Positions 1-34,309 of a stretch of 34,309 bases of DNA are shown piece by piece (the stretch's first letter is position 1; every line of letters starts with the position of its first letter). This stretch comes from Selenomonas bovis DSM 23594. GTDB lineage: Bacteria > Bacillota > Negativicutes > Selenomonadales > Selenomonadaceae. The position numbers were made by a program, and so were the translations under genes. The DNA is taken from assembly GCF_000381005.1 (NCBI RefSeq), contig NZ_KB908402.1:1-34309 (forward strand). The letters run 5' to 3'. The notes under the pieces are model-generated. The model did not search any database. It had not been told where the DNA came from and saw only the letters and a list, made by a program, of their open reading frames with translations.

Positions 1-105
1 ATATCTATATTTTACGCCTGTTGCCAAGGATTTTTAAGTCCTTGGCAACATTTTTTTGCAAACTAAAAGGGGCTGCTACACGTTGTTGATACGTGCAACA
101 GCCCC
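1..105 (+). mobile_element. Inner end of a truncated IS-like element (left window end)
   Basis: Bases 1-105 are the exact reverse complement of 34149-34253. The segment holds the last 11 codons of a reading frame (2-37, ending YFTPVAKDF then TAA), then a terminator hairpin (arms GTTGCCAAGGA/TCCTTGGCAAC, followed by seven T), then a second hairpin (69-105) whose outer end is GGGGCTGTTGCACG when read inward. A transposase 3' end followed by a hairpin-rich terminus beginning GGGGCTGTTGCA is typical of IS ends. The element continues beyond base 1, so family and length cannot be read here. The 3' end of its gene faces into the window. Confidence 0.6.
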
Positions 106-179
106 TTTTCATTCGATCTGTCAGGCGACGCTTTTCGATTTGCGCGGCGCGCGCAGGTGAGGCCTTTGCCGCCAGCGCC

Positions 180-392
180 TCAGCCGAAGAATTTCCAGAG
201 TAGGAAAAGCAAGACGGCGATGGCCGCGAGGGCTGCAATCCAGCCGAGGTTCGTAAGCTTCGCCAAATCGTTGCGCCGTTCTTTTTCCTCTTTCACTTGC
301 AGGGAACGCTGCATGGTGTTATAGAGATGCTTGACGCGCTCCTGCCGCTCGTCGAACGGCTGCTTTTTTCTTTGCTCTTTTGTCTGATCCAT
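180..392 (-). CDS. Small single-pass membrane protein, 70 aa, unknown function
   Basis: A 70-residue protein with a charged, helical first 45 residues rich in Lys, Glu and Arg, then one hydrophobic segment at about 48-67 ending WKFFG. This suggests a tail-anchored or single-pass inner-membrane protein with a cytoplasmic coiled-coil-like head. The ATG at 392 is preceded by GAGG at 8-9 nt spacing, which supports the start. Downstream lies the hairpin at 69-105, which could terminate it on the minus strand. I do not recognise a family, and nothing beside it suggests a pathway. Confidence 0.6.
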   Translation of the reverse strand: MDQTKEQRKKQPFDERQERVKHLYNTMQRSLQVKEEKERRNDLAKLTNLGWIAALAAIAVLLFLLWKFFG

Positions 393-705
393 TTGTTATA
401 CCTCATTTCACTCCTATATAGATATCTGCTGGGCGGGCGGTACCCCCATACCGCTGTGCCGCCAGCATATGCCGCCGCAGGATTGTTGCTCTCTCGGCGT
501 GCCGTGTCAGCGTTTTCCTGCGGAAGCGGTGGTCGCTTTTGTTCCTATAGGGCGCAGCACATCGTGTCGCTGTGCCTCCTCAGTGAGGTGCGTTCCTGCT
601 GATCAGTAGGACTGCAAGATCTATCAGGAACAAAGAGAACCTAAGTCCTATTGTCTAGTATAGAAGAACATGGTTTTGAACCTATGAGAAAAAAATGGGA
701 AAAAA
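393..705. other. Intergenic stretch without a recognisable gene
   Basis: No convincing coding sequence on either strand. The plus-strand frame across 297-602 has no ribosome site and is atypical in composition. A compact palindrome around 436-456 (arms GCGGTA/TACCGC) next to further GCC/GGC pairs could form a hairpin in the leader of the 70-aa gene. Nothing else stands out. Confidence 0.4.
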
Positions 706-746
706 GAAAACCTTCCTTCTTTCACAGAGAAAAAAGGAAGGTTTTC
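706..746. terminator. Bidirectional intrinsic terminator after tadG1
   Basis: Perfect 13-bp arms GAAAACCTTCCTT (706-718) and AAGGAAGGTTTTC (734-746). On the minus strand the stem is followed by a T-rich run, ending transcription just downstream of the TadG-like gene at 763-2277. Confidence 0.8.
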
Positions 747-762
747 GTGTGTTTCAGATGCT

Positions 763-2277
763 TTAGATGCTTTCGAGTTTGACGGTCACCTGGGGGGAGT
801 TGAGATGCGGGAGATCCGGGTTGTTGGCGTTGTTCTTCGTGAGGAAGGGGCCGGCCTCGACGTCGTAGTTCTGGTTGTCGATGATGACGCGCTGGCCGAC
901 GATATTGGCGTAGATGTGGTCATAGGAGTCGAGCCATACCGTGCCCTCCGGCGCGTAGATGATGCCGCGGAACTTCGAGTAATTGTGCATGTGGATGTTG
1001 CCGTGGAGCGAGATGATGACAGCGTAGTTGTCGTGCGTCTGCCCATCGCCGTCGACGTCTTGGTACTTCTCGTTCATATCCCAGGCATGCAGCTTGTCGC
1101 CCGTGGTCGTCTTCTCCATATTGAGCTCGACGTCGCCGTTGACGATGATCACGCGGAATCGCTCCTGATCTTCCGTGAGGCCCGCCGAGTGCTTGTCCTT
1201 GTAGATGTCGTTGCTGTTGCACTGGACGCCGAGCGGATTGAGATCCTGCCCCCAGCGCAGGTTGCCGTTATAGTTCGTCAGACCTCCTGCGATGAACTGG
1301 TATTTCTGCGTCGCGGGCGTCGTATCGTCGCAGTACCAGCCCTTCTGCTCCGCCGCCGCGAGATTCGACGCGGAGAGCGCCTTGACCTTCTGGTAGAACG
1401 CATAGAGATCGCTCGTTATGGGATTTTGGGGCGAAAACGAGATATCGATGGGCGGGTCGTTGACGCGCGTATTGTATTTCGAGTTCTTCGGCCCGGTCGC
1501 CGTGCCCTGCGGGTTCGCGAACATATCCTGCGGATCGTAGAGACTGCTCGTATCGATGCGCGAGATGCCGTCCTCGTTGATGCCGTTCGCGCCGTTCATC
1601 TGGAAATTGTACTCGCCGCCCTCGTTGTTGTTGAGGCCGATGCGGCCGTTGCTGCCGATGTTGCCAGCGATCTTGTAGGGATTGTGCGGCTTGCCCTTGA
1701 AGTTGACGGAGGCCTCCTCCGGATTGTTCGCGGGCTGCGTTTTTTTCCCATCTTTCGTCGTCGTCGCCGCGCCGAACACCGTATAGTCGAAATAGCCGCT
1801 GCCGCTGCCTGTGGCAGCGAGGCGCGCGCGCGCAGCCGCGCTCACGTTCATGACCGAGAGATTCTTCACGCCGAGCAGATTGCCGACCGCGCCGAGGAAG
1901 ATCATCGGCACGCGCTGGCGCAGATAGACATCGACGTGGTCGCCCTCGATCTGTGTCTCGACGTTGACCGTATCATTATCCGCCGGCACGGTGCTGCCCT
2001 TCGCGATGGTCTTCTTGAGATTCTTCTGCGTGAAACTGAGCACGCGGTTCTCCGTCGGCGTGATCTGCCGGTGTGTGTCGGCATACGTATGACCGCCCGC
2101 GAGCGCGGAGGCGTCCGCGGCGTTCTGCAGCGAGGATTTCACGAGATAGGCGTTGCCGATATCGACGGTGAGGCCCGTCAGAGCGAGGATCATCGGCAGC
2201 GCGACCGCCGTGAGCATCAGCACGGCGGCGCGCTCGCCGCGCAGCGGCGCAAGGAATTTCCGGAAGAAGCCGTTCAC
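763..2277 (-). CDS. TadG-like pilus assembly protein (first copy)
   Basis: A 504-residue protein with the Tad/TadG N-terminus: a short basic head, one hydrophobic segment (about 18-40, LTAVALPMILALTGLTVDIG), then the family signature NAADASALAGG. The rest is an exported domain with no further membrane segment. Its C-terminal part (about 395-480) contains FRGIIYAP and repeated short beta-strand-like stretches, also found in the second TadG at 21683-22975, suggesting a beta-helical fold. TadG-type proteins are minor Tad pilus components acting at the envelope. The start is GTG at 2277, with GGGGGA 8 nt upstream; the nearby ATG is followed at once by a stop. The gene has its own promoter (2335-2363) and terminator (706-746), apart from the main pilus operon 9 kb away. 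The family is clear; the exact role is inferred. Confidence 0.85.
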   Translation of the reverse strand: MNGFFRKFLAPLRGERAAVLMLTAVALPMILALTGLTVDIGNAYLVKSSLQNAADASALAGGHTYADTHRQITPTENRVLSFTQKNLKKTIAKGSTVPADNDTVNVETQIEGDHVDVYLRQRVPMIFLGAVGNLLGVKNLSVMNVSAAARARLAATGSGSGYFDYTVFGAATTTKDGKKTQPANNPEEASVNFKGKPHNPYKIAGNIGSNGRIGLNNNEGGEYNFQMNGANGINEDGISRIDTSSLYDPQDMFANPQGTATGPKNSKYNTRVNDPPIDISFSPQNPITSDLYAFYQKVKALSASNLAAAEQKGWYCDDTTPATQKYQFIAGGLTNYNGNLRWGQDLNPLGVQCNSNDIYKDKHSAGLTEDQERFRVIIVNGDVELNMEKTTTGDKLHAWDMNEKYQDVDGDGQTHDNYAVIISLHGNIHMHNYSKFRGIIYAPEGTVWLDSYDHIYANIVGQRVIIDNQNYDVEAGPFLTKNNANNPDLPHLNSPQVTVKLESI

Positions 2278-2334
2278 TTTTCACATCCCCCTTGTCGAAA
2301 GACAGAAATCATTCGGTGCTGACTTTTTAGGGAA

Positions 2335-2363
2335 ATCATAACAGTTCGCTTTTCAGAAAACAA
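2335..2363 (-). promoter_or_regulatory. Sigma-A-type promoter of tadG1
   Basis: On the minus strand, TTGTTT (2358-2363), a 17-bp spacer and TATGAT (2335-2340), with an extended -10 TG. It lies 58 bp upstream of the GTG start. Confidence 0.65.
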
Positions 2364-2423
2364 TCATTTGCTAGTAAAAAGGTAGTAAATCCATAAACTG
2401 GAATGCGATACAAAAAAATAATA

Positions 2424-2506
2424 TAGGAACCGCTGAATAAAGACGCGCTGATGAAATGAAGTGCTCCGGATTTGCGTGGATGCGCGGTATCTCTCCAGGA
2501 GACCGC
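2424..2506 (+). repeat. Partial foldback (MITE-like) element, left arm only
   Basis: Starts TAGGAACCGCTGA and continues through TGCTCCGGATTTGCGTGGATG, matching the left half of the complete copy at 11500-11662. The sequence diverges after about 2506 and the right arm is missing, so this is a decayed or truncated copy between tadG1 and the AlbA_2 gene. Confidence 0.65.
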
Positions 2507-2634
2507 TGCGGGAAAGCGAAGCAGCTCCCTTTCCAAGCGGCGGAAAAGATTTTGCAGGTACGTCGCGCCCGCAATTAATTAGTTGCAAAGAAAAATAAAA
2601 AATGATATATTTTTCCACATAAACACGATATTTA

Positions 2635-2643
2635 TGATATAAT
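2635..2643 (+). promoter_or_regulatory. Extended -10 promoter for the AlbA_2 gene
   Basis: TGATATAAT is a consensus extended -10 (TGnTATAAT) in an AT-rich stretch 40 bp before the ATG. There is no good -35 at 17 bp, as expected for extended -10 promoters. Confidence 0.5.
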
Positions 2644-2682
2644 CGACTATATCGATATGAACAAAAAGAGGAGGAACATCTA

Positions 2683-4233
2683 ATGGATCAGCAAATGCTC
2701 ATCGGCAACGCGAAGGATGTCGAATATCAGGCAGAGGTAGCCGATGATTACATGACATATATGAAGACGGTCATCGCTTTCGCCAACGGCGGCGGCGGAC
2801 GCATGGTGTTCGGCGTGTCTGCGGACGGCAGAGAGGCGGTCGGCATCCCGCGCGAGAGCGTATTCGAAAAGATGGACACCATCTCGAAGCGCATCCACGA
2901 GAGCTGCGAGCCAGCCATCGAGCCGAATATGATGATCCAGTCGGTCGACGGCAAGGCGGTCATCCTCATGGACATCCCCGCTGGCACGAAGGGACCGTAT
3001 TTTCTGAAAAATGAGAACGCGCTCCTCGGCACGTACATCCGCGAGGAACACGTGACGAAGCCGGCCGGCATCGAGATGCTCAAGAAACTCATCATCGGCG
3101 GCAAGGAAGTCGCGTTCGACCAGCAGAGACTGCCGGATGTCGTGCTGCAGGACGACGAGATCCAGCACCTCTGCGACCAGATGCAGGACGTGGCGCTGCG
3201 CCGCGCGCTCACGCCGGAGCAGAAGCGCGCCGTGAACCCCATCACGAAGGAAACGCTGAAGGAATGGAACATCATCGACGAGGAGGACGGCAAGACCTAC
3301 GCGACCAACGCCTATGCGCTGCTCACGAACCAGTGCAACCTCCCGCCGATCATCCAGTGCGCCGTGTTCAAGACGGAGAACCGTTCCATCTTCCTCGACC
3401 GCCGCGAGATCCGCGGTACGGTGCAGTCGCAGATGGAGCAGGCGTTCCAGTATGTCCTCGAGAAGATCAACATGGGCGCGACGTTCGACGGCGCGTACCG
3501 TGAGGACGTCTATGAGCTGCCGCCCGACAGCCTGCGCGAGCTCATCGCGAACGCGATCGTGCACAGGAGCTACACCGAGGCGGAGTCCATCCAGATCGCG
3601 ATCTTCCACGACCGCGTCGAGATCACCTCGCCGGGCGCGCTCCTGCGCGGCGTCACCATCAACAAGATGAAAAAGGGCTGCTCCAAGGTGCGCAACCGTT
3701 CCCTCGCGCAGGCCTTCGCCTATATGAACCTCATCGAGAAATGGGGCAGCGGCATCCCGCGCATCCTGCAGGAATGCAAGGCATACGGCCTCGAGGAGCC
3801 GGAGATCATCGATTTCAACGGCGACGTGCGCGTCAACCTCTACCGCCGCAAGGCAGCGGAGCACCCGGCCGAGGAAAAAGCGCCCCAGGCCGCGCAGGAA
3901 AGCGCGCCGGCAGCTGCACCGCAGCCAGCACCGCAGCCAGCGCCGGAGCCAGCGCCGCAGCCGGCACCAGAGCCGGCACCACAGCCGACGCCGCAGCCGG
4001 CGCCAGAGCCGAGCTATCAGGCAAAGCCGGAGCCGCAGCGCCCGTCGTGGCAGCCTGCCCCGCAGGAAGAACGGCCCGCCTACGCACGGGAGAGCGCGCC
4101 GCAAAATGACGGCCTCCGCCCCTTCCCCTCGCAGCTCGTCGGCGACGACAGCCGCCGCTGGAACCCCTCGAGCACGACCCTCTCGAACGCGACCAGCCCG
4201 AAGAAACGCATGCTCCAGCCGAGCAAGAAGTGA
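2683..4233 (+). CDS. AlbA_2/Schlafen-type ATP-binding protein with Pro/Ala-rich tail
   Basis: A 516-residue protein. Residues 10-150 match the AlbA_2 (divergent AAA-4, Schlafen-like) domain: E-x-K-type start, FANGGGGRMVFGV and a run to TYIREEHVTKPA. Residues 280-390 match the C-terminal ATPase half typical of these regulators (LRELIANAIVHRSY, EKWGSGIPRI). From about 395 to 470 comes a low-complexity array of PAPQ/PAPE units, then a polar tail. Such proteins are usually annotated as putative transcriptional regulators or ATP-binding proteins; their biochemical role is mostly unknown. The ATG has GAGGAGG 8 nt upstream. It is a single-gene unit with its own promoter and a terminator at 4250-4286. 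The long Pro/Ala linker is unusual for the family. Confidence 0.8.
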   Translation: MDQQMLIGNAKDVEYQAEVADDYMTYMKTVIAFANGGGGRMVFGVSADGREAVGIPRESVFEKMDTISKRIHESCEPAIEPNMMIQSVDGKAVILMDIPAGTKGPYFLKNENALLGTYIREEHVTKPAGIEMLKKLIIGGKEVAFDQQRLPDVVLQDDEIQHLCDQMQDVALRRALTPEQKRAVNPITKETLKEWNIIDEEDGKTYATNAYALLTNQCNLPPIIQCAVFKTENRSIFLDRREIRGTVQSQMEQAFQYVLEKINMGATFDGAYREDVYELPPDSLRELIANAIVHRSYTEAESIQIAIFHDRVEITSPGALLRGVTINKMKKGCSKVRNRSLAQAFAYMNLIEKWGSGIPRILQECKAYGLEEPEIIDFNGDVRVNLYRRKAAEHPAEEKAPQAAQESAPAAAPQPAPQPAPEPAPQPAPEPAPQPTPQPAPEPSYQAKPEPQRPSWQPAPQEERPAYARESAPQNDGLRPFPSQLVGDDSRRWNPSSTTLSNATSPKKRMLQPSKK

Positions 4234-4249
4234 CAGGCGCTCCAGCCGC

Positions 4250-4286
4250 ATAAAAATACCGCGCGATGCCGCGCGGTATTTTTATG
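4250..4286. terminator. Intrinsic terminator after the AlbA_2 gene
   Basis: A near-perfect palindrome, ATAAAAATACCGCGC paired with GCGCGGTATTTTTAT, 17 nt after the stop codon. A-rich and T-rich flanks make it work in either direction. Confidence 0.85.
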
Positions 4287-4307
4287 TGAAAACGGCGTTA
4301 TTGTCGG

Positions 4308-4336
4308 TTGTGAAAAGCATAAGAACCTGTTACAAT
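4308..4336 (+). promoter_or_regulatory. Promoter of the oxidoreductase/membrane-protein operon
   Basis: TTGTGA (4308-4313), a 17-bp spacer and TACAAT (4331-4336), about 75 bp upstream of the ATG at 4411. Confidence 0.6.
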
Positions 4337-4410
4337 TATCTTTAGGTTAGAAATAAAGAGAAAAAGAGAAGCCTAGCAACAAGGGATAGAACGAGAGGTG
4401 CACAAGCAGT

Positions 4411-5976
4411 ATGAAAAAAGTCATCATCATCGGCGCGGGGCCGGCAGGACTCACGGCGGCGTACGCATTGCAGAAGGAATCAGACATCCAGCCCATCATC
4501 CTCGAGGCGGATGAGGTCGTCGGCGGCCTTTCCCGCACGGTGAATTTCGGCGGAAACCGCATGGACATCGGCGGCCATCGCTTCTTCACGAAATGTCCGG
4601 AGGTGCAGGCGCTCTGGGAGGAGATCCTACCCTACGCCTCGGCGCCTGCGTTCGATGACCGTCTGCTTGAAAGAGAGACTGAGACGCGCGCGGACGGCGT
4701 CGATCCGGAGACGGCGGACGCGGTGTTTCTGAACCGCCAGCGCATCTCGCGCATCCTCTACCTGCACAAGTTCTTCGACTATCCCGTCTCCCTGAGCCTC
4801 TCGACCATCCGCAATCTCGGTTTTGCGCGCATGTGCGGCATCGGGGCGTCGTATTTTGCCTCCTGCGTCCACAAGCGCGAGGAAAAGACGCTCGAGGACT
4901 TCATGGTGAACAGGTTCGGGCGGCGGCTCTACGAGACGTTCTTCGAGGGCTACACGGAGAAGGTCTGGGGCCGCTCGCCGCGGCGCATCGGTGCGGACTG
5001 GGGCAGCCAGCGCATCAAGGGCATCTCGCTCGGTGCGGTGCTAGCGGATTTCTTCTCCCGCGCGCTGCATCTCCATCCAAAGAAGGTCGAGACCTCGCTC
5101 ATCGAGCGCTTTTCCTATCCGAAGCACGGTCCCGGCCAGTTCTATGAGTGCCTCGCGGCGGAAGTCAAGCGCCGGGGCGGCGAGATCCGCTTCGGCTGCC
5201 GCGTTGAGCAGCTCATAGGCGGCGCGGACGGCTGCATCAAGGAGGTCGTCTACCGCGCGCCAGACGGCAGTCGGCAGCGCCTTGCGGCGGATGCCGTGCT
5301 CTCGAGCATGCCGGTGAAAGATCTCTGCGCGGCGCTGCCGGAGGACTGGCTCAGTGCTGAGGTGCGCGAGACGGCCGCCGCGCTCCCCTACCGCGATTTC
5401 ATGACGGCGGGACTGCTCGTCGACCGCCTCGAGCTCGTGAACGAGACGGTGCACAAGACGCTTGGCAACATCGTGCCCGACTGCTGGATCTACGTCCAGG
5501 AGCCGGAGGTGAAGCTTGGGCGGCTGCAGATCTTCAACAACTGGTCGCCCTACCTCGTGCGCGATCCGCTGCATACGGTCTGGATCGGGCTCGAGTATTT
5601 CTGTCAGGAGGGCGACGCGCTCTGGTCGATGGACGATGCCGCGTTCCTTCGCTTTGCCGAGGAAGAGCTCACGCGCATCGGCGTCATCCGTCCCGGCGCC
5701 GTGCGTGAGGGGCATGTCGTACGTATGCAGAAGGCGTACCCCGCCTACTATGGCAGCTACCGCGACTTTCCCGCCGTGCGCGCGGCGCTCGACCGCGTGC
5801 CGAATCTCTACTGCATCGGCCGCAACGGCCAGCACCGCTACAACAATATGGATCACTCCATGCTCACGGGCCTGCGCGCGGCCGAGCTCCTGCGCGCGGG
5901 CAGCGAGGATAAGACGGCGCTCTGGGAGGTCAATACGGAGCAGGCGTATCAGGAGACGCAGGAGGCGGCGGAATGA
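4411..5976 (+). CDS. FAD/NAD(P)-dependent oxidoreductase, UDP-galactopyranose-mutase-like/amine-oxidase fold
   Basis: A 521-residue flavoprotein. The N-terminus has a dinucleotide-binding Rossmann motif ([16 protein letters not shown], residues 4-19), then an acidic residue in [12 protein letters not shown] and the GGHRFFTK motif near 54-61, as in UDP-galactopyranose-mutase-like and amine-oxidase flavoproteins. YTEKVWG and DWGSQRIKG in the middle and [18 protein letters not shown] at the C-terminus are characteristic of the subgroup often encoded in polysaccharide clusters. It likely acts on a sugar nucleotide or lipid-linked glycan in the cytoplasm, but the substrate is not visible. Its stop overlaps the start of the next gene by ATGA, so it is translationally coupled to the membrane-protein paralogues, implying a shared envelope-glycan role. 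Family confidence is high; substrate unknown. Confidence 0.8.
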
Positions 5977-6730
5977 GGACAGTCTATGCGACACTCGGCC
6001 TCGTTTTCGTCCTGCTCATGCTCAATTTCGGCAACGGTGTGAACAGCGATGCTTGGTTCCTGCTGAATCATGGGCGCTATGTCGCCTCGTTCGGCATCCC
6101 GCATGTCGAGCCGTTCACGCTGCACGAGGGCTTTCACTTCGTCATGCAGCAATGGCTGTTCGCCTGGCTGCTCTGGCAGATTTACGCGCACGCGGGCAGC
6201 TGGGGCCTCGTGGCCTTCTCCTGGGCAGCGGGTGCGGCGATTCTCTTCGCCTACTGCCGCCTCCAGATCCTCGTGAGCGCCGGAAATAGGAAACTCGCTT
6301 GCCTGCTCACGGGCCTCGTCGGCCTGCCCATCTGCCTGCTCTTCGCCAGCCAGCGACCACAGGTTGCTTCAGCGCTCATCTTCCTCGCGGAAATCTATCT
6401 GTTCGAGCAGTATAGGGCGCGGCCGACGCGCGCGCAGAGGTATTCCTGCCCGCGCTGAACCATCAGAAGAACGTGCTGAAGGAGTGGGAGGATGTCTGTT
6501 CAGGGCGCATCGACTACCATGCGCTGCAGCAGAGGTATCGGCTCACACATTTCGTCGTGACGGAGGGCGATATTCTCTACACTTACCTCGCTCTCGATCC
6601 GGATTACGTGCTGCTCTGGGACAGTGAGACAGACGATGCCATCCCGGAGGATATGAAGAAAGCGGAGAAGAAGCTCCGTATTTACGCCTATCGCCCGGCG
6701 GAAAACTCCTCTGCGGCGCCGCGGGACTGA
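5973..6730 (+). pseudogene. Internally deleted copy of the polytopic membrane protein encoded at 8306-9976
   Basis: The first ~150 codons (5973-6420) closely follow the N-terminus of the 556-aa protein at 8306-9976, including GIPHVEPFTLHEGFHFVMQQ. At about 6420-6430 the sequence jumps to the C-terminus (DARAEVFLPALNHQKNVL) in another frame, continuing to YAYRPAE near 6714. About 310 codons are missing. The junction falls in GC-rich microhomology (GCGCGGCC/GACGCGCGCG); the intact paralogue has GCGCGCG at both corresponding places (about 8745 and 9693). The frame changes from that of 5973 to that of 6473, so translation stops at 6458. The start overlaps the oxidoreductase stop (ATGA), so this was once the second gene of the operon. 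Confidence 0.85.
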
Positions 6731-6791
6731 GACGCCCCACGCGGGAGCGGTGATGTGTTTTCGATAATCTACAAGGAGCGTGCCATCAGAT

Positions 6792-8285
6792 ATGACGGAT
6801 ATGACAGCAAGGATGAAGCAGATGGGGAAAACCTGTGGATATTATTTACTGATGGTCAGCGGCTGCTTTTTCGGCAGCTTCATACTGAGCTGTGATGTGT
6901 ATTATTTCATCCCGAGCGGTGCTTATATCGAACAGTACGGCCTCCCGCACGAGCTGATGTTCTCCGTGCATGCGGGGGAGCACTTCCACTACATCATGCA
7001 GCAGTGGCTCTTCGCGCTCTGGAACTGGAAGGTGTACCAAGCGTTCGGCCTCTACGGCATCCTCTTCTGCGGCTATCTGACGAAGATCGTGCTGCTGCTG
7101 CTCTTGCACCGCCTGCTGCTGCACGCTTCCGGCGGGCGGCGGGGGCTGGCCTTTGCCGAGACGTTCTTCGCGGGGTTCTTCGTGCTGATGATGAACATCG
7201 GACGCCCCTATATGCTGACCTGCGGCTTCCTTCTCATCGAGCTGCTCTTCCTGCAGCAGCTCCGCGCGCATCCGGAGCGGCGGCGCTATGGCTATCTCCT
7301 GTTCCCGCTCCTCTCCGTGCTGGAGATCAACCTGCACGCCGCGATGTGGCCGATGCTGCTTGTCTTCCTGCTGCCTTATTTCTTCGAGAGCACGCTGGGG
7401 CGGCTGGCGTTCTTCTCCTCGCGCTTTGACAGCACGCGGGCGATCCCCTGGCGGACACTCGCCGTCTATGCCGCGCTCATCTTCGTCGTTGCACTGCTCA
7501 ATCCGTACGGGCTCGAGATGCTTGGCTACGGCATCAGCAACAGCGGCACGCCGAGCCTGCGCTACATCTCAACGGAGATGCAGCCGCTCGCCGTGAGGGC
7601 GCCCTTCCTGGTTGTTCTGATTCCCTTGTTTACGGTTTATATGATTTGGAAGTGGCTCCGTTGGCATTTCGAGTTACCGCTGCTGCTGCTCGTGCTTGGG
7701 ACAGGTTTCATGGCGATGATAGCAGAGCGTTCTCTGTACCTGTTTTTCCCCTGCGTCATGCTCGCGCTTGCCCGTCTGGGCTGCAGGGAGTTCCCTTTCT
7801 CCTGTTCCCCGCGGCAGAAACGACGTATGCTGTGTGTTGGCACGGCTGCCATGTCGCTTTTATTGCTTGCTAATTTCATCCTTTTACCGAAAAACGTCAT
7901 CCCGGCAGAGTGGAGCGCGGGCCTGCAGGCCATGCGGGAGGACGCGGCCGCGCAGGGCAGAGACATCGGCAATGTCTATGCCGTGAGGGACATCGGCAGC
8001 TATCTGACCTTCGCGCAGATACCGGTTTATCATTATTCCTGTGATGAGGCCTTTACCGGGAAGATGAACCGGCGCAAGGATATCCTTGCGGAGTACCATG
8101 CCGTCCAAGAGCAGCAACTGCCCTATGAGGAATTCCTCCGGCGGTATGATTTTCACTATTTATTTGTGAAAAATGATGATTATCTCTATGATGCACTGGC
8201 GTCGGACGAGGATTATACGCTGCTTTACGAGTATGATGCTCCGCAGTTTGCGTGCAGCCTCCGCGTTTACCGTGCCAATCTATGA
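6792..8285 (+). CDS. Polytopic membrane protein, GT-C-glycosyltransferase-like, paralogue of 8306-9976
   Basis: About 497 residues with some ten hydrophobic segments and a soluble C-terminal domain (about 380-497). The N-terminal loop reads GAYIEQYGLPHELMFSVHAG followed by HFHYIMQQWLFA, matching the layout of bacterial membrane proteins with a W/D-rich first loop, a GIP..DPFS-type motif and a following QEWL-type motif, usually described as GT-C-like. NLHAAMWPMLLVFLLPY is nearly identical to the 556-aa neighbour. The C-terminal NRRKDILAEY corresponds to NHQKNVLREY there. The function is unknown; a lipid-linked sugar transfer role is inference. AAGGAG lies only 1 nt before a GTG at 6780, so the ATG at 6792 (13 nt away) is preferred; ATG 6801 is possible. 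The segment from about 7600 to 8280 is noticeably more AT-rich than the middle. Confidence 0.7.
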   Translation: MTDMTARMKQMGKTCGYYLLMVSGCFFGSFILSCDVYYFIPSGAYIEQYGLPHELMFSVHAGEHFHYIMQQWLFALWNWKVYQAFGLYGILFCGYLTKIVLLLLLHRLLLHASGGRRGLAFAETFFAGFFVLMMNIGRPYMLTCGFLLIELLFLQQLRAHPERRRYGYLLFPLLSVLEINLHAAMWPMLLVFLLPYFFESTLGRLAFFSSRFDSTRAIPWRTLAVYAALIFVVALLNPYGLEMLGYGISNSGTPSLRYISTEMQPLAVRAPFLVVLIPLFTVYMIWKWLRWHFELPLLLLVLGTGFMAMIAERSLYLFFPCVMLALARLGCREFPFSCSPRQKRRMLCVGTAAMSLLLLANFILLPKNVIPAEWSAGLQAMREDAAAQGRDIGNVYAVRDIGSYLTFAQIPVYHYSCDEAFTGKMNRRKDILAEYHAVQEQQLPYEEFLRRYDFHYLFVKNDDYLYDALASDEDYTLLYEYDAPQFACSLRVYRANL

Positions 8286-8305
8286 AATGACAGGAGAATC
8301 AAGAT

Positions 8306-9976
8306 ATGAAACATTCCCAGGCAATCTTGATCTTGGCGTTCGTTGCCATCATGGCCTTTGTGGGGAACCGCGTGAATAACGACGTTTGGTTCCTCCTCGG
8401 CAGCGGTCGTTATCTGGAGGCGTTCGGCATCCCGCACATCGAGCCGTTCACGCTGCACGAGGGGTTCCATTTCGTCATGCAGCAGTGGCTCTTCGCGCTC
8501 GGTCTCTGGCAGCTTTACGGCATCGGCGGCGTCTATGGCCTAGTCGCCTTTTCCTGGGTGGCGGGCGCTTTGCTCCTGCTGCTCTACTACCGTCTGCAGC
8601 TGCGCGTGACGGGCGGGAACGAGAGTGTCTCCTCTCTGCTCACGGCGGTGGTGCTGGTCTTTGCTGGCTGGATCTTCATCACCCAGCGGCCGCAGATGGC
8701 ATCCTCCCTCATCTTCCTCGTCGAGATCTGCCTGCTCGAGCGGCAGCGCGCGCGGATGGCGCGCACGCTGCCTGTGGTCTTTTTCGTGCTCTCGGTGCTG
8801 CTCATCAACCTGCACGCGGCGATGTGGCCGATGCTGCTCGTGTTCCTCCTGCCCTATCTCTTGGAGTCGCTCGTAGGCGGACGGTTCCGCTGGTGTCGGC
8901 AAGACTTCCGCTGGCCGCCGCACGAGCTGCTGCTGCTCCTCTGCGTCAGCTTCCTCGCGGGCCTCTGCAATCCCTATGGGCTCGAGGCGATGGTCTATGC
9001 GGCGCACGGCTACGGCAGCGCGGAGATCAACGCGCTTGTCGGTGAGATGACACCGCTTTCCCTGAAAAATCTCTATGTGGGCCTGCCGTTCGTCCTCGTC
9101 CTGGTGGCGCTGGGACTCTATGCCCGCAGGGCGGCGCCGCTGCGCTATCAGCTGCTCGCGCTCGGTACGGGCCTGATGGCGCTCCTGTCGTACCGCAGCT
9201 TTTTCCTCTTCCTGCTCTTCGGCACGCTCGGCATCGGCTATATATTCCGCGATTGGCGGGAGGCGCCTGGCACCTGCACCTGGCCGCAGCTGCGCCGGCG
9301 GGGACTGCTGCTCTTTTTCCTGGTCGCAGTCATGGATCTCGTGGTGTTCCTCCTCGCGCGGGAGACGGCCGGCGCTGCGCGGCAGGAGGCGTTCTTCCTC
9401 CTCGTAGCGCTCGCTCTCCTGGGCGTGCTCGCCTGCGCGTACCGGCTCTATCGCGGGCGCGCGCGGGCGGAGATCCTCGCGTCCGGCGAGATGCGTCTCA
9501 CGGCGGCCCTCCTCGCCCTCTTCCTGCTGCCGCTGCTCGCGCTGCGGTGGCAGCCGCCGCACATGGTCGACCGCTCGATCGCGCGGAGCGCCGAGCTGCT
9601 GCTCGCGGCGCGGCAGCCGTCGGAGATCCGCCTCTATACGGGCTACGACGACGGCGACTACATGGAGTATTGCGGCATCCCCTGCTATCTCGACGCGCGC
9701 GCCGAGGTCTTCCTGCCGCAGCTCAATCATCAGAAGAACGTCCTGCGGGAGTATATTGACCTCCGTTACGGCCTCCTCGACTACCGGGAGTTCCAGCGCC
9801 GCTACAGCTTCACGCACTTCCTGACGACCGACGATGAGCTCCTCTACACCTACCTCGCCGCTGACCCCGACTACGTATTGCTCTACGACTCCGCAGAGGA
9901 CGACAGCCTCTCCGAGGCGGAGCAGCAGGAGGAAAAGCATGTGCGCCTCTACGCATATCGTCCGGAGGTGCAATGA
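8306..9976 (+). CDS. Polytopic membrane protein, GT-C-glycosyltransferase-like, 556 aa
   Basis: The largest intact member of the local paralogue family. The start region contains NNDVWFLLGSGRYLEAFGIP, then EPFTLHEGFHFVMQQWLFAL, resembling the conserved first periplasmic loop of GT-C-like proteins. About eleven hydrophobic segments follow (about 5-430). A C-terminal extracytoplasmic domain (about 440-556) contains DDGDYMEYCGIPCYLDARAEVF, similar in layout to the DGRADLY-type motif seen in related uncharacterised membrane proteins. The ATG has AGGAGA upstream with suitable spacing, 20 nt after the previous stop. It is the last gene of the operon; a dispersed repeat and a terminator follow. No catalytic residue can be assigned, so transfer of a sugar from a lipid carrier is a guess from fold and neighbours. 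Confidence 0.75.
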   Translation: MKHSQAILILAFVAIMAFVGNRVNNDVWFLLGSGRYLEAFGIPHIEPFTLHEGFHFVMQQWLFALGLWQLYGIGGVYGLVAFSWVAGALLLLLYYRLQLRVTGGNESVSSLLTAVVLVFAGWIFITQRPQMASSLIFLVEICLLERQRARMARTLPVVFFVLSVLLINLHAAMWPMLLVFLLPYLLESLVGGRFRWCRQDFRWPPHELLLLLCVSFLAGLCNPYGLEAMVYAAHGYGSAEINALVGEMTPLSLKNLYVGLPFVLVLVALGLYARRAAPLRYQLLALGTGLMALLSYRSFFLFLLFGTLGIGYIFRDWREAPGTCTWPQLRRRGLLLFFLVAVMDLVVFLLARETAGAARQEAFFLLVALALLGVLACAYRLYRGRARAEILASGEMRLTAALLALFLLPLLALRWQPPHMVDRSIARSAELLLAARQPSEIRLYTGYDDGDYMEYCGIPCYLDARAEVFLPQLNHQKNVLREYIDLRYGLLDYREFQRRYSFTHFLTTDDELLYTYLAADPDYVLLYDSAEDDSLSEAEQQEEKHVRLYAYRPEVQ

Positions 9977-9977
9977 T

Positions 9978-10092
9978 AGCAAACTCAACGCACAAACGTC
10001 CACTTCGTGGACATTGTGCGCCCGCCCTTACAGTAAATCCATCCAATCGCGCTGCGCCTGCGGCTTGCGTTCTTGGGGATTTACATAGCAAA
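9978..10092 (+). repeat. Dispersed ~107-bp repeat, full copy 1
   Basis: Runs from AGCAAACTCAACGCACAAACG to GGGGATTTACATAGCAAA. It contains a small palindrome GTCCACTTCGTGGAC and a GC-rich CGCTGCGCCTGCGGCTTGCG. Near-identical sequence occurs at 24611-24795 (about one and two thirds copies in tandem), 25520-25563 (inverted part) and 28829-28890 (left half). It sits exactly between the stop of the 556-aa gene and its terminator. Confidence 0.8.
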
Positions 10093-10127
10093 CCGCCCTT
10101 ACGGCCTGACGAGCCGTAAGGGCGGTT
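10091..10127 (+). terminator. Intrinsic terminator of the membrane-protein operon
   Basis: Perfect 15-bp arms AACCGCCCTTACGGC (10091-10105) and GCCGTAAGGGCGGTT (10113-10127) with loop CTGACGA, followed by TTGATTT. Confidence 0.9.
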
Positions 10128-10148
10128 TTGATTTCGCGCGCATCGCGA

Positions 10149-10216
10149 ACGCACCTCGAACGCACTTTTACGCACCTAAACGCACATGTGTATAATTTTA
10201 TTTTAATGCACATGTG
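10149..10216. promoter_or_regulatory. Helically phased ACGCAC array followed by two CACATGTG palindromes
   Basis: ACGCAC occurs at 10149, 10160, 10170 and 10180, a spacing of 11, 10 and 10 bp, so all copies face the same side of the helix. The palindrome CACATGTG follows at 10183-10190 and again at 10209-10216, with an AT-rich stretch between (TATAATTTTATTTTAA). No gene in this gap explains the order. It could be an operator, an iteron-like protein-binding array or the relic of an integration or replication site; the bound protein is unknown. Confidence 0.45.
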
Positions 10217-10247
10217 TGTTAAAATGCGTAAAAAGGAGTAAAAATGA

Positions 10248-10350
10248 AAAAGAGGCTGCCGCACGCAAGCTTTTTCTACAATATCTAGGAGATGAGTAAT
10301 ATCCTTCATCTATATATTGTAGGAAAATCGCTTCGTGCGGCAGTCTCTTG
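10248..10350 (-). terminator. Large hairpin, probable terminator of the prepilin peptidase gene
   Basis: The outer arms AGAGGCTGCCGCACG and CGTGCGGCAGTCTCT pair almost fully, and inner parts (CTACAATAT/ATATTGTAG) pair again, giving a ~100-nt imperfect hairpin. Read on the minus strand it is followed by CTTTTTCATTTTT, as expected for intrinsic termination downstream of 10442-11077. On the plus strand the left arm also carries a 14-codon frame (10244-10288, MKKRLPHASFFYNI) with AGGAG 5 nt before its ATG; this may be chance. Confidence 0.6.
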
Positions 10351-10441
10351 CTTTGTTTCTCACAGGATCGGCGCTTGTTGCCGCGGCGGTGAAAGGCTGT
10401 GCGAGCATACGCCGCGGGTAGCCTCATTGCTCTGCTCTCTC

Positions 10442-11077
10442 TCAGATGAGCGCGAGCACGAGCGTCGCGACGGTGAAATACGGGCCGTAGGCGAACATCT
10501 CGCCGCGCTTGCGGCGCTTCGTCACGAGCAGGAGGAGCGCGGCGATGCCGCCTAAAATCATGCCAGTGCAGGCGACGGTGAGGAGCTGGTCGGTGCCGAG
10601 CCAGAGGCCGAGCGCCGCGATGAGCTTGATGTCGCCGCCGCCGATGCCTCCGCGCGTTGCGACCGCGAGGACGAGGAAGACGGCGAAGCCCGCGGCGCTC
10701 GCGATCAGATGATCCGGGATATCGCGGCCGAGCAGCGGCAGGGAGACGAGCGCCGCGGCCGCGAACGGCACGAGCATCCGGTCGAAGATCACCTGCTGCT
10801 CGAAGTCCGTCAGTGTGTAGACCAGCAGGAAGAACTCAAAAAATAGGAGGAAGGCGAGATGGACGGCGTCCGCAGCCCGCATCGTCAGCACGGTATAGCA
10901 GAAGAGCAGGCTGAGCAGCCCGCAGAGCAGACGTGCGTGGCGCTGCTGCTGCCGGGGAACCTGGTCGGGGAAACTCATGATGTCAGGATTCGCCGCATAG
11001 AGACCGTTCACCCAGCGCGCCCCTAGCACACCTGCGAGCAGGGCGGACGCCTCGGCTGCCAAAAGGGAAAAGATCAT
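10442..11077 (-). CDS. tadV: Prepilin peptidase (A24 family, TadV/CpaA type)
   Basis: A 211-residue integral membrane aspartic peptidase that removes the leader of Flp-type prepilins at the inner membrane. Both A24 catalytic motifs are visible: TLTDFEQQVIFD (Asp91) and GGIGGGDIKL (Asp149). Six to seven hydrophobic segments cover the rest. It lacks the cytoplasmic zinc/methylase domain of PilD and has instead an ~80-residue membrane N-terminus, fitting a small TadV/CpaA-type enzyme. The ATG at 11077 has GGAGG 8 nt upstream; an in-frame GTG at 11086 overlaps the ribosome site and is rejected. It is transcribed divergently from the pilus operon, from its own promoter at 11098-11126. Confidence 0.88.
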   Translation of the reverse strand: MIFSLLAAEASALLAGVLGARWVNGLYAANPDIMSFPDQVPRQQQRHARLLCGLLSLLFCYTVLTMRAADAVHLAFLLFFEFFLLVYTLTDFEQQVIFDRMLVPFAAAALVSLPLLGRDIPDHLIASAAGFAVFLVLAVATRGGIGGGDIKLIAALGLWLGTDQLLTVACTGMILGGIAALLLLVTKRRKRGEMFAYGPYFTVATLVLALI

Positions 11078-11097
11078 AGAATACACCTCCGTTTCTC

Positions 11098-11126
11098 AGT
11101 ATAATATAAGCCGCTGGGGATGACAA
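11098..11126 (-). promoter_or_regulatory. Promoter of the prepilin peptidase gene
   Basis: On the minus strand TTGTCA (11121-11126), a 17-bp spacer and TATACT (11098-11103), 21 bp before the ATG, with a short leader carrying GGAGG. Confidence 0.75.
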
Positions 11127-11446
11127 ATGACAGAAAATGGCGGGAGCTGCGAAGGGGAAATGGAATATCGCTAGAAAAAAAGAAAAAAGAATGAGAACGG
11201 AGGAATCACGCGCAATTCCTTTATCTATTTCTAAAAATAAGTTCAAAGAAAAAGAAAACAATCGCAATAAAAAACAAGAATAGAAAGAAAAACATCTTTT
11301 TTCCTTCCTTTTTGCCGGATGTCACATGGAATGGAAGATTTCACCAGGGAAAATAACCTATCCGCAGTATGAAAAAAGGACTTAGTATTTAATTTTGAAA
11401 AAAGGATGAAAAAAATATTCCATTCCGAACGCAAAAATGCTATACT

Positions 11447-11455
11447 CAATAACGA
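11447..11455 (+). promoter_or_regulatory. Extended -10 promoter upstream of the Tad operon
   Basis: TGCTATACT matches TGnTATAAT at five of six -10 positions and has the extended TG. It is the best promoter candidate before cpaB. It lies 45 bp upstream of the foldback element, so the transcript would run through that element before reaching the cpaB ribosome site. Confidence 0.45.
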
Positions 11456-11499
11456 GCATTACGATAAAGTAATAATCCCAATTATTAGAATCATTTTTA

Positions 11500-11662
11500 T
11501 AGGAACCACTGATGAAATAAGGTGCTCCGGATTTACGTGGATGCGCTGTACTCTCTAGGAGATAAACCGCAGGCGTAGCCGAAGCTACGCTGAGGTTTGT
11601 CGACGACGAGAGGACAGTGCAGACGCGTGAAGACGGAGTGCCGAATTCATCAGTGATTCCTA
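11500..11662 (+). repeat. Complete foldback (MITE-like) element, 163 bp
   Basis: Terminal inverted repeats TAGGAACCACTGATGAA and TTCATCAGTGATTCCTA match at 16 of 17 positions. The whole element is one imperfect palindrome: the arms pair along most of their length around a centre of GCGTAGCCGAAGCTACGC. It has no coding capacity. Related copies are at 2424-2506, 21634-21686, 28099-28265 (inverted) and, in minimal form, 34083-34119. Its right end is 46 bp before the cpaB start. Confidence 0.85.
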
Positions 11663-11708
11663 AAACATGAACGCGACGCATCATGCTTCGTTCATAGGAG
11701 GAGTAGCC

Positions 11709-12725
11709 ATGGCGAAAAACCCATTCGGAGGGCTGAGCGCAGCTCTCTCAAAACTCTCCTACCGGCAGTGGCTCTTGATTGCTGGTATGGTCAGTATGTT
11801 CCTTGGAGCGGCGGTCTTTGTTTCCCTGACGAACAATGCGTCAGAGTCAAAGCCGACCAATACGGCGCAGCGCGTCAAGGTCGTCGTGGCAAAGCAGGAT
11901 ATCCCGCAGCGGGCGCTCGTGAAGGAGTCGATGCTCCAGGTGGTCGAGATGCCGGCGGATGTGCTGCCGGCGGGCGCGGTCACGGATATGGTGAACGTCA
12001 TCGACCGTCCCGCGAGCGTTCCCATCCAGCAGGGCGACGTCATCACGGACAAGAAGGTGCTCGTCGATCCGCGCATGGCGGGCTTCACGGGCATGATCCC
12101 GGACAACTGCCGCGCGATGTCCATCGGCATCTCTGATGTGACAGGCGTCGCGGGCTTCGCGAAGCCCGGCGACTACGTCGATGTCATGATCATCTCGAAG
12201 GGCAAGGACAAGGTGTCCGGCGAGATCCTCTTGCAGAACGTCATGCTGCTCGGCATCAACAAGACCGGCGGCACGGGCGCAGAAGCTCCCAAGAGCCAGC
12301 CGAAAAACGACAATGATAGCAACAAGGATCAGGACAAGAAGCAGGATGCCAAGGCGCAGGACAACAGCCAGGTCAAGGCCAGCGGCGACACGATGGCGAC
12401 CGCCACGCTCGCGCTGACGCCGGAGGACGCGCTGAAGCTCGCTGTCGCTTCGCAGAACGGCACGATCTACCTCGTGCTTCGTCCGTTCCATCCGAAGGAT
12501 ATCTTCACGGTCAACACAGATTTCTTCAAGCTGCTCGATGGCGGTGCGGCGGCACCCGCGGCAGCGCCCGCGGCGGCAGCAGCGCCTGCAGCAGCCCCGA
12601 CGCCGTTCTCGCGTCCGGCGGCCCCGGCCCCGGCGAGCGCCGCGGCTCCGGCCCCCGCGCCTGCAGCGTCGCAGGTCGGCAGCGGCATCGAGATTATTCG
12701 CGGAACGAGTTCCAAGTGGGAGTGA
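11709..12725 (+). CDS. cpaB: Flp pilus assembly protein CpaB/RcpC
   Basis: A 338-residue periplasmic Tad protein that works with the secretin. It has a short cytoplasmic head, one membrane segment (about 20-41, WLLIAGMVSMFLGAAVFVSL), then a SAF-type domain (about 58-125) with VVVAKQDIPQRALVKESML, followed by the CpaB/RcpC domain with FAKPGDYVDVMII. A Gln/Asp/Lys-rich linker separates ALTPEDALKLAVASQNGTIYLVLRP from the first half, as in CpaB proteins. The C-terminal ~60 residues are Pro/Ala-rich low complexity. The start is ATG 11709 with AGGAGG 7 nt upstream; an in-frame ATG at 11667 lacks a site. It is the first gene of the Tad operon, and its stop is 5 bp before the secretin start. Confidence 0.9.
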   Translation: MAKNPFGGLSAALSKLSYRQWLLIAGMVSMFLGAAVFVSLTNNASESKPTNTAQRVKVVVAKQDIPQRALVKESMLQVVEMPADVLPAGAVTDMVNVIDRPASVPIQQGDVITDKKVLVDPRMAGFTGMIPDNCRAMSIGISDVTGVAGFAKPGDYVDVMIISKGKDKVSGEILLQNVMLLGINKTGGTGAEAPKSQPKNDNDSNKDQDKKQDAKAQDNSQVKASGDTMATATLALTPEDALKLAVASQNGTIYLVLRPFHPKDIFTVNTDFFKLLDGGAAAPAAAPAAAAAPAAAPTPFSRPAAPAPASAAAPAPAPAASQVGSGIEIIRGTSSKWE

Positions 12726-12730
12726 AGCAA

Positions 12731-14389
12731 ATGTTCAGTATCCATCATAAATATTGCGTCGCCCTCGGCGCCGCTGTCATCGCTGCCGTGAGCCAGGCAC
12801 CTGCCTACGCCTACGTACAGCCCATCTATCTCGAGATGAACCAGTCCTACTACCTGCCGCAGGGCAGCGCGATCAAGCGTGTCGCGGTCACGAACCCGGA
12901 GATTGCGGATGTCGCGGTCGTCGACAAGCGGGCGCTCAACGTCATCGGCAAGAAGACCGGCTCTACGAGCCTCACCGTCTGGACGGCCGACGGCATGCGG
13001 CAGGATTTCCGCATCTGTGTGAGCGGCGTCGACTCGGGCCTCGCTGAGACCATCCGCAAGGCCATCGGCCTGCCGAAGGTCAAGGTCGAGGTCGTGGGCG
13101 GCAAGGTGCTGCTGACGGGTACGGTGCAGAACCAGAAGGAAAAGACGCTCGCCTACCGCGTCGCCTCGCTCTATGCGGGCGGCAACGGAACGGAGGACAA
13201 GGCACAGAAACGCAATCTGCTCGCCGAAGACGCAGAGGTCAATGATAGCATTGACGGTGATGACAAGGTCATCAACCTGCTCGAGATGATCAATCCGGAT
13301 CAGATCAACATCGAAGCAGAGATCATCGAGATCAACGCGAACGATGCCAAGCAGATCGGCATCGAGTACGGTGCTGACAGCTCGGTGGGGACACCAGGCA
13401 CCTGGTACGCGAATAAGGACGGCAGAGATATCACGAGGTATCGCTATGACAAGGATGGCAATTTTAAAAGTGATACAATGCACAGCAATCTCATGCGCTA
13501 TGCGGGCAGCCATTGGTACACGCGCAACTGGCTCTACACGCATTTCTCGGATATCAATGCGAAAATCCACACCCTTGTCGAGCAGGGACATGCGCGTGTG
13601 ATTTCTCGTCCGAATATCACGACGATGAGCAGTAGGTCAGCCGGCATCAACATCGGTGGGGAGATTCCTTATCCGCAGGTTGATAAAAATGGCAATGTGA
13701 CTGTGAAGTATGAACCATATGGTATCTTCCTCAATTTGATCAATCCGGAAGTGGATTCTTCTGGCAACGTCACAAGCCGCCTTTTCGCAGAAGTGAGCCG
13801 TCTCGATAGAGCGAATGGTGTGGCAGTCAATGGTTCTGTGTGGCCTGCCAAGGCAACGCGGAAAGCCGAGACGATGGTCAATATTCCTTCCGGCATGACA
13901 ATGGTTATTGGCGGCTTGCTCGATTCGGACGATGCCAAGGCGATTACAAAGATTCCGATTCTCGGTGACATTCCGATTCTCGGCGAACTGTTCAAATACC
14001 ATAACGACAGCAAGCAGAAATCCGAGATCATGATCCTCATCACGCCGCGTGTCGTCAATGAGACGACGCCGGTCGCGATGTCGCAGAAAATGAAGGATGC
14101 CTACGCGGAGGACAAGCAGGAGCAGGCGAAACTGCCGAAGGTCGATGTCAACGACCCGGATCTGAAGTCCTCGAAGCAGGAGAAGAAGGAAAAGAAAGCC
14201 AAGGAAGCGGCCGCGCAGAAGGAAAAAGAGCGCCGGGCTGAGGCCCAGGCGGCCAAAGACCGCGCGAACGCGGAAAAGGCGGCCAAAGCCTCCAAGGATA
14301 AGAAGAGCGCGGCCGCGAAGGAGAAGAAGGACACTCTCCTCAATAAACACCTCGATCACAGCGTCCTCAAGGATGGCAAGGCGAAATAA
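12731..14389 (+). CDS. rcpA: Tad secretin (RcpA/CpaC)
   Basis: A 552-residue outer-membrane channel protein of the Tad pilus. A signal peptide spans 1-27 (ending APAYA). An N-terminal pilus/secretin domain (about 30-105) contains VTNPEIADVAVVDKRALNVIGKKTGSTSL, then a BON-like region (about 110-150). The secretin core is at about 195-450, with VISRPNITTMSS, VPSGMTMVIGG in variant form (NIPSGMTMVIGG) and the signature PILGDIPILGELF near 410-422. The last ~90 residues are Lys/Ala/Glu-rich, probably a coiled coil, unusual at the C-terminus of a secretin. The start is ATG 12731 with GGGAG 8 nt upstream; GTG 12716 lies inside cpaB. A secretin implies an outer membrane. Codon composition from about 13430 to 14000 is more AT-rich than the flanks. 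Confidence 0.92.
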   Translation: MFSIHHKYCVALGAAVIAAVSQAPAYAYVQPIYLEMNQSYYLPQGSAIKRVAVTNPEIADVAVVDKRALNVIGKKTGSTSLTVWTADGMRQDFRICVSGVDSGLAETIRKAIGLPKVKVEVVGGKVLLTGTVQNQKEKTLAYRVASLYAGGNGTEDKAQKRNLLAEDAEVNDSIDGDDKVINLLEMINPDQINIEAEIIEINANDAKQIGIEYGADSSVGTPGTWYANKDGRDITRYRYDKDGNFKSDTMHSNLMRYAGSHWYTRNWLYTHFSDINAKIHTLVEQGHARVISRPNITTMSSRSAGINIGGEIPYPQVDKNGNVTVKYEPYGIFLNLINPEVDSSGNVTSRLFAEVSRLDRANGVAVNGSVWPAKATRKAETMVNIPSGMTMVIGGLLDSDDAKAITKIPILGDIPILGELFKYHNDSKQKSEIMILITPRVVNETTPVAMSQKMKDAYAEDKQEQAKLPKVDVNDPDLKSSKQEKKEKKAKEAAAQKEKERRAEAQAAKDRANAEKAAKASKDKKSAAAKEKKDTLLNKHLDHSVLKDGKAK

Positions 14390-14459
14390 TCTCGCCATCC
14401 CGTGATCATAGGCGTCAGGGGGCGCTGCCAGAGTGCGGCGCGCAAGAAAGGAGCATGTC

Positions 14460-15296
14460 ATGTCATCGGCAGAACAGGAAACCATCAACGGTGTCGTGAT
14501 TTCCTTTTTCAGTACGGCCTCCTCGGTCGGCAAGACGCTCATCGGCATCAATATGGCGGCTGAGCTCGCCCGTCAGGGCGCGCGCGTCGTCCTCGTTGAC
14601 TACGACCTGCAGTTCGGCGATGTCTGCAACTATCTGCAGCTCGAGCCGGAGCAGACGCTCATGGATGCCCAGCGCAGCATCCAGCTCACGGGCAGCTCGT
14701 TCGATGTGCGCGAATGCCTGACGCCCTACTCCTGCCGCAATATCATGTTTGCCGTGCTCGCCGCGCCGCGCAAGCTCGAGGAGGCTTACAATATCGAGAC
14801 GAGCGTCGCGCAGAAGGTCATCGAGCACCTACAGGGATTGTTCGACTATGTCATCGTCGATACGACCTCGATGTTCAGCGAGCTGAACCTCATGCTGCTC
14901 GACATCTCGACCATCGTGACGTATCTCGGCGTCGTCGATTTCCTGCCGACCATCAAGAACATGAAGATCGGCAGCGATACGCTCCGCACGCTCGGCTATG
15001 ACAGTGAGAAGATCCGCCTCGTGCTGAACCGCAGCAACGCCAAGACGCGCATCAGCAGCGAGGATGTGCAGAAGCTCCTCAAGCAGGAGTTCTACTACGT
15101 CCTGCCCAACGACTTCCAGGCGGCGAGCCAGTCCATCATCGACGGCAAGCCGCTCGTGCTCGAGCATCAGGACATCGCTCTCTCCGATGCCATCCGCGGT
15201 CTGGTAGGACTCTACAGCAACCGTTCGCTGGGCGGCGTGGAGGAACCGGCGAGACGGGAACATAAGTCGTCCTTGCTTGGGAGACTTTTCGGCTGA
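14460..15296 (+). CDS. TadZ/CpaE-like ParA-family ATPase with aberrant Walker A
   Basis: A 278-residue MinD/ParA-fold protein without a receiver domain. The phosphate-loop region reads FFSTASSVGKTLIGIN: the GKT of Walker A is kept but the signature Lys of the deviant KGGxGKT is replaced by Thr. The A' motif is LVDYDLQFGDV and the Walker B-like motif is DYVIVDTTS. TadZ/CpaE proteins act as polar localisation factors for the Tad machine, and several are known to have atypical ATP-binding motifs. The start is ATG 14460 with AAGGAG 6 nt upstream; an earlier in-frame GTG/ATG lacks a site. It is followed by a second, fuller CpaE gene, so the operon carries two members of the family. Confidence 0.82.
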   Translation: MSSAEQETINGVVISFFSTASSVGKTLIGINMAAELARQGARVVLVDYDLQFGDVCNYLQLEPEQTLMDAQRSIQLTGSSFDVRECLTPYSCRNIMFAVLAAPRKLEEAYNIETSVAQKVIEHLQGLFDYVIVDTTSMFSELNLMLLDISTIVTYLGVVDFLPTIKNMKIGSDTLRTLGYDSEKIRLVLNRSNAKTRISSEDVQKLLKQEFYYVLPNDFQAASQSIIDGKPLVLEHQDIALSDAIRGLVGLYSNRSLGGVEEPARREHKSSLLGRLFG

Positions 15297-15358
15297 TTGT
15301 TTTTGGAAGCTGAAAAAAATTTTACAAAACCCTTATTCCTTTTGATAAATCTAACGAT

Positions 15359-15364
15359 ATACTT
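15359..15364 (+). promoter_or_regulatory. Possible internal promoter before cpaE
   Basis: TATACT in a strikingly AT-rich 88-bp gap inside an otherwise tight GC-rich operon. No clear -35 at 17 bp (TTCCTT). Could allow separate expression of cpaE and the genes after it. Confidence 0.3.
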
Positions 15365-15384
15365 AGTGAGAGGAGGTAAGTCCT

Positions 15385-16512
15385 ATGGGCTTCCGTGTGT
15401 TGCTCGTCGAGCCGGACAGGCTCATGCTGGAGCAGCTCTCGATGACCATCAGCAAGACGCCGGGGTTCGAGCTGGTCGCGCGCTATCAGGCAGCGAGCGA
15501 CGCGCTCGGACAGGGCACGGTGTTCAAGCCGAACATCATCCTCCTCGGCGCCGACGGGCAGAAGGCGCCGGAGCTCATCCGGGACTTCCGTCGGCTCTAT
15601 CCGGACGTCTCCATCATCTGCATGGGCGAGCAATGGCGCGCGGACTCCGCCGCGCATCTCGTGCAGGCAGGGGCGCGCGGCTACATCGTCAAGCCGTTCA
15701 CGAGCGACGAGCTCAAGAATGCCGTCGAGGCGTTCGCGAAGAGCGGCATGGTCGTCGGCGGTGAGACGTACACGTTCTTCAGTCCGAAGGGCAAGAGCGG
15801 CAAGACGACGCTCATCGCGAACCTCGCGATGGAGCTCGCGCGCCGGTCGCGGGCGAAGGTCGGCATCATCGACGCTGACCTGCAGTTCGGCGACATGGCG
15901 GTGTTCTTCAGTCTGTCGCCGACCTCGACCATCGTCGAGGCGGCGCGGGACGCGGAGTTCCTCTCGCCGGTCACGCTCGCGCCGTATTTCATGCCGGTGA
16001 CGGAGAACGTGCATGTCCTCTGCGGCACGCGCGCGCCGAACCTCATCGACCGCGTGAGCATCGCGAGCCTCGAGCGCATCATCCGCATCGCCCAGAGCCT
16101 CTATCAGTATCTGCTCATCGATGTGCCGCCGGCGTTCAACCCGACGTCCATCGCGGCGTCGGAGCTCTCGACGACGACGATCCTCGTCGCGATGATCAAC
16201 GGCGGCTACGAGATCGAGCACATGCGCGAGGCGCTCGAGATCTTCAAGGACTGGCCGGACTATGAGGACCGCGTCAAGGCGGTGTTCACGCGCGTGACGC
16301 CCTGCGATCGTGCGAGCCAGGAGGAGATCGGCCGTGCGCTGGGGTTCCCCGTGGCAGGCATCATCCCCAACGCCTATGAGGAGGTCTCGACCGCCGCGGA
16401 CAGCGGGATGATGGCCGTCGATATCGAGGCGTCGAGCCCGTTCGCGCAGAGCGTGAGCAAGCTCGTCTCGAAGATTATGGGACGTCATTCTAGTGGATGG
16501 AGGAGTGTATGA
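15385..16512 (+). CDS. cpaE: CpaE: pseudo-receiver domain fused to ParA/MinD-type ATPase
   Basis: A 375-residue protein. Residues 1-120 form a CheY-like receiver fold (FRVLLVEPDRLML at the start, YIVKPFTSDEL at the end, with the conserved Lys). The usual phospho-acceptor Asp is replaced: the strand reads NIILLGADG, with Gly55 at the expected position, so it is probably not phosphorylated. Residues 125-375 form the ATPase: Walker A SPKGKSGKTTLIAN (about 131-144), A' motif IIDADLQFGDM, Walker B-like LLIDVPP. CpaE positions the Tad machine at a pole in the bacteria where it has been studied. The ATG has GAGGAGGT 8 nt upstream. Its last bases overlap tadB by ATGA, so the two are translationally coupled. 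Confidence 0.9.
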   Translation: MGFRVLLVEPDRLMLEQLSMTISKTPGFELVARYQAASDALGQGTVFKPNIILLGADGQKAPELIRDFRRLYPDVSIICMGEQWRADSAAHLVQAGARGYIVKPFTSDELKNAVEAFAKSGMVVGGETYTFFSPKGKSGKTTLIANLAMELARRSRAKVGIIDADLQFGDMAVFFSLSPTSTIVEAARDAEFLSPVTLAPYFMPVTENVHVLCGTRAPNLIDRVSIASLERIIRIAQSLYQYLLIDVPPAFNPTSIAASELSTTTILVAMINGGYEIEHMREALEIFKDWPDYEDRVKAVFTRVTPCDRASQEEIGRALGFPVAGIIPNAYEEVSTAADSGMMAVDIEASSPFAQSVSKLVSKIMGRHSSGWRSV

Positions 16513-17486
16513 ACGCATTACTCGCCGTTTTGACGGTTGCACTGACATTCCTTGTGCTCTCCTCCTTCATCATGATGCAGGCGCGCCGCAAGCAGAACCT
16601 GCAGAAGCGCATGGAGTATTTCTCCGAGCAGAAGGCGCGCAGGGAGCTTTTCCAAGGAAGGAAAAAGCAGAAAGGTCCGACGCCAAAGGAGAAGATCCTT
16701 CGCCTCGTGCGCAGCATCGCCTCCAAGATGCCGGAGCTCAAGTCGGAGGGATACTTCGCGGATCTCATGGAGCAGGCCGATTGGCCGCTGCTCGGCCGGG
16801 AGTTCCCCGTCCTGCTCTTCCTTGGCAGCGCGCTGCTCGCGCTCATCGTGCTCGCGGTCACGTTCAAGTTGCTCTCGGCGGTCATCGCGTTCGTATTCGG
16901 CATCGTTGGTGGCATGCTCTATCTCAACATGCACATCCAGCGCCGCCAGAAGGCGTTCACGAACCAGCTCGGCGACATGCTCGAGATGATGGCGAACGCG
17001 CTGCACTCAGGCTTCAGCTTCCTGCAGGCGTTCGAGCTCATCGCGCGCGAGATGGATGACCCCATCGGCCATGAGGCGGAGAAGACGCTCCACGAGATCA
17101 ATGTCGGCGCGTCGCTCGAGGATGCGCTCACGCACATGCAGCATCGCGTCGGCAGCCCGGACTTCGAGCTTGTCGTCACGGCGGTGCTCATCCAGCGCCA
17201 GGTCGGCGGCAACCTCGCCGACATCCTCAACACGATCAGCGACACGATCCAGGAGCGCATCCGCATGCGGCGCGAGGTGCTCGCGCTCACGGCGCAGGGG
17301 CGTATGTCGGGCGTCATCATGGCGCTGCTCCCCGTAGCGTTGGCGGGCTTCATCACGATGGTCAGTCCCGGGTATATCATGCCGCTCTTTACGGAGACAG
17401 CGGGCAGGATTGCGATCGGGGTAGCCGTTGTCATGGAGATCATGGGCTATCTGGTCATCAAGAAGATTGTCGATATCAAGGTTTGA
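16509..17486 (+). CDS. tadB: Tad inner-membrane platform protein TadB
   Basis: A 325-residue type II secretion F-domain protein forming part of the inner-membrane platform. An N-terminal membrane segment (about 1-20) is followed by a Lys/Arg-rich cytoplasmic stretch, a pair of membrane segments (about 95-140), the T2SSF domain (about 155-285; LGDMLEMMANALHSGFSFLQAFELIAREM region) and two C-terminal membrane segments. The start is ATG 16509, 5 nt after GGAGG and overlapping the cpaE stop; an in-frame ATG at 16497 lies on the ribosome site itself. It is separated from its usual partner genes: cpaF and tadC come only after the pilin and tadE genes, not next to it as in many Tad loci. Confidence 0.88.
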   Translation: MNALLAVLTVALTFLVLSSFIMMQARRKQNLQKRMEYFSEQKARRELFQGRKKQKGPTPKEKILRLVRSIASKMPELKSEGYFADLMEQADWPLLGREFPVLLFLGSALLALIVLAVTFKLLSAVIAFVFGIVGGMLYLNMHIQRRQKAFTNQLGDMLEMMANALHSGFSFLQAFELIAREMDDPIGHEAEKTLHEINVGASLEDALTHMQHRVGSPDFELVVTAVLIQRQVGGNLADILNTISDTIQERIRMRREVLALTAQGRMSGVIMALLPVALAGFITMVSPGYIMPLFTETAGRIAIGVAVVMEIMGYLVIKKIVDIKV

Positions 17487-17503
17487 AGCATGGAGGGAAT
17501 GAC

Positions 17504-17704
17504 ATGGAAGGCAGATACCTTTATCTTCGGTGTCTCCTGTCGCAGCAGAAGGCGCAGGGTATGGTAGAGTATGCACTCATCGTCGCCCTCACGGTCGGAA
17601 TTCTCATCGTTATCTCGGTGACGAACCCGCAACTCCAGCAATCCATTGTCGATATCTTTGCCCGTGCGGCGGAGAAAGTCGATACGCTCGCTGCAGGTAC
17701 CTGA
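17504..17704 (+). CDS. flp: Flp-type pilin, copy 1
   Basis: A 66-residue prepilin. A short leader (1-17) precedes QGMVEYALIVALTVGILIVISV, the Flp motif in which Glu and Tyr sit at +5 and +6 of the mature pilin. The residue before the predicted cleavage is Ala17, where the Flp motif G/XXXXEY usually has Gly. The mature protein would be ~49 residues, nearly all one helix. The start is ATG 17504 with GGAGGG 6 nt upstream; an in-frame TTG at 17483 lies inside tadB. Predicted substrate of the peptidase at 10442-11077. Confidence 0.88.
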   Translation: MEGRYLYLRCLLSQQKAQGMVEYALIVALTVGILIVISVTNPQLQQSIVDIFARAAEKVDTLAAGT

Positions 17705-17797
17705 AGCAGAGCGGTTCCATCGGTGTTACTCTCTTCGGAGATTGACATACATAGAATCTTTTAAGTTTACAGGTTTTATTCACAGGAGGTATTTGTT

Positions 17798-17992
17798 ATG
17801 ATTGAGATCATCAACTATCTGAAGGCACGTTATCTGTCCGAGAAGGCACAGGGCATGGTCGAGTACGCGCTCATCGTCGCGCTCGTCGTCGGCATCGCGG
17901 TTGTCGCATTCAACGGCGGCCTCAAGAACTCCGTTTCGAGTGCGTTCGGTCATGCATCGACGGCCATTGAAAGTGTCTCCCAGGGTAACTAA
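17798..17992 (+). CDS. flp: Flp-type pilin, copy 2
   Basis: A 64-residue prepilin very similar to copy 1 over KAQGMVEYALIVAL, again with Ala at -1, then a different C-terminal half (FNGGLKNSVSSAFGHAS). The ATG has AGGAGGT 7-8 nt upstream, the best ribosome site in the operon. A TTGACA (17742-17747) lies in the gap before it, but no convincing -10 follows, so an independent promoter is only possible. A terminator-like hairpin directly after the gene could allow more pilin mRNA than downstream mRNA, suggesting this is the major pilin (inference). Confidence 0.9.
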   Translation: MIEIINYLKARYLSEKAQGMVEYALIVALVVGIAVVAFNGGLKNSVSSAFGHASTAIESVSQGN

Positions 17993-18013
17993 TTCTACGA
18001 GTGTTGTCTCAAA

Positions 18014-18058
18014 AGGCTGCCATGAATCTCTCAGGGGCTTCATGGCAGCCTATTTTCT
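18014..18058 (+). terminator. Hairpin/attenuator after the pilin genes
   Basis: Arms AGGCTGCCATGAA (18014-18026) and TTCATGGCAGCCT (18039-18051), followed by ATTTTCT. It lies between flp2 and tadE and probably stops part of the transcription, separating abundant pilin mRNA from the rest. Confidence 0.7.
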
Positions 18059-18073
18059 AGGAGGGGGGGTTCT

Positions 18074-18562
18074 ATGCTGCGCAGGGGGCAGAGAGGACAG
18101 AGTATGGTCGAGTTCGGCATCGTCATACCATTTTTCCTCGTTTTCATCATGGGCATTGCCTATTTCGGCGCTGCCATCAGCGACTATATCGCGCTCAACA
18201 ACATGGCGCGCAGCTGCGCGCGCGAGGCGTCGATCGGCGGGCCATCGACCTACCGACAACTGGAGAACAAGTATTTATCCCAGGATCTGACGGCCGGTCT
18301 CTATGAGTGGGGCCCGCAGGCATATAGCGAAGGCCTGGCATATATCCATGTGGATAAAGACATATCGGAGGCGACGACGGGCAACCACGGTAATGTCGTG
18401 GTCACGCTCAAATCCAAGATTGATATGAGCAGAGAAAATGCCGCAACTATTTTCAAGCGTCTGCTCATCCGGTGGGCGGGAGCATCTCCGAAGGTTCTGA
18501 ATCTCGATGTTACCTATACGATGTACAGCGAGTACGATTTATCACAGGAAAAGAAGTCGTAG
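18074..18562 (+). CDS. tadE: TadE-like pseudopilin
   Basis: A 162-residue protein with the TadE prepilin-like start: RRGQRG then QSMVEFGIVIPFFLVFIMGIA, with Gly8 at -1 and Glu at +5, a canonical site for the Tad prepilin peptidase. One N-terminal membrane helix (about 12-33) is followed by an exported domain of ~125 residues. TadE is a minor pseudopilin needed for pilus formation in studied systems. The ATG has AGGAGGGGGG 5-6 nt upstream. Confidence 0.88.
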   Translation: MLRRGQRGQSMVEFGIVIPFFLVFIMGIAYFGAAISDYIALNNMARSCAREASIGGPSTYRQLENKYLSQDLTAGLYEWGPQAYSEGLAYIHVDKDISEATTGNHGNVVVTLKSKIDMSRENAATIFKRLLIRWAGASPKVLNLDVTYTMYSEYDLSQEKKS

Positions 18563-18611
18563 CCGGCATGCAGGCAGAGAGGCCGCGGCTGTGTCTGGTA
18601 GTTTCTGATAT

Positions 18612-18646
18612 CCCTGTCCGCAGCAAGTAAAAGAGGGCGGACAGGG
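18612..18646 (+). other. Stable hairpin between tadE and cpaF
   Basis: 10-bp perfect arms CCCTGTCCGC (18612-18621) and GCGGACAGGG (18637-18646) with a 15-nt loop and no T-run after it, so more likely an mRNA stabiliser or processing site than a terminator. Confidence 0.45.
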
Positions 18647-18685
18647 CAGGTGGTTCCGTGCAGAGACGGAGGAGAGTGAAAGCAG

Positions 18686-20067
<1,382 letters not shown>

Positions 20068-20068
<1 letters not shown>

Positions 20069-21033
20069 TGCTGATTTTCCTATTTACTATTTCGCTGATC
20101 GTCGTCACGTTCCTCGTGCTCTACGGGCTCCTGCAAAGCAAGGTGCGCTCGGAGACCGAGGTGCAGAGCCGCATCAAGAAGATCGACGCGATCACTGCCA
20201 TGCCGCGCAAGGGCCGGGAAAAGACGGAGGCGGAAAAGGCCGCGCTGCGCGGACGCTCGCTCGAGGAGATGACGTTCTCCGAGCGCGTGATCCAGCCGCT
20301 CATGGAGAAATTCGGCCAGTTCCTCGGCCAGTTCGCGCCGGCGGGCATGGCGAAATCCCTCGAACACCGCATCGTGCTCGCGGGCAAGCAGCGCGAATGG
20401 TCCGTGGGGCAGCTCTTCGCCGCGATTTTCTTCGGCGCGGTGGCGATGTGCGTGCTCTCATGGCTCTATCTCCAGGCCGCGGACTTCTCTGCGGTGCAGA
20501 AAGTCGCCATCGTCCTGCTCGGTACGTTCATCGGCGGCTATGCGCCCATCTCCGTGACGAAGATCATGGCGACGAAGCGCCAGCAGGCCATCCAGTCGCA
20601 GCTGCCGGAGATGCTCGACCTGCTCTGCGTCAGCGTGCAGGCGGGCCTCTCGTTCGACAGCTCGCTGCGGAAGATCATCGGCCGCATGCATGGCCCGCTC
20701 ATCGACGAATGCCGCCATTTCCAGGAGGATGTGCGCATGGGCATGGTGCGCCGCACCGCGCTCAAGAACCTCGCCCAGCGCTGCGAGGTGCAGGAGGTCT
20801 CGCTGTTCGTGGCGGCGCTCGTCCAGTCGGAGCGCCTCGGCACGAGCATGGCGAACACGCTGAAGAGCCAGGCGGACAACATGCGCGACCGTCGCCGCCA
20901 GCACGTCAAGGCCGAGGCGATGAAGGCCCCGGTCAAGATCATCTTCCCGCTCGTATTCTTCATCTTCCCGTCGCTCTTCATCGTGACGCTCGTGCCGTCC
21001 GCCCTGTCCCTGATGAAGAACCTCGGACATTGA
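20068..21033 (+). CDS. tadC: Tad inner-membrane platform protein TadC
   Basis: A 321-residue second T2SSF-domain protein, partner of TadB. Residues 1-20 are a membrane segment; two more lie at about 115-165, then the T2SSF domain (about 185-285; PEMLDLLCVSVQAGLSFDSSL) and a C-terminal hydrophobic stretch (IIFPLVFFIFPSLFIVTLVPSAL). Translationally coupled to cpaF through TGATG. Confidence 0.92.
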
Positions 21034-21051
21034 GCCGGAGGAGATGAGCAA

Positions 21052-21519
21052 ATGGAGAACGGTACCCTGCCGCGGCAGACGCTGACAGCGCCGCCCGCGG
21101 GGACGAGCGACGCCCCGCGGGCAACAGGTGAGACGCCGCAGGTGACAGGCGAGGCGCCGCAGGCAGAGCGGGGCAAGACCATGCGCCTGCTGCGGACGGC
21201 GCGGGGCGATATCATCCGCGCCGAGGTCGCGGACTCCTTCCTGCGCCGCTTCTGCGGCCTCATGCTGCGGCGCGCGCTGCCCGCGGACGGCGGTCTGCTC
21301 CTCGCGCCCTGCGCGAGCATCCACATGTGCTTCATGCGCTTCGCCATCGACGCCGTCTATCTCGACGACGACTGCCGCATCCTGAAGATCGCGCCGCACC
21401 TCCTGCCGTGGCTCGGCCTCTCCTGCTGCCGCGGCGCCTGGGGCTGCCTGGAGCTCCCCGCCGGCGCCGCCGCGCGCCTCGGCCTCGCCGTCGGCGAGCG
21501 GCTCTCGGCGGACGCGTGA
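21052..21519 (+). CDS. DUF192 family protein
   Basis: A 155-residue protein. The first ~45 residues are Pro/Thr/Gly-rich and probably disordered. The rest matches DUF192: FLRRFCGLMLRRALPADGGLLLAPC, then SIHMCFMRFAIDAVYLD, ending ELPAGAAARLGLAVGERL. The family's function is not established. The gene starts 19 bp after tadC with GGAGGAGATGAGCAA before its ATG, and is the last gene before the strong terminator at 21556-21600, so it is co-transcribed with the pilus genes. A role in the Tad system is inference from that position. Confidence 0.8.
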   Translation: MENGTLPRQTLTAPPAGTSDAPRATGETPQVTGEAPQAERGKTMRLLRTARGDIIRAEVADSFLRRFCGLMLRRALPADGGLLLAPCASIHMCFMRFAIDAVYLDDDCRILKIAPHLLPWLGLSCCRGAWGCLELPAGAAARLGLAVGERLSADA

Positions 21520-21555
21520 CAGCGCAGACGGCCTGCTGGGCCTGAGTAAGAAAAC

Positions 21556-21600
21556 AAGAGAGCGCCCTCCAGTGGTCTGATCACTGGAGGGCGCTCTCTT
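21556..21600. terminator. Strong bidirectional terminator between the Tad operon and tadG2
   Basis: Perfect 19-bp arms starting AAGAGAGCGCCCTCC (21556-21574) and ending GGAGGGCGCTCTCTT (21582-21600), loop GTCTGAT. Placed between two convergent transcription units. Confidence 0.92.
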
Positions 21601-21633
21601 GCTTTGCTGCGCGCGCTCACCTGGTCTGGCGAA

Positions 21634-21686
21634 AGTGCAGCGCAGACGCGTGAAGACGGAGTGCTGAAGAATCAGTGGTTCCTTAG
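21634..21686 (-). repeat. Solo right end of a foldback (MITE-like) element
   Basis: GTGCAGCGCAGACGCGTGAAG through ATCAGTGGTTCCTTA matches the right ~50 bp of the copy at 11500-11662. Only this end is present. Its outer TAA (minus strand) is the stop codon of tadG2. Confidence 0.75.
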
Positions 21687-22975
21687 AGCAGCTTGATTTC
21701 GTAGTCCGAGGAAGCGCCGCCGGTGGCAGCGGAGCCGCTGCTGCCGTCGAAATCCTCGTAGAAGAAGTGGCCGCGATCGTTGCGCAGGTCGAGGCCGCTC
21801 GCAATCATCGAGCCGTAGAAGTTGCCGCCACCCGCGTTGCAGAGAATCTTCGGGGAGTTCGGCGCATAGATGATGCCGCGGAAGGTATGGCCATGCATGT
21901 TGAAATGGATCTCGCCCTTTCCGTTGTAGCAGACGACGAGCGGACGCACGTTATCCGAGTTCACGTTGATGTTGACGACGCCGGTGCTGTCATCAATGTT
22001 GAGATAGACGGGATCATTTGGGTGCGTGTCGCTGCCCGGCAGACGGTTGACGGAGAGGTTGACGTTCGGCTCCTTGATATAGATGGCCGTGGACGTATTC
22101 TGGTCGAAGATCGCCTCGCTGGAGTCCGGGTTCTGACCGTTCGTGTAGCGGACCTGTGTCATGGCCGTCACCTGGCGGTGCAGCGCGTCCATATCGTACG
22201 CGGTGTAGTTTGCCTGGTGGCCATAGCCGTTGGCCTCCGCCTCCGTCACAGAGCAGTTCTCATCCGCGGCCTGCTTCGTGAAGAAGTATTTGAGATTCGC
22301 GTTCTGCGAGCTGTACTGTATGCCATTCGGCGGGAAATAGCTGGGGTTCGCGATGGGCGTATAATCCGGGGCGCCGGAGGTGACGCCGTCCGTGTAGGCG
22401 ATATCGCCGTCAAAGGTAGAGGAAATCTGCCCCTTGATGTTCATGTTGTCCGGATTGTTGATGGAGTTGACCTCTTCCATGCCGTCCTTGAACACGAACA
22501 AATGCTTGCTGGTCGCCGTCTTGCCCTTGCCGATGATGGCCGCCGTGCTCGCAGCGCCGACGCTGCGCGTCTTGTCAGCGATGAAGACGCGCAGGAAATA
22601 GAGCGGAACGTCCTCGGTGAGAGAGACTTTGTACTTGAGCTGGGCGGCGGATGCCTCCGGCACATCGTAGCCTCTGCTGGCGACATCCTTCCCGAGGTTG
22701 TCGTCGACGTAGCCGTCGGCCACGTTATCGGCGGCGCTGTGATTCGCCTTGACGCCCTGCACCGTTGTGCGGTGGGCGATGAGGTCGTCGCGGATGTCCG
22801 CAGCGCCCGCGAGGGCGGCGGCGTCAGCGGCGTTCTGGAGGCGTGACTGCGTGAGGTAGAGATTGCCGACGTCGACGGCGAGGCCGGTCACGCCGATCAC
22901 GAACGGCAGCAGGAGTCCCGTCAGCAGGAGGACAGAGCCTCTCTGTCGCAGGAAACCACGAAAAAACGATAACAT
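21683..22975 (-). CDS. TadG-like pilus assembly protein (second copy)
   Basis: A 430-residue protein with the same plan as the first TadG: basic head, hydrophobic segment (about 16-38, LLLTGLLLPFVIGVTGLAVDVG), signature NAADAAALAG, then a long exported region. FRGIIYAP recurs near residue 370, preceded by GEIHFNMHGH, as in the first copy. The middle parts differ, so the two are not recent duplicates. The start is ATG 22975 with AAAGGGG 8 nt upstream; an in-frame ATG 30 bp upstream has no site. It is convergent with the Tad operon and read from its own extended -10 promoter (23033-23041). The TAA stop is supplied by the end of a foldback element, so the original C-terminus may have been altered. 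Confidence 0.85.
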   Translation of the reverse strand: MLSFFRGFLRQRGSVLLLTGLLLPFVIGVTGLAVDVGNLYLTQSRLQNAADAAALAGAADIRDDLIAHRTTVQGVKANHSAADNVADGYVDDNLGKDVASRGYDVPEASAAQLKYKVSLTEDVPLYFLRVFIADKTRSVGAASTAAIIGKGKTATSKHLFVFKDGMEEVNSINNPDNMNIKGQISSTFDGDIAYTDGVTSGAPDYTPIANPSYFPPNGIQYSSQNANLKYFFTKQAADENCSVTEAEANGYGHQANYTAYDMDALHRQVTAMTQVRYTNGQNPDSSEAIFDQNTSTAIYIKEPNVNLSVNRLPGSDTHPNDPVYLNIDDSTGVVNINVNSDNVRPLVVCYNGKGEIHFNMHGHTFRGIIYAPNSPKILCNAGGGNFYGSMIASGLDLRNDRGHFFYEDFDGSSGSAATGGASSDYEIKLL

Positions 22976-23032
22976 AACAGTATCCCCTTTCAATTGTAAT
23001 TCCACTTCATATTATTTAAATTTTATATTTGT

Positions 23033-23041
23033 ATTATAGCA
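23033..23041 (-). promoter_or_regulatory. Extended -10 promoter of tadG2
   Basis: TGCTATAAT on the minus strand, a perfect extended -10, about 60 bp upstream of the ATG in an AT-rich stretch. No good -35. Confidence 0.55.
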
Positions 23042-23169
23042 TAAAACAAAAGAAATATAATTATATTCCTAAAGAAATTACAAAAAATCAATTACGCAGC
23101 GCGATGATTTTCGTCTGGGCAGGGGGGATTTTTCAGCGTATGGAATAATTTTCTATTTTTTCATCACGC

Positions 23170-23197
23170 TTGTTTTTTTTTGAGATTATTATATAAT
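23170..23197 (+). promoter_or_regulatory. Promoter of the epimerase gene
   Basis: TTGTTT (23170-23175), a 16-bp spacer and TATAAT (23192-23197), leaving an ~85-nt leader before ATG 23289. Confidence 0.6.
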
Positions 23198-23288
23198 AAC
23201 TTTGGAGAAGTGTGCAGAGTATCGTGAAGATGCTGGTGTAACGACTGGTGTTTCATCATTTTTTATTTTCTGGAAACGAGGGAGTTCT

Positions 23289-24554
23289 ATGTTTAGTCTG
23301 CATTCGTATTATCAACAGGATATCCAGTGCATGAACCTGATGCCGCTGCCATGGGAGCGTTTGCGCGGCAAGCGCATCCTGCTGGCGGGGGCGACGGGGC
23401 TCATCGGCACGTTCCTCGTCGATACGCTGTTTTCGATCAATAGCATCCGTCAGCTCGGCATGACGGTGTATGCGGTGGGGCGCGATGAGGATACGGCGCG
23501 GCAGCGGTTCGATGATATCTGGGAGGATCCTCGTTTCTCGTTCTATCCGTGGGACGTGACGCAGCCGGCGGCGTTTCCGGAGCCGGTGGATCTCGTGATC
23601 CATGCGGCCTGCGATACGCAGCCGATGAGGATCCTGGAGCATCCGGTGGAGACGATGATGTCGAACATCTACGGCACGGAGAATCTCCTGGAGGTGGCGC
23701 ATGACTGCGGTGCGAAGCGGTTCATGTTCATTTCCTCGGGGAGTATCTACGGGGAGCCGTGGCGGGCGGATGACTGCGTGGATGAGAAATATTACGGGAG
23801 TCTCAACTGCAATACGGTGTGCGCGGCGTACGCGGAGAGCAAGCGCGCGGGCGAGACGCTCTGCAAGTCGTGGCGGTCGCAATACGGACTGGATGTGGTG
23901 ATCGCGCGGCTCGCGCATGTCTATGGGCCGACGATGCGTCAGGATGATACGAAGCCGCTCTCGCAGATGATCCTTGACTGCGCGAAGCAGCAGGACATCG
24001 TGCTGCATGAGGAGGGCGACCGCCATGTATCCTGCTGCTATGTGGCGGATGCCGTGATGGGGATCCTGCATGTGCTGCTCGCCGGCAAGAACGGCTCGGC
24101 GTATAATATCGCGGGCAGCTCTGGCAAGCTCCGCACGCTCAAGGATATCGCGGAGTTCCTCGCGGATTATGCGGGGACGAAGGTCATCTATGATCTGCCG
24201 GATCGCGAGGCGCAGATCGGCCAGTTCCTCGAGAAGATGGCGAATCGCCAGGTGGCTTTCGATGTGCCGGAGAAGAAGGCGCGCCTCGGCAATGTGCTCT
24301 ATACGAACGCGAAGCTCGACACGCACAAGCTGCAGGGCCTGGGCTGGCAGCGGCGGACCGAGCTGGCCACCGGGCTCAAGCGGACGGTCAGCACGCTGCA
24401 GGAGGGCGGCCTCATCGTGGAGGAGAGCGATGAGGATGTGCGCAACGCGTCGCTGGAGGCGGCGAAAGAGGCGGCGGCGTCCCTGCGCGAGCGTCACAAG
24501 ACGGTGCGGCGGGATAGCGGCGGCCTCAAAGGGCTTTTGCGCCGGATGCGCTGA
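23289..24554 (+). CDS. NAD-dependent epimerase/dehydratase (extended SDR)
   Basis: A 421-residue extended short-chain dehydrogenase acting on a nucleotide sugar. The NAD-binding GATGLIG is at 34-40, FISSGSIYG supplies the active-site Ser region, and the catalytic pair is Tyr181/Lys185 in YAESK. RLAHVYGPTMRQDD and a C-terminal substrate-binding half with YNIAGSSGKLRTLKDI are typical of UDP-glucuronate decarboxylase/dTDP-glucose dehydratase relatives. The last ~60 residues are a charged tail. The ATG at 23289 has GAGGGAG 5 nt upstream; an in-frame start at 23202 lies on the promoter side and lacks a site. It stands alone between its promoter and a repeat-plus-terminator. The substrate cannot be told from the sequence. 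Confidence 0.82.
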   Translation: MFSLHSYYQQDIQCMNLMPLPWERLRGKRILLAGATGLIGTFLVDTLFSINSIRQLGMTVYAVGRDEDTARQRFDDIWEDPRFSFYPWDVTQPAAFPEPVDLVIHAACDTQPMRILEHPVETMMSNIYGTENLLEVAHDCGAKRFMFISSGSIYGEPWRADDCVDEKYYGSLNCNTVCAAYAESKRAGETLCKSWRSQYGLDVVIARLAHVYGPTMRQDDTKPLSQMILDCAKQQDIVLHEEGDRHVSCCYVADAVMGILHVLLAGKNGSAYNIAGSSGKLRTLKDIAEFLADYAGTKVIYDLPDREAQIGQFLEKMANRQVAFDVPEKKARLGNVLYTNAKLDTHKLQGLGWQRRTELATGLKRTVSTLQEGGLIVEESDEDVRNASLEAAKEAAASLRERHKTVRRDSGGLKGLLRRMR

Positions 24555-24610
24555 GCGCTGCCGCGGCTTGATTGCGATCAACAGGGGCGATGCACGCGTC
24601 TGGGGACGTC

Positions 24611-24795
24611 TGTGCGCCTGCCCTTAGAGGATTTCCAGCCAATCGCGTTGCGCCTGCGGCTTGCGCTCTTGGGGATTTACATAGTAAACTCAACGCACAA
24701 GCGTCCACTTCGTGGACATTGTGCGCCCGTCCTTGCAGTAAATCCAGCCAATCGCGCTGCGCCTGCGGCTTGCGCTCTTGGGGATTTACATAGCA
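24611..24795 (+). repeat. Dispersed ~107-bp repeat, one partial and one full copy in tandem
   Basis: The right part of the unit (24611-24682, ending GGGGATTTACATAGTAAA) is followed directly by a full unit (24683-24795). Both share CGCTGCGCCTGCGGCTTGCG-type cores. As at 9978-10092, the array lies between a stop codon and the gene's terminator. Confidence 0.8.
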
Positions 24796-24855
24796 AAAGA
24801 CTGCTGCACGCAAGCGTGCTCCCTGAGGAGATCGCTGGGTGCAGCAGTCTTTTTT
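24796..24855. terminator. Intrinsic terminator after the epimerase
   Basis: Arms AAAAGACTGCTGCAC and GTGCAGCAGTCTTTTTT, with an inner loop containing CTCCCTGAGGAG. The left arm shares CTGCYGCACGCAAGC with the hairpin at 10248-10350. Confidence 0.85.
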
Positions 24856-24912
24856 GCTGGTGCGTGGGCGCCGTCAGGCTGCTCTACAGGCGTCTGCGCG
24901 CAGCTGCCGCTT

Positions 24913-25491
24913 TCAGGCGAGGCGGGCGGCGAGCTTTTCTTTCGGCAGGAGCGTCGTGAGGCCCATGATGGTGAGGATCTGCTTGAGCGCGACGTGCGGC
25001 TCCTGCGTGTTCTTGACGATGAAGTCCGTCTCCTTGTAGGCCTCGTATTCCTTGTTGCTCTCCGCGTACTCGAGCTGGTATTTGATGGTGTCGTTGTCGC
25101 AGCCCTTCTTGAGCATGCGCGAGACGAGGGTGACGTAGTCCGTCATGAGGAAGATGGTGACGAGGCTGCCCTTGAGGAGGTGGTTGAGCTGCGCGATGGC
25201 GCCCGCGTCGAGCAGGATGAGGCTCGTGGGATGGAGCTTGAGGGCGGCGAGGATGTCGTCCTTCTTGATGCCGTAGTAGTCGCCCTGGTAGGCGACGCGC
25301 ACCATGAACTGCTGCCGGAAGAACTCGTCCTGGCTGAGCGTCCGGAAGATGCCGGGCGGATATTCGCCCTTGCGCGGTTCCCTGGTCGTGTAGGTCGGTA
25401 CATAGTGAATGCCCATCGAGATGAGCTGCATGGCTAGTGTGCTCTTTCCTGAGGCGTAGGGGCCGACGAGGGCGTAGATCTTGTTTACCAT
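24913..25491 (-). CDS. Guanylate-kinase-family P-loop protein
   Basis: A 192-residue protein of the guanylate kinase fold. The P-loop is GPYASGKST (10-18), followed by the GMP-binding-type segment YTTREPRKGE and GDYYGIKKDDI, equivalent to the YYGT motif of guanylate kinase. The rest (ILLDAGAIAQLNHL, IFLMTDYVTLVSRML) fits the lid and core. It differs from housekeeping guanylate kinases in its P-loop (PYAS for PSGA) and much of the C-terminal half, so the substrate is uncertain. The ATG at 25491 has AGGAG 7 nt upstream; upstream in-frame codons run into a dispersed repeat and are rejected. Single-gene unit on the minus strand. Confidence 0.72.
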   Translation of the reverse strand: MVNKIYALVGPYASGKSTLAMQLISMGIHYVPTYTTREPRKGEYPPGIFRTLSQDEFFRQQFMVRVAYQGDYYGIKKDDILAALKLHPTSLILLDAGAIAQLNHLLKGSLVTIFLMTDYVTLVSRMLKKGCDNDTIKYQLEYAESNKEYEAYKETDFIVKNTQEPHVALKQILTIMGLTTLLPKEKLAARLA

Positions 25492-25519
25492 CTGTTTTCT
25501 CCTGTCACTTCGGGCGCGC

Positions 25520-25563
25520 GCAAAACGTCCATGAAGTGGACGTTTGTGCGTTGAGTTTGCTGC
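25520..25563 (-). repeat. Inverted partial copy of the dispersed ~107-bp repeat
   Basis: Reads AGCAAACTCAACGCACAAACG then GTCCACTTCATGGAC on the minus strand, the first ~44 bp of the unit at 9978. It lies in the 5' leader of the guanylate-kinase-like gene, unlike the other copies, which follow genes. Confidence 0.75.
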
Positions 25564-25668
25564 GGCCTCTGCGCCGCGCCATATCATGTGAGACGCCAGC
25601 GGGAAAGCCTGGTTGTCCAGCGCAGCTTTCACTCGCAGCAGCGTCCTCGTTCGTTGCGTTCTCTTTTG

Positions 25669-25677
25669 ATTTTAGCA
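25669..25677 (-). promoter_or_regulatory. Extended -10 promoter of the guanylate-kinase-like gene
   Basis: TGCTAAAAT on the minus strand, matching TGnTATAAT with one change. It gives a ~170-nt leader that includes the inverted repeat copy at 25520-25563. Confidence 0.4.
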
Positions 25678-25774
25678 CAAATGGCATGTATTTAGGAAGT
25701 GTGGAATGGAGGAATCAGCGCTTCCTTAGAAAGTGTTTCGCGGCTTTCTGCCGCGGAGGGCTGTGCGCGGGCAA

Positions 25775-25812
25775 CAAAAAAGAGAGCTACCGAACGCTCT
25801 CCTTTTTTGCCT
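25775..25812. terminator. Hairpin with A/T-rich flanks, bidirectional terminator-like
   Basis: Arms GCAACAAAAAAGAGAGC and GCTCTCCTTTTTTGC around TACCGAAC. No gene on the plus strand ends just before it, so it may insulate the divergent region. Confidence 0.6.
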
Positions 25813-25827
25813 CTATACCTCTGCCTC

Positions 25828-25876
25828 CAACAACATACGAGATGTTGTTGTTCTCCCATGACTATATTACAACAAC
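25828..25876. promoter_or_regulatory. Perfect inverted repeat, possible operator upstream of the PLP enzyme
   Basis: CAACAACAT (25828-25836) and ATGTTGTTG (25842-25850) with a 5-bp centre; a further CAACAAC half-site lies near 25870. A TTGTTG/TACAAC pair here could be a weak promoter, so the palindrome would overlap it. No regulator is encoded next to it. Confidence 0.35.
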
Positions 25877-26009
25877 TGGCGCTTTTATGCAAGGGGGAGG
25901 GGGAGGATTCCTGGTTCGCGGGAAGGATTTTCCAAAATGGATGGCGAATATGTCTTTATTCGTAAAATGAGATGGCGGTTCTTTTCGGCCCGTGGGGGAG
26001 GTCTTTTCG

Positions 26010-27038
26010 ATGTATTTTTATTGTGAGAAGTGCAAGAAGCAGTATCCCTTGAATACGCACGCGATCCGCTGCAGCTGCGGCGGCTTGTTCCGCCTGCACA
26101 AGGATGCGGAGGATCAGGTGCCGCAGACGGTGCATATCGGGCACATGGTGACGCCGCTCGTGCCGATGCAGGCGGGAGGCATCGACGTGCTGCTGAAGCT
26201 CGAGAATCTGCAGCCGACGGGCTCGTACAAGGACCGCGGGGCGGCGGCGCTCGTGAATGTGGCGGCGTCGCTCGGTATCGAGCGCATCGCGCTGGACTCG
26301 GCGGGCTACGCGGGGGCGTCGATGGCGGCGTACGCGGCGGCGGCCGGCATGGCGTGCAAGGTGTTCGTGCCGGCGGGGGTGCCTGAGTCCGTGGTGCAGC
26401 AGCTCACGATGTACGGCGCGGAGGTGGTGCGCGTCGCGGGCACGCGCATGGATGCGTGCGCGGAGGTGAAGCGCCATCTCGGCAGCAGCTGGTACTACGC
26501 CTCGCCCGCGTACAACCCGCTGTTCACGGAGGGCGTGAAGTCGCTCGCGCACGAGCTCTATGAGCAGCTCGGCGGCAAGGTACCGGAGTATATCTTCGTG
26601 CCGGCGGGCAACGGGGGACTGCTCATGGGCCTCTACCTCGGGTTCATGGAGGTCGGGCGGCTGCCGCGTCTCGTGGCCGTGCAGAGCGACGGCTGCGCGC
26701 CGCTCTACCGCGCGTTCGAGGAGGCGAAGGGCATCGCGGGCAACAGGGCTGCCGCGGCGGAGGCGCCCGCCTCGCTCTTTGACGATCCGAATTTCTCCAT
26801 CGAGCGGCCGAAGCGGCTCAAGGAGATGCTGTTCGCGGTGGAGTCGAGCGGCGGCGCGGTCGTGACGGTGACGGAGGAGGAGCTGCGTGCGGCGCAGCGC
26901 GCGCTCGGCCATCGCGGTGTCTACGCGGAGCTCTCGGCGGCGGCGGGGCTCGCGGCGGCGCAGAAGTTCTTCCCGCACGGCAAGCCGGACAACTACCGCG
27001 TGATCGTGCCGGTGACGGGCAGCGGGTTCAAACGGTGA
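26010..27038 (+). CDS. Threonine-synthase-like PLP-dependent enzyme (fold type II)
   Basis: A 342-residue protein of the beta family of PLP enzymes. The N-terminus carries a zinc-ribbon-like cysteine set (CEKC, then CSCGG at 22-26), as in one class of threonine synthases. The PLP lysine is Lys74 in QPTGSYKDRGA. A Gly-rich phosphate-binding loop, VPAGNGGLLMGLYLG, comes in the second half, followed by VTGSGFK at the C-terminus. It probably makes threonine from O-phosphohomoserine, but related ammonia-lyases share these motifs. The start is ATG 26010 with GGGAGG 8 nt upstream; GTG 25992 is rejected. It is 19 bp before the next gene, so the two form an operon. Confidence 0.8.
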   Translation: MYFYCEKCKKQYPLNTHAIRCSCGGLFRLHKDAEDQVPQTVHIGHMVTPLVPMQAGGIDVLLKLENLQPTGSYKDRGAAALVNVAASLGIERIALDSAGYAGASMAAYAAAAGMACKVFVPAGVPESVVQQLTMYGAEVVRVAGTRMDACAEVKRHLGSSWYYASPAYNPLFTEGVKSLAHELYEQLGGKVPEYIFVPAGNGGLLMGLYLGFMEVGRLPRLVAVQSDGCAPLYRAFEEAKGIAGNRAAAAEAPASLFDDPNFSIERPKRLKEMLFAVESSGGAVVTVTEEELRAAQRALGHRGVYAELSAAAGLAAAQKFFPHGKPDNYRVIVPVTGSGFKR

Positions 27039-27057
27039 GCGGAGGCAGGTGAGAAAA

Positions 27058-28002
27058 ATGCTGTACGGTGTGATCGATATCGGCTCGAGTACGGTGCGCA
27101 TGGCGGTCTACGATATCTCGCCGGCGGGCGGCGCGGAGATGCTGCTGAAGAAGAAGCATATCGTGGGGCTCGCGGGCTATGTCAAGGACGGGCGCATGAC
27201 GCAGGCGGGCATCGAGAAGACGGTCGAGATCCTCCTGGAGTTCCGTTCGTTCCTCGCCTGTTTCCATATCGATCATGTGCGGGCGTTCACGACGGCGGCG
27301 CTGCGGAACGCGTCGAACAGCCGCGAGGCGGTTGCGGAGATCGAGCGGCGCACGGGGCTCTCGATCCGCGTGATCTCGGGCGATGAGGAGGCGACGTTCG
27401 ACTTCATCGGGGCGACGCACGGGCTCGCAGGTGAGCGCGGGCTGCTCGTCGACATCGGCGGCGGCAGCACGGAGCTCGTCGCGTTCGCCGGAGGGCGCAT
27501 CGAGCAGAAGGTGAGCCTCGCCATGGGCGCGACGGCGTTCCACGCGCGCTTTTCGGCGGAGGTGCTGCCCTCGCGCGCGGAGTGTGCGGCGATGCGGGCG
27601 GCGGCGCAGGAGGTGCTCGCGGGCGCGGTGTCGTTCGCGCGGGTGAAGGCGCCCGCGATCTGCGGCATCGGCGGCACGTTCAAGAGCGGGCTGGCGCTCT
27701 ACCGCGCGGTCTATGGCGGCGACGCGGCCGATGATCTGACGATGGAGGCCGCGCGTCTCTCAGCGCTCATCGAGCGGTTCGTGCGCGACCGCGCACTGCC
27801 GCAGGAGGATGTCGTGCGCCTCATGCGCGCCGTGCCAGACCGCCTGCCGACCATCCTGCCGGGGCTCGTGATCGCGTCTGTCATCGCGGAGCAGTTCGGC
27901 ACGCAGCGCATCACGTACAGCGATTCCGGCGTGCGCGAGGGGTTCATCTACAGCGAGATCATCGGTGGCGGAGCGGCATCATTTCCGTGCCCGCAGCGAT
28001 GA
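27058..28002 (+). CDS. Ppx/GppA family phosphatase
   Basis: A 314-residue member of the ASKHA-fold exopolyphosphatase/guanosine pentaphosphatase family. Visible motifs are YGVIDIGSSTVRMAVYD at the start (phosphate 1), TTAALRNASNS, ISGDEEATFDFIG and LLVDIGGGSTEL (about 127-138). The protein covers only the catalytic core (~310 residues), lacking the C-terminal HD-like region of full-length Ppx/GppA. Substrates would be polyphosphate or pppGpp in the cytoplasm. The start could be ATG 27058 (12 nt after GGAGG, with AGGTGA closer) or GTG 27049; the ATG fits the family's start better. Second gene after the PLP enzyme. Confidence 0.82.
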   Translation: MLYGVIDIGSSTVRMAVYDISPAGGAEMLLKKKHIVGLAGYVKDGRMTQAGIEKTVEILLEFRSFLACFHIDHVRAFTTAALRNASNSREAVAEIERRTGLSIRVISGDEEATFDFIGATHGLAGERGLLVDIGGGSTELVAFAGGRIEQKVSLAMGATAFHARFSAEVLPSRAECAAMRAAAQEVLAGAVSFARVKAPAICGIGGTFKSGLALYRAVYGGDAADDLTMEAARLSALIERFVRDRALPQEDVVRLMRAVPDRLPTILPGLVIASVIAEQFGTQRITYSDSGVREGFIYSEIIGGGAASFPCPQR

Positions 28003-28098
28003 CCGAGCGATCGATCTGAGCGTCCGCCGATGTATGCGCGGCAGGCGGATGCTGGCTTTCGGCGGCTGATCCTACATCGATATTTCATCCGTGGTTTC

Positions 28099-28265
28099 TT
28101 AGGGAACCACTGATTAATTCAGCACTCCGTCTTCACGCGTCTGCACTGTCCTCTCGTCGTCGACAATCCTCAGCGTAGCTTCGGCTACGCCTGCGGCTTG
28201 TCTCCTAGAGAGATACAGCGCATCCGCGTAAATCCGGAGCACTTCATTTAATCAGCGGTTCCTTA
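28099..28265 (-). repeat. Complete foldback (MITE-like) element, inverted orientation
   Basis: Runs from TTAGGGAACCACTGATTAA to AATCAGCGGTTCCTTA, opposite in direction to the copy at 11500-11662 and with the same GCGTAGCTTCGGCTACGC centre. It lies between the Ppx-like gene and its terminator, so it is transcribed in the 3' UTR. Confidence 0.85.
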
Positions 28266-28270
28266 GGGAA

Positions 28271-28317
28271 AGGCACCTGTCACATCGGGAAGATGCGGCA
28301 GGTGCCTCTTGTTTTTG
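28271..28317 (+). terminator. Intrinsic terminator after the PLP enzyme/Ppx operon
   Basis: Arms AGGCACCTG (28271-28279) and CAGGTGCCT (28299-28307), with inner ACATC/GATG pairing, followed by CTTGTTTTTGTTTT. Confidence 0.85.
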
Positions 28318-28495
28318 TTTTCGCCGTGCTTTCATCGCCGGGGCCGGTCCTGGAACGTGTTTCTGCTGTTTTGTTGCAATCGTGACAGAAATGGCAGCGG
28401 CAGATCTGTATACTGATGACTATGGAGAACGAATCCCCTCAGCGCTCCGGGCGGCAGATAAGAAAGGGACCTCCCGGGCAAAAGAAAGGAATGTG

Positions 28496-28726
28496 ATGGC
28501 CATGGCGAATGAAAATGCATTTGTCCTGCACGAGGACTGCAGCTACTGCGGTGCACAGGAGAAGGAAGAACAGCAGGAACTCTTATATGAATGCAGCAAC
28601 TGCGGCACGCTCTACTGCGACAGCTGCGGTGAGGACAAAGGCTGCCCGAACTGCGGGGCGCCGCTTCGCGACGCGCATCCGATCGAGCCGTTGGGCGCCA
28701 GCAGCTGGAATCCGAATCAGGGCTGA
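28496..28726 (+). CDS. Small zinc-ribbon protein, 76 aa
   Basis: A 76-residue protein with eight cysteines in four CxxC pairs: C15/C18, C33/C36, C41/C44 and C50/C53. That would bind two zinc ions, as in double zinc-ribbon domains. The C-terminal ~20 residues are polar. The start is ATG 28496 with AAAGGA 5 nt upstream; the longer in-frame start (GTG 28382) has no site. A TATACT near 28408 may be its -10. Function unknown; small proteins of this kind are often nucleic-acid or protein-interaction adaptors. Confidence 0.65.
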   Translation: MAMANENAFVLHEDCSYCGAQEKEEQQELLYECSNCGTLYCDSCGEDKGCPNCGAPLRDAHPIEPLGASSWNPNQG

Positions 28727-28753
28727 GCGGCTGCAGCCAGGGAAGGCCGCTGC

Positions 28754-28828
28754 TTAGAACGCCAGGCCGTTGTCTTTGGCGATTTTGCGGACTTCCCAGT
28801 CCGGGCCGCCATAGGATACTCCTCCGCA
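28754..28828 (-). pseudogene. C-terminal remnant of an unknown gene, cut off by the dispersed repeat
   Basis: The minus strand has 24 open codons reading YGGPDWEVRKIAKDNGLAF before a stop. The composition is protein-like and the frame begins exactly where the dispersed repeat (28829-28890) starts. No start codon or ribosome site is available. Most simply, this is the tail of a gene whose 5' part was lost at the repeat. The family is not recognised. Confidence 0.4.
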
Positions 28829-28890
28829 ATAGCAAACTCAACGCACAAACGTCCACTTTGTGGACATTGTGCGCCCGTCCTTGCAGTAAA
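28829..28890 (+). repeat. Left half of the dispersed ~107-bp repeat
   Basis: AGCAAACTCAACGCACAAACG through CCGTCCTTGCAGTAAA, matching the first ~60 bp of the unit at 24683. The second half is missing. Confidence 0.75.
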
Positions 28891-28976
28891 GGAAGAACAT
28901 GCGGGATGGGCAGTATGTAATGGTGAGTATTTCCGTAAAATTACAACAATTTATCATGACGATAAAAATTATATAT

Positions 28977-29004
28977 TTGCTTTTCCCGCCGAGATATGTA
29001 TAAT
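28977..29004 (+). promoter_or_regulatory. Promoter of the malic enzyme gene
   Basis: TTGCTT (28977-28982), a 16-bp spacer and TATAAT (28999-29004), about 80 bp before ATG 29086. Confidence 0.65.
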
Positions 29005-29085
29005 GAATGCAACCTTACAACTTTACACATAAAGTAATGCAGATTGCTTTTTATCATTTCACGAAGCGAAGGAGACGAATGCCGC

Positions 29086-30375
29086 ATGAGCAAGCTGAAA
29101 AAAGAAAAGTTTGAAAAATTTGACGTTAAGGAGCGCGCGCTGCGCTTCCATGCGTCCCATCAGGGAAAATATGAAATCCAGAGCAAGGTGCCGCTTTCCT
29201 CGGCGGAGGATCTGACGCTCGCGTATACGCCGGGCGTCGCGGAGCCGTGCCTCGAGATCGAGAAGCATCCGGAGAAGATCTACGACTACACGACGAAGGG
29301 CAACATGGTCGCCGTCGTGACGAACGGCACGGCAGTGCTCGGCCTCGGCAACATCGGCGCGGGCGCCGGCCTGCCTGTCATGGAGGGCAAGGCGATCCTC
29401 TTCAAGGGCTTCGCTGGCGTCGATGCCGTGCCCATCTGCCTCGATACGCAGGATGTCGATGAGGTCGTGCGCACGGTCGAGCTCATGGCGCCGTCGTTCG
29501 GCGGCATCAACCTCGAGGATATCAAGGCGCCGCAGTGCTTCGACATCGAGACGCGCCTGCGCGAGAAGCTCGACATCCCCGTGTTCCACGACGACCAGCA
29601 CGGCACGGCGATCGTCTGCGTCTCGGCGCTCATCAACGCGTTCAAGCTCATCGGCAAGCGATTCGAGGACGCGAAAGTCATCGTCAACGGCGCGGGCGCC
29701 GCGGGGCAGGCCATCACGCGCCTGCTGCAGGCGATGAATACGAAGCATATCATCCTCTGCGACTCGAAGGGCGCCATCTACGCGGGCCGTCCGCAGGGCA
29801 TGAATCCCTACAAGGACGACATTGCGAAGATCACGAATCTCGAGCAGGAGAAGGGCGCGCTCAAGGATGTCATCCGGGGCGCGGATGTCTTCATCGGCGT
29901 GTCGGTCGCGGGCTGCGTGACGGAGGAGATGGTGCGCTCGATGAACGAGGACGCCGTCATCATGGCCATGGCGAACCCGACGCCTGAGATCATGCCGGCG
30001 CTCGCGAAAAAGGCGGGCGCGCGCATCGTCTGCACGGGGCGCTCGGACTTCCCGAACCAGGTCAACAACCTCCTCGCGTTCCCGGGCATCTTCCGCGGCG
30101 CGCTCGATGTGCGCGCGAAGGACATCAACCTCGAGATGAAGATCGCGGCGGCACAGGCCATCGCGTCGCTGATCTCGAAGGATGTGCTCGATGAGGAGCA
30201 TGTCATCGCTAGCCCGTTCGACCCGCGCGTCGCGCCGACCGTCGCGCGCGCCGTTGCGGCGGCGGCGCTTGCGACCGGCGTCGCGCGCCGCACGGATCTC
30301 ACGCCGGACGACGTCGCGCGGCATACGCGCGAGCTGCTCGGCCAGAGTGCGGAGACAGCCGTCGCGAGCGCGTGA
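29086..30375 (+). CDS. Malic enzyme (oxaloacetate-decarboxylating malate dehydrogenase)
   Basis: A 430-residue bacterial-type malic enzyme converting malate to pyruvate and CO2 with NAD(P)+. The catalytic Tyr lies in LAYTPGVAEPC, the Lys in GKAILFKGFAGVDAVP, and the metal-binding acidic residues in NLEDIKAP and FHDDQHGTAIV. The dinucleotide-binding motif is VNGAGAAGQAI. C-terminal ANPTPEI, GRSDFPNQVNN and FPGIFRGALDVRA are all family motifs. The length is that of the short bacterial form, without a phosphotransacetylase-like extension. The start is ATG 29086 with AAGGAG upstream at a slightly long spacing (~12 nt); codons from 29044 are rejected. It is monocistronic from its own promoter. Confidence 0.92.
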   Translation: MSKLKKEKFEKFDVKERALRFHASHQGKYEIQSKVPLSSAEDLTLAYTPGVAEPCLEIEKHPEKIYDYTTKGNMVAVVTNGTAVLGLGNIGAGAGLPVMEGKAILFKGFAGVDAVPICLDTQDVDEVVRTVELMAPSFGGINLEDIKAPQCFDIETRLREKLDIPVFHDDQHGTAIVCVSALINAFKLIGKRFEDAKVIVNGAGAAGQAITRLLQAMNTKHIILCDSKGAIYAGRPQGMNPYKDDIAKITNLEQEKGALKDVIRGADVFIGVSVAGCVTEEMVRSMNEDAVIMAMANPTPEIMPALAKKAGARIVCTGRSDFPNQVNNLLAFPGIFRGALDVRAKDINLEMKIAAAQAIASLISKDVLDEEHVIASPFDPRVAPTVARAVAAAALATGVARRTDLTPDDVARHTRELLGQSAETAVASA

Positions 30376-30379
30376 GCCG

Positions 30380-30408
30380 TTGACGTTCTGGCGGTCTGAT
30401 AGTATAAT
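30380..30408 (+). promoter_or_regulatory. Near-consensus promoter with no gene behind it
   Basis: TTGACG (30380-30385), exactly 17 bp, then TATAAT (30403-30408): one of the best promoters in the window. It begins 5 bp after the malic enzyme stop and drives only a short stretch ending in a terminator at 30523-30557, suggesting a small RNA or a leader. Confidence 0.7.
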
Positions 30409-30414
30409 AGAACC

Positions 30415-30557
30415 AACAAAAGAGCGAACCATCCGTGTGGTGGCCGCTCCGATGTATGACAGAAGAAAATCTTTTCGGCCATACAAACAGCGTTGCTACC
30501 GCTGATGGCCACCGACGTTCCCGAAAAAGAAGCTATTTGTGAGATAGCTTCTTTTTC
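30415..30557 (+). ncRNA. Putative small structured RNA or orphan leader ending in an intrinsic terminator
   Basis: A ~140-nt transcript predicted from the promoter at 30380-30408. GAAC/GTTC and GGTGGCC/GGCCACC close a stem over two inner arms (GTATG/CATAC with a GAAGA/TCTTT tip, and CAGCG/CGCTG), a three-way junction by eye. It ends in a terminator with 14-bp arms GAAAAAGAAGCTAT/ATAGCTTCTTTTTC. No open frame with a ribosome site is seen. Its first ~40 nt recur in inverted orientation at 30753-30809. It matches no RNA class I can name. Confidence 0.5.
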
Positions 30558-30588
30558 ATATCAAGACGAGCGCCGCCGAAAAGGGATC

Positions 30589-30681
30589 TCAGCTATGGCA
30601 GAAAACTGCCTTCACCAGCGAGAGGACGAAGTCCTTGTCGATGATGCCGTACTGCGCTGCAATCGCGATGATGAAAATCAT
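30589..30681 (-). CDS. Possible 30-aa hydrophobic peptide or gene remnant
   Basis: From ATG 30681 the minus strand encodes MIFIIAIAAQYGIIDKDFVLSLVKA and a few more residues. It looks like a short membrane helix plus amphipathic tail. No good ribosome site is positioned for this ATG (AAAGGA is ~22 nt upstream), and the frame is open only a few codons earlier (GTG at 30690). It could be a small peptide controlled by the leader at 30753-30809, or the tail of a decayed membrane protein. Confidence 0.3.
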   Translation of the reverse strand: MIFIIAIAAQYGIIDKDFVLSLVKAVFCHS

Positions 30682-30752
30682 AGCGAGCACAGGTACGATG
30701 CTTTTCCTTTATTTTCGTGACGCCAATCGGCATCACGCCCTTTCGTTGGATT

Positions 30753-30809
30753 TACATCGGAGCAGAGGCCCGACAACCGTGGCCACCATATCAAATGGTT
30801 CGCTTTTTT
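30753..30809 (-). other. Leader-like segment related to the start of the RNA at 30415, inverted
   Basis: Read on the minus strand it gives AAAAAAGCGAACCAT, ATGGTGGCC and GCTCCGATGTA in the same order as 30417-30456, with an extra 17 nt between the last two. It lies just downstream of a possible minus-strand -10 (TACACT, near 30813-30818) and upstream of the 30-codon frame. The two segments point at each other. Confidence 0.5.
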
Positions 30810-30855
30810 AGTGTAGCATATTCGCGCGTTTTGCGATAGTGGCATCAGCATCGTT

Positions 30856-30911
30856 CAACAAAAAGGAGAACCGGTTGCTCCCGTCGAGCAATCGGTTCCC
30901 CTTTTTTGTTG
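30856..30911. terminator. Strong terminator of the LCP gene
   Basis: Long paired arms CAACAAAAAGGAGAACCGGT and ATCGGTTCCCCTTTTTTGTTG, with GCTC/GAGC inside and loop CCGTC, immediately downstream of the minus-strand LCP stop. Confidence 0.88.
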
Positions 30912-30937
30912 AGATCGATCTGATTTTGTCTTTGCGC

Positions 30938-32212
30938 TTATCGCGTCTTGCCGCCGGCGCTTGGCGTCGGGGCGCTGTCGCTTGCGGCAGCTGTGTCGCT
31001 TCGCTGCTGGCTCGTCTGCGTGTCCTCGCTGCGCGCGTCGGTGGCGGCGCTGCTGCTGCCCGCCGTCGTGCGGTCGCGTGAGGAGGTGCTGTTCTTCGTC
31101 GTTTCCTGTGAGCGCTTGATCTCGCTCTTGCCGCTCTTTTGCGCGCTGCTCTTGACGTTGCCGATGCTGTGGTCGGAGGCGGGAACTTCGGTGGCGTTCG
31201 CAGGGATGGAGCGCTCGTATTCCCGTGCGGCCTGCTCGAGCCTGTGGCGCGCGGATGGGGAGAGCTGGATGCCGAGTGTCTCGGCGAGCGTCGTGCGGAG
31301 TTTCTCCACATCGGGGATCCAGTAGCTGACGCCGGAGATGTAGAGCGGACGGCCGGGGACCATCTCGGTCTTGAGGCCGTTCTTCTGCGCCTCCTTGAGC
31401 GTGCCCGCGAACTCGAGCAGCTGGCGGAACGAGAGGTCGGTCTTGACAGAGCCGATGACCTCTTTGATGACCGTCGGCAGCTTCGGGATGATGGAGGGCG
31501 AGGTGACTTTGTCCATGCAGGCTTTCATGAATTTCTGCTGGCGCTTGATGCGGCCGATGTCGCCCTCCTCGTCGCGGTAGCGCACGTAGGTAACGGCGGT
31601 CTTGCCGTTCATATGCTGCATGCCGGGCTTCAGGTCGATGACGAGGCCGCCGTCGTCGTCCCAGGGGTCCTCGTAGTACATGCGTTTCTCGACGTCGATG
31701 TCGATGCCGCCGATGGCGTCGATGATTTTCTGGAACGCGTGCGTGTCGATGACTACGTAGTGGTCGATGTTGACGCCGAGGAAGTCCTCGACGGTGCGCT
31801 GGGCGAGCTTCTCGCCGCCGAGGATGCCGCTCTTGGCGCTGCCGTAGGCGTAGGCCGCGTTGATCTTGTCCCAGCTGTGGCCGGGGATCTTGACGCGCGT
31901 GTCACGCGGCACGGAGAGCAGGGAGGCCTGGTTCCTCTTCGGGTCGACAGCAGCGATCATGAGCGTGTCGCTGCGCCCGACATCGTCCTCGCGCGCATCG
32001 ACGCCCATGATCATGATGGTCGATTTGTCCTTCGCCGTGAGCAGGCCCTCCTCGACGGCGTCGCCCGCCGTCTTGTCGAGCAGCGACGAGGAGGCGAACA
32101 TGGCGCCGGCGACGGCCGCGCCGACGAAGCAGAGGAGGACGAGCAGCCAGGTCCAGAACCGTGATTTCTTTTTCTTCCGCGTGCGCCGCGGCGGGATGGT
32201 GGAGTTTGGCAA
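30938..32212 (-). CDS. LytR-CpsA-Psr (LCP) family protein
   Basis: A 424-residue membrane-anchored enzyme of the family that attaches polymers to the cell wall. A basic head (RRTRKKKK) and one membrane segment (about 20-42) are followed by the LCP domain (about 65-235): IMIMGVDARE, GRSDTLMIAAVD, LLSVPRDTRV with the conserved Arg, DKINAAYAYG, TAVTYVRYRD and GRIKRQQKFM. The C-terminal ~90 residues are Ser/Thr/Lys/Gln-rich and low complexity. The promoter at 32258-32286 lies downstream of the longest in-frame start (32341), so that start cannot be used. TTG 32212, with AAGAAGG 7 nt upstream, is the best start. Single-gene unit. Confidence 0.85.
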   Translation of the reverse strand: MPNSTIPPRRTRKKKKSRFWTWLLVLLCFVGAAVAGAMFASSSLLDKTAGDAVEEGLLTAKDKSTIMIMGVDAREDDVGRSDTLMIAAVDPKRNQASLLSVPRDTRVKIPGHSWDKINAAYAYGSAKSGILGGEKLAQRTVEDFLGVNIDHYVVIDTHAFQKIIDAIGGIDIDVEKRMYYEDPWDDDGGLVIDLKPGMQHMNGKTAVTYVRYRDEEGDIGRIKRQQKFMKACMDKVTSPSIIPKLPTVIKEVIGSVKTDLSFRQLLEFAGTLKEAQKNGLKTEMVPGRPLYISGVSYWIPDVEKLRTTLAETLGIQLSPSARHRLEQAAREYERSIPANATEVPASDHSIGNVKSSAQKSGKSEIKRSQETTKNSTSSRDRTTAGSSSAATDARSEDTQTSQQRSDTAAASDSAPTPSAGGKTR

Positions 32213-32257
32213 GACAATACCTTCTTTTCGCGATTTGGTTGCAAGTAGACAGTTTCC

Positions 32258-32286
32258 ATTATAATGAGGTTTCAAATTTTGTGCAA
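32258..32286 (-). promoter_or_regulatory. Promoter of the LCP gene
   Basis: On the minus strand TTGCAC (32281-32286), a 17-bp spacer and TATAAT (32258-32263). Its position fixes the LCP start downstream of about 32250. Confidence 0.75.
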
Positions 32287-32333
32287 TATCAGCCTTCCTA
32301 TCATAGCGCGTCAAGCTGAAAAATGGGTGAGGC

Positions 32334-32574
32334 TTTTCCACAATTCCATGGGGATGATTTGTGGAGAAAAAACGCTAAATATAGTCTGACGGTGGATTTC
32401 TTTAGCTAAATATGGAGTTATCCCCTGTTTTATCCACATTATCCACAGGACGCGTCGGATTTTTCTATGCACATTGTACACATTGGCGGGATGTCCGGAA
32501 TGATTGGGCGGATGGCAGTTCGTATCCAGGGAGGGGGAGAAGTTATCCACAACTGTGGATGAGTGTGTGGATAA
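32334..32574. promoter_or_regulatory. DnaA-box cluster
   Basis: Four perfect TTATCCACA boxes: 32430-32438 and 32439-32447 in direct tandem with no gap, 32543-32551, and 32566-32574 in reverse. Three more have one mismatch: 32334-32342, 32360-32368 (reverse) and 32554-32562 (reverse). AT-rich stretches lie among and beside them. The cluster sits between two divergent genes (LCP and MgtC). It is either a replication origin or a DnaA-titrating/regulatory site; dnaA and dnaN are not in the window. Confidence 0.7.
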
Positions 32575-32658
32575 GCAAATTTTCTCTTGTGCAAAGAGGT
32601 GTTTGCTGACGTTAGTTGTAGTATAATAGGGACATGAGATATGAGAGGAGGCGGATGG

Positions 32659-33336
32659 ATGACGGAGATCAGCGAGGGCGAGCTCTTGCTGCGCCTGGTG
32701 CTCGCCTGCGTGCTCGGCGGCATCATCGGCTATGAGCGGCAGTCGCGCCATAAGTCGGCGGGGCTGCGCACGAATATGCTCGTGTGTCTCGGCTCCTGCC
32801 TCGTGATGGTGCTCTCGCAGGAGATCTACCTGCGCGTCGAGGGGCATACGAACGCGGATCCGGCGCGCCTCGCGGCGCAGGTGGTCTCAGGCATCGGCTT
32901 CCTCGGCGCCGGGGCGATCATGAAGGAGGGCCTGACGGTCACGGGGCTCACGACGGCGGCGTGTCTCTGGGTCGTCGCGGGCGTGGGGCTCGCGGTCGGC
33001 GCGGGCCTGTATGTGGGAGCCTTGCTCACGACGGGGCTCGTGTTCGCGACGCTCGGCGTGCTCTCGCGCCTCGACGCGTGGGTGGCGCAGGAGCGCCATC
33101 TCTATCTCGTGATCCATGCGTGTGATGCGCCGGGGCAGCTCAGCCATATCAGCGCCTGCCTCGAGGATCTCGATCTCTCGGTGCGCGATCTCAAGGTGCA
33201 TGAGGCGCCGCCGCAGGATGGGGTGCGGATGCTGTCGATCGAGCTTGATGTCTATAACCGCCAGGCGGTGAGGAGTGCTGTCATCGCGGAGGCTGTGCAG
33301 CAGCTGCGCGGCGTGCGCGGCGTGGAGATTGGTTGA
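32659..33336 (+). CDS. MgtC/SapB family membrane protein
   Basis: A 225-residue protein. The N-terminal ~140 residues hold about four to five membrane helices with the family motifs LGGIIGYERQSRHKSAGLRTNMLV and GIGFLGAGAIMKEG. A soluble C-terminal domain (about 145-225) has an ACT-like strand pattern. MgtC relatives are linked to magnesium limitation and membrane energetics; the role here is not shown by the sequence. The start is ATG 32659 with AGGAGG 7 nt upstream; ATG 32641 overlaps the site. A TATAAT at 32622-32627 is the likely -10, with a weak -35 (GTGTTT). It starts ~85 bp after the last DnaA box. Confidence 0.85.
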   Translation: MTEISEGELLLRLVLACVLGGIIGYERQSRHKSAGLRTNMLVCLGSCLVMVLSQEIYLRVEGHTNADPARLAAQVVSGIGFLGAGAIMKEGLTVTGLTTAACLWVVAGVGLAVGAGLYVGALLTTGLVFATLGVLSRLDAWVAQERHLYLVIHACDAPGQLSHISACLEDLDLSVRDLKVHEAPPQDGVRMLSIELDVYNRQAVRSAVIAEAVQQLRGVRGVEIG

Positions 33337-33386
33337 GGAGCCGCTGGGAGTGCAGCGTGCTGTCTAGGATTCATGGAGGTATGGGT

Positions 33387-33809
33387 ATGTTGAATGAAGC
33401 GATTATTGACACGATGGTGCGGCAGGCGATGGATATCACGCGCAATGCGTATGTGCGGCATGAGTCGTCGCTCGCGGTCGGCGCCTGTGTGCTGGCGTCG
33501 GACGGGACGCTCTACAGCGGCTGCAATCTCGAGAACCGCATGCCGCAGCTCTGCGTGACGGCGGAGCAGGTGGCGATGCATATCGCGCTCGCGGACGGCA
33601 AGCGCGAGTTCGACGGTATCGCCGTCATCGCGGATACGGAGGAGCCGTATGTGCCGAGCGGCCTCTCGCTCCAGCTGCTCGCGGAGTTCGATGTACCGGA
33701 GGTCGTCATGGCGAACATGAACGGGCTCACGGACGTAAAGCCACTCGAGGCGCTGCTGCCGTACTATGTGAGGATGAAAGCGAATAAGAGGTTCACGTTC
33801 GGGAAGTGA
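33387..33809 (+). CDS. Cytidine deaminase homologue without zinc ligands (probable pseudoenzyme)
   Basis: A 140-residue protein that aligns along its length with small homotetrameric cytidine deaminases: VGACVLASDGTLYSGCNLEN matches the start of the core, and EALLPY the C-terminal motif. The catalytic zinc set is gone: the CAE motif is TAEQ (Thr58 for Cys, Glu60 kept, Gln61 for Arg), and PCGxC is PSGLS (Ser91 and Ser94 for both Cys). The fold should persist, but zinc-dependent deamination is unlikely; a regulatory or binding role is inference. The start is ATG 33387 with GGAGG 7 nt upstream; ATG 33381 is only 1 nt from it. It follows mgtC by 50 bp and may be co-transcribed. Confidence 0.8.
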   Translation: MLNEAIIDTMVRQAMDITRNAYVRHESSLAVGACVLASDGTLYSGCNLENRMPQLCVTAEQVAMHIALADGKREFDGIAVIADTEEPYVPSGLSLQLLAEFDVPEVVMANMNGLTDVKPLEALLPYYVRMKANKRFTFGK

Positions 33810-33829
33810 AGGATGGCGTGCATGAATGA

Positions 33830-34039
33830 AAGGGGGCAGAAAGATCCCGAGGTATCAGTCGAAGGAAATCAAAAAGATGTCGCGCGGAAGGTCATGCGGA
33901 GGGGCTGAAGAAGGGGATGGATGCCCTCGCGGCTCTGAACCGTGTCCTGCTGAAAGAGAAGCGTTATGACGATCTCGCACGTGCTTCGTCGGATGCGGCA
34001 TATCGGCAGAAACTCCTCGAAGATCTGGGCATTGAGTGA
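33830..34039 (+). pseudogene. C-terminal remnant, possibly of an Rpn/PD-(D/E)XK nuclease-transposase
   Basis: 69 open codons with no start signal. The first part reads RAEGHAEGLKKGMDALAALNRVLL, a charged AEG-repeat helix, and the end is KRYDDLARASSDAAYRQKLLEDLGIE. This layout resembles the C-terminal tail of Rpn-family recombination-promoting nucleases. A short ATG frame in another phase (from 33813) runs into it and stops at 33908, consistent with a frameshifted relic. The assignment rests on motif style only. Confidence 0.4.
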
Positions 34040-34069
34040 GAACGGCTGCTCCTGCCTGCTGCTGGACGC

Positions 34070-34132
34070 ACGAACGCCCCGCCTTAGGGAAGCACTGATT
34101 AATTCAGCGCTTCCCTAAGGCGGGGCGTTCGT
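34070..34132. terminator. Long hairpin with the joined ends of a foldback element in its loop
   Basis: Perfect 24-bp arms starting ACGAACGCCCCGCC (34070-34093) and ending GGCGGGGCGTTCGT (34109-34132). The inner part (about 34083-34119) is TTAGGGAAGCACTGATTAATTCAG-like, the two terminal repeats of the MITE-like element with nothing between. The outer part looks like a terminator stem, but no long T-run follows. Confidence 0.65.
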
Positions 34133-34148
34133 GTATGTCCGTATCTTC

Positions 34149-34309
34149 GGGGCTGTTGCACGTATCAACAACGTGTAGCAGCCCCTTTTAGTTTGCAAAA
34201 AAATGTTGCCAAGGACTTAAAAATCCTTGGCAACAGGCGTAAAATATAGATATGCAAAATCAAATTTTACAAGGAGATTATACATCCCTCGGCGGAAGTT
34301 TTCAACTCT
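34149..34309 (-). mobile_element. Inner end of a truncated IS-like element (right window end)
   Basis: 34149-34253 is the exact reverse complement of 1-105. The copy extends further here, to the window edge. A minus-strand frame covers 34217-34309 (30 codons then TAA, reading ENFRRGMYNLLVKFD and ending YFTPVAKDF), the C-terminus of the element's gene, probably its transposase. It is followed inward by a terminator hairpin and the terminal GGGGCTGTTGCACG hairpin. The family is not recognised from 30 residues. Confidence 0.6.

Follow-up and report, generated by a model that had tools for sequence, protein, structure and literature searches.

A DnaA-box array carrying candidate NrdR sites is conserved across Selenomonadaceae and may be a satellite of the replication origin

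How bacteria adjust the initiation of replication to the DNA precursors available is, to our knowledge, an open question. In Escherichia coli one known link depends on DnaA and NrdR, both acting at the nrdAB promoter. In a rumen Selenomonas, S. bovis DSM 23594, a cluster of DnaA boxes lies between two unrelated, divergent genes, one for an LCP (LytR-CpsA-Psr) protein and the other mgtC, raising the question of what such a cluster does apart from dnaA. The first-pass annotation offered three options: part of an off-site origin, a control locus resembling datA or the DnaA-box clusters (DBCs) of Bacillus subtilis, or a DnaA-regulated promoter for mgtC and the LCP gene. We analysed the cluster in the window, that is, the whole stretch of 34,309 nucleotides, which is the entire contig C24 of a 75-contig, 2.69-Mb assembly, and compared it with its counterparts across the Selenomonadaceae.

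The exact DnaA box TTATCCACA occurs four times in 241 b (32334–32574), and counting one-mismatch boxes brings the number to seven (Table 1), confirming the four perfect and three near-perfect boxes first annotated there. These numbers were never approached in 5,000 dinucleotide-preserving shuffles of the segment, which gave at most one exact box and two with up to one mismatch. The window as a whole holds five exact boxes, against 0.13 expected. Of the 34 places listed across the 2.69-Mb assembly, none has exact boxes packed as densely as the array; two of the 34 duplicate two others because the end of contig C49 and the start of contig C30 are the same DNA. Two more DnaA-box groups in this genome, at C16:31227-31479 (three exact boxes) and C21:19884-20080 (two exact boxes), lack the NrdR-type pair described below. 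The +/-/- three-box element at the right end of the array is found with identical spacing upstream of dnaA, at C30:11267-11298. Elsewhere in the window, a dispersed repeat of about 100–150 b was recognized by eye at 11510-11670, and again at L037:1-330 and L039:7690-8060.

Table 1 Features of the array and its flanks in the window; DnaA boxes at −96 and −12 are numbered from the first tandem box.
Feature	Position	Strand	Basis
LCP (LytR-CpsA-Psr) gene, PF03816, near-side neighbour	30938..32212	-	Pfam; start codon chosen by us
Possible LCP promoter TGCACA-16-TATAAT, 10 of 12, outside the conserved array	32258..32285	-	consensus match only
DnaA box at −96, TTTTCCACA, one mismatch	32334..32342	+	mean column identity 0.86
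One-mismatch DnaA box TTCTCCACA, varies between relatives	32360..32368	-	box search, alignment
NrdR-type box 1, core CTAAATATAG at 32375-32384	32372..32387	.	column identity 0.86 (spacers: 0.51, 0.44)
NrdR-type box 2, core CTAAATATGG at 32406-32415, offset from box 1 by 31 b	32403..32418	.	column identity 0.79
Degenerate DnaA box at −12, TTATCCCCT, abuts NrdR-type box 2	32418..32426	+	column identity 0.89
Exact DnaA box TTATCCACA, tandem pair no. 1	32430..32438	+	tandem-pair column identity 0.96
Exact DnaA box TTATCCACA, tandem pair no. 2	32439..32447	+	tandem-pair column identity 0.96
Exact DnaA box I TTATCCACA, inverted three-box element	32543..32551	+	
DnaA box II TCATCCACA, one mismatch, three-box element	32554..32562	-	
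Exact DnaA box III TTATCCACA, three-box element	32566..32574	-	
mgtC, PF02308, far-side neighbour	32641..33336	+	Pfam
Cytidine-deaminase-like gene after mgtC	33333..33809	+	ORF, Pfam

The first-pass annotation had proposed looking for the boxes in related genomes, and they recur across the Selenomonadaceae. Searching with the intergenic stretch as DNA gave matches in 19 of 41 genomes, our own included, with all seven of its genus among them; some of these matches sit at dnaA rather than at the array. An LCP profile yielded 80 named loci, in which the nearest named LCP relative came from a MAG of Selenomonas bovis (best segment 85%, with our own genome possibly left out of the comparison). Up to 900 b upstream of the LCP gene, these loci carry 146 exact boxes in 70.7 kb, compared with 65 in 1,240 kb elsewhere, a 39-fold difference. 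The box cluster is present in 45 of the 80 loci, 44 with the tandem pair; alignments exclude the 35 loci without a cluster and L230, which has dense boxes and no tandem pair, and one alignment (A2) comprises 41 of 45 rows, the window among them.

The layout of the clusters varies little. In 36 of 45 clusters a box with at most one mismatch falls between −94 and −97, and boxes at −12, 0 and +9 are found in most, the −12 box of relatives being mostly TTATCCAC plus one variable base. The inverted element follows about 65–180 b further on (mostly 100–140), and in 40 of 43 sequences a distance of 23 b separates its outer boxes; box II is missing from its place in S. artemidis and similar loci (L176, L183, L192, L194, L203, L209 and L212). 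Column identity is 0.79–0.96 in the boxes and 0.44–0.51 in the spacers. At E ≤ 0.01, a sequence-only model of the left half of the array (118 positions) matched 100 of the 121 genomes of the family, representing 28 of 30 genera, and at E < 1e-9 it matched 77 (hand count of the listing); the 21 family genomes with no match include both g8 genomes and those of genus g13. A class-wide search with this profile outside the family gave nothing below E = 1e-9, the best match being 3.8e-7 and many covering little beyond tandem boxes. Judged from these alignments, the array is a nearly fixed design, kept in position and spacing across the Selenomonadaceae while its spacers and flanking genes change.

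Two groups of genomes stood out in this survey. In genus g13, 12 of 13 genomes (G018, G061, G078, G097, G103, G108, G113, G118, G123, G128, G132 and G136, the last counted because the positive list does not include it) had no PF08299 match and no PF00308 match at E ≤ 1e-30, at 88–100% completeness and in 40–210 contigs; a weak PF00308 match in G018 reads as RarA. The same 12 had neither tandem boxes nor an array match, and this genus may have lost DnaA. In G089, also of genus g13, DnaA is present and the array profile found no match. Four g6 genomes (G055, G074, G086 and G094) carry tandem DnaA boxes about 8–9 kb from dnaA with no strong array match; three of the four have two such pairs in inverted arrangement, and G055 has a single one.

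Between the −95 and −12 DnaA boxes lie two further conserved motifs, an NrdR-type pair that the first reading, right about the boxes, had overlooked. We scored them against CWATATMTWG, which we take to be the core consensus of NrdR boxes; on the E. coli nrdH and nrdD promoters this core gave a pair at a 31-b offset in both. The arrangement that marks an NrdR site, two palindromic boxes offset by about 31–32 b, was found in 43 of 45 arrays with at most five mismatches in 20. It lies at −54 to −56 with an offset of 30–32 b and has 0–3 mismatches in 30 arrays, four in 11 and five in two; the pair is free of mismatches in two Anaerovibrio loci (L225 and L229) and L165, and the window pair has three. 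Mononucleotide shuffles equalled the array pair in about 0.3% of cases, and background pairs with up to three mismatches numbered 11 in 1.29 Mb. Among nine arrays left out of the model, eight had the pair with up to four mismatches; the ninth (G046) was mis-anchored, its pair being visible by eye. A long hairpin between convergent genes in the window (10210-10360), unrelated to the array, holds a perfect-looking NrdR-like pair at 10279, so matches to the pair call for caution. A tblastn search with E. coli NrdR gave no match in 301 fetched pieces, which are pieces rather than whole genomes. In the excerpted description, NrdR binds paired 16-b palindromes, usually with a 15–16-b spacer, and the solved complex has sharp kinks at each box (PMC12051234).

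In several genomes, secondary matches of the left-half profile proved to be nrdDG promoter sequence, where the same two motifs occur together with a DnaA box. From 14 fetched stretches we used eight nrdDG promoters, leaving five others unused and excluding L302; nrdD and nrdG were identified by Pfam in L295 and by reading elsewhere. All eight have the NrdR-type pair at a 31–32-b offset, and in all eight the pair overlaps a TTGAC[TG]-17/18-TATAAT promoter matching at 11 of 12 positions. These promoters (L291–L298), which come from two genera, thus combine an NrdR-type pair over a near-perfect promoter with an exact DnaA box, a layout that suggests DnaA control of anaerobic ribonucleotide reductase. 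In L295, the last part of NrdD (PF13597 positions 532–562) forms a separate 98-aa gene before nrdG (1625-1921).

No gene is a constant neighbour of the array. Across 44 loci, the near side has a CYTH match in 27 and none in 17, and the far side has mgtC and the deaminase in 24, mgtC in eight, the deaminase in nine and neither in three; contig ends may hide a gene in any of these counts. A set of nine arrays has CYTH, deaminase, mgtC, LCP (G042) or transporter genes alongside, named by reading except for the CYTH of L277 and L193. The LCP gene had initially seemed a constant partner because the loci had been collected through it, a view dropped when the profile search found arrays with no LCP gene beside them; CYTH was dropped in the same role given the 17 of 44 loci without a match. 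By eye against L280 and L287, the deaminase-like protein encoded at 33333-33809 seems to be without the usual zinc-binding and catalytic residues (PSGLS for PCGAC, TAEQ for CAER).

Such intergenic placement, in every locus read, could indicate a divergent promoter regulated by DnaA and NrdR, serving either the near-side gene (LCP or CYTH) or the far-side mgtC/cytidine-deaminase operon. Consistent with this, 41 of 44 loci have mgtC, the deaminase or both on the far side, the deaminase is a nucleotide-salvage gene and a plausible NrdR target, an NrdR pair with a DnaA box is also the layout of the family nrdDG promoters, and the predicted LCP promoter lies about 50 b from the first box. Promoter-like sites near the window array number three against 0.8 expected. 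However, none above shuffle level overlaps the NrdR-type pair: on either strand, promoter matches over the array pair occur only at shuffle frequency, and the pair does not overlap a ribonucleotide reductase promoter. The presumed targets also change while the array does not. The near-side gene is CYTH in 27 of 44 loci, 12 of 44 have no mgtC match, and in Mitsuokella a fructose kinase/PTS pair replaces mgtC (by reading). The distance to the LCP gene ranges from 225 to 1,061 b while the internal spacing is nearly fixed, and in six of 40 genomes with array and dnaA on one contig the best LCP gene is not next to the array; in five of these (LCP gene on another contig in G049, G053, G073 and G085, and 5 kb off in G046) the array is still 4–29 kb from dnaA. 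We therefore regard regulation of the flanking genes, including the promoter for mgtC and LCP first suggested, as an unlikely main role of the array.

The position relative to dnaA is more regular. In our own genome dnaA is on contig C30, followed by dnaN and then recF and gyrB (reading of translations), which bears out the earlier remark that dnaA and dnaN do not adjoin the cluster; with the array on C24, the distance across contigs is not measurable. In the 40 of the 77 E < 1e-9 genomes that have the array and dnaA on one contig, a sample biased towards short distances, we compiled positions by hand and left G112, which spans a contig end, unmeasured. Of the 39 measured pairs, 38 have array and dnaA 4–57 kb apart, all 38 within 60 kb, and the median distance is 23.7 kb; the exception is G041, at 420 kb. 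It is downstream of dnaA in 34 of the 40 genomes.

An array so near the origin, with tandem exact boxes as in oriC and an inverted three-box element shared with the region upstream of dnaA, might itself be an off-site replication origin or the second half of oriC. GC skew speaks against this where it can be read. In G022, G023, G044, G099 and the single-contig G119 the cumulative minimum is about 1–3 kb away from dnaA, and in G020 the distance is about 7 kb, these being local minima within fetched stretches of 40–80 kb rather than whole genomes, and in the same six relatives the array is 13–34 kb from dnaA. In G088 (single contig) the skew switches at 528–548 kb, with the array at 566 kb and dnaA at 623 kb, so the switch is at neither and nearer the array. 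Skew in G014, G051 and G072 was inspected and decides nothing. Within our own genus (own contigs and G006) no switch was seen at dnaA or at the array, which could be read in favour of an origin away from dnaA and leaves the skew there undecided; the place of the origin in this genus thus rests on the trio element. On our own C30 (L037) the skew is negative on both sides of dnaA, and in G006 (L136) dnaA lies within a short stretch of negative skew, as if a segment had been inverted.

DnaA-trios also point to the dnaA-dnaN gap. Under the BUS-type oriC rule, as given in the source excerpt, tandem DnaA boxes are followed by at least three DnaA-trios within 16 b (PMC8287927). Our own dnaA-dnaN gap has tandem boxes and, 13 b later, six A-centred trios (TAC GAC TAC GAC AAC TAT), whereas the longest run in our own array is two. 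Trio runs of the TAC/GAC type were read at dnaA-dnaN in 15 of 19 genomes, our own and 14 of 18 others, and were not found there in the remaining four (G119, which has the sharpest skew, G020, G072 and G014); the survey took in 21 loci, two of which (L289 and L290) gave no dnaA-dnaN gap. A TAC/TAT/GAC run of three occurs in one of 45 arrays. The looser NAN rule gives runs of three or more in 38 of 45 arrays, up to nine, and is therefore useless for separating arrays from origins. For genera with readable skew an off-site origin is disfavoured; the array itself is probably not oriC, and overall we consider an origin function very unlikely.

What remains of the initial options is the control locus, which is also the one we favour: the array would be a satellite of the replication origin, an origin-proximal DnaA-box cluster of the DBC or datA kind that also carries candidate NrdR sites. 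We give this reading, drawn from comparison of sequences, a probability of roughly 0.6. DnaA would bind the array cooperatively and be held there. Lying near the origin, the array would be copied soon after initiation, and each initiation would thus double the DnaA sink and lower the amount of free (or ATP-bound) DnaA, delaying the next initiation in the manner reported for B. subtilis DBCs and E. coli datA. With less assurance, dATP-loaded NrdR may bind the box pair and kink the DNA between the DnaA boxes, and such a kink could alter the amount of DnaA held by the array and tie initiation to the dNTP pool. By analogy, we tentatively envisage a datA-like control site with the dNTP sensor NrdR in the place of IHF, in which high dATP might lead NrdR to bind and bend the array and alter its DnaA occupancy, letting the nucleotide pool gate initiation directly in the Selenomonadaceae.

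An element with both kinds of site and no evident promoter, close to oriC, would make a direct link between initiation and precursor supply testable with one deletion. Our literature search for 'NrdR box' together with 'DnaA box' found only a Lactobacillus reuteri pan-genome, and one for Selenomonas with 'replication origin' and 'DnaA box' found none. Among the matches listed for Selenomonadaceae and DnaA, none was by its title on initiation control in the family, and among those listed for NrdR with DnaA or oriC, none was by its title on such a site.

The inverted three-box element invites comparison with the E. coli sites DARS1 and DARS2, in which, as described, box I is opposed to boxes II and III with spacing alike in both, and which lie between oriC and the terminus (PMC5742627). 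If the array were of this kind it would reactivate DnaA instead of holding it. Three boxes in the order and orientation +, −, − with 12 b between II and III are common to both. However, DARS1 and DARS2 of E. coli have I(+), II(−) and III(−) at 0/14/26 (the assignment of boxes I–III being ours), whereas the array has 0/11/23, a box I–II offset of 11 b rather than 14 b. In addition, the array is beside the origin, box II is not in place in S. artemidis and similar loci, and the equal element upstream of dnaA is where autoregulation could explain it. We consider a DARS-like role highly improbable.

NrdR-regulated ribonucleotide reductase promoters (nrdDG and nrdHIEF) share with the array a pair of CWATATMTWG cores, for which E. 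coli nrdH and nrdD have the same 31-b offset, and the nrdDG promoters of the family combine such a pair at 31–32 b with a DnaA box, as the array does. E. coli nrdA is also bound by DnaA (PMC12176259). The array differs from these promoters in that none of the neighbours read is a ribonucleotide reductase gene and that its promoter matches do not exceed shuffle level.

IHF bends DNA, and datA lies hundreds of kilobases from the origin of E. coli. Excerpts on datA describe DnaA boxes at fixed spacing around an IHF site and the importance of its copy number right after initiation (PMC4585315, PMC5742627). The array likewise has fixed-spacing DnaA boxes around a candidate inner protein site, a likeness for which we claim no sequence relation; it differs in that its inner site resembles NrdR boxes and that it lies tens of kilobases from the origin.

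The oriC-proximal DBCs of B. subtilis were reportedly described by Okumura et al. in 2012. Like the array, they are clusters of DnaA boxes outside oriC; as far as the excerpted sources go, deletion of all six causes early initiation, and NrdR sites are not mentioned in connection with any DBC (PMC13220808, PMC5295017). Extracts on DBCs and datA describe DnaA held on DNA or inactivated after duplication of the cluster (PMC13220808, PMC5295017, PMC5742627, PMC4585315), and another, on E. coli, relates the density of boxes near the origin to titration (PMC12371093). The array has several DnaA boxes close together outside oriC, and it is origin-proximal in 38 of 39 measured same-contig relatives. 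Unlike the DBCs, the Selenomonadaceae have one dominant cluster of nearly fixed geometry throughout the family, with an NrdR-type pair inside. DnaA-box clusters as such are already known; what appears to be new here is the NrdR-type pair, together with a layout fixed throughout the family.
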